A stretch of DNA of 35,638 bases from Candidatus Moraniibacteriota bacterium (GTDB taxonomy: Bacteria; Patescibacteriota; Minisyncoccia; Moranbacterales; UBA1568). The stretch covers positions 1-35,638 of the forward strand of contig CAIOMK010000007.1 of assembly GCA_903859375.1 (NCBI GenBank), in the 5' to 3' direction. The notes below the pieces were generated by a model. It made no database searches, was not told where the DNA came from, and saw only the letters and a list, made by a program, of their open reading frames with translations. Position numbers and translations under genes: made by a program. Below, piece after piece: positions 1 to 35,638 of this stretch (the stretch's first letter is position 1; the number at the start of each line of letters is the position of its first letter).

Positions 1-725
1 CACACATAACAATCTACAACAGTAGAAATCTTATAGGTGTATTTGGCCAGCGGCTACTGAGAAATATGGAAAAATCTACAACAGTAGAAATCTTATAGGT
101 GTATTTGGCCGAACCACCCTTATTATAGGATAAAATCTACAACAGTAGAAATCTTATAGGTGTATTTGGCAGTAGCAAGCCGTCAATCTGAGTTTTATCT
201 ACAACAGTAGAAATCTTATAGGTGTATTTGGCAAAGCACGGTAACGAGAGAACATTGAATCTACAACAGTAGAAATCTTATAGGTGTATTTGGCCACGGT
301 AACGAGTGAACGAGAACATATCTACAACAGTAGAAATCTTATAGGTGTATTTGGCAACAACCTGTCAAAAAGGCCCGATACATCTACAACAGTAGAAATC
401 TTATAGGTGTATTTGGCACAGGAGATATTCAGACCTACATCAATCTACAACAGTAGAAATCTTATAGGTGTATTTGGCGTTGATATACGAAGAACCAAGA
501 TAAATCTACAACAGTAGAAATCTTATAGGTGTATTTGGCGAACATCGAGACCGCCGACGGCCAAATATCTACAACAGTAGAAATCTTATAGGTGTATTTG
601 GCGAAGAGGCAGCGTTAGCTTATAATAATCTACAACAGTAGAAATCTTATAGGTGTATTTGGCAAATGATAGACTCTCTGAAGCGACTCATCTACAACAG
701 TAGAAATCTTATAGGTGTATTTGGC
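1..725 (-). CRISPR. Type V-A CRISPR array, at least 12 repeats, cut by the window edge
   Basis: Twelve identical 36-bp repeats start at 12, 74, 135, 197, 259, 320, 382, 443, 504, 567, 628 and 690. They enclose 11 full spacers of 25-27 bp; bases 1-11 look like the end of a twelfth spacer, so the array probably continues to the left. Read on the minus strand each repeat ends in TTTCTACTGTTGTAGAT, the Cas12a crRNA handle (stem TCTAC/GTAGA), which fixes the direction of transcription as leftward, away from cas2. The leader-proximal (newest) repeat is the one at 690-725. The base 19 nt before the spacer is G where the usual handle has A. No repeat is degenerate, so the trailer end is probably not reached. 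Spacers 4 (233-258) and 5 (295-319) are related to each other. Confidence 0.98.
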
Positions 726-874
726 AGGTGAGATGCTTTATCTAAGCCAAAAGTATGCAAATAGCTCACAACGGAGACTACGAACCTTTGGCCTAGACAA
801 GCCTTTCCGATTTCTCGGATACCGTGGTTTTGAAATATAAATAACCCCATATAGATTTTCACTCTTGGAAGTTG
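726..874 (-). promoter_or_regulatory. CRISPR leader between cas2 and the array
   Basis: This non-coding stretch separates the cas2 stop from the first repeat and should carry the array promoter and the integration signal for Cas1-Cas2. It holds a small hairpin (TCCGA, loop TTTC, TCGGA at 806-819). I could not settle on a convincing -35/-10 pair. The role as leader follows from position and repeat orientation and is not read from a known motif. Confidence 0.7.
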
Positions 875-1153
875 TCAAAATACTACTATCTCTTTCTCCT
901 CATTCTCCGCATACCCATATCTGATGGCCTTTTTCTTGCACCCCTCACAGATCTGGAAGATAAGTATGCTGTCCGCTCCGGTAAATTGTTTCCGATACTT
1001 CAATTCTATCTCATCGAGCAGATTATGCAAGACCCTATCGCTATTCCGTATCTCGAACACGGAATACTGGATCCGACGACCGTGTTTTTCCAAAAACCTC
1101 GAAAACCGCGAGCGCGTCCGATTCGATTCAAAGTCATATGAGACGAGCAACAT
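875..1153 (-). CDS. cas2: CRISPR-associated endoribonuclease Cas2
   Basis: Small (92 aa) ferredoxin-fold protein that, with Cas1, forms the complex inserting new spacers at the leader end of the array. The N-terminus MLLVSYDFESNRTR carries the beta1 strand with the conserved Asp (D7), and the run IQYSVFEIRNSD is the familiar Cas2 core. Length is normal for the family. It starts 3 bp after the cas1 stop, so the two are almost certainly co-translated, and it is the last gene before the leader. In many Cas2 proteins the Asp is structural or vestigial in adaptation, so nuclease activity is not implied. Confidence 0.95.
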   Translation of the reverse strand: MLLVSYDFESNRTRSRFSRFLEKHGRRIQYSVFEIRNSDRVLHNLLDEIELKYRKQFTGADSILIFQICEGCKKKAIRYGYAENEEKEIVVF

Positions 1154-1156
1154 ACA

Positions 1157-2140
1157 TTATTTCTTGATATCAAAATACGGGAAATCGTCCGTCTCATTCA
1201 GTATGGCATAATAATAATCACGGATGTACGAATAGATGTCCTCTTTCCGTTCAAGAATCGCCTCCGTGAAAAGCTGGGCGTATCTGGTACTTTCCTGATA
1301 TTTCAAAAAGTATTGTTTTCGTTTCGGTGAATATTCGAAGTCCTCCTTCTTTACTTGGCCAAGATGATACATCTTGAGCAGTTTTCGTTCGATAATACAC
1401 CGGAACGGCTCCTCTATATCACATGACAGAGACTTCCGTTGAAAAAACAGTTGATGATACACGCCTCGATACGTATCGAATCCGAATAGACGAAGCAAGG
1501 AATCGACGTAATTGAACAGCATAGAATAACCGATGTCGAGCAGGATATTCTCCGGATCTGTTTTTCCTCTCGGGATCCTCCGTCTCCATCCTATGTCCGA
1601 AAAATATTCGCGAAAGAACCGCCTGCTCATTCCCCCTTCGAGACCAAGAAGAACCTGCCTGTCTTCTGTCACACTGATTTTCCCAAATACCTCATGTTCC
1701 AAATCAGACAGCGCTATGGTAGTCGCTTCGACATCGTCAATCGACCGCTCCTTCAGAAGAGCAATCTGGTTCCCTACCTTATTCCGAACGATATGGCATG
1801 CGATTGCAAGACTTCTGTCCGGAGAGAGTGCGTATTGCTTTTCTCGCAAGAGATAATTCCCATCTGCCGCGGCACCCACAGTCGCATAGGTTTCTAAGTT
1901 ACGTTTCAAAAAGAAAACTGATACGCCATTTTCCATACATTTCCGTAGCAGGACACTCGTGAACGATATTTCGCCAAGCACAAACACGGACAACGCCTTC
2001 CCACAGGCGACCTGATTCACCACTTTCCCGTCACGTTCACACGCGATATTCTGATTCTTGATCCGAAGTCGGACGTCCTTTCCAAATTCCGGTTGAATAA
2101 AAAGGATTTGTTTCTCTCGAAAATCTGGCAGGGTAAGCAT
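1157..2140 (-). CDS. cas1: CRISPR-associated integrase Cas1 (type V-A)
   Basis: 327-aa integrase that catalyses spacer insertion. The N-terminal beta domain (about residues 1-90) is followed by the helical catalytic domain. Candidate metal ligands are E168 in LGLEGGMSRRFF, H229 in GVYHQLFF and D241 in SCDIEEPFR, matching the Glu-His-Asp triad of the family. The ATG at 2140 lies 16 bp after the cas4 stop, and the gene is followed by cas2 with only 3 bp between. Order cas4-cas1-cas2 after the effector is standard for type V-A. No truncation or frameshift is seen, so the adaptation module looks functional. Confidence 0.95.
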   Translation of the reverse strand: MLTLPDFREKQILFIQPEFGKDVRLRIKNQNIACERDGKVVNQVACGKALSVFVLGEISFTSVLLRKCMENGVSVFFLKRNLETYATVGAAADGNYLLREKQYALSPDRSLAIACHIVRNKVGNQIALLKERSIDDVEATTIALSDLEHEVFGKISVTEDRQVLLGLEGGMSRRFFREYFSDIGWRRRIPRGKTDPENILLDIGYSMLFNYVDSLLRLFGFDTYRGVYHQLFFQRKSLSCDIEEPFRCIIERKLLKMYHLGQVKKEDFEYSPKRKQYFLKYQESTRYAQLFTEAILERKEDIYSYIRDYYYAILNETDDFPYFDIKK

Positions 2141-2156
2141 ATGTAATTCTCAACGA

Positions 2157-2705
2157 TTATAATGGGCGACAGAGCGTCTGATAAATACATCCTCTACATT
2201 TCGCAAGATTTTCTTCCAATGGCGCGTCGGCGATATTGAATACCCTCATTCTCTCCATGATTTCCTCAAACATACGCAGTTCTTCCCCTTCCGGAATCGG
2301 TATCTCATATCGGCGATTATCCGATAGAGACCTGATAACGAGCCTCTCGACTGGAAACCCCGCCTCTGAGAGCGCGAAGTATTGCGCATATAACTGAAGC
2401 CGATATCCTGGATGTACGACTGATATTTTCGACTTCCGTTCAATGAGCGTTTTATTCTCCTTGTCATACAGGTCTATCTTCCCCACGAGTCCATATTTCT
2501 CTAAATAGACTTCCTCTCCTTGCAGATACTTCTTTTCAGAAGCGTATGTCCCGGTATCGACCGTCACATGATTCAACCGGCCACGGACCTGTGGCGAAGC
2601 ATGGTATGTCACATCCGAAAACGACTCATACACCGAATGGAAGTAGAGTGAGCGCGGACAAAACAGGAAGTCATTGATTTTCGAGATCTGGATGAGTGAT
2701 TCCAT
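2157..2705 (-). CDS. cas4: CRISPR-associated exonuclease Cas4
   Basis: RecB-family, iron-sulfur exonuclease that trims prespacers and helps select protospacers with the proper PAM. From the ATG at 2705 the protein has 182 aa. It begins with the motif INDFLFCPRSLYFH (first cluster Cys, C16), has the nuclease core GKIDLYDKENKTLIERKSK and the QLYAQY motif, and ends with C170, C173 and C179 (CRGC...LC), completing the four-Cys cluster. An upstream TTG at 2756 would add 17 residues of unconserved sequence (MTGTAYGYTV...), so I prefer the ATG although it has no clear Shine-Dalgarno. It lies between cas12a and cas1, all reading leftward. Confidence 0.93.
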   Translation of the reverse strand: MESLIQISKINDFLFCPRSLYFHSVYESFSDVTYHASPQVRGRLNHVTVDTGTYASEKKYLQGEEVYLEKYGLVGKIDLYDKENKTLIERKSKISVVHPGYRLQLYAQYFALSEAGFPVERLVIRSLSDNRRYEIPIPEGEELRMFEEIMERMRVFNIADAPLEENLAKCRGCIYQTLCRPL

Positions 2706-2784
2706 AGGATAAAGAAAGAAACAGCCTACGGTATACCCGTAAGCCGTTCCTGTCAACCGTCCGCACCGCGCCTATGTTATCCCG

Positions 2785-5700
2785 CTATTTTTTCATAGCA
2801 TTCTCCCGGGCGAAGTTGTCCCATTCAGCGTGAGAGATGTATAACCCTCCCCATCCCAGTCCTTCACAAGTCCCATTTGTTCTCTTATATTCTGATATCT
2901 TATCAAGAATGACAATCCCTTTCCGCGCGATATTATATGCCCCGTTGTCATCCCCGTTTTTCGGAAGTTTCGCACCGAACTTCTCCGGAGACCGACTGTC
3001 GAAGAATGGCGCAACCGGTGAAAGAATGAAGTCACTTTTATCGGAATCCGTTGTGTCGGGGTCTGTGTTTCGAATCTGAAACATCAGATTGACCAAAAAG
3101 ACAAACTCCCGGAAAAACCGCTCGTTCCCTTCGGGATTGATGTCCGCTATGCGGTTCAAGATATCGCCGTTCAGATCAATGTCGACGGATTCGAATAGCT
3201 CACGGAAATTCACAGTCAAATCTGCATAATGGTCGTACCCGCCCTTCCCGACATTGAGTTTCCGATTCCACCGATACCGTTCAACGCTGGACGATACCGT
3301 CCAATCCGTCCGATTTGGAAATACGATATCCCTTGTATCGCCACTCACAAACTTTTTCAGGTCATACGAGACGTCAAACCGGCCCTCATTCAGCATGATC
3401 GACCCGAACTTCGCGATATCCTCCTTTGCTTTCTTCGCACTCGTATATTTAAGATACAGGTTCGGGCGCCACCCGGTAGCCGGGTCGATCTTGGAGGTGT
3501 AACTCGCTTGCGTATAAAAGACAATTCCGGTCTGCTTACCCATCTTCTGGAACGATTCGAATGGTGCGACGAGTTGATATGCGCGGAGCAGGCTCCCCGC
3601 TGACTCAGGATCCGTTTCTCCCTTTTCAACCAGAAACGACAGTTTGTCGATGAGCGCCTTTTCTAATTGCTGATATGCGCTTTTTTCAATGCCTCCGCGG
3701 ATCTGTTTGAACCGCATATTAAGATCCTCGAGGACGATGATAGCATTATGTTCGATAGCCAAATCCGCGAGCTTCCGGACTACCTGCGAGACATATCCGT
3801 TTTTAAGATCCTTGATTCCCTCTACCGCCTGCCAATCCTTGCGAGCCTGTTCCCGACCTTTGGCGCGCTCGTCCAACTTTCCTGCATAGTCAATACCGTT
3901 GACCGTATTGAGACTCCCGCTTTCCACAACCTCCCCTTTTTGAGTGATGACTGAGTAGTATGCCAGATGCTTTTCCCCTCGATCCACACCGATGATGTTC
4001 ATATCAGGGTTTCCGGCAAGTAGGTCATTAATCTCTTCATTGAACCGAAACCGTATACCTTTGCCACGATTCATCGTCATCGGTACATGAAAAAGAATTT
4101 TATCTTCCGAATATCGCTTTCTGCTCACGACTTTCCTACCGTCTTTTCCGGTCATATTCGACCCGTCAGCGTTCTGTTTGAACCCAAGTTTGTCCGTTGC
4201 CGTCGCCGGACGATAGAACAATTCCGCCTGTCCATTCAGCTTCATAGGAAAATCTGCCTCCGCATTCTCCTCCGAAAACAGCGACTCAAAATAGAGTGTA
4301 TGAAGATTTTTCGCTCCGTCCTTCCGTACACCATCTTTCAAATTCCAATCCTTATTATGGATCTCGAAAAGATACAGTTTTTTTGCTGCATCATTCTCTT
4401 TAAGATTATATATACCCTGTTCCAGATACAGTGATGAAATCGGCACAAACGACACGGTATAGAATGAACCTTTGCTTATATCTCTAGCAAGTGATTTTGC
4501 ATCTTTATATTCACGATCAATTACTTTGTCAAGAATTTTTTGAAGTTCTGGAAAAAATACAGCCCTTGTTTCTAAAACCTTTTTCAACCTATCGATTAAT
4601 TCTTCATCGTTTAAAATATCCTGATCATCGGAATACTTTGATCCGAACAAGCCTTTATATACAGAACCGTAAAGCGTTTTCGCATCAACTTGCTTATAAA
4701 CCATCTTTTCGTAGCATTCGGAGTCTGTCTTATATGCTTCAGGAAATTTCGCCTTATCGAAAATTCTTGAATAATTTGTTACTCCGAGAAAAAACCTACC
4801 TCCTTTCCTAAAAAGATACGAGCAGTATTGCGTATTTCCCTCAGGGCTATCGGGCCAACCTTCAAGAAGCTTTGAATTATCAAAATTCAGTTTCCATTTC
4901 TCTTCAGAATACGGTTTCTTCGTGAGATAGTTTCGTAACGCGTCATATGCCTTGATTATTTCTTCACGGGCATTCTCATGGAATGCCAAATATCCCTGCT
5001 CCGGCTCGGAATAGAACGAGTCCAACTCATATTCCTCGTTCCATACGCCTTTCTTCTCAAGTGAGAAATACTTCGCCATCTGGTAGATCCGCAATACCGA
5101 ATCCGCAAAATTTTTGATGAATACTTTCTCATCAGGTCCAAATTTTGATCCGGTTATGGCGGTCATCTTCTGTGCGAATATCTCATACCCTGTCCTCGTC
5201 CGAATCGTCCGGGTCCCCGCATCCGATGAAAGAACCTCCTCAAAGCGTTCGGCATTTATCAATGCTGTCGAAAAGTCTTCTTTCTCGGCAATCGTACGCA
5301 TAGTTTCCGAGCCGAACAGTCCACGAATTTCGAATGAAAGTATACTCAAAAATTGTTCCCATCTCGATTCATTACCAGTAAGAATACCAGCGCTGTTTTC
5401 CGCTGTATTATAATATCGCTCTTTCCATACTCTATTTTCCTGAGGGTACACCAAAAGCGCCTCCTGAAGATACGACAGAGCGATATGGTCCGGAAACGTA
5501 TACAGATCTTCTGCCTTTTTGTACGACAGTCCGCTCGGCTTGTCAGATTTCATTACTCCATACAAAGCAGACTCAAAGTCGTGTGTATTCTCGCTCCATT
5601 TACGGGTAATGGTATTGAAACCTTCTTTGGAAAGATAGATTTTTGAAAGATCAAACGCATCATTCTCAGATACGAACTTCCCCATAAGCAACCGGAAGAT

Positions 5701-6726
5701 GCCGACCTTCGATCCCGCATTTTTCCGAAACGTTCCCAATACAGATATCAACTCTTCATCATTTTCTATCCCTTCAAGAAACGCGTCTTTTTCGCTTAAT
5801 ATCTGTTTGTCGAGCGGCTTCAAAAACGGCAATCTCTCGCCTTTGTGGTCTTGGAGATATTTATTGATATATTGATTGATACCTTTCTTATTCTGGTCTG
5901 TCGAATCACCGCCGAGAACAGTGTTATATCTGTCTATTCCCTGTTGTAACAGGCACTCGTCATAGAATCTCGGGGAGAATACATTACCGAGAAAGACGTC
6001 AAAATGACCTTCAACCTCGGAAAGATCAAGTGTCTTCCTCAGCCGATCAAACGCTATAATATTGTCGCAAAATCTTTTCAGATTCTCATCGACTATGCGA
6101 GTAGCAATCGCGGAGTGCTTCCCGTCATCCTTGTAAAAATTCTTTCTCGACTCATGAAACTTTGTAAAATAACCAGCAAATCCCTTCCATTGGTCGAAAA
6201 TGGAAATCCGATTTCCTGCATCATCCTCGACAAACGCATCTTCTTCAGTACCATACCGTTCCCTCAAAACACGGAATATCCCCTCCTCAAAAAGAAAATC
6301 GATCCCTGATTTCTTAATTTTTGCAGATGAATATTGTTCCGCCCACACCTTGGCAGTCTCTTCAAAAAATCGGGTAACCTCATTGCGCAATGATTTCTCT
6401 ATGTCCGTCAGTTTCTTCGCCTTCGTTTTATCTTTTTTGTCCGTTCGCCAATCGGAGAATATTGATAAATAATCCGTCAATCCGGACAATGCAACGTTCG
6501 AGAGAGACTCCTGCACAAATTCACGGTGTAATCTATCAAAATACGGTTTTGTCCGTTCGTATTTTTCCTTGATCATCCTGTCCTTTTCAAACACACCAGC
6601 CTCATCAAGCATTTCCTTGGTTTTCCCTACCGGTCGCAATTCGAACCGAAGCGTCTTTGAAAGCTCATACTTTCGTGTAAAGTCACTGAATGCCGAGATC
6701 TGTTTTCCGCTCATCATACAATACAT
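2785..6726 (-). CDS. cas12a: RNA-guided DNA endonuclease Cas12a (Cpf1)
   Basis: Single-protein effector of type V-A CRISPR (1313 aa, usual size 1200-1350). It processes its own pre-crRNA and cuts T-rich-PAM DNA with one RuvC site. The N-terminus (FSDFTRKYELSKTLRFELRP) is the typical Cas12a WED-I start. RuvC residues are D915 in IIGVDRGEKHLAYYSV, E1000 in IIVLEDLNMRFK and D1259 in NGDDNGAYNIARKG; R1219 in MFQIRNTD matches the essential Nuc-domain Arg. The WED region LNGQAELFYRP, needed for crRNA handling, is intact. M1 is chosen because it is the first ATG after a plausible promoter; M4 and M5 are alternatives. cas4-cas1-cas2 follow in the same direction. GC is somewhat lower than in the housekeeping genes to the right. 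Apparently intact and active. Confidence 0.98.
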   Translation of the reverse strand: MYCMMSGKQISAFSDFTRKYELSKTLRFELRPVGKTKEMLDEAGVFEKDRMIKEKYERTKPYFDRLHREFVQESLSNVALSGLTDYLSIFSDWRTDKKDKTKAKKLTDIEKSLRNEVTRFFEETAKVWAEQYSSAKIKKSGIDFLFEEGIFRVLRERYGTEEDAFVEDDAGNRISIFDQWKGFAGYFTKFHESRKNFYKDDGKHSAIATRIVDENLKRFCDNIIAFDRLRKTLDLSEVEGHFDVFLGNVFSPRFYDECLLQQGIDRYNTVLGGDSTDQNKKGINQYINKYLQDHKGERLPFLKPLDKQILSEKDAFLEGIENDEELISVLGTFRKNAGSKVGIFRLLMGKFVSENDAFDLSKIYLSKEGFNTITRKWSENTHDFESALYGVMKSDKPSGLSYKKAEDLYTFPDHIALSYLQEALLVYPQENRVWKERYYNTAENSAGILTGNESRWEQFLSILSFEIRGLFGSETMRTIAEKEDFSTALINAERFEEVLSSDAGTRTIRTRTGYEIFAQKMTAITGSKFGPDEKVFIKNFADSVLRIYQMAKYFSLEKKGVWNEEYELDSFYSEPEQGYLAFHENAREEIIKAYDALRNYLTKKPYSEEKWKLNFDNSKLLEGWPDSPEGNTQYCSYLFRKGGRFFLGVTNYSRIFDKAKFPEAYKTDSECYEKMVYKQVDAKTLYGSVYKGLFGSKYSDDQDILNDEELIDRLKKVLETRAVFFPELQKILDKVIDREYKDAKSLARDISKGSFYTVSFVPISSLYLEQGIYNLKENDAAKKLYLFEIHNKDWNLKDGVRKDGAKNLHTLYFESLFSEENAEADFPMKLNGQAELFYRPATATDKLGFKQNADGSNMTGKDGRKVVSRKRYSEDKILFHVPMTMNRGKGIRFRFNEEINDLLAGNPDMNIIGVDRGEKHLAYYSVITQKGEVVESGSLNTVNGIDYAGKLDERAKGREQARKDWQAVEGIKDLKNGYVSQVVRKLADLAIEHNAIIVLEDLNMRFKQIRGGIEKSAYQQLEKALIDKLSFLVEKGETDPESAGSLLRAYQLVAPFESFQKMGKQTGIVFYTQASYTSKIDPATGWRPNLYLKYTSAKKAKEDIAKFGSIMLNEGRFDVSYDLKKFVSGDTRDIVFPNRTDWTVSSSVERYRWNRKLNVGKGGYDHYADLTVNFRELFESVDIDLNGDILNRIADINPEGNERFFREFVFLVNLMFQIRNTDPDTTDSDKSDFILSPVAPFFDSRSPEKFGAKLPKNGDDNGAYNIARKGIVILDKISEYKRTNGTCEGLGWGGLYISHAEWDNFARENAMKK

Positions 6727-6747
6727 GGCTAGTGATTATCTCTTTTA

Positions 6748-6776
6748 ATAATAGGCCTCTAATCCCACAAGGACAA
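6748..6776 (-). promoter_or_regulatory. Predicted promoter of the cas12a operon
   Basis: On the minus strand TTGTCC (6776-6771) and TATTAT (6753-6748) are separated by exactly 17 bp, which places a start site about 15 nt before the cas12a ATG. A short inverted repeat (CCTCT at 6756-6760, AGAGG at 6776-6780) overlaps the -35 and spacer and could be an operator. Matches are 4/6 and 5/6, so this is a prediction only. Confidence 0.5.
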
Positions 6777-6793
6777 GAGGATTTTTCCCTATC

Positions 6794-6824
6794 TTTACAG
6801 CGCCCGCTGTAAAATCTTTTTTTC
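6794..6824 (+). terminator. Perfect 20-bp palindrome with plus-strand T-run (orphan terminator or cas operator)
   Basis: TTTACAGCG, CC, CGCTGTAAA form a perfect 9-bp stem (6794-6813). On the plus strand it is followed by ATCTTTTTTT, the signature of an intrinsic terminator, yet no plus-strand gene lies to its left; only transcripts antisense to cas12a would be stopped. Its centre lies about 28 bp upstream of the predicted cas12a -35, so it could equally be a binding site for a dimeric regulator. Confidence 0.55.
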
Positions 6825-6927
6825 GATCATATATCGGATATAGAGGTCGATTCAGATGATAGCTATCAGTCGGGAGAAGACCGTTTTGTCCAGCAAAAAG
6901 AAAGACCCACGTGAATCATACCCCCAC

Positions 6928-6955
6928 AAAACGTAAAACAGGTGTATTACGTTTT
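6928..6955. terminator. Bidirectional hairpin, possible terminator
   Basis: AAAACGTAA (6928-6936), a 10-nt loop and TTACGTTTT (6947-6955) form a perfect 9-bp stem with T-rich ends on both strands. On the minus strand it would end transcription coming from the methyltransferase gene before cas12a. The loop plus stem on the plus strand is complementary over 9 nt to the 5' part of the CRISPR repeat, probably by chance. Confidence 0.45.
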
Positions 6956-7160
6956 TAAGTGCCTTTTCAAGCCTTTTTTTGTAAGATATTTTTTGCTCTC
7001 GTTCCTTGGAATCGGACTATTTCGCGCAACGGAATCCGATATTCTCTTCCCGAAAATCCCTGGCATGACCGACTCGGGAAGCCGGCCAGTTCCAGTCTTT
7101 TCCGATTTCAACTCAATTCACCCTCTCTCTCTCGCTTCCCCTCTCAGCTCCGAGATTCCT

Positions 7161-7181
7161 CTCCGAGGACGGTCCTCGGAG
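7161..7181. repeat. Perfect 10-1-10 palindrome after the methyltransferase gene
   Basis: CTCCGAGGAC, G, GTCCTCGGAG forms a strong GC-rich stem whose right edge is 8 bp beyond the methyltransferase stop codon. There is no T-run on either side, so it is at best a factor-dependent terminator or an RNA-stabilising hairpin. Confidence 0.55.
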
Positions 7182-7189
7182 GGAATTTC

Positions 7190-7816
7190 CTATGAGTCGG
7201 TTAGTAGTGGCTTTCTGGCAATCATTCTGACCACGCCATGTTCGTGAGGTTCTGGACTACCAGGATGTCCCGCGTCAGTGACTATTTTTTCTTCATAAAT
7301 AATAATCTCAAAATCATGGAAAATGTTTTTGAGCTCATTTTCTTCGAAAAAACATCGTTTTTCCGGATTGGATTTTTCAAAGAATGAATCCTTGGTCGTG
7401 AAAGAAGCAATCAAAATATATCCGTTGACCTTCACATTCGTTTTGATTGTTTCAAGAATTTTCAATGCATCTTTTTTTGGAAGAAATTGCAAAGAATTGA
7501 AAGCGTTGATCACGGAAAATTTTTCTTTTTCGATTGCAAAATCCTGCATGTCCTCTTCAAATAATTCAATTTTTTCAATTGACAGACCTTTTTCTAAAAT
7601 TTGATTCTTGATGCTGTTGAGCCCACTTGCAGCAGAATCAACGGCAGTCACACGGAATCCATTTTCAAGCATAAACAGACAGTCGCGTCCTTGTCCGCAA
7701 CCCAAATCCAAAAAAGGAAACTCTAATTCAAGTTTTTCAAAAATCATTTGCAGAAGCTTATTTGGCTCCGCTCCCCAGACAGCAGGATTGTTTTTATAGA
7801 GAGTGTTATATTCCAT
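7190..7816 (-). CDS. TehB-like SAM-dependent methyltransferase
   Basis: Class I methyltransferase of 208 aa. Motif I is FLDLGCGQGRDCLF (about residues 36-48), with VTAVDSAASGL after it and INAFNSLQFL as the motif IV region; the tail GVVRMIARKP resembles the end of TehB proteins. TehB-type enzymes methylate tellurite, selenite or thiols and small molecules, but the substrate cannot be read here. The gene is strikingly AT-rich (about one third GC by eye) against the roughly 55% GC of ftsQ next to it, and it is bounded by a terminator (7841-7871) and a palindrome (7161-7181). This suggests an acquired single-gene unit. It is co-directional with the cas operon but 460 bp away, so a CRISPR role is not supported. 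Confidence 0.8.
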   Translation of the reverse strand: MEYNTLYKNNPAVWGAEPNKLLQMIFEKLELEFPFLDLGCGQGRDCLFMLENGFRVTAVDSAASGLNSIKNQILEKGLSIEKIELFEEDMQDFAIEKEKFSVINAFNSLQFLPKKDALKILETIKTNVKVNGYILIASFTTKDSFFEKSNPEKRCFFEENELKNIFHDFEIIIYEEKIVTDAGHPGSPEPHEHGVVRMIARKPLLTDS

Positions 7817-7840
7817 ATATCAATAATAAACTAAAGTATC

Positions 7841-7871
7841 AAAAAAATGAACCGTATAAGGTTCATTTTTT
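7841..7871. terminator. Bidirectional intrinsic terminator at the ftsQ 3' end
   Basis: AAAAAAATGAACC, loop GTATAA, GGTTCATTTTTT: a near-perfect 12-bp stem with T-runs in both directions. It overlaps the ftsQ stop codon (7863-7865) and separates ftsQ from the methyltransferase gene. Confidence 0.9.
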
Positions 7872-8897
7872 CTTACTGTCTCCCGACGTGACGGTGGGTG
7901 TGGGTGTGGGTGTGGCCACAGAGGCCGGTACCAGAGTTGTCGGGGTCGTGGGAGCGACCGGCGGAGGTGTCCAGTCCGTGTATGAGAAGAACGCCTTGTT
8001 CTCGGTACGAAGGTCTATATAGCGAAGCACGGAGCGCCTCTCGACCGGAATCTCTTTCTCCAGCACGAGCTTCAGGGAATCGATTGTCTTGTCCGGGTCG
8101 ATACCAAGGTTCACCAGGAGATCCCATCCCTGCTCCGTCGTGATACGCACCTCGTCGGACACGCGCGACGGGGAATGGAACGGGACGGTGATACCGATAT
8201 CTCCGCGATCGCGGATACTCCGCTCCAACAGCATGATCGAATGGGACGCCTTCACGGAAAGAAGCGGCTCCCCGACAGCCACAAGACGGGCACTCCCGTC
8301 GATGACGCGAAGCAGGAACGGCTCATTCTCAGGCGTCTCCGCGAATCGGGCATCCTGCGCGTTCCCGGCATCATCTACTAGGACACAGGAATTATTTGCA
8401 CACCACAACAGTATCCGGTCACGTTCGGAAATCTCGATATTCACCTTGTCCGGAAACTGTCGGGTGACGGAAGCGCTTTTGAGCTTCGGAAATTCAAGGA
8501 GCAGATCCCTTTCGATCGAAAAGGAAGGCATAAGGAAAAAATTGTCTCCCGGAAGGATTCGGAAACGTTTCCCGGACAGTCGGTCGCGGACAAAGGCGTC
8601 GATCCTCTCCGACGGGATGTCGTGATTGCCAGATATCGAGATCGTGCGTACGGTATGGAAATCGGAAAAGAAAAGAGTGAAAACGATAACGGCGATCACT
8701 ATGCCCCACAAGACGGTTATCCCCCACCCGATGCCGGAACCGGTTTGCTTTTCCCGGACAAGCAACGGTTTCCGAAGCTTCTTATCGGGAAGAAACGCTT
8801 CCCGAAACAGACTCTCTTTCGGGAGTTTTTTCAGCTTCCCGGGTTTCATGGCCGGTGTCACTTTTGTCGTATTGTCTTTTTTTTGTCGTGTGTTCAT
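7863..8897 (-). CDS. ftsQ: Cell division protein FtsQ/DivIB
   Basis: Bitopic divisome protein of 344 aa that links early and late division proteins. A basic cytoplasmic tail (1-56) precedes one membrane segment (about 58-77, GWGITVLWGIVIAVIVFTLFF), then a POTRA domain (about 80-155, starting VRTISISGNHDIP) and the beta domain ending with YIDLRTENKAFF, a hallmark of FtsQ. The C-terminus is a Pro/Thr-rich tail encoded by a GGGTGT-type microsatellite (about 7890-7915) and ends KKK within the terminator stem. It follows holB with an 11-bp gap, so it is probably the last gene of an operon that begins upstream at a glycosyltransferase gene. Confidence 0.85.
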   Translation of the reverse strand: MNTRQKKDNTTKVTPAMKPGKLKKLPKESLFREAFLPDKKLRKPLLVREKQTGSGIGWGITVLWGIVIAVIVFTLFFSDFHTVRTISISGNHDIPSERIDAFVRDRLSGKRFRILPGDNFFLMPSFSIERDLLLEFPKLKSASVTRQFPDKVNIEISERDRILLWCANNSCVLVDDAGNAQDARFAETPENEPFLLRVIDGSARLVAVGEPLLSVKASHSIMLLERSIRDRGDIGITVPFHSPSRVSDEVRITTEQGWDLLVNLGIDPDKTIDSLKLVLEKEIPVERRSVLRYIDLRTENKAFFSYTDWTPPPVAPTTPTTLVPASVATPTPTPTVTSGDSKKK

Positions 8898-8908
8898 TTC
8901 CCTTTCGA

Positions 8909-9808
8909 TCAGAATGCTACGAGAAACAGCCGGTCGATGAGCAATCGTGCATTCGCGTTGGTGTCCCGGAGCAAGCGCGTCGTTTTCTCGATCTCCTCAA
9001 GACGCCGATACAACAAAACGGTTTCCCTGACAGATGCGTCGAGTGGCTGTCTTTTCCTCAGGCCGGACGTCCACCATTCGAACAGATCGGCCGTCTCCAT
9101 CGGGGACACCGACAATTTCTCCGCATGGGCGATCCGTTCCGAAAAAGAAAGTGCCGATAGTTTGAACAACGGACGAAGCAGATCCTGTCGTTCGATGAAT
9201 TTTTCCGGATCCGTCACCGCACCGGCTATGATACCCGGCCGGCCGAGCGTATAAAAGAACTGCGCTATCGGCGTCTTCCCTTCCGGAATCGACACTCCCA
9301 TGTTCGCCGACATGACGCTTTCCGGAATCAACGAGAACGGCACCCGGAACATGCGGGAGACCACCGTGTCCCGAAGCGCGCCGGGACGTGACACGATAAG
9401 GATGAGTATGGAGGTCGTGTTCGGTTCCTCAAGCGTCTTCAGAAGCGCATTCTGTGCGTTCTCATTCATCCGGTCGGCGTCATCGATCAAGACGACACGC
9501 CGTTTCGACTCCGCCGGAAAACGGCTCAGGAACAGACCGACTTCACGGACATCCTCGACGAATATTCCTTTTTTTGCATTCTTCCCCTTCTTTGCATTCT
9601 TTCTCACATGCGGGACGACCAGGAGAAAATCCTGTTTCAGCGACGGGTCCCCGTTCGGACAACCGAGGAGCGATGCGGCGAACTCACGTGCCACCAGGCT
9701 TTTCCCGACCCCTTCGGGACCGGAAAACAGAAACGCATGATGCGGAAGCATCCCGGAAGCAATCCTTCCGAGCAATTTCCTCGTGTGTTCATGTCCTATG
9801 ATATCCAT
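8909..9808 (-). CDS. holB: DNA polymerase III delta' subunit (clamp loader)
   Basis: AAA+ clamp-loader protein of 299 aa. Walker A is GPEGVGKS (30-37), Walker B is VVLIDDADRM, and the following QNALLKTLEEPN is the classic clamp-loader signature. The SRC motif reads SRM (VVSRMF), so the Cys is missing, which is common in non-hydrolysing delta' subunits. Only one Cys (LLGCP) remains of the zinc module. Residues 70-81 are KNAKKG twice, an exact 18-bp tandem duplication with two substitutions in the DNA. The gene starts 13 bp after a glycosyltransferase stop and precedes ftsQ. DnaX would be the main paralogue, but the size and lack of a C-terminal tau-like region favour HolB. Confidence 0.85.
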   Translation of the reverse strand: MDIIGHEHTRKLLGRIASGMLPHHAFLFSGPEGVGKSLVAREFAASLLGCPNGDPSLKQDFLLVVPHVRKNAKKGKNAKKGIFVEDVREVGLFLSRFPAESKRRVVLIDDADRMNENAQNALLKTLEEPNTTSILILIVSRPGALRDTVVSRMFRVPFSLIPESVMSANMGVSIPEGKTPIAQFFYTLGRPGIIAGAVTDPEKFIERQDLLRPLFKLSALSFSERIAHAEKLSVSPMETADLFEWWTSGLRKRQPLDASVRETVLLYRRLEEIEKTTRLLRDTNANARLLIDRLFLVAF

Positions 9809-9821
9809 GTCTCGTATCGGT

Positions 9822-10961
9822 TCATTTCAAATGATCGGCTTCCCCTTTCCGGACCGTGTCGCGCCATGCCTCGAGGAAACGCGCCTCGGAAAACCGTCCG
9901 GCCGCGTCCTTGTCCGCGTCATAGGCCGGCTCCCCGCGATCGAGGAATCGTCGAACCGCATCGGCAAGCACTTCCGGTGTCGCCGCACCGAAAAATTCTC
10001 CCGTCCGACCCTCTTGTACGATTTCCATGGTCCCGCCCTTTCCGAGCGCGATGACCGGTGTTCCGAACGAGACGGCCTCCGCGGCTGCCATCCCGAAGTC
10101 CTCTTCCGAAGGGACGATGACCGCTTTGGCACGGCGATAGAGCGAGACCAGTTCGGCATCGTCGACACCGCCGAGGAAAGAGATATTCCCTTCCGCAAGC
10201 GATTCGAACCGATTGCGTTCCCTTCCTTCACCCACTATGCGAAGCGGGAGCCTGAGTTTGTTGAATGCCTCGATCGCGACGTCGATCCCCTTGCTCGCAG
10301 TGAGTCGGGAAACGACCAGGAAGAAATCCTCGCGGGCCGGTTTCTTTTCCTTGTTGCTGGTCAGTGTCACCGGAGGATGTATCACGACGGAGTCGCGACG
10401 ATAGTACTTTTCCGCCCGCGCCCGAGTGTATTCCGAATTGGAAATAAGGACATCCGGCCGATCGGCGGCCTCACGATCCCATACCCGGAGATACGACAGG
10501 AGGATACGGCCGAAAAACCGTCGGATTCCGCCCGCACGGACGACATCGAGGTATTGCTCGTTCGCATCCCACAACAGGCGCATAGGCGAATGCAGATAGG
10601 CTATATGAAGCGTGCGCAACCGTGTCACGATTCCCTTGGACCATGCGCCGGACGACGAGATGACGATATCGAATTCACGGAGGTCGAGCGCTTCGGCCGC
10701 GACCGGATACAGCGGGAGCAGCCACCGATATCGCTTCCGGATGAAACGGGGAAGTTTCTGCAGAAATGACGTCCGTATTTCCCGACCGGCGAACCGACCG
10801 TTCATCACATCACCGTCATAGAGAAGCGTATAGATAGGCGCCTCGGGGTCGAGCTTCACGAGACTTTCGAGGACCCGTTCCGCCCCGCCATACGCCACGA
10901 GAAAATCATGGACGAATGCGACCTTCTTCTCGACCTTCTTCTGTGGAGAGAGCTGTTTCAT
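9822..10961 (-). CDS. GT4-family glycosyltransferase
   Basis: Two-Rossmann GT-B enzyme of 379 aa. The N-terminal domain opens with VAFVHDFLVAYGGAERVL (glycine-rich acceptor side), and the C-terminal domain begins at FFLVVSRLTASKGIDVAIEAF and carries EEDFGMAAAEAVSFGTPVIA, the E-x7-E nucleotide-sugar binding motif. The pattern is that of retaining mannosyl- or glucosyl-type GT4 enzymes acting on cell-surface polysaccharide; donor and acceptor are unknown. It is followed after 13 bp by holB and preceded by another GT4. Its ATG lies in a stutter repeat of three CAATGAA(A/G) units (about 10957-10982) that offers three closely spaced ATGs; the most downstream one is in frame. Confidence 0.85.
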   Translation of the reverse strand: MKQLSPQKKVEKKVAFVHDFLVAYGGAERVLESLVKLDPEAPIYTLLYDGDVMNGRFAGREIRTSFLQKLPRFIRKRYRWLLPLYPVAAEALDLREFDIVISSSGAWSKGIVTRLRTLHIAYLHSPMRLLWDANEQYLDVVRAGGIRRFFGRILLSYLRVWDREAADRPDVLISNSEYTRARAEKYYRRDSVVIHPPVTLTSNKEKKPAREDFFLVVSRLTASKGIDVAIEAFNKLRLPLRIVGEGRERNRFESLAEGNISFLGGVDDAELVSLYRRAKAVIVPSEEDFGMAAAEAVSFGTPVIALGKGGTMEIVQEGRTGEFFGAATPEVLADAVRRFLDRGEPAYDADKDAAGRFSEARFLEAWRDTVRKGEADHLK

Positions 10962-11019
10962 TGCTTCATTGTTTCATTGTTCGGAAACGGCTGCGGCGTA
11001 CCGGAAACGACTAGCGTAT

Positions 11020-12147
11020 TCAACGTCGTATCAGTGCGGCGATTTCATCCGCACAAACGCCCCAATCAAACCGATCGGCGTTCGTTTCGCCTTTTTTTAT
11101 TATAGCACTTCGAACCGCCGGCTCGGAAAGGACTTCCCCTATCCGGAGAGCGATGGACTCGACAGACAAGGGATCCGCATACAGTGCCCCGTCACCGCCT
11201 ATTTCCGGCAAAGAGGAGCTATCGGACGTCACAACGGGTATACCCACCGCCTGAGCTTCGACAACCGGCAATCCGAACCCTTCATAAAGCGACGGGAATA
11301 CGAAAACATCCGCATTTCGAAGGAGTGATCCCTTTTCCTCTTCGCACACGTATCCTTTCTCGATGATCTCATCTTGAAAGTCCGACGCCTCGATCGCGTT
11401 CTTCACGTCCTCATATCCATACCCCGGTTTCCCCACGAGCACGAGCCTGTGCGGTATGCCGTTTCTCTTTTTTAAGATATCGAATGCCTCGACGATCCGT
11501 CTCACATTCTTGCGTTCCTCGATCCGCCCGACAAACAGCAGATACGGCTTTTCGATTTCCGATTCCTTGTTTTCAATTTCATTCTTCGTTCCCCGTTCCC
11601 GTGTTTCGATGTGTGACGTGTGACTTTTGACGTGTGACTCCTCCTCCGGCTTCCCCTCATACACCACCCGGATCTTCCCTTCCGTAACGCCGTAGAGGCT
11701 CATCAGATCACGTTTCGTGTTCTCCGATACCGCGATGACCGTCTCCGCGACACGGCATGAGAACCGGATGACGGCACGCATATACAGCCGGTCCCACGAG
11801 GAATAACTTTCCGGAGAGCATTCATATTCGAGCCCGTGCACGGTCACGACCGAGCGACCCGGATGGATGAACGGAATCGTATGGGCCGGGACGAACAGCA
11901 CGTCGGGACGATGGAGAAGCATCTCGATCGACAGACGGATATGTGTCCAGAACCTCGGAGACCGAAGCGTCCGGACCTGCCACGATGCGGGCAATTCGAA
12001 ATCGGGACCCCGGCCTTCCTGGACATACAAAATCACCCGTTCATCTTTGAGCGGGTCACGCAGATGCGAGATGACCTGATACGCATATTCCTCAATGCCC
12101 GTCCTGTTCCGCAGGAATGCCCGCGACGCGTCGATTCCGATAACCAT
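11020..12147 (-). CDS. GT4-family glycosyltransferase with a low-complexity linker
   Basis: GT-B glycosyltransferase of 375 aa from the ATG at 12147 (MVIGIDASRAFLRNRTGIEEYAYQ). A longer frame up to 12267 runs back over the end of mreB and is not credible. The C-terminal domain starts at PYLLFVGRIEERKNVRRIVEAF and has the donor-binding motif PSLYEGFGLPVVEAQAVGIPVV. Between the two domains lies a polar insert (EEESHVKSHTSHIETRERG and on) encoded by repeated GTCACACGTCA words, an apparent in-frame stutter-repeat insertion. Homologues act in O-antigen or capsule synthesis (RfaB/MtfB type). It begins 22 bp after mreB. A TATAAT hexamer near its 3' end (about 11098) could serve the next gene. Confidence 0.85.
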   Translation of the reverse strand: MVIGIDASRAFLRNRTGIEEYAYQVISHLRDPLKDERVILYVQEGRGPDFELPASWQVRTLRSPRFWTHIRLSIEMLLHRPDVLFVPAHTIPFIHPGRSVVTVHGLEYECSPESYSSWDRLYMRAVIRFSCRVAETVIAVSENTKRDLMSLYGVTEGKIRVVYEGKPEEESHVKSHTSHIETRERGTKNEIENKESEIEKPYLLFVGRIEERKNVRRIVEAFDILKKRNGIPHRLVLVGKPGYGYEDVKNAIEASDFQDEIIEKGYVCEEEKGSLLRNADVFVFPSLYEGFGLPVVEAQAVGIPVVTSDSSSLPEIGGDGALYADPLSVESIALRIGEVLSEPAVRSAIIKKGETNADRFDWGVCADEIAALIRR

Positions 12148-12169
12148 ATCAGTCGGCAGATAACAATCT

Positions 12170-13183
12170 TTATTTCCCGAGCATGATACTCCGTTTGTAT
12201 GCCTCGAGATTCTCAAGCACGATGCCGGTACCGCGTGCGACGCAGAATGCCGGATCGTCCGCGACATAGCACGGCACGCCTATCATCTTGCTGATCAGCT
12301 GGTCGAGAAAACGGAGTTGGGACGTCCCTCCAGACAACACCATGCCCTTGTCCATAATATCCGCCGAAAGCTCCGGCGGCGTCTCCTGCAAGACCTGCTT
12401 CACGACATTGATGATTTCCCGGAGTTCATCTTGGATCGCTTCCGTCACCTCGTTCGAGGAAATAGTCACCGTCCGGGGAAGTCCTCCCATGAGATCCCGT
12501 CCGCGGATGTCCATATGATCCTCCTTGACCTGCGCGATCGCCGCACCGATCTTTATCTTGAGATCTTCCGCCGTCCGCTCGCCGATCGCGAGGCTGTATT
12601 TCCGTTTGATATAGTCCGATATGGCAAGGTCGATCCGGTTCCCACCGACACGTGCCGATGCCGACGCAACCACACCGCCGAGCGAGATGACCGCGATCTC
12701 GGACGTGCCTCCGCCGATATTGATGATCATGTTCCCCTGTGCGGTATGGATCGGGATGCCCGCACCGATCGCCGCGAGGATAGGTTCTTTCACGACATAG
12801 GCCGCGCGTGCGCCTGCCTTGTTCGCCGCGTCGATGACCGCCCGACGCTCGGTCGAGGTGACGCCGGCGGGGATGGACAGCACCACTTCCGGCCGGATGA
12901 GTCGGAATCGTCCGGAAACTTTCTGTATGAAATAACGGAGCATCGCCTCGGTCACACGATAGTCGGCGATCGCCCCGTCCCGAAGCGGTTGGCACGCGAT
13001 GATGGAATCAGGCGTCCGCCCGATCATCTCCTTCGCTTCGTTGCCGACGGCGAGTACCTTGTTCTCGAAGACCGAGACCGCCACAACGGACGGTTCATTC
13101 ACGACGACGCCTTTCCCCGGCACGAACACGAGCGTATTCGCGGTTCCGAGGTCTATGCCGATTTTTCTCACGAATGGATTCAT
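12170..13183 (-). CDS. mreB: Rod-shape determining protein MreB
   Basis: Bacterial actin of 337 aa that organises lateral-wall peptidoglycan synthesis at the membrane. Visible motifs are phosphate 1 IGIDLGTANTLVF (8-20), the second phosphate loop NIGGGTSEIAVIS (about 155-167) and the adenosine motif VLSGGTSQLRFLDQL. Length is typical. It is followed by a GT4 gene after 22 bp and preceded by murA, a clear wall-synthesis neighbourhood. A weak hairpin (13229-13246) and a parS-like box (13186-13201) sit in its upstream gap. Confidence 0.96.
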   Translation of the reverse strand: MNPFVRKIGIDLGTANTLVFVPGKGVVVNEPSVVAVSVFENKVLAVGNEAKEMIGRTPDSIIACQPLRDGAIADYRVTEAMLRYFIQKVSGRFRLIRPEVVLSIPAGVTSTERRAVIDAANKAGARAAYVVKEPILAAIGAGIPIHTAQGNMIINIGGGTSEIAVISLGGVVASASARVGGNRIDLAISDYIKRKYSLAIGERTAEDLKIKIGAAIAQVKEDHMDIRGRDLMGGLPRTVTISSNEVTEAIQDELREIINVVKQVLQETPPELSADIMDKGMVLSGGTSQLRFLDQLISKMIGVPCYVADDPAFCVARGTGIVLENLEAYKRSIMLGK

Positions 13184-13185
13184 AA

Positions 13186-13201
13186 GATATCACGTGAAAA
13201 A
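13186..13201. promoter_or_regulatory. Degenerate parS-like box in the mreB upstream gap
   Basis: GATATCACGTGAAAAA matches the ParB site consensus TGTTTCACGTGAAACA at 12 of 16 positions, read on the complementary strand. ParB is encoded 11 kb away. The mismatches are at the outer positions. The site is intergenic, 3 bp from the mreB start. Confidence 0.25.
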
Positions 13202-13228
13202 CACGCTGTGAAAAGTAAAAATAATCGT

Positions 13229-13246
13229 GTCCGATACATACCGGAC
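13229..13246 (-). terminator. Weak intrinsic terminator between murA and mreB
   Basis: GTCCG, 8-nt loop, CGGAC (13229-13246), followed on the minus strand by ACGATTATTTTTACTTTT. The stem is only 5 bp, so partial read-through from murA into mreB is likely. Confidence 0.45.
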
Positions 13247-13274
13247 GCCTCATTTTTCGTTTTATTTTTGTCTG

Positions 13275-14537
13275 TTACGCATCGACGCGCCTGATGTCCG
13301 CTCCGAGCGCCGAGAGTCTCTCCTCTATCCGCTCATATCCGCGGTCGACCTGGTAGATGTCCTCGATGACGGTCTTGCCTTCGGCCACGAGTGCCGCGAT
13401 GATGAGTGCCGCTCCGGCCCGGAGGTCGTAACTGCGGATCGTCGTCCCCCGAAGTTTCGCCGGCCCGCGGAACCGTACCTGATGAGGATTCAATACCGTC
13501 GCATGTGCCCGCATCTTCTCGAGCTCCGCCACATAATTGAAGCGCCCCTCGAAAACGGTATCGAACAGAAGGGTCTCCCCATCGGCCAGTGCCGAAAGGA
13601 CGCCGAACGGCGCCTGCACGTCCGACGGTATGCCGGGATAGGTTCGGGTATCGATCTTCGACACCGCGACGAGCTTCTTGGCCGGGACGACTGTGATGGA
13701 TTCGCCCTCGATACGGAAGTCCGCACCGAACTCGCGGAGTTTCTCGAGTATGATATCGAGATGATGCTCGTGCGCGTTCCGCACGGTGATCGGACTCCCG
13801 GTCGCGACACCGAGGACGAGAAAGGTTGCCGCCTCGTTCGCATCCGATATGACCGTGTGCTCGGCGCCGGACAGGTGATCGGTGCCTTCGATCTCGATCA
13901 CATGCGTCCCGAGTCCGGACACCTTCGCGCCCATCTTCCGCAGAAATTTTCCGAGGTCCTCCACATGCGGTTCCGCGGCCGCGACACGGATGATCGTCTT
14001 TCCGGGCATCCCCGCCGCGAGCATCATCGCATTCTCGGTCGCCGTCACGGACAGCTCCCGCAATGCGATCTCCCCCGGTTTCCGCCCGGTCGCGTCGATA
14101 CGGTATTCTTTGCCGTCGCCCTCGATCTCCACGCCGAGTTTCCGAAGCGCGTCGAAGTGTGTCCCCACGGGACGTGCGCCGATGACACATCCGCCCGGAT
14201 GCGCGAGCGTGAACAGACCGAAACGCGCCGAGAGCGATCCGAGCAACAGTATCGAGGAGCGGATCTTCTTCACGGGCGTCACGTCCATCTTGGACGGATC
14301 CACATCCTTCGGGGTCACCGCGACAGTCCGTTCATCGCGCCACTCGACCGTCACACCCATACTTTCAAGAATTTCAAGCAACCGAAACACGTCCTCGATA
14401 CGCGGTACGTTTCCTATAACGCTCGTTTCGGCAGAGAGAAGCGTCGCTGCCAGGACAGGCAGTGCCGCGTTCTTTGAACCACGCACGTCGATAGCTCCGG
14501 AAAGCCTTTTTCCACCTTCTATTTCGAATCGTTCCAT
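13275..14537 (-). CDS. murA: UDP-N-acetylglucosamine 1-carboxyvinyltransferase MurA
   Basis: First committed enzyme of peptidoglycan synthesis: transfers enolpyruvate from PEP to UDP-GlcNAc. From the ATG at 14537 the protein has 420 aa and starts MERFEIEGGKRLSGAIDVRGSKNAALP, the classic MurA beginning with the catalytic Lys (K22). The catalytic Cys is C117 in HPGGCVIGARPVG, so the enzyme should be fosfomycin-sensitive (lineages with Asp here are resistant). An in-frame start at 14573 adds 12 residues encoded by the promoter itself and is rejected. A good promoter ends 8 bp before the ATG, which would give a leaderless mRNA. mreB follows. Confidence 0.96.
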   Translation of the reverse strand: MERFEIEGGKRLSGAIDVRGSKNAALPVLAATLLSAETSVIGNVPRIEDVFRLLEILESMGVTVEWRDERTVAVTPKDVDPSKMDVTPVKKIRSSILLLGSLSARFGLFTLAHPGGCVIGARPVGTHFDALRKLGVEIEGDGKEYRIDATGRKPGEIALRELSVTATENAMMLAAGMPGKTIIRVAAAEPHVEDLGKFLRKMGAKVSGLGTHVIEIEGTDHLSGAEHTVISDANEAATFLVLGVATGSPITVRNAHEHHLDIILEKLREFGADFRIEGESITVVPAKKLVAVSKIDTRTYPGIPSDVQAPFGVLSALADGETLLFDTVFEGRFNYVAELEKMRAHATVLNPHQVRFRGPAKLRGTTIRSYDLRAGAALIIAALVAEGKTVIEDIYQVDRGYERIEERLSALGADIRRVDA

Positions 14538-14544
14538 AGGTATA

Positions 14545-14573
14545 ATTCTAGCCCAATATTCGGTTTCAGGCAA
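14545..14573 (-). promoter_or_regulatory. murA promoter giving a near-leaderless transcript
   Basis: TTGCCT (14573-14568), 17 bp, TAGAAT (14550-14545) on the minus strand. The expected start site, 6-7 bp downstream, falls at the A of the murA ATG (14537) or one base before. No Shine-Dalgarno is possible on such an mRNA. Confidence 0.65.
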
Positions 14574-14609
14574 GAAAAATAGCCTCAGAAAGCCTTAACG
14601 ACTTTCCAC

Positions 14610-14642
14610 AAAAAAAGAAGAACCCTCAATGGGGTTCTTCTT
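14610..14642 (-). terminator. Intrinsic terminator after the CAP-protein gene
   Basis: On the minus strand AAGAAGAACCC (14642-14632) pairs with GGGTTCTTCTT (14625-14615), followed by seven T. It isolates murA from upstream transcription. The 170 bp between it and the CAP-protein stop contain an A/T-rich tract and a 23-codon ORF (14626-14697) that I do not regard as supported. Confidence 0.88.
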
Positions 14643-14812
14643 GTATTCGTGTCTGCCGGGAGCACAAGGCTGCCGTGCAGGAGGAAAGAGGATTCATTCC
14701 TGTGAATTTTGTGTTTGTTTTTGTTTTTCTTTTTTAAAAGTGCTTTTTTCCGTTTTTAGACGGAAGGGAATTTTCGGAATCCGAACGCTCTCTTCCACCG
14801 ACAACGGCATCG

Positions 14813-15598
14813 TCAGGAAAGGTATACTCCATCACGCGTCTCATGGGACAGGACCAGGTGCATCAGGAGGGATATCACGACGACCTGAGCCAGTGTGAAA
14901 ACGACTGTCGATATCAGCTCCACGAATCCGTAACGGTTCTCGGTTTCCGTTTTGGCGAACACATCGATATTCGTCAGGGCGCTGCTTGAGATCGATCCGA
15001 CACTGCCGCCGGAAAACAGGCCGTCGGACTGACGTTCATCGGAAGTTCCTGAGACGGACGGTATTCCCCCTTTGCAAAGAGTGAGGGCGTCTTCTTTGGT
15101 AAGCTTGGTCGCGACCTCACGTCCCGACCGTGTCCCGAACATCGCGACGACGATCATCGTTTCGCGTCCTTCGAAATATGTCTTCTTCACCGCCATACCG
15201 ATTTCACTGAATCGCGGGTCAAGAATATTCTGACAATGTTTCTCACTCTGCATCCACGCGACATGTTCGCTTGTCGGATCATTGAAATGAATGGCGAGAT
15301 TCTCACCAGCATAATGATATTCATATCCGACCTTGTCCATGAAGGACCACGGAGTGAGACCGGTAGGAGACGTGTGGGCAAAGTATCCGCCCTTCTCCAT
15401 GTCGGAGAGCTTCGTCGCCGCAGCCCATTCGAGAGAGGTATTCACCGTAAGTTCGGCGATACCACGCTGCTTCCGTTCCTGGTTCGTGAGCGCAAGCTCC
15501 GCTTCGATCCACGGAGACTGTCCGCCGGATGCGAAAGCCGCACTTGTCGGGACAAGCAGGATCGCGATAATACTGGTTATAAGGATGGACCGTTTCAT
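14813..15598 (-). CDS. Secreted, membrane-anchored CAP/SCP-domain protein (YkwD-like)
   Basis: 261 aa with a signal peptide (KRSILITSIIAILLVPTSA, cleavage near residue 24) and a CAP domain at about 33-155. CAP signature residues are H75 (YFAHTSPTG), E99 (AGENLA), and the helix EHVAWMQSEKHCQNILDPRF with H112 and H121, ending FSEIGMAV. A Ser/Gly-rich linker leads to a C-terminal membrane helix (about 225-247, LISTVVFTLAQVVVISLLMHLVL). Bacterial CAP proteins are extracytoplasmic; their biochemical role is mostly unknown (some bind or cleave wall components). Its promoter overlaps the trxB stop, and a terminator-like hairpin lies inside its 5' leader. Confidence 0.88.
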   Translation of the reverse strand: MKRSILITSIIAILLVPTSAAFASGGQSPWIEAELALTNQERKQRGIAELTVNTSLEWAAATKLSDMEKGGYFAHTSPTGLTPWSFMDKVGYEYHYAGENLAIHFNDPTSEHVAWMQSEKHCQNILDPRFSEIGMAVKKTYFEGRETMIVVAMFGTRSGREVATKLTKEDALTLCKGGIPSVSGTSDERQSDGLFSGGSVGSISSSALTNIDVFAKTETENRYGFVELISTVVFTLAQVVVISLLMHLVLSHETRDGVYLS

Positions 15599-15622
15599 AC
15601 GTTTGTTTCGGTATAAAGAAGG

Positions 15623-15657
15623 AAAAGCGGGTGTTCCACACTGGAAACACCCGCTTT
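15623..15657. terminator. Hairpin between trxB and the CAP gene, inside the CAP-gene leader
   Basis: GCGGGTGTT and AACACCCGC form the stem with a short inner CC/GG extension and one bulge; T-rich tracts lie on both sides (TTTTCCTTCTTT on minus). It suits a trxB terminator, but the CAP-gene promoter (15676-15704) is upstream of it, so transcripts from that promoter must pass through it. Confidence 0.75.
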
Positions 15658-15675
15658 CTTCTCACTCACAGGTCT

Positions 15676-15704
15676 ATTATAGCACGAAAAAACGACTCGG
15701 TCAA
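15676..15704 (-). promoter_or_regulatory. Strong sigma70-type promoter for the CAP-protein gene
   Basis: TTGACC (15704-15699), 17 bp, TATAAT (15681-15676) on the minus strand, with the -35 overlapping the trxB stop codon. The start site near 15668 gives a leader of about 70 nt that contains the hairpin at 15623-15657. Confidence 0.8.
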
Positions 15705-16657
15705 TCACCCATATCCGTTTTGCTTTTTCCGGCGGTACCGTTCTTCACGAAGTCGTATGCCGAAAGTGCGGCGACGGCACCCTGACCGGCGGAAATATTG
15801 TTTTGCCGGTACGGCATATCCGTCACATCGCCGGCGGAGAAAATGCCGGGTCGTGATGTCGCGAACGTCCGGGCATCGACGACGATCTCACCGGACCGAT
15901 TGCATTCGACTGTTTCCCGAATCATTTCCGCATTCGGTATCATTCCGATTTCCACGAAGACACCGGAACAGGGAAGTTCTTTTTTTTCTCCGCATGCAAG
16001 GTCCTCATATCGGAGTGCGGTGACTTTCCGTTCACCTATTATTTCCTCGGACTTCGCGAGTCGCACGGCGGTGACTTTGTCGGATGCAAGGACACGATCC
16101 TGCAAGACGGCGTCGGCGGTGAAGTCGGGATCGAGAGTCAGCACGGTGACATCCGTCGCGTACGGCAACAGATCTTCGACTGCCTCGAACGCGCTGTTGC
16201 CTCCGCCCACTACCGCAACCGTCTTGTTGCGGAAGAACGGTGCGTCGCAGGTCGAACAGTATGCGACCCCTTTGCCCCGGAACGTTTCTTCTCCGGGCAC
16301 ACCGAGTGGCCGATGCCGGACGCCGGATGCGACGATGACCGACTTCGCGAGGAAGACCTCCCCTGTCTCCGTCTCAACGGCAAATGAGCCGTCCGAATGT
16401 TCCCGGACCGACATCACCGTCTCATCCATCCGAAGGTCGATTCCTTCCTGCGCACGCAGATGAGACTCGAGGCGCTCAGCGAATTCCGTGCCGGAAATCG
16501 ATTCCGTGCCGATCCAATTGTCTATCGTCGCCGATACCGACGACGATCCGCCGATCGATTTTGCGACCATGAGCGCACGCATTTTTTTACGTGCGACATA
16601 GATGCCGGCGGAAACGCCGGCAGGACCACCACCTATGATGATGACATCGTAGAGCAT
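15701..16657 (-). CDS. trxB: Thioredoxin reductase-like flavoprotein
   Basis: 318-aa FAD/NAD(P)-binding reductase. FAD motif IIIGGGPAGVSAGIY (7-20), redox pair C134-S-T-C137 in VAYCSTCDAPFF, second dinucleotide fold VAVVGGGNSAFEAVEDL (from about 147) and FAD motif ATSRPGIFSAGDVTD near the end. The position of the NADPH-specific HRRxxxR motif reads TLDPDFTADA, with no arginines, and the GGQL-type FAD motif is GGSSS. The electron donor may therefore be NADH or another carrier instead of NADPH. The gene lies 32 bp after murD. The call as a TrxR-family enzyme is firm; the physiological partner is not. Confidence 0.88.
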   Translation of the reverse strand: MLYDVIIIGGGPAGVSAGIYVARKKMRALMVAKSIGGSSSVSATIDNWIGTESISGTEFAERLESHLRAQEGIDLRMDETVMSVREHSDGSFAVETETGEVFLAKSVIVASGVRHRPLGVPGEETFRGKGVAYCSTCDAPFFRNKTVAVVGGGNSAFEAVEDLLPYATDVTVLTLDPDFTADAVLQDRVLASDKVTAVRLAKSEEIIGERKVTALRYEDLACGEKKELPCSGVFVEIGMIPNAEMIRETVECNRSGEIVVDARTFATSRPGIFSAGDVTDMPYRQNNISAGQGAVAALSAYDFVKNGTAGKSKTDMGD

Positions 16658-16689
16658 AAGTATATCCGTAACGGATCGACACGCCGCGT

Positions 16690-18099
16690 TTATTTCTTCC
16701 CCGTGGCGATACCCGCCACCGCTTCGCGGAATTTCTCACCGCGATCGAATTCATTCTTGAACAGTCCGAAGCTCGCGGCGCCGGGAGACAGGAGTACGAT
16801 ATCACCCGGCTCGGCCGAGCGGAACGCGAACTCGACCGCCTTGCCCATATCCGACACCGTTTCGAACCGCCTCTTCTTATCCTCTTCCGGGAGACGGCTG
16901 CGGATTTCCCGAAGCAGACGCTCCGTCCCGTTTCCCTCCAGGAACACGGCACCCTTCGCACTCCGTATGATCTCTTCGGCAAGCGGTGCGAAGTCGAGAT
17001 TCTTGTCCGAACCGCCGGCAATCATGATGACCGGGGCGTCGAAGGACCGGAGTGCCAGAACCGCGGACTCCGGAACAGTCGCGGCGGAATCATTATAAAA
17101 CGACACGTCACGCTTCTCCGCGATGAATTCGAGCCGGTGTGGCACGCCGCGAAACGTACGCAGACCGGATGCTATTTTGGAAGCGGGAACGCCCGCCATG
17201 AATACGGCCGTCGCGGCGGCGATGGCGTCCGGAAGGATATGACCACCCGGGATCCGTATATCGGACGTGCGGAACAGGACGGTCTCCTTGTCGTCCCGGA
17301 CGATGACGACCTCGTCTCCGCTGAAGAAGACACCCTGGCTCCGCTCGCCTTCCTTTGAAGAGAAAAAGATCTTTTCGGAGGGAACGGAATCTTCCCGTAT
17401 GAAATCGAGTGTCGAATCCGCTATGACGATATCCCCTTTCTTCTGTGACGAATACAGGTACTGCTTGTCACGACGGTATGCTGATATGGATCGGTAGTAG
17501 TTGAGATGATCCGGAAAAAAATTTGTGAACACCGCGATATGAGGACTCCTCTTCAGGCGTCCGAGTGCGGAGAGCCTCCAGCTTGAAAGCTCGAATACGA
17601 CGATATCCTTGGGATGGATCTTCCCGATCATCCCGAGAACGGGAGCACGGCTTATGCCGACTTGTGCCACGCCTCGTCCCGATTCTTTCAGGATGTGGGC
17701 GATCATGCTCGCGGTCGTCGTCTTCCCCTTCGTGCCGGTAACCCCGATGATCGTATTGTCACAGTTGTCGAAGAAGATGCCCGAATCCATCTCGACTTGA
17801 ATCCCGTTCGACTCGGCGAGCCTGACATATTCGTTCGTCCAAGGGATGGCCGGGTTCTTGATGACCAGGTCGGTACGCAAAAAATCCTCCGGGCGATGTT
17901 GCCCGAGGACATAGGTGATATTCCCGTATCGCGCGAGACGGGTCAGAGAAGGAAGAAGTTCTTCCCTGTTCTTCATGTCTGTAACGATGATTTCCTTGAC
18001 GCCCGCGCGCTCAAGAAACTCAACGGTGCCGACACCGCCCTCGTTTACACCGAGCCCGAATACGGTCACTTTTTTCCCTTTGAGATCTTCTTTTTTCAT
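16690..18099 (-). CDS. murD: UDP-N-acetylmuramoylalanine--D-glutamate ligase MurD
   Basis: Mur ligase of 469 aa that adds D-Glu to UDP-MurNAc-L-Ala. N-terminal Rossmann domain VTVFGLGVNEGGVGTVEFL (11-29), ATP-binding loop GVTGTKGKTTT (119-129), ELSSWRL in the central domain, and the C-terminal domain with PHRLEFI and FYNDSAATVPES. The NPAIPW segment near 82-87 replaces the usual SPG(I/V)P. NDSAAT instead of NDSKAT is the variant seen in part of the family. MurD is preferred over MurC or MurF by size, the ELSS motif and domain order. trxB follows; a hairpin (18144-18171) lies upstream. Confidence 0.93.
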   Translation of the reverse strand: MKKEDLKGKKVTVFGLGVNEGGVGTVEFLERAGVKEIIVTDMKNREELLPSLTRLARYGNITYVLGQHRPEDFLRTDLVIKNPAIPWTNEYVRLAESNGIQVEMDSGIFFDNCDNTIIGVTGTKGKTTTASMIAHILKESGRGVAQVGISRAPVLGMIGKIHPKDIVVFELSSWRLSALGRLKRSPHIAVFTNFFPDHLNYYRSISAYRRDKQYLYSSQKKGDIVIADSTLDFIREDSVPSEKIFFSSKEGERSQGVFFSGDEVVIVRDDKETVLFRTSDIRIPGGHILPDAIAAATAVFMAGVPASKIASGLRTFRGVPHRLEFIAEKRDVSFYNDSAATVPESAVLALRSFDAPVIMIAGGSDKNLDFAPLAEEIIRSAKGAVFLEGNGTERLLREIRSRLPEEDKKRRFETVSDMGKAVEFAFRSAEPGDIVLLSPGAASFGLFKNEFDRGEKFREAVAGIATGKK

Positions 18100-18143
18100 A
18101 AGTCCGCGTACTGTCTAATTCAGCTTCCCGTCGACACGGAACT

Positions 18144-18171
18144 CCGCGCGTCAAGGAAATGACCCGCGCGG
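18144..18171. terminator. GC-rich hairpin between the deacylase-like gene and murD
   Basis: CCGCGCGTCA (18144-18153) pairs with TGAC..CGCGCGG (18160-18171) with a 2-nt bulge. No T-run follows on the minus strand, so it is either a factor-dependent terminator or a leader hairpin of murD. Confidence 0.4.
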
Positions 18172-18196
18172 CGCATACCGTTATGAAAAAACGATA

Positions 18197-19789
18197 TCAT
18201 CCGAACAGCCCGTATCTTTTTGCACGTATCGTCTCCCCCGCCCGGGTGCCGTTCCATACACCGTCTTCGGCCGTCACTTTGCCGCTGACGATCACCGCAT
18301 GGACACCGACCGGATAGTGGAAAGGATCATCCAATGTGGAACGTTCGGCGATGGTCGCCGGATCGAACACTACGATATCAGCCTTGAACTTTTCGCGCAA
18401 GAAGCCCCGGTCGTTCAGTCCGAATTTGATTGCCGGCTTTCCGGTCATCTTGTATACGGCTTCTTCCCATGACAGCACTTTTTCCTTGCGGACATATTGC
18501 TCGAATACCCGCGGGAACGTCCCGAAGTTTCTCGGGTGGACCGCATTTCCGGTCGCACCGTATTCCGTAGAATATCCGACACCGTTCGAGCTGATGATGG
18601 AAAAGGGATGACGGACGGCTTTCGCGACGTTTTCCGGACTCGACACTTCAAGCGATACGATAGCGCGACCTCCGCTCGCGAGCAACACGTCGATGACGAC
18701 GTCCTCCGGCGACTTCCGTTGCGATTTCGCGATCGACGCGACCGTCTTCGGACCATGAGTCGAACTGATAGCCGTGATCAGCAATCTCATGCCGGAATAG
18801 TCAAGTCCGCTTTCGTGCATATCGCGGACGACGGCTTCCCGAACCTTTGGATCACGAAGCCTATGCAACATCGTATCTCGGCCACTTTCCGTCACCCAAT
18901 CGGGAAGAAACGTATATAAAACCGAACCGCTCGCGGTATACGGGTACACATCGAAGGTTATGTCGAATCCGTCCTGGGCGGCGTTCCGGATGATCCCAAG
19001 CGCGTCCTCGAACAGAGGCCAGTTCCGCTTCCCGACCGCTTTCAGGTGGGAGATGTGAAGAGGCACACCCGAGCCTTTCGCTGAGGAGATCGCCTCCTCG
19101 GTCGCCTTCAACAGGTTCTCGCCCTCGTCTCGCAGATACGTGACATACATACCGTTCCTTTTCGCGACCAGGTCAAGCATTCCGGATATTTCATTGTTCT
19201 CGGCGAGCCGGGCGTGCGTGAATTTGAGAGCGGTCGAGAATCCGATAGCGCCTTCATCGAGAGCACGACGAAGGAGCAGCTTCATCGTGGACAGGTCGCT
19301 GTCGGTCGGTTTTTTGGTCGGGTTACGCAAGACACCACGACGGATCGTCCCATGTCCGGCCAATGTCGCGAAATTCACCGACAACGGCCGGTGTTCCATC
19401 TCTTTCAGAAATTCTTTCATCGAGAGCCAGTTGAATGTCACCGCATCCACATCCGTCCATTTCTGAATGGAGCGGAGACTCTCCGGCTCGACAAGCGGGG
19501 CAAGTGAAGCTCCGGAGTTCCCGCCGATTATCGTCGTCACGCCCTGCAAGAGCATGCCATGCAGTCCCGGGTTACGGAAAATTTCCCAGTACGCGTCTGA
19601 GTGATTGTTGACATCTATGAATCCCGGCGCGACATAACAGCCGTCAGCATTGATGATCTTCTCCGCCGTCTCGCCGGACAGGTTCCCGATCGAAACGATC
19701 ACGTTCTCCTTCACGCCGATATCGGCCCGGAACATGGCGGATCCGGATCCGTCTATCACAATGCCGTTTTTTATAAGGAGATCGTACAT
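18197..19789 (-). CDS. D-aminoacylase-family amidohydrolase, metal site apparently lost
   Basis: 530 aa from the ATG at 19789 (MYDLLIKNGIVIDGSGSAMF); a TTG at 19828 would add 13 unconserved residues. The fold of the N-acyl-D-amino-acid deacylase family is complete: N-terminal beta sandwich, PGFID strand (55-59), GVTTI strand, HISHLK (245-250), HPRNFGTFPRVF (418-429) and C-terminal KADIVVFD. Yet four metal-ligand positions are altered: first His of HxH is N61 (H63 kept), the bridging Cys of GNCG is S92, the His of T-H-x-R is Y218 and the Asp of SDG is N402; H248 is kept. This points to a non-catalytic or altered enzyme. It sits between gap and murD, 61 bp after gap, so a D-amino-acid or wall-related role would have been expected. 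Confidence 0.85.
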   Translation of the reverse strand: MYDLLIKNGIVIDGSGSAMFRADIGVKENVIVSIGNLSGETAEKIINADGCYVAPGFIDVNNHSDAYWEIFRNPGLHGMLLQGVTTIIGGNSGASLAPLVEPESLRSIQKWTDVDAVTFNWLSMKEFLKEMEHRPLSVNFATLAGHGTIRRGVLRNPTKKPTDSDLSTMKLLLRRALDEGAIGFSTALKFTHARLAENNEISGMLDLVAKRNGMYVTYLRDEGENLLKATEEAISSAKGSGVPLHISHLKAVGKRNWPLFEDALGIIRNAAQDGFDITFDVYPYTASGSVLYTFLPDWVTESGRDTMLHRLRDPKVREAVVRDMHESGLDYSGMRLLITAISSTHGPKTVASIAKSQRKSPEDVVIDVLLASGGRAIVSLEVSSPENVAKAVRHPFSIISSNGVGYSTEYGATGNAVHPRNFGTFPRVFEQYVRKEKVLSWEEAVYKMTGKPAIKFGLNDRGFLREKFKADIVVFDPATIAERSTLDDPFHYPVGVHAVIVSGKVTAEDGVWNGTRAGETIRAKRYGLFG

Positions 19790-19850
19790 AACGGAAAGAT
19801 TCGGGGAGTGAACAGACGGAAACCACAAAAGGAAACCGGCGGAGTGGAGC

Positions 19851-20849
19851 CTAGATTTCTTCGGCCAATTCTACGAGCCGATTCGAATATCCCCATTCAT
19901 TATCATACCACGCCATGACTTTCACGAGATCCCCATCCACCACTTTGGTGAGGGAAAGATCGACGATGCTCGAATACGGATTACCGATGAAATCGGCTGA
20001 AACCAGCTGTTCATGCGTAACGGAAAGGGCGCGGGAATATTCCTTGTCCTTGCTTGCCTCTTCGAGGACGGCATTCACCTCTTCCATGGTCGTCTTTTTG
20101 GCGACAAGGAACGTGAAATCCGTAAGCGAGGCGACGATGGTGGGGACGCGGACGGAAAGGCCGTCGAATTTTCCGGAGAGTTCCGGCATCAGTCGTGCCA
20201 CGGAAATAGCCGCACCGGTCGTGGTCGGAACGATGTTCTGTGCCGCCGCACGTGCGCGACGGAGATCTTTGTGCGGTCCGTCTTCAAGATTCTGATCGGC
20301 CGTGTATGAATGGATCGTCGTCATCATCGCTTTCACGATACCGAATTTGTCCGCGATGATCTTCGCGACGGGCGCTATACAATTGGTCGTACATGACGCG
20401 TTCGAGATGATCGGTTCGCCCTTGTATTCCCGGTCATTCACGCCTATAAGATATGTCGGGATTTCGTTGTCCCCTTTCGGCGGTGCGGACAAGACGACCT
20501 GCTTGGCTCCGGCGGTGAGATGCTGACCGGCGGAAGCGCCGTCGACAAACCGTCCGGTGCATTCCAAAACCACCTCCACGCCGAGTTCTTTCCACGGAAG
20601 ATTCTTCGGATCCGGTTCCGAAAAAACGGGGTAGCGCTTGCCGTCGACGATGATCGCACCTTTCTCCGCAGATACGGAATATCGATACGCCCCATACGTC
20701 GTATCATACTTGAGTAGGTGTGCAAGCGTCTCGGCATCGGTAAGATCATTGATGGCGACGATCTCCGTCCCCTTCCGCTCGAGAGCAATCTTGAATGAGG
20801 CGCGTCCAATACGACCGAATCCGTTTATAGCCATCTTCTTCACTGCCAT
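19851..20849 (-). CDS. gap: Glyceraldehyde-3-phosphate dehydrogenase
   Basis: 332-aa glycolytic enzyme that oxidises and phosphorylates G3P. NAD motif INGFGRIGR (8-16) with D35 in AINDLTD at the adenosine ribose site, active-site SNASCTTNC with C153, the His in TTIHSYTADQNLEDGPHKDLRRARAAA, and the C-terminal WYDNEWGYSNR. All catalytic residues are present and the length is normal. It has its own 240-bp upstream region with two promoter-like direct repeats. The deacylase-like gene follows closely, probably in one transcript. Confidence 0.97.
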   Translation of the reverse strand: MAVKKMAINGFGRIGRASFKIALERKGTEIVAINDLTDAETLAHLLKYDTTYGAYRYSVSAEKGAIIVDGKRYPVFSEPDPKNLPWKELGVEVVLECTGRFVDGASAGQHLTAGAKQVVLSAPPKGDNEIPTYLIGVNDREYKGEPIISNASCTTNCIAPVAKIIADKFGIVKAMMTTIHSYTADQNLEDGPHKDLRRARAAAQNIVPTTTGAAISVARLMPELSGKFDGLSVRVPTIVASLTDFTFLVAKKTTMEEVNAVLEEASKDKEYSRALSVTHEQLVSADFIGNPYSSIVDLSLTKVVDGDLVKVMAWYDNEWGYSNRLVELAEEI

Positions 20850-20981
20850 ATGTTTTTTATTATTGTTTGTCGATTTTTTTATGGTTCGTTTTTCCCGGCG
20901 TCCTTTCCGGACCGGTCATGGAGCACCTCCGGCGCGTCCTATTCCCTCGTGTTTCATCGTACGTTTTTCACATCACCGCTC

Positions 20982-21074
20982 ACATTCCCATAGTATACAC
21001 TTTTCAACTCATTTTTTACACTTTTCTTTTTTCACTTCACCGTTTCTATTCCCAACAGTATATATGTTTCAATT
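20982..21074 (-). promoter_or_regulatory. Duplicated promoter-like element upstream of gap
   Basis: Two direct copies of the block ATTCCCA-n-AGTATA (plus-strand reading) lie at 20984-20997 and 21049-21062, about 65 bp apart; on the minus strand each gives TATACT followed by TGGGAAT, preceded by TTGAAA 4-5 bp upstream. TATACT is a good -10. The rest of 20850-21089 is pyrimidine-rich with no gene. Two tandem promoters or two regulator sites are possible. Confidence 0.5.
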
Positions 21075-21089
21075 TGTATTTTTCGTTTC

Positions 21090-21947
21090 CTATGCCTTGC
21101 CGTTGCATCCGAACAGGAGAATCTTCCGTTTCACCGTCTCCTTGACCGCATTTCGGGCAGGCTCCAGGATGCTCCTGATATCCGTTTTGTCTCCCGCCTC
21201 AATCGCCCGGGTCACTTCTCCGACGAAGGCAAGTTTGATAGCGGTATCGATGTTGAAGCATGAAATTCCGCGACGGATCACTTCCTCGGCCTTGCCGTCC
21301 TCCCAATCAGACGCCCCATGCAGTACGAGCGGTATGTGCACCTTGTCAGCGATCCTTGAAAGCCTGTCATAATCGGGCTCGGGACGTTCCGCTGCGAATC
21401 CGTGAGCATTGCCAATCGCGACCGCGAGCGTATCGATTCCGGTCTCCATTACGAACCGCTCCGCCTCGTCGGGATCGGTCATGTATTTGTCCCAGTCGAC
21501 GACGCCGTGCACCTCGGAAAGGTACGGGACGTTTCCAAGCTCTCCTTGAACCGAAACGCCTCCGTTCGCACGCGCGTACTCGACGACCTTTGCGGTCACC
21601 CGGGCATTGTCGACATACGGATGTCGTGACCCGTCGTACATCACCGAAGAAAAACCGATCTCGATGGACCGTTCGACGATTTCAAAACTCTTGCCGTGAT
21701 CAAGGTGTATCGCGACCGGCAGATGAGGGTGATAGAACTCGGCCATGTTCCGCACGAGATGGAATATGGACCTGCCTCCGGCATAGTCCATCGTCTTCTC
21801 CGTGACCTGGATGATGACCGGGGAAGAAAGCTCCGCGGCGGCGTCGAGGATCGCCATGGTCGTCTCGAGATTGACCGTATTGAACGCCCCGACGGCGTAC
21901 TTGCCCTCCTTCACCTTGTCCAATATCGCTTTCGTTGTGACGATCAT
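21090..21947 (-). CDS. fba: Class II fructose-bisphosphate aldolase
   Basis: Zinc-dependent aldolase of 285 aa that interconverts fructose-1,6-bisphosphate with the two triose phosphates. HLDHGKSFE gives catalytic D83 and zinc ligand H84; GELG (E136), GNAHG (H182) and LVLHGASD (H210) complete the metal site; SVMYDGSRHPYVDN replaces the usual SVMIDGS. Tagatose-bisphosphate aldolase (GatY/KbaY) belongs to the same family and cannot be excluded, but neighbours gap and tpiA favour glycolysis or gluconeogenesis. It starts 11 bp after the tpiA stop. Confidence 0.9.
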   Translation of the reverse strand: MIVTTKAILDKVKEGKYAVGAFNTVNLETTMAILDAAAELSSPVIIQVTEKTMDYAGGRSIFHLVRNMAEFYHPHLPVAIHLDHGKSFEIVERSIEIGFSSVMYDGSRHPYVDNARVTAKVVEYARANGGVSVQGELGNVPYLSEVHGVVDWDKYMTDPDEAERFVMETGIDTLAVAIGNAHGFAAERPEPDYDRLSRIADKVHIPLVLHGASDWEDGKAEEVIRRGISCFNIDTAIKLAFVGEVTRAIEAGDKTDIRSILEPARNAVKETVKRKILLFGCNGKA

Positions 21948-21958
21948 ATGGGAAACGC

Positions 21959-22762
21959 TTAGCTATTATTATCCGACACTTCAGAGTCCGTGGATCCATA
22001 TCCTCCGATATGTCGTGCCATCCGGACCAGCTCGTGCGGATACAGACTTTCCCGACCGACCAGCACGCCGTCCATCCGAGGCTCAAGGCACAACCGATCA
22101 AGGAGAGACTCCTTTACCGATCCTCCATAGAGAACCGGAATCCGATCTGCGACCGATGGCCCGTACGCTTCCGCAAGCGCCCGATGGATGACGATCCTCA
22201 TTTCGAAAATATCCTCCGATTCCGGAATCACGTCCGAACCGATCGCCCAACGGGGTTCATAGGCGACCACTACCCGTTCGGCCATCATCGGTGAGACATC
22301 CCGGAACGCCTCGACAATCTGCCCGGAAACGATATCTGCCGCTACGCCGCGTTCACGGTCCTCGGCCGTTTCGCCGACACACAGTATCGGACGAATGTTC
22401 TCGTGCAATGCGGCGCGGACTTTCCATCCGACTTCTCCGTCGGTCTCATGTGCATAGAGTCGGCGTTCGCTGTGTCCGATGACGACGAAACCGGCATGCA
22501 CATCGTTCAACATCGAAGTCGATATCTGACTCGTATACGATCCTTCCTTTTCCCAAAAGACATCCTGCGCCCCAAGAGAGACGTTCTCCGGAAGCTCACG
22601 GGAAAACCGTTCGAGATATATGGAAGAAGGTGCGACGACTATCTCGACATTCTCGATCCGCTTGCCGAACAGTTCCTTTTTGAGTGCCACAAGATAATGC
22701 TCCGTTTCGGAAACGGAGTTCAGGTTCATTTTCAGATTTCCGACGAGATATCGTTTCTTCAT
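21959..22762 (-). CDS. tpiA: Triosephosphate isomerase
   Basis: 267-aa TIM-barrel enzyme from the ATG at 22762 (MKKRYLVGNLKMN); a longer frame to 22957 overlaps galT and is not credible. Catalytic residues are K11 (GNLKMN, where most have GNWKMN), H97 (IGHSERR) and E169 (VAYEPRWAIGS), plus the phosphate loop LYGGSVK. The tail after MARHIGGYG is polar and slightly longer than usual. It lies between galT (37 bp upstream) and fba (11 bp downstream) in one run. Confidence 0.95.
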   Translation of the reverse strand: MKKRYLVGNLKMNLNSVSETEHYLVALKKELFGKRIENVEIVVAPSSIYLERFSRELPENVSLGAQDVFWEKEGSYTSQISTSMLNDVHAGFVVIGHSERRLYAHETDGEVGWKVRAALHENIRPILCVGETAEDRERGVAADIVSGQIVEAFRDVSPMMAERVVVAYEPRWAIGSDVIPESEDIFEMRIVIHRALAEAYGPSVADRIPVLYGGSVKESLLDRLCLEPRMDGVLVGRESLYPHELVRMARHIGGYGSTDSEVSDNNS

Positions 22763-22799
22763 AGGAGCATACTGATGTCGCCGGAGAGGCTCGGGAGCA

Positions 22800-23861
22800 T
22801 TATTCCGATTGTATCTGTTCACGAAGGTATTCGGCAGCTTTCTCGGGTTCGATGGTCGAGACTTCGATGCCGGTCGAGAGTTCGAACCCGGCCCAGACGG
22901 ACGTTTTCGGCAGAATCTCCACATGCCACCGATAATGGGGGTATTCACGGCCGTCACACGGCGAAGTATTCAGGAAAAAATTGTATGGAGGATCGCCGAG
23001 ACCTTTCTGAAGTGCCTTGAGGGTCTTCTGGAGGGCATCCGCGAGCGATATTTTCTCCTCTTCGGTAATACGCTCGAAATACGGGTTATCGGATCGTTTC
23101 GGCAGGATCCACAACTCGAACGCGACACGGGAAGCGAACGGACAAAATACGAGGAAGTGTTCGTTCTCATAGACGCGACGCACTCCGGACTCGCACTCGT
23201 GATCAAGAATGGACTGGAACACGTTCGCCTTATGATTCCGGTAGTAGAGTTCCGCGCCTCGGAGCTGAAGCTCGATATACGGCGAGACGACCGGGATCGC
23301 CATCAGTTGCGAATGTGGGTGAGCGATGGACGAGCCAGCTTCCTTGCCGTGATTATGAAATATCTGGATATACTTCACAGACTTTTTCGTCATCAGTGAA
23401 CTATACCGGCTTTGGTACGCATCGACGACTTCGGCCGTCTGCCACAGTTCCAGATCGGCGAGGCTTTTCTTCGCGTCCCTCGTGATGATGACCTCGTGAT
23501 ACCCGACTCCGTTTATCGCAAAATACGGTCCTTCCGAATGGTCTTTCGGCATTCGACCGGCCGCAAACGCCGGGTACAGGTTCGGAATCACCACCAGACT
23601 CCAATCACCGTCCGGTTTGCGATAGACCAATACGGGCTCTTTCTGCCCGCTCGCCACGAGATCCACAAACGGATCGGCGACATTCGGATCTTCCTCGATC
23701 CGCTCCTTCGTAATAAAATCATCCGGACGTTTTGCCCGGCCCGTCGCTATGACGACCCAATCCCCTGTGATGATGTCCTGACGAAGTTCTGATTGGGAAT
23801 CGGTCGGCTTTTTCGCCTGCGCCGGTTTCTTCTCATCTCCGTCACGTATTTCTATGTTCAC
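22800..23861 (-). CDS. galT: Galactose-1-phosphate uridylyltransferase (GalT-like)
   Basis: HIT-superfamily nucleotidyltransferase of 353 aa. Motifs are FHNHGKEAGSSIAHPHSQL with the HPH triad at 181-183 (H183 the expected uridylylated His), RQDIITGDWVVIATGRAKRPDDF at the N-terminus and a second half containing YPHYRWHVEILPK. It transfers UMP between UDP-glucose and a hexose 1-phosphate. With no galK or galE in the window, it may instead be a general UDP-sugar or ADP-sugar phosphorylase supplying glycosyl donors to the many glycosyltransferases here. The first 25 residues are a charged, variable extension. Confidence 0.88.
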   Translation of the reverse strand: MNIEIRDGDEKKPAQAKKPTDSQSELRQDIITGDWVVIATGRAKRPDDFITKERIEEDPNVADPFVDLVASGQKEPVLVYRKPDGDWSLVVIPNLYPAFAAGRMPKDHSEGPYFAINGVGYHEVIITRDAKKSLADLELWQTAEVVDAYQSRYSSLMTKKSVKYIQIFHNHGKEAGSSIAHPHSQLMAIPVVSPYIELQLRGAELYYRNHKANVFQSILDHECESGVRRVYENEHFLVFCPFASRVAFELWILPKRSDNPYFERITEEEKISLADALQKTLKALQKGLGDPPYNFFLNTSPCDGREYPHYRWHVEILPKTSVWAGFELSTGIEVSTIEPEKAAEYLREQIQSE

Positions 23862-23900
23862 GATGTTTGTATTTCCTCCTGTTTATCGGTCCCTCTACCC

Positions 23901-24659
23901 TCACAGTTTTTCCTTGAGGCGATATTCACCTTTCCAGAGTCGAACCCGCGTCTTCCATAAATCAATCAGCACTTGGACGAACCCGTTCTTGCCGGTCAGT
24001 GACACGGTCGACCCTTCTTCGTTCATCCAGCGGATCGGCATCTGCGCGACCTTGTATCCGAGTCGCTCCGAGAGTGTCACGAGTTCGAAATCGAACCCGA
24101 ACCGATCGACGACCATCCGATTCGCGATCGCCTCGGCCGCTTCGCCGGTGAGTGCCTTGAACCCGCATTGCGTGTCCGGATACCGCCAGAGCCCGAGAAG
24201 TATACGGATAGCCCAATTCCCCATGTCTCCCATGACTTCCCGATATTTCGGCTGATGCACCTGTATATAGGAATCTTTGTGGTCCCGGGAACCTATGACG
24301 ACATCGAACCCTTTTTCAAATTCCGGTGCGAACGAATCCCAATGGGTGATAGAGGTGGAACCATCGGCATCCATGAATATTCGTATTTTCCCTTTCGCCT
24401 CGAGCAGTCCCTGTCGTACGACATACCCCTTTCCATGATTCTCGGGGTTCTCGATGGTGCGGAGGTTCGGAATCTGTAATGCGTAATTGCGCGCCACTTC
24501 CGCGGTATTGTCAGGTGAACCGTCCACTACGACGATGATTTCGTATGAAAAGTCTTTTCCTTGCAGATATTTGTCAATTTCCAAAAGATTTCTCCCGATG
24601 CGCTCACCCTCCTTGTATGAAGGTATGACGATCGAGAGGTATGGCTGCGTATCTGTCAT
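23901..24659 (-). CDS. GT2-family glycosyltransferase (polyprenyl-phosphate sugar synthase type)
   Basis: 252 aa, GT-A fold. It starts LSIVIPSYKEGERIGRNL, has VVVDGSPDNTAEVA, the DxD motif at D97-A-D99 (FMDADGSTS), and DTQCGFKALTGEAAEAI followed by FDFELVTLSERLGYKV, the pattern of dolichyl-phosphate glucose/mannose synthase-like enzymes. No membrane segments are seen, so it would act at the cytoplasmic face on a lipid carrier. It has its own promoter with a perfect 14-bp palindrome and is followed by galT after 39 bp. Confidence 0.88.
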   Translation of the reverse strand: MTDTQPYLSIVIPSYKEGERIGRNLLEIDKYLQGKDFSYEIIVVVDGSPDNTAEVARNYALQIPNLRTIENPENHGKGYVVRQGLLEAKGKIRIFMDADGSTSITHWDSFAPEFEKGFDVVIGSRDHKDSYIQVHQPKYREVMGDMGNWAIRILLGLWRYPDTQCGFKALTGEAAEAIANRMVVDRFGFDFELVTLSERLGYKVAQMPIRWMNEEGSTVSLTGKNGFVQVLIDLWKTRVRLWKGEYRLKEKL

Positions 24660-24688
24660 ACAGGGGAACCTAGTGATTACTTTCCGTC

Positions 24689-24717
24689 ATTATAACATGG
24701 AAATTCCGATATCGGAA
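24689..24717 (-). promoter_or_regulatory. Extended -10 promoter with operator-like palindrome for the GT2 gene
   Basis: TGTTATAAT (TATAAT at 24694-24689) fits an extended -10. A perfect palindrome TTCCGATATCGGAA (24704-24717) overlaps the -35 zone, where no good hexamer is present. The start site near 24682 leaves a leader of about 22 nt. Confidence 0.6.
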
Positions 24718-24732
24718 AGACGTTCCGCTCTC

Positions 24733-24753
24733 GTCCGTACCGAGGCTACGGAC
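24733..24753 (-). terminator. Hairpin directly after parB
   Basis: GTCCGTA, CCGAGGC loop, TACGGAC: a perfect 7-bp stem ending 2 bp past the parB stop. No T-run follows, so termination would need a factor. Confidence 0.5.
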
Positions 24754-24754
24754 G

Positions 24755-25771
24755 CTATTCCGGCAATATCTTTGCGACGATCTGATCGAGTTCCTCGTCG
24801 GAATAGTACTCGACGACGATACGCCCGCCTCGTCCGGCCGGCTTTACCGCGACCTTGGTCCCCAGAATCGAGGACATCCGCTCCGCCTTCTCGGCAAGCT
24901 CCGGCGAAAGGGAAGCGATATGCCGGACATGTGGTCGAACCTGTGTTTCGCGAACCTTCGCCTCCGCTTCCCGGACTGTCATGCCCGACGTCATGATACG
25001 CTCGAACAAAGCACGTTGCTTCTCGGAATTCTCAAGTGAGAGCAATACCTTCGCATGCCCCTCGGAAAGCTTCCCTTCGGAAAGTGCCCGTTGGATCTCA
25101 ACCGGCAGAGACAGCAGACGGACCATGTTGGCAATCGTGCTCCGAACCTTTCCCATTTTTTTCGCGACCTCTTCCTGGGTCAGACCGAATTCGTCCATAA
25201 GCCGAGAATATGCCTTGGCTTCCTCGATGGGATCCAGGTCATGTCGCTGCACGTTCTCGACGATGGCAAGCTCGAGCTTCTGCTGTTCGTCGGCGTTCCG
25301 TATGATGACCGGAACGTCCGTACGTCCGGCAAGCTTTGATGCCTGCAGGCGACGTTCTCCGGCGATAAGCTCGTACTTCCCGTCGGATACGACCGAGACG
25401 ACCAATGGTTGGAGTATCCCATGTTCCCGGATCGATTCCGATAATTCACGGAGTCTGTTCTCATCGAAGCGGAGGCGCGGCTGATGGGGATTCGGAACGA
25501 TATTCCCGATCGCCACTGTAAGCACCCCGCCGTCCCGGGAAGCAACGGCCCGAGGCTGAGGACTCGCCGGCATCTCCTGTACAGCATGCTTCGCGGCGGC
25601 CGGTATCGTCGCGGCCGGAAAGACATCCGGCACGACACGGTCCGCGGACAGATCGACACCCTGTGCCGTCATCGTCTTGAGCACCATGTCCTTGAACGGC
25701 GAATCCTGTTCGTCTTTTTTCGGCGGTATGAGGGATGAGAGTCCCCGACCCAGCCCGTGTTGCTGTACCAT
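24755..25771 (-). CDS. parB: Chromosome-partitioning protein ParB
   Basis: 338-aa CTP-dependent DNA clamp that binds parS and spreads. N-terminal GLGRGLSSLIPP (ParA-interacting), variable linker (20-82), ParB/Srx domain with PNPHQPR (93-99), CTP-binding GERRLQAS (138-145) and ENVQRHDLDPIEEA (172-185), then the HTH LTQEEVAKKMGKVRSTIANMVRLL and a C-terminal dimer domain. Order parA-parB is standard. The 87-bp gap to parA has stutter words and a small GGACA/TGTCC hairpin but no clear parS. All conserved motifs are intact. Confidence 0.95.
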   Translation of the reverse strand: MVQQHGLGRGLSSLIPPKKDEQDSPFKDMVLKTMTAQGVDLSADRVVPDVFPAATIPAAAKHAVQEMPASPQPRAVASRDGGVLTVAIGNIVPNPHQPRLRFDENRLRELSESIREHGILQPLVVSVVSDGKYELIAGERRLQASKLAGRTDVPVIIRNADEQQKLELAIVENVQRHDLDPIEEAKAYSRLMDEFGLTQEEVAKKMGKVRSTIANMVRLLSLPVEIQRALSEGKLSEGHAKVLLSLENSEKQRALFERIMTSGMTVREAEAKVRETQVRPHVRHIASLSPELAEKAERMSSILGTKVAVKPAGRGGRIVVEYYSDEELDQIVAKILPE

Positions 25772-25858
25772 ATGACCGATGAATCAGAAATACGGAATTA
25801 TGAATCAAGCTTCGGACACCGTTGTCCGCGGCCGGATTCATTCCCTATTCATGATTCT

Positions 25859-26644
25859 TTATTCTTTATTCTTTATTTCCGTAGTCTCTTTCGCCACGAT
25901 CTCTCGGGCGACTGACTTGTACGCTCGGGCGCCCTTGGACATCGCATCAAAATCAAGTATGGACTTGCCATAGCTCGGTGCCTCGGCCAGTCGGACGGAA
26001 CGAGGAATGACCGTCTCGAACACCGGTCCAGGGAAATGGGCCCGGACTTCGTTCACCACCTGCTGAGCAAGCCGGTTGCGCCGATCGAACAGCGTCAGGA
26101 TCGCGCCCATTATCTTGAGATTCGGCTGGAGACGCTCCCGCACGAGCTCTATCGTCCCCAAGAGCTGGGACAGCCCCTCTAAGGCATAGTATTCCGTCTG
26201 CACGGGAATGACGACCTCGTCACTTGCCACGAGTCCGTTCACCGTGAGCAGGCCGAGACTCGGCGGGCTGTCAATCAGGATATAATCATAGAAGGAGCGG
26301 AGCGGACGAAGCACGGAATACAGGCGGAATTCGCGTGCATCGATATGGACCATCTCGATTTCCGCGCCGGCGAGATCTTGTGCCGCAGGTATGATGTGCA
26401 GATTCGGCGTGGTGGTAGACAAGACGATATCTTTGGATGAGGCGGTGCCGATCATCGCATGATACAGGTTTTTCTCGAGTCCCCGGGGGTCGATGCCGAG
26501 TCCCGATGAGGCGTTTCCTTGTGGATCCAGGTCCACCAACAACACGCGCTTGCCGAAATCGGCGAGATAACGTGCGACATTGATGGTAGTCGTGGTTTTC
26601 CCGACTCCCCCTTTCTGATTCACGAACGCGACTATTTTAGCCAT
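25859..26644 (-). CDS. parA: Chromosome-partitioning ATPase ParA (Soj)
   Basis: 261-aa deviant-Walker ATPase. Walker A' is KGGVGKTTT (11-19) with the signature Lys, A' is LVDLDPQGNASSGLG, Walker B is YILIDSPPSLGLL. It moves the ParB-parS complex over the nucleoid. The last residues TTEIKNKE and the stop are encoded by a run of AAAGAAT-type stutter words that continues into the intergenic gap, so the true C-terminus looks worn or overwritten by the repeat. A strong promoter lies about 100 bp upstream and its leader (26645-26740) also consists of such words. Confidence 0.95.
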   Translation of the reverse strand: MAKIVAFVNQKGGVGKTTTTINVARYLADFGKRVLLVDLDPQGNASSGLGIDPRGLEKNLYHAMIGTASSKDIVLSTTTPNLHIIPAAQDLAGAEIEMVHIDAREFRLYSVLRPLRSFYDYILIDSPPSLGLLTVNGLVASDEVVIPVQTEYYALEGLSQLLGTIELVRERLQPNLKIMGAILTLFDRRNRLAQQVVNEVRAHFPGPVFETVIPRSVRLAEAPSYGKSILDFDAMSKGARAYKSVAREIVAKETTEIKNKE

Positions 26645-26748
26645 TCCGGAAAAGAATAATAAATCATGAATAAAAAATGAAACCGAAAACAGAAATGGAA
26701 AACACGGCTCTCCCTGATTCCTTATTCCGCATACTTTATTCTTCCCCT

Positions 26749-26777
26749 ATTATATTCCATTGACACTATCTTTTCAA
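26749..26777 (-). promoter_or_regulatory. parA promoter
   Basis: TTGAAA (26777-26772), exactly 17 bp, TATAAT (26754-26749) on the minus strand. Expected start near 26742, giving a leader of about 98 nt made largely of AATAAA/GAATC-type stutter words. It is interleaved with the divergent tRNA-Leu promoter. Confidence 0.8.
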
Positions 26778-26788
26778 TCGCCTATCGT
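26760..26788 (+). promoter_or_regulatory. tRNA-Leu promoter, interleaved with the parA promoter
   Basis: TTGACA (26760-26765), 17 bp, TATCGT (26783-26788) on the plus strand, about 72 bp before the tRNA. The -35 is perfect, the -10 is 4/6. Confidence 0.55.
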
Positions 26789-26859
26789 AAGTCATATACG
26801 GACGACGGTGTTTTTCGTGCCATTATACGAAAAAATGCCTGACGTACGGGAAAAACGAA

Positions 26860-26946
26860 GGGCGGATGGCGGAACTGGCAGACGCGCTGGACTCAAAATC
26901 CTGTGATGGAAACATCGTGAGGGTTCGACCCCCTCTCCGCCCACCA
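26860..26946 (+). tRNA. tRNA-Leu (anticodon CAA)
   Basis: Class II tRNA of 87 nt. Acceptor GGGCGGA/TCCGCCC, D arm GCG...CGC (26869-26885), anticodon stem CTGGA/TCCTG with loop CTCAAAA (anticodon CAA at 26894-26896, reading UUG), long variable arm TGATG-GAAA-CATCGT, T arm GAGGG/CCCTC with TTCGACC, discriminator A and encoded CCA. The anticodon stem has a U-U mismatch at pair 28-42. It is the only plus-strand gene in the window, followed at once by a strong terminator, so it is a single-gene transcript. Confidence 0.97.
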
Positions 26947-26950
26947 TACG

Positions 26951-26978
26951 AAAACGACACGCCAGACGTGTCGTTTTT
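26951..26978 (+). terminator. Intrinsic terminator of the tRNA-Leu gene
   Basis: AAACGACACG, loop CCAGA, CGTGTCGTTT plus further T: perfect 10-bp stem with T5, starting 5 bp after the CCA end. It can also act leftward, though folD ends at 27003 coming from the right. Confidence 0.92.
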
Positions 26979-27002
26979 CTTTTCTACGGATATCAAAAGG
27001 CA

Positions 27003-27827
27003 TCATTTTTCGACTGCCAGCAGCGCGGTTCGACGGAGAAGACAGGCGACAGTTACGGGGCCGACGCCTCCGGGAACAGGGGTGAGAAATATTTCCCTAT
27101 CACTCCCTTCTGACGACACGTCACCACAGACTTTTCCACCCTTTTCGGAGATGCCTCCGTCGATGACGATAGCACCTGATTTGAATATGCTCCGTGCAAA
27201 AAATTCCGGCCGGCCGACGGCGGTCACGACGATGTCGGCCGTCGAAATTTCATTCAGAAACGAACCGGCTTCGGCAGACGATATGACTGTCGGAATAATC
27301 CCCTCATATTCGAACGCCTTTTTCATGATAGAGCCGAACAGTTCCGAATTCACGACTGCGACTCCTTTTTTGCCGGATAACCCGATCCCGCTCGACTTCG
27401 CGAGTTCCATAATCGCCTCCGGAAAAACCGGTATCGCGACACGATTACCAGAAAGGAACGACTGAACCGTCTCAGGATGAAACCCGTCGGCGTCCTTGTC
27501 CGGGTCGATGGATGCGATGATCCGGTCCGTATCGAGCCCGTCCGGAAGCGGAAGCTGAACCAGTATCCCGTGTATGGTCGCATCGACATTCAACGATTCG
27601 ACAGCGTGGATGATTTCCTCCTCCGTCGCGGTTCCCGGAAGCGTCTCTTTCCTGAACGCGAATCCGAGCTCCGATGCGCGACGCTCCTTGATACCGACAT
27701 AGATCCTCGAAGCCGGATTGTCCCCTACCAACACCACGCCGAACCCGGGACGGACCGAAAAACCAGAAACGATACCATTCGCTTCGTCGAGGATCTTTTC
27801 CGCAAGCTGCGTTCCTGAAATTACCAT
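27003..27827 (-). CDS. folD: Methylenetetrahydrofolate dehydrogenase/cyclohydrolase FolD
   Basis: 274-aa bifunctional one-carbon enzyme. The cyclohydrolase-side residues are kept: S40, Y43 and K47 (ASRIYVGIKERR), GILVQLPLP with Q91, and DPDKDADGFHP with D114. TPVPGGVGPVTVACLLRRT closes the protein as usual. The dinucleotide-binding half is altered: the family motif GRSxxVGxP reads VNSELFGSIM (N160-S161, no Arg, no Pro), and PCTPxG reads PVFPEA. Cofactor preference may be changed or the dehydrogenase weakened. The start overlaps the end of uppP by 7 bp, which implies translational coupling. Confidence 0.9.
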   Translation of the reverse strand: MVISGTQLAEKILDEANGIVSGFSVRPGFGVVLVGDNPASRIYVGIKERRASELGFAFRKETLPGTATEEEIIHAVESLNVDATIHGILVQLPLPDGLDTDRIIASIDPDKDADGFHPETVQSFLSGNRVAIPVFPEAIMELAKSSGIGLSGKKGVAVVNSELFGSIMKKAFEYEGIIPTVISSAEAGSFLNEISTADIVVTAVGRPEFFARSIFKSGAIVIDGGISEKGGKVCGDVSSEGSDREIFLTPVPGGVGPVTVACLLRRTALLAVEK

Positions 27828-28606
27828 ATTCGAAGTATGACAAAAAGATAGAATGCGACTGCGGCGACAATCCGATAGATGCCGAATCCGGTAAAGGAAT
27901 GCGTCTTCACGAAAGAAAGGAATGACTTGACCGCAAAGAAGGCGACGACGAACGAGACCGCGAAACCGATACCGAGTACCGGCAGATCCGCGATAGAAAA
28001 AGTCCCCGCATTTTTCAAAAGATCCAATCCGGTCGCTGCCGCCATGGTCGGCACCGCAAGTAGAAAGGAAAATTCCGTGATTGCCGTCCGCGACAACCCG
28101 AGTGACAATCCGCCGATAATGGTCGCGCCCGATCGTGACACGCCAGGAATCACCGCAACCGACTGGAACAACCCAATCAACAATGCCTGTTTGTATGTCA
28201 TTTCAGAAGAGGCTGTTTCCAAAAGGGCTTCCGAGTGACCCTTCAGCCACCGTTCGAAGAAAATAATGATCACTCCGCCGAGAAAAAGGGTCACCACGAC
28301 CGTCATCGGCGAATCAAACAGTTGCTTGATGAGACGGTACAGTACGAGCCCGATGAACGCCGTCGGCAGGAAAGCGACCGCGACCCGCTTCATCGTCTCC
28401 CAATCGGTCAGCAAACGACGCCAATACAGCGCGACCACCGCCAGAATCGCACCGAGCTGAATCACCACCTCGAATGATTTCACGAAATCGGTCTGCGCGA
28501 TGTGAAGCAGATCTGCGGTGAGAATCAGATGCCCTGTCGAGGATATCGGGAGAAATTCGGAAAGTCCTTCGACGATACCGAGGATGATTGAATGGAATAT
28601 GGACAT
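27821..28606 (-). CDS. uppP: Undecaprenyl-diphosphatase UppP (BacA)
   Basis: Integral membrane phosphatase of 261 aa that recycles the undecaprenyl carrier for peptidoglycan and glycans. Motif 1 is EGLSEFLPISSTGHLIL (13-29) with the catalytic Glu pair and Ser-rich loop; motif 2 is PGVSRSGATIIGGL (about 154-167) with the conserved Arg. At least seven hydrophobic segments are visible. Length is typical. It starts 6 bp after the stop of the exonuclease gene and overlaps folD, so the three form one operon. Confidence 0.95.
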   Translation of the reverse strand: MSIFHSIILGIVEGLSEFLPISSTGHLILTADLLHIAQTDFVKSFEVVIQLGAILAVVALYWRRLLTDWETMKRVAVAFLPTAFIGLVLYRLIKQLFDSPMTVVVTLFLGGVIIIFFERWLKGHSEALLETASSEMTYKQALLIGLFQSVAVIPGVSRSGATIIGGLSLGLSRTAITEFSFLLAVPTMAAATGLDLLKNAGTFSIADLPVLGIGFAVSFVVAFFAVKSFLSFVKTHSFTGFGIYRIVAAVAFYLFVILRIW

Positions 28607-28612
28607 AGGCTC

Positions 28613-29284
28613 CTAAAATAATGTACCCGTCGACGTCGTAGGAGAAAGCGGGGCATGCTCGTTCTTCGCGGATTCGAGCAGTTTCTTCTGTCCGTTCATT
28701 TCAATAAGTATTTCCCAACTTCGGAACTCCGGATGCTTCTCGAGGATCTTCTCGAGGATCTCGACTGTGACCCGGACATCCCCGGCCCCGGTATGCGCCG
28801 TCACATGCGGTTTCCCACAATAGAGCTTGTATGCCGCCGACAGGTTCCTCGGGGTGAAATTGTCTCGTGGAACGACCTTGTGGTACAGGATTTTCGCATC
28901 AAGAACTTTTTTCTGCGAGAAATCGAAGTTCTTGCCGACGGACGAGAATTCACCGCGAAGAAACGGGAGGTCGAATCCGAGCACATTGAATCCGCCGACA
29001 TCCACGCCCTCGAACACGCTCCAGAGCTCGTAGGAAAGCTTCATGAACGACGGTTTGTCCGCGACGTCCTCGTCACTGATTCCGTTGATACGTGCCGCTT
29101 CTGCAGGAATGGGACGTCCCGGATTGATGCGATAGGACTCCGCTATGATCTCTCCCGACGGCATGATCTTCTCATAGGCTATCTCTATGATACGGTCGGA
29201 GCCGGTCGAAAGGCCTGTCGTCTCGAGATCGAAGATGACGAGCGGCCGATCCAGCTTGAGATAGTCGGTGATGGTCGTACGCAT
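28613..29284 (-). CDS. DEDDh 3'-5' exonuclease (DnaQ/Pol III epsilon-like)
   Basis: 223 aa from the ATG at 29284 (MRTTITDYLK); a TTG 15 bp upstream is less likely. ExoI is FDLETTGL with D19 and E21; ExoII is GGFNVLGFDLPFLRGEF with the Asp; ExoIII is TAHTGAGDVRVTVEIL with His and Asp of the DEDDh type. The C-terminal 40 residues are outside the domain and end in a Ser/Thr-rich tail. It may be a stand-alone proofreading or RNase T/oligoribonuclease-like enzyme; its target cannot be told. It is the first gene of the exonuclease-uppP-folD run. Confidence 0.87.
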   Translation of the reverse strand: MRTTITDYLKLDRPLVIFDLETTGLSTGSDRIIEIAYEKIMPSGEIIAESYRINPGRPIPAEAARINGISDEDVADKPSFMKLSYELWSVFEGVDVGGFNVLGFDLPFLRGEFSSVGKNFDFSQKKVLDAKILYHKVVPRDNFTPRNLSAAYKLYCGKPHVTAHTGAGDVRVTVEILEKILEKHPEFRSWEILIEMNGQKKLLESAKNEHAPLSPTTSTGTLF

Positions 29285-29302
29285 AATTTGAACCAACAAC
29301 TT

Positions 29303-29386
29303 ATAACTGACAACCTACAGCGGAAACAACGCAACTACAGACTGACACACCATTTAAACAGAATTATTGGTCCCGTTGTCAGTTAT
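29303..29386. repeat. Long-range inverted repeat of stutter words
   Basis: ATAACTGACAAC (29303-29314) and GTTGTCAGTTAT (29375-29386) are perfect 12-bp inverted arms around a 60-bp loop that repeats CTACAG and ACTGACA words. The flanks continue in the same style (CCAACAACTTATAAC and TTGTTTGTTGTAAGT). It fills most of the gap upstream of the exonuclease gene; no gene is seen in it. Confidence 0.7.
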
Positions 29387-29461
29387 TTATTGTTTGTTGT
29401 AAGTCTCTGCCCCATAGTATACCAGTCTAGGCGCGGGACGGGGTTTTGTAAACCCATGTAT

Positions 29462-29502
29462 AAAAAGGGACCTGAAGGAGCTTTCGCTTTCCCTTCAGGT
29501 CC
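29462..29502 (-). terminator. Intrinsic terminator of the 29.5-kb small gene
   Basis: On the minus strand GGACCTGAAGG (29502-29492) pairs with CCTTCAGGTCC (29478-29468), followed by CTTTTTA. The large purine-rich loop (13 nt) is usual for such elements. Confidence 0.85.
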
Positions 29503-29538
29503 TTTACTATGATTACCATCAATGTGGCTGGATCTCCG

Positions 29539-29847
29539 CTAAAGCCCAAATATAGAACCAAGCCGATAATTGCCAAATGTTTTTTCAAGGTCTTCGACCT
29601 TAATGTACAAGCCCACAGCCTTCGTATCAGGATAAACCGTCAAAGGCATATCCGGATGCACGTAGTCGAAAGCCATCCCTATAAGTGACTCAACACCAAA
29701 ATCGCTAACAAGCTGCTGCGCGCACTGATGCGCCATCGGACCCGACCAGGCTTTCGCATGAACATATTCAACTCCATCGATATTCATCACCGCTCGCAGA
29801 TCACCATTCACCATCCCAGCCTTGATCGTGATATTTGTCGCTTCCAC
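29539..29847 (-). CDS. Small protein of unknown function
   Basis: 102 aa from a GTG at 29847, chosen because it follows the best Shine-Dalgarno of the window (GGGAGG, 29852-29857) at 4-nt spacing. The sequence starts VEATNITIKAGMVNGDLRAVMNIDGVEYVHAKAWSG and has mixed alpha/beta character, no membrane segment and no Cys cluster (one Cys). I do not recognise the family. It is a single-gene unit: own promoter with an operator-like palindrome, terminators on both sides (29462-29502 and 29955-29982). GC is lower than in leuS. An in-frame TTG at 29883 would extend it by 12 residues across the promoter and is rejected. Confidence 0.7.
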   Translation of the reverse strand: MEATNITIKAGMVNGDLRAVMNIDGVEYVHAKAWSGPMAHQCAQQLVSDFGVESLIGMAFDYVHPDMPLTVYPDTKAVGLYIKVEDLEKTFGNYRLGSIFGL

Positions 29848-29867
29848 AATACCTCCCTGTTTATTGA

Positions 29868-29884
29868 TTTGTAAATTATACAAA
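29868..29884 (-). promoter_or_regulatory. Promoter -10 with overlapping palindrome before the 29.5-kb gene
   Basis: TATAAT (29880-29875, minus) lies inside the inverted repeat TTTGTA-taatt-TACAAA (plus coordinates 29868-29884). A repressor bound there would cover the -10. No clear -35. The leader carries the GGGAGG ribosome-binding site. Confidence 0.6.
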
Positions 29885-29954
29885 CTAAAACTTCAGAAGA
29901 CAGCACCATATCTATTAAATATGTCAATGATATCATCGTCAAAACACATAAACA

Positions 29955-29982
29955 AAAAAGTGGCTTTAGATAGCCACTTTTT
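29955..29982. terminator. Bidirectional intrinsic terminator after leuS
   Basis: AAAAAGTGGCT, loop TTTAGA-like (6 nt), AGCCACTTTTT: perfect 11-bp stem with T-runs on both sides, about 20 bp past the leuS stop. It separates leuS from the small gene. Confidence 0.93.
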
Positions 29983-30003
29983 ATATTTCAATTTTTCATT
30001 TTG

Positions 30004-32454
30004 TCACACAACGATATTCACCAGCTTGCCAGGAACGACGACGATTCGCTTCGGTGCCATGCCGTCGAGGAACTTCGCGATTTTTTCACTGCCCAACGCC
30101 TTCGCCTTCAGGTCGTCCTCGGTCGCGTCCGAGGAAATCTCAAACGTGTCGCGAACCTTGCCATTCACCGAGACGACGATTTTCACCGTGTCTTCAACGA
30201 GGAAGTCCGGATCGGCTTCGGGCCATGACGAGAGAAATATCGATTCCGTGTTCCCGAGCCCTTCCCACAGCTCCTCGGCGATATGTGGAGCGAACGGGGA
30301 AAGAAGTTTCAGAAATATGGAATACTGCGGAAGGGAAAGGACCGGCTCCTTCTCAAGTGCGTTCACGAGAATCATAAGCGTGCTGACGGCCGTATTGAAC
30401 CGGAAGGAATCGATATCATCCGTCACCTTCACGATGGTCTTGTGAAGCAGTGTCCGGATTTTTCCTTCCGCGTCCTTCGCTCCCGTATCGGCTTTCCTGT
30501 CCAAGACAGACACTTTCTCCAGGAACCGTCGCGTCCCGACGACTCCGTCCGTATTCCAGGAGATATTCTGGTTGAAAGGTCCCATGAACATCTCGTAGAG
30601 TCGCATCGCATCCGCCCCGAAGTCGCCGACCATGTCATCCGGATTGACGACATTCCCCCACCTCTTGGACATCTTGCGTCCATCGGATGCGAGTATGAGC
30701 CCGACGTTGATGAGTTTTTTGAACGGTTCATCTGTCGAGACGGCACCGATATCGAGAAGGAACTTGTGCCAGAACCTTGCATAAATAAGATGTCGCGTCG
30801 CGTGTTCCGCCCCGCCGACATAGACGTCGACCGGCATCCATTTCTTTTCCAGTTCCTTGCCGACGAAGGATTCCTTGTTTTTCGAATCGATATAACGGAG
30901 ATAGTACCACGACGAACCGGCCCACTGAGGCATCGTGTTCGTCTCACGTTTTGCCTTTCCACCACATGAAGGACAGCTCGTGTTCACCCACTCATCGATA
31001 CCGGCAAGCGGCGATTCCCCTGTTCCTGTCGGTTCATAACTGGCGACATCCGGAAGCAGGACCGGCAGTTCATTTTCCGGAACCGGCACGACACCGCATT
31101 TTTCACAGTGCACGAGTGGGATCGGTTCGCCCCAATAGCGCTGACGCGAAAATACCCAATCGCGAAGCTTATATTTCACGACCTTCTTTCCGAGCCCGTC
31201 CGCTTCGAGTCTCGTCGCGATTTTCTCCCGGGCCTGTTCGGAATCGAGTCCGGAAAAATCAGCTGAATCCGCAAGCACCCCGTCGTCGGTGAACGGGACA
31301 TCACCAAGACCGGACACGACCGTCCTCACCGGCAGATTATATTTCTTCGCGAACGCGAAATCGCGGACATCGTGCGCGGGGACAGCCATGACCGCACCGG
31401 TACCGTAATCGCCGAGCACATAGTCCGCGACGAACACCGGCACTTCCTCGCCATTTATCGGATTGATCGCCATGATACCGTCGAGCCGGACACCGGTCTT
31501 CTCCCGTCCTTCCGCAGTCCGCTCCATCTCGGTCTTTCGTGCCGTCTCACTTATATATGTCTCAACCTCTTTTTGATTTTTTATGTCTGATCTTCTCTGT
31601 TGCACGAACGGATGTTCCGGTGCGACTACGACATATGTACAACCATAAAGCGTATCCACGCGGGTTGTGAACACTTCGATACAGCCCTCCTCCGTTTGTG
31701 GTTTTGAATCCGTGTTTTGGGATTTGTTTGGTGATTGTGATTTTGGATGTGGGATGTAGAACCGTATGACGGCTCCCTCGCTCCGGCCGATCCAATTGCG
31801 CTGGGATTCCTTGACGGACTCCGGCCAATCGAGCGAATCGAGTCCTTCCAGCAACCGATCGGCATAGTCGGTGATGCGAAGCACCCACTGTCGCATCGGC
31901 TTCTTCTCGACAATCGTCCCACAGCGCTCGCAGGCATCACCTTCGAGATCTTCCTTTGCAAGGCCGGTCTGACATGACGGGCACCAGAGGATCGGTTCAT
32001 ATGATTCGAACGCGAGTCCTTTTTTCCACATCTCCAAAAACATCCACTGCGTCCATTTATAATATTCCGGATCGGTCGTGTTGATCTCGCGATCCCAGTC
32101 ATACGTGAAACCGAGGCTCCCCAGCTGACGTTTGAAGGTCGCGATGTTTTCCTCGGTCGTCACTTTCGGATGTGTCTTGGTCTTGATGGCATACTGCTCC
32201 GTCGGAAGTCCGAACGCATCCCATCCCATCGGATGCAACACGGAATACCCCTGCAGTTGCTTCATCCGTGCGACCACGTCTGTGGCGATATATCCTTTCG
32301 GATGTCCCACGTGGAGTCCGGCTCCCGAAGGATACGGGAACATATCGAGCACATAAAATTTCCGTTCTCGGCCGTAGTGCCGGAACGTCCCCTGTTCCTC
32401 CCATTTCTTCTGCCACTTTCCCTCGATATTCTCGGGTATATATCGTCCTTCCAT
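30004..32454 (-). CDS. leuS: Leucyl-tRNA synthetase
   Basis: Class I synthetase of 816 aa charging tRNA-Leu. HIGH motif is HVGH (48-51), KMSKS is KMSKR (594-598), zinc-type Cys pairs are in WCPSCQTG..DACERCG, and the CP1 editing domain has TTRVDT and GTGAVMAVPAHDVRD with the conserved editing Asp. At the entry of CP1 (about 234-255) a polar insert PKSQSPNKSQNTDSKPQTEE, encoded by CAAAATCACAAACAAATCCC-like words, replaces a short loop; a similar word run encodes RRSDIKNQKEV near 287-297. Both keep the frame. The protein ends with the anticodon-binding domain and a short C-terminal domain (VNGKVRDTF). The gene is monocistronic by its promoter and terminator. Confidence 0.97.
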   Translation of the reverse strand: MEGRYIPENIEGKWQKKWEEQGTFRHYGRERKFYVLDMFPYPSGAGLHVGHPKGYIATDVVARMKQLQGYSVLHPMGWDAFGLPTEQYAIKTKTHPKVTTEENIATFKRQLGSLGFTYDWDREINTTDPEYYKWTQWMFLEMWKKGLAFESYEPILWCPSCQTGLAKEDLEGDACERCGTIVEKKPMRQWVLRITDYADRLLEGLDSLDWPESVKESQRNWIGRSEGAVIRFYIPHPKSQSPNKSQNTDSKPQTEEGCIEVFTTRVDTLYGCTYVVVAPEHPFVQQRRSDIKNQKEVETYISETARKTEMERTAEGREKTGVRLDGIMAINPINGEEVPVFVADYVLGDYGTGAVMAVPAHDVRDFAFAKKYNLPVRTVVSGLGDVPFTDDGVLADSADFSGLDSEQAREKIATRLEADGLGKKVVKYKLRDWVFSRQRYWGEPIPLVHCEKCGVVPVPENELPVLLPDVASYEPTGTGESPLAGIDEWVNTSCPSCGGKAKRETNTMPQWAGSSWYYLRYIDSKNKESFVGKELEKKWMPVDVYVGGAEHATRHLIYARFWHKFLLDIGAVSTDEPFKKLINVGLILASDGRKMSKRWGNVVNPDDMVGDFGADAMRLYEMFMGPFNQNISWNTDGVVGTRRFLEKVSVLDRKADTGAKDAEGKIRTLLHKTIVKVTDDIDSFRFNTAVSTLMILVNALEKEPVLSLPQYSIFLKLLSPFAPHIAEELWEGLGNTESIFLSSWPEADPDFLVEDTVKIVVSVNGKVRDTFEISSDATEDDLKAKALGSEKIAKFLDGMAPKRIVVVPGKLVNIVV

Positions 32455-32455
32455 A

Positions 32456-32510
32456 GTGCGATAATCACGGTTACTTCCCCCACTCTATCGCACTTACCAC
32501 CTTTTTTCAA
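32456..32510 (-). promoter_or_regulatory. leuS promoter with inverted repeat over the -10
   Basis: TTGAAA (32510-32505), 17 bp, TAGAGT (32487-32482) on the minus strand. GTGCGATA (32456-32463) and TATCGCAC (32486-32493) form a perfect 8-bp inverted repeat; the right arm touches the -10 and the left arm abuts the ATG. It may be an operator; only the left arm would be in the mRNA. Confidence 0.65.
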
Positions 32511-32522
32511 GCCGAAAAACAG

Positions 32523-32550
32523 GTAGAGACGAGGCGCACCTCGTCTCTAC
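32523..32550. repeat. GTAGAGACG-type palindromic repeat acting as terminator
   Basis: GTAGAGACGAGG, loop CGCA, CCTCGTCTCTAC: a perfect 12-bp stem. Related GTAGAGACG...CGTCTCTAC palindromes are, as I recall, dispersed in many environmental bacterial genomes. On the minus strand it is followed by CTGTTTTTC, so it can terminate the 32.6-kb gene before leuS. Confidence 0.75.
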
Positions 32551-32603
32551 GGAATTCAGATGATTGCGATTACCTCGAAACAGTAACGCTGCCACACTAT
32601 CTC

Positions 32604-33248
32604 CTAAATACCCATACCTTCAACATTTTCTGCATTTTTCAATTTTTCGTCACACATTCCCTCATATATGCTTTTATATTTCTTCAACTTCTTTTTCCAT
32701 GTCTCCAATAACGTAATTATCTCTCTTTTCGTATATGATTCCCTTTTATAATCATTACTTACCCCCAAATGATACCTATTGTCATTAAGTTCAATTCGTT
32801 TCAGATGCTCCTCTTTATGCCCAAGCATCTTTTTCAAATTCTCAACCATTTCTTGTGCATCTTCAAAAAGAATTTTCGTTTTCTCAAAATCATCTTCAAT
32901 AGCAGAAACGTCGGGATCTTCTATATCAGCAACAAATTTTTTTGCTCTCCTTGCAAGATATAGGATTTCCCTTTTAATCGTATCTTTGTATTCTTGAGTC
33001 GGGTTGTTGTTACCCCACGAGACAACCGAATCAATAATCTCTCGCTCAGCCTTTCTTTCTTTTATATCCGTGTCACGTTTGTTTTCAAAATCCACCTCAT
33101 TCATCTGCTCCTCTGTCAAATGCAATCGTGCTTCATCTCCATTTTCATTTTTGACATATTCCGCTCCACCTCTGAGAAAATCAGCGTCCGATATAACAAC
33201 TTTTTTCAATCTCGCAAGTTCTTCCGCCGACGGCATTTCCCTACTCAT
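32604..33248 (-). CDS. Uncharacterised charged coiled-coil protein
   Basis: 214 aa, very rich in Lys and Glu, mostly helical; long stretches such as EDDFEKTKILFEDAQEMVENLKKMLGHKEEHLKR and YTKREIITLLETWKKKLKKYKSIYEG suggest coiled coils. The N-terminus (SREMPSAEELARLKKVVISDADFLRGGAEYV ... LHLTEEQM) resembles a short module I associate with hypothetical proteins of Parcubacteria, but I cannot name it. No signal peptide or membrane helix. No catalytic motif. Start ATG at 33248 lacks a Shine-Dalgarno; the ATG at 33236 has AGGGAA before it and is an alternative. The promoter contains a G10 tract, so expression may vary between cells. Confidence 0.75.
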   Translation of the reverse strand: MSREMPSAEELARLKKVVISDADFLRGGAEYVKNENGDEARLHLTEEQMNEVDFENKRDTDIKERKAEREIIDSVVSWGNNNPTQEYKDTIKREILYLARRAKKFVADIEDPDVSAIEDDFEKTKILFEDAQEMVENLKKMLGHKEEHLKRIELNDNRYHLGVSNDYKRESYTKREIITLLETWKKKLKKYKSIYEGMCDEKLKNAENVEGMGI

Positions 33249-33286
33249 ATTTGTTGCAATTATGATAGATTACAAAACCTGACCCC

Positions 33287-33317
33287 ATAGTACCCCCCCC
33301 CCGACAACACGTGTCAA
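33287..33317 (-). promoter_or_regulatory. Promoter with a G10 tract in the -35/-10 spacer
   Basis: On the minus strand a perfect TTGACA (33317-33312) is followed by 9 bp, then ten G (33302-33293), then TACTAT (33292-33287) and GGGG. The spacer is 19 bp, 2 bp over the optimum of 17, so loss of two G would give ideal spacing. Start site near 33280, leader about 32 nt. The rest of 33249-33419 holds no gene, only a weak AAGGT/ACCTT hairpin at 33381-33393. Confidence 0.65.
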
Positions 33318-33419
33318 TATCACATTATTCTAATATTTCAACGTATTTTCGGCATAACAAAATAGTCGAGCCTTCAAATTAAGGTCCGACCTTTTCTGGC
33401 CACTTTCCTATGAACGATA

Positions 33420-34484
33420 TCAGTCTCCTAGTTTGCCGATAGCGATTACCAGTTCGACTCGCTCTTGTTCCCTGTCTGTTTTCGCGAGAAGTTCTTCCAG
33501 TCCATCTCGGATATGTTTCTTCTCAGTTTCGGAGACGCGCTCAAGTATATACGACAAATCACGCGTGTCCTGAGGTCGATTAGCTCTCGCCTTAGCGATC
33601 GCCATATGAACCAAATCGACGACCGGCGCCTCGGCACCATTCGGCAGCCGTACTGTTTCGTTTGCAAAGAGTGCGGTCTCGTCGACCGGCAGTCCGCCGT
33701 ACTCATAAGCACCATTCTTTTCCTTCAGATAGTGCACGTCGATTATCGTCAAGCCGTCGTACCGTTTTAAGTCGGTCGATCCGTCGTCATCCACTGGCAT
33801 CGCAACCAGCATCTCCCTTCCCGTAAACTTCAACTGCTCGTATCGTGAAAAAGACATCATGCCGTTCGTTTTCGCGGCATCTGTGTCCCAAACGAACAAG
33901 CCCCATTTGCTTTCATTATGAGTAGAACGAAGCTGGGCATCCAGCATATCGAGCTCATCGCTAGGAACGAGGATATCGATATCGCGGTGTGTTCTCAAAA
34001 ACGACTTCGTCTCCTCCAACTGACGGAGTGATAACCCGATTGCACCATCTATCGAATATCTGAGACCCGATCCCCTGATGCAGTCAACCAAACCTTCACA
34101 TTCTTCGACCAGTTTCACCATATCCCGCCCTTCTGCTGATTCGATGGGAACCGGCTCGGAGTTACCTTCGAAACTCGCGTTTTGAACCCGGTTCAGGTAC
34201 TTTTTCACCACTTGGGGATCGCTTATCGAAACTGTCTCGTTTCCAATTTCGTTTTGGTCGGTTTCCGAATTCATCAACTTTATTCTGATACTCGATATTT
34301 TCGTCTCGTCCTCTCTCTGCTGCTTTTCTTGATCTGCAACAAGCGCCTCATACTCGCGTTCATAATCAATACCCCTTGTTTCTTTTGATCCATCATTCCC
34401 CGCACCCAACCCTGTCGAGTCGACTTTGATTTCCTTGATTCCCATTTTTCCCTGCGTATTTTCGACGAATTTTGATTCTGGCAT
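33420..34484 (-). CDS. Putative nucleotidyltransferase-fold protein, function unknown
   Basis: 354 aa. The first 120 residues are polar and probably disordered (KEIKVDSTGLGAGNDGSKETRG and on). Residues 140-185 read SGLRYSIDGAIGLSLRQL...FLRTHRDIDILVPSDEL, which resembles the G-G/S...H-x-D-I-D-x-x-V core of AadA/LinA- and AbiEii-like nucleotidyltransferases, with H166, D168 and D170. Later segments LTIIDVHYLKE and DLVHMAIAKARANRPQDTRDL are in keeping with that fold, where the second half often says which residues run with the DxD. It could be an antibiotic-modifying, tRNA-type or toxin-like transferase; nothing in the context decides. It is a lone gene with an operator-type promoter upstream and a terminator beyond. 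Confidence 0.6.
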   Translation of the reverse strand: MPESKFVENTQGKMGIKEIKVDSTGLGAGNDGSKETRGIDYEREYEALVADQEKQQREDETKISSIRIKLMNSETDQNEIGNETVSISDPQVVKKYLNRVQNASFEGNSEPVPIESAEGRDMVKLVEECEGLVDCIRGSGLRYSIDGAIGLSLRQLEETKSFLRTHRDIDILVPSDELDMLDAQLRSTHNESKWGLFVWDTDAAKTNGMMSFSRYEQLKFTGREMLVAMPVDDDGSTDLKRYDGLTIIDVHYLKEKNGAYEYGGLPVDETALFANETVRLPNGAEAPVVDLVHMAIAKARANRPQDTRDLSYILERVSETEKKHIRDGLEELLAKTDREQERVELVIAIGKLGD

Positions 34485-34520
34485 AAATGTGTATTGAAAC
34501 TCAAGTCCATTTGCAGAGAA

Positions 34521-34540
34521 AGTATATCATATTCGAATAT
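34521..34540 (-). promoter_or_regulatory. Promoter -10 and operator-like palindrome before the 33.4-kb gene
   Basis: TATACT (34526-34521, minus) with a perfect 12-bp palindrome ATATTCGAATAT (34529-34540) directly upstream, in the spacer. The -35 zone is poor (AACAGA), which fits regulation by a protein bound at the palindrome. Confidence 0.5.
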
Positions 34541-34618
34541 CAATCTGTTCTAATATTTCTTGCACAAATGGACCTATCGTTCCTCGGGCCGGCAAGAAAA
34601 CAACATATTCGGTATGTC

Positions 34619-34653
34619 AAAAGACTAAACCTTCGTCGAAGGTTTAGTCTTTT
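34619..34653. terminator. Strong bidirectional terminator after atpC
   Basis: AAAAGACTAAACCTTC, loop GTC, GAAGGTTTAGTCTTTT: a perfect 16-bp stem with four T at either end. It closes the operon that ends with atpC. Confidence 0.92.
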
Positions 34654-34675
34654 CAGTCAAGCTGTTCCACAAAAT

Positions 34676-35119
34676 TTATTGTCCCGGAGCGATGAATCCG
34701 CCTTTGCTTCGATGTTTGCGGGCGACATTGAGACGGGCGAATTCCTTCTCCAAAGACGCCGCGACGCGTGCGTACTCCTCGTCGTCGAGCAAATGACGTT
34801 CAATCTTTGTTTCCTCAGCCTTCTTCTTCGCTTCCTCGGCACGTTCGATGTCGATTTCCTCCGCCCGTTCGGCGGTGTCGACGAGCACGGAAAGGACATT
34901 ACCATGCAATTCCACGAATCCGCCGGATGTCGCGAGACGCTCGGGCTCGGCATCCGCTTCGCGACGGAAGAAAATCTCCCCGGATCGAAGCGAGCCGATA
35001 TACGGGATGTGATCCGGCAATATAGTGATTTCCCCGTCCTCGGCCGGCAACGTCACCGAATACACTTCCTCTTCGAGGACGAGCCGTTCCGGCGTGACAA
35101 TCTTGAGTCTGAGTAACAT
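34676..35119 (-). CDS. atpC: F-type ATP synthase epsilon subunit
   Basis: 147-aa epsilon subunit of the F1 central stalk, which couples rotation and can inhibit ATP hydrolysis. The N-terminal beta sandwich MLLRLKIVTPERLVLEEEVYSVTLPAEDGEITILPDHIPYIGSL is diagnostic, with GGFVELHGNVLSVLVDTAER closing it; a helical hairpin (about 88-125) follows, and the tail KHRSKGGFIAPGQ is an extension. It is normally next to atpD; here the 5' neighbour is instead a short AT-rich gene ending 5 bp upstream. The ATG abuts four TACAACT units that leave no room for a Shine-Dalgarno. Confidence 0.93.
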   Translation of the reverse strand: MLLRLKIVTPERLVLEEEVYSVTLPAEDGEITILPDHIPYIGSLRSGEIFFRREADAEPERLATSGGFVELHGNVLSVLVDTAERAEEIDIERAEEAKKKAEETKIERHLLDDEEYARVAASLEKEFARLNVARKHRSKGGFIAPGQ

Positions 35120-35146
35120 ACAACTTACAACTTACAACTTACAACT
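35119..35146. repeat. Tandem repeat (TACAACT)x4 at the atpC start
   Basis: Four perfect 7-bp units. Read on the minus strand they encode the last residues (VVSCKL) and the TAA stop of the upstream gene and then run into the atpC ATG. The same words (AACTTATAACTGACAAC) occur at 29295-29320. Confidence 0.9.
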
Positions 35147-35436
35147 CGATCAGATAATATTTTTAATCCATTTTTTTCTATTAACCAATGCAAAAAATCA
35201 ATCATCGCATCCGAAATTTCTCCTTCAAACAACATATCGACCTCATTTTTTTGGCCAACTTGATCATTTTTATATCTTTCGCATATTTCACTAAAACTTA
35301 GTCGCTCAATAACGACCTGAATCTCGGACAACAACTGTTTGATTGGCAAATGACAAGTCATCTGATCAAGTTGATCAAATAATATCTGAGTAGTAGTCTT
35401 TTTGACGTTACTTACGTTGTTCATTGATATAATCAT
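35125..35436 (-). CDS. Small AT-rich gene before atpC, possibly a shortened ATP synthase delta subunit
   Basis: 103 aa (or 99 from the ATG at 35424). Helical; the part LFEGEISDAMIDFLHWLIEKNGLKILSDRVV recalls the C-terminal half of delta/OSCP subunits, where a helix with an NFL-like core is followed by a hydrophobic segment, but the similarity is weak and the usual N-terminal six-helix domain is too short. The start overlaps the previous gene by 17-29 bp and the stop lies in the TACAACT repeat. Codon use is AT-rich compared with atpC. It might also be an unrelated gene. Confidence 0.4.
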   Translation of the reverse strand: MIISMNNVSNVKKTTTQILFDQLDQMTCHLPIKQLLSEIQVVIERLSFSEICERYKNDQVGQKNEVDMLFEGEISDAMIDFLHWLIEKNGLKILSDRVVSCKL

Positions 35437-35638
35437 CCATTAACTTTTCAATTATTTGCTGATGATCATCAAGATTAAGCGTTCGACCTGTAAACTGTTG
35501 CATAACCCAACGAATTGTTTCAGCCGATTGGCTTAAGGCTTGCTCGGATGTAGCAGTTGCCTCATTTTTTCCAGCAGCAATAATACGTTGCGCATTAATT
35601 CTGGCTTCCAGCACTATCTTGGATGCTTCTTGATGAGA
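35408..35638 (-). CDS. C-terminal part of a helical protein, possibly ATP synthase b subunit (cut by window edge)
   Basis: The frame is open to the window end; its visible 76 residues start SHQEASKIVLEARINAQRIIAAGKNEA and end GRTLNLDDHQQIIEKLMDDYINEQRK. An Ala/Glu-rich helix followed by a short G-R-T-L-N-x-x-D-H-x-x-I/L-I-E-K tail is the ending of many AtpF-type b subunits, so a b subunit is my best guess given atpC downstream. The apparent GTG start at 35614 is not needed because the frame continues beyond. The membrane anchor would be outside the window. Confidence 0.45.
   Translation of the reverse strand, partial: SHQEASKIVLEARINAQRIIAAGKNEATATSEQALSQSAETIRWVMQQFTGRTLNLDDHQQIIEKLMDDYINEQRK

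Follow-up and report, generated by a model that had tools for sequence, protein, structure and literature searches.

In the carbohydrate deacetylase PpOngB a single essential zinc is coordinated by Cys97, His222 and His252, and Asp368 serves as the catalytic base (PMC12017989). Alanine mutants of these four residues, and of His68 and His70, retain little or no activity, and Lys254, Tyr285, Arg379, Ser291 and Asp368 bind a sulfate that marks the position of the carboxylate of the substrate (PMC12017989). The ligand roles that an earlier note on the DNA analyzed here had given for Alcaligenes D-aminoacylase agree with this 2025 study. Metal-independent amidohydrolases exist as a class as well (PMC12017989). 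Here we describe a D-aminoacylase-like gene from a Patescibacteria contig of 35,638 nucleotides (the window, meaning the whole stretch analyzed). Our preferred reading, to which we give about an even chance, is that its product is a pseudo-deacylase without zinc that has been retained to bind a ligand, as a partner of the UDP-MurNAc-peptide (MurD) step. A search of open-licence papers returned nothing on a D-aminoacylase-like gene in the Patescibacteria cell-wall cluster.

The gene, its predicted fold and its metal site

The reading frame at 18197-19789 on the minus strand is open over 530 codons from an ATG start; a scan for promoters and terminators gave no more matches than chance. Pfam family PF07969 (Amidohydro_3) spans residues 44-506 with 90 bits against a cut-off of 29.7, and the closest solved relatives by sequence are D-aminoacylase (1m7j, E=1.8e-70), N-acyl-D-glutamate deacylase (3gip, E=2.3e-67) and PpOngB. 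The nearest curated family, NCBIfam NF006560, is matched at 175 bits, below its cut-off of 340. An AlphaFold2 model of the protein, built from 49 sequences, has a mean pLDDT of 90.5 and a pTM of 0.92, and aligns with 3gip, 1rjq, 1m7j and PpOngB at TM scores of 0.81-0.83 by query length (rmsd 3.0-3.6). Full-length homology and the predicted fold place the protein among the subtype V amidohydrolases, and its earlier description as a homologue of the D-aminoacylase family is borne out by the PDB sequence matches, PF07969 and the model. A second, canonical copy, which the earlier note had proposed to look for, was not found in the genome of the window, where PF07969 has one match. The gene and the codons that matter for its site are as follows.

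18197-19789 (-): D-aminoacylase-like protein without zinc site, 530 aa (open frame from ATG, Pfam, PDB sequence matches, predicted structure)
19607-19609 (-): codon 61, AAC, Asn for His67, the first His of HxH, alpha side of the site (PDB and lineage alignments)
19601-19603 (-): codon 63, CAC, His69 equivalent kept (PDB alignment)
19514-19516 (-): codon 92, TCC, Ser for Cys96, ligand of the essential zinc (alignment; roles from PMC12017989)
19214-19216 (-): codon 192, His typical of the Patescibacteria clade, Pro in canonical members (alignments)
19136-19138 (-): codon 218, TAT, Tyr for His220, ligand of the essential zinc (alignment; roles from PMC12017989)
19046-19048 (-): codon 248, CAC, His250 equivalent kept (PDB and lineage alignments)
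19040-19042 (-): codon 250, Lys252 equivalent, carboxylate-binding, kept (49-member alignment; PMC12017989)
18944-18946 (-): codon 282, Tyr283 equivalent, carboxylate-binding, kept (49-member alignment; PMC12017989)
18584-18586 (-): codon 402, AAC, Asn for the catalytic Asp366, SDG to SNG (alignment; roles from PMC12017989)
18530-18532 (-): codon 420, Arg377 equivalent, carboxylate-binding, kept (49-member alignment; PMC12017989)

Alignment with the D-aminoacylases of known structure (1m7j and 3gip) confirmed each residue replacement that had been named: H67 is N61, C96 is S92, H220 is Y218 and the Asp of SDG is N402, while H63 and H248 are indeed kept as the equivalents of H69 and H250. The HxH motif reads N61-N62-H63, the Cys/His/His site of the essential zinc holds S92, Y218 and H248, and N402 occupies the place of the catalytic Asp after strand 8. 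With the base and two of the three ligands of the essential zinc replaced, subtype V deacylation by the known mechanism is impossible, and the view that the protein would not act as a zinc deacylase is well supported by these alignments. The carboxylate-binding Lys, Tyr and Arg are present as K250, Y282 and R420; together with H418 they are invariant in the 49-member Patescibacteria alignment. The equivalent of BbDam Arg295, which governs specificity for the D-Glu side chain, appears to be Leu in the window protein, and the loop/insertion domain around it aligns poorly, so that the exact ligand is uncertain.

Conservation, selection and the order of loss

The residues N61, S92, Y218, H248 and N402 are invariant in 22 of 22 sequences of the window's lineage, whose mean pairwise identity is 64%. 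Among 69 homologues from outside Patescibacteria, H220, H250 and D366 occur in all 69, N is never found at 61 nor S at 92, and Cys96 is sometimes Asp or gap-aligned (GEG motif). Sixty positions are at least 90% conserved in these homologues, and the commonest residue of the window's lineage differs at six of them, including H220 and D366. The 69 outside homologues thus give no sign of many active family members with Asn/Ser/Tyr/Asn at these positions, and the alignment does not suggest that neighbouring residues would supply the ligands. Some canonical relatives outside Patescibacteria (L150, L151, L163, L171 and their kin) have LxW or LxQ for HxH and GEG for GNCG, and keep H220, H250 and D366; they represent a further natural variation on the metal site.

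A deacylase that remains active because its metal site has been rebuilt, for example from H63, H248 and H192, or because it uses another metal, is improbable. Such a site could draw on the two of six site residues that remain and on the fixed additional His192, and canonical relatives do include Cys variants (Asp or GEG) and HxH variants (LxW). All of those variants, however, keep H220, H250 and D366 (69/69), and a change of Asp to Ala at this position abolishes PpOngB activity (PMC12017989). Almost all of the Patescibacteria clade has the Pro to His change at 192, members with the complete triad and site among them; His192 therefore predates the losses and did not arise as a ligand replacement.

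Estimated by NG86, the unsaturated pair L015/L018 has a dN/dS of 0.045, while L017/L025 and the window with L003 both come to about 0.09, the latter pair with dS >1. Ratios of about 0.05-0.09 indicate that purifying selection acts on the gene. The protein thus has marks of a putative pseudoenzyme: catalytic residues lost, a (predicted) fold retained and purifying selection. The contention that the replacements do not reflect decay stands on the residues fixed across the lineage and on these ratios. That the gene is a decaying pseudogene, or an artefact of sequencing error or bin contamination, is scarcely credible: one genome of the window's family, G017, does have an in-frame stop in its copy, in an assembly that is 76% complete, but the open frame, the residues fixed lineage-wide, the low dN/dS and the conserved synteny all speak against this explanation, and selection and residue fixation exclude decay.

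Of 57 relatives from within the order, 53 carry an orthologue at 43-80% identity, in a single copy per genome except where it is split; these genomes measure about 1 Mb. A sample of the phylum gave matches in 56 of 380 genomes, nine of them weak and resembling other amidohydrolases. Four f10 genomes of the order lack the gene yet have murD, and the gene is therefore not universally required.

We followed the site states on a tree of 127 rows, inferred by a quick method without the six site columns and with 44 of 124 inner branches weakly supported. Written as the residues at positions 61/63/92/218/248/402, canonical outgroups are mostly HHCHHD and most Doudnabacteria-like sequences QHCHHD; His67 is mostly changed to Gln or Asn in Patescibacteria. 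Within the window's order, family f11 has the full site (HHCHHD), most other families have NHCHHN, and the window's own family, f1, has NHSYHN with the exception of G006 (NHCHHN). Because some relatives have the full site (HHCHHD) or the Cys/His/His set plus Asp (QHCHHD), the protein family as a whole is not uniformly dead. With rows that have a gap at C96 scored as not lost, 67 of the 127 rows lack none of D366, C96 and H220, 29 lack D366 only, three lack D366 and C96 and 28 lack all three; no other combination occurs. The minimum number of changes by parsimony is nine for D366, five for C96 and four for H220, and two independent events on supported branches bear on a possible coupling between the losses of C96 and H220, too small a number to give a statistical test power. 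Losses in other branches include NHSYHN (L071), THSQHN (L074), SRSHHN (L077 and L078), QHSSHN (L054) and NDSYHH (L090), and the most degenerate copies read NSNNNG (L094) and GVGSDY (L095). Judged by these sequences, the loss appears stepwise and nested: D366, then C96, then H220. The earlier note had the positions changing together, whereas the replacements seem to have been acquired one after another. The result is a putative series of pseudoenzymes whose intermediates survive (the full site, then sites without the first His, without Asp, without Cys and finally without any zinc site), and every step in it can be tested.

Cell-wall neighbourhood and sources of D-glutamate

The minus strand of the window carries, in order, GAPDH, the D-aminoacylase-like gene, murD, a thioredoxin-reductase-like protein, a CAP-domain protein, murA and mreB:

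19851-20849 (-): type I GAPDH, directly upstream; a neighbour common to part of the order
16690-18099 (-): murD, directly downstream after a 97 bp gap (TIGR01087, 349 bits, cut-off 212); adjacency conserved
13275-14573 (-): murA
12170-13183 (-): mreB

An FtsQ-type POTRA protein (7863-8897) lies on the same minus-strand stretch, and the CAP-domain protein (14813-15598) is secreted. Between GAPDH and the D-aminoacylase-like gene some genera have an additional gene of about 370-395 aa (L197:7727-8848, L198:4884-6071); its product is charged and coiled-coil-like and has no Pfam match.

We counted neighbours in those Patescibacteria loci whose downstream sequence extends for at least 1.2 kb, leaving out the archaeal L123. 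In 57 of 58 such loci, some of which are the same contig taken twice, the gene holds a conserved position among the mur/mraY/fts genes of the dcw cluster, with at least one of murD, mraY, ftsW, murI and murA nearby, compared with 1 of 55 non-Patescibacteria loci, for which detection with Patescibacteria reference proteins is somewhat less sensitive. The single non-Patescibacteria case is murI in the acidobacterium L147. The recurrent arrangement in Patescibacteria is mraY-[D-aminoacylase-like gene]-murD-ftsW; the Doudnabacteria-like order is dacA-like, mraY, D-aminoacylase-like gene, murD, ftsW, where murD starts inside, or a few bases past, the stop of the D-aminoacylase-like gene. Families f11, f90 and f35 have murI directly upstream of the gene. 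A glutamate racemase in this position is seen in L147 and in several Patescibacteria loci (L072, L073, L075, L076, L088, L091 and L034). The proximity to murD that had been pointed out earlier is therefore not incidental, as this neighbourhood is conserved across much of Patescibacteria. The adjacency indicates a shared pathway, not physical contact, and a role in the cell wall is likely.

That the protein is purely a scaffold or stabiliser of Mur/dcw proteins, with no small ligand, seems rather unlikely. The linkage is tight, with gaps to murD that resemble translational coupling in many genomes, and even the most degenerate copies, L094 and L095, still adjoin ftsW or mraY. However, few columns vary as little as those of K250, Y282, R420 and R220, a constancy that a scaffold would not need, and three genomes (G019, G045 and G391) keep the gene though their murD is elsewhere.

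Several Patescibacteria have a MurL-like epimerase domain fused to MurD in a protein of about 840-880 aa (L189:308-2836 in G003 C38, L237:647-3301, L239:1454-3988 and L238:2626-5154). The closest relative of the window, G003, has such a fusion in place of the adjacent murD and keeps the D-aminoacylase-like gene; G019, G045 and G391, where murD is not adjacent, have a similar fusion at another location and likewise keep it. What the gene is linked to is therefore either the addition of Glu to UDP-MurNAc-L-Ala or the whole cluster, and not one source of D-Glu. We rejected the possibility that the gene replaces murD where the two are not adjacent: murD is found above the cut-off elsewhere, fused to MurL in three such genomes.

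MurI was matched in 21 of the 57 relatives and in roughly half (by hand count) of the gene-bearing genomes of the phylum sample, whatever the state of the site, and many of the genomes without MurI have aminotransferase IV or MurL instead. On these grounds a role of the gene as D-Glu supplier in place of MurI was rejected. Searches for MurI, aminotransferase IV and MurL gave no match in several nearly complete genomes of the order, among them G010, G015, G020, G021, G035 and G041, whose gene loci are L007, L010, L014, L015, L029 and L064, with murD beside the gene in most.

The presence of several nearly complete genomes with no recognised D-Glu source lends some weight to the main rival, a metal-independent enzyme with a new activity, which we nevertheless consider unlikely. 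The residues S92, Y218, H248, K250, H192 and N402 would then make up a novel active site for an N-acyl-glutamate, for instance UDP-MurNAc-L-Ala-Glu, and the reaction would be a transfer, an epimerisation or ester/amide chemistry. The substituted residues are invariant and do not drift, Ser92 and Tyr218 recur in L071 and L090, which are rows apart from the window's family, the clade-specific His192 is nearly fixed, and a class of metal-independent amidohydrolases has precedent (PMC12017989). Against this, C to S, H to Y, H to N and D to N are each possible by one nucleotide change, so that mutation may account for the recurrence of the S/Y pair; the genome of the window has both MurI and aminotransferase IV, and MurI is present or absent irrespective of which residues the site has. 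It is hardly probable that a metal-free enzyme derived from the zinc deacylase acts on UDP-MurNAc-L-Ala-Glu at the MurD step, for example as an epimerase or transferase, and supplies or edits D-Glu where MurI, D-amino acid aminotransferase and MurL are absent.

The most likely role is non-catalytic, the binding of a carboxylate-bearing N-acyl-amino-acid ligand in wall precursor synthesis. A protein of D-aminoacylase fold would have been recruited into the dcw gene cluster of Patescibacteria, and the window's lineage would then have lost zinc and hydrolysis with two of the three essential zinc ligands, the catalytic base and one assisting His. The grip on the ligand, through the carboxylate-binding Lys, Tyr and Arg, may have been retained as the chemistry was lost; the bound ligand would be of the kind named above, and MurD, MraY or another protein could be regulated through it. 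The pseudo-enzyme or new activity first suggested, and the binding or regulatory role near murD, fit the losses in the site, the kept carboxylate residues and the conserved murD context. The gene is a candidate for a hitherto unassigned part of peptidoglycan synthesis in a large group of uncultured bacteria whose genomes are tiny, and a lead on how many Patescibacteria obtain D-Glu.

Comparison with known systems

The window protein has full-length homology to D-aminoacylase of Alcaligenes faecalis (1m7j, 1rjq, 1v4y) and to N-acyl-D-glutamate deacylase of Bordetella (3gip), and has in common with them the TIM barrel and beta domain, the carboxylate-binding Lys/Tyr/Arg and the HPR-GTFPRV motif. 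Unlike them, it lacks the Cys and His zinc ligands, the first His of HxH and the catalytic Asp, and is encoded in a cell-wall cluster. PpOngB (9kb1, 9kb3, 9kb4), of the same fold and family and with a beta-mononuclear site, is a case of the fold serving another substrate; by contrast with the window protein, it keeps Cys97, His222, His252 and Asp368 and is active. The CRMPs, relatives of dihydropyrimidinase, have an amidohydrolase fold and are usually taken to be non-enzymes that serve structural or binding functions. They align with the model at TM scores of 0.54-0.57, but belong to another branch of the superfamily, are eukaryotic and serve an unrelated pathway. MurL works at the same pathway step, and in G003 the MurL-MurD fusion adjoins the D-aminoacylase-like gene; the protein itself is unrelated, being an ATP-dependent epimerase (PMC5808125).
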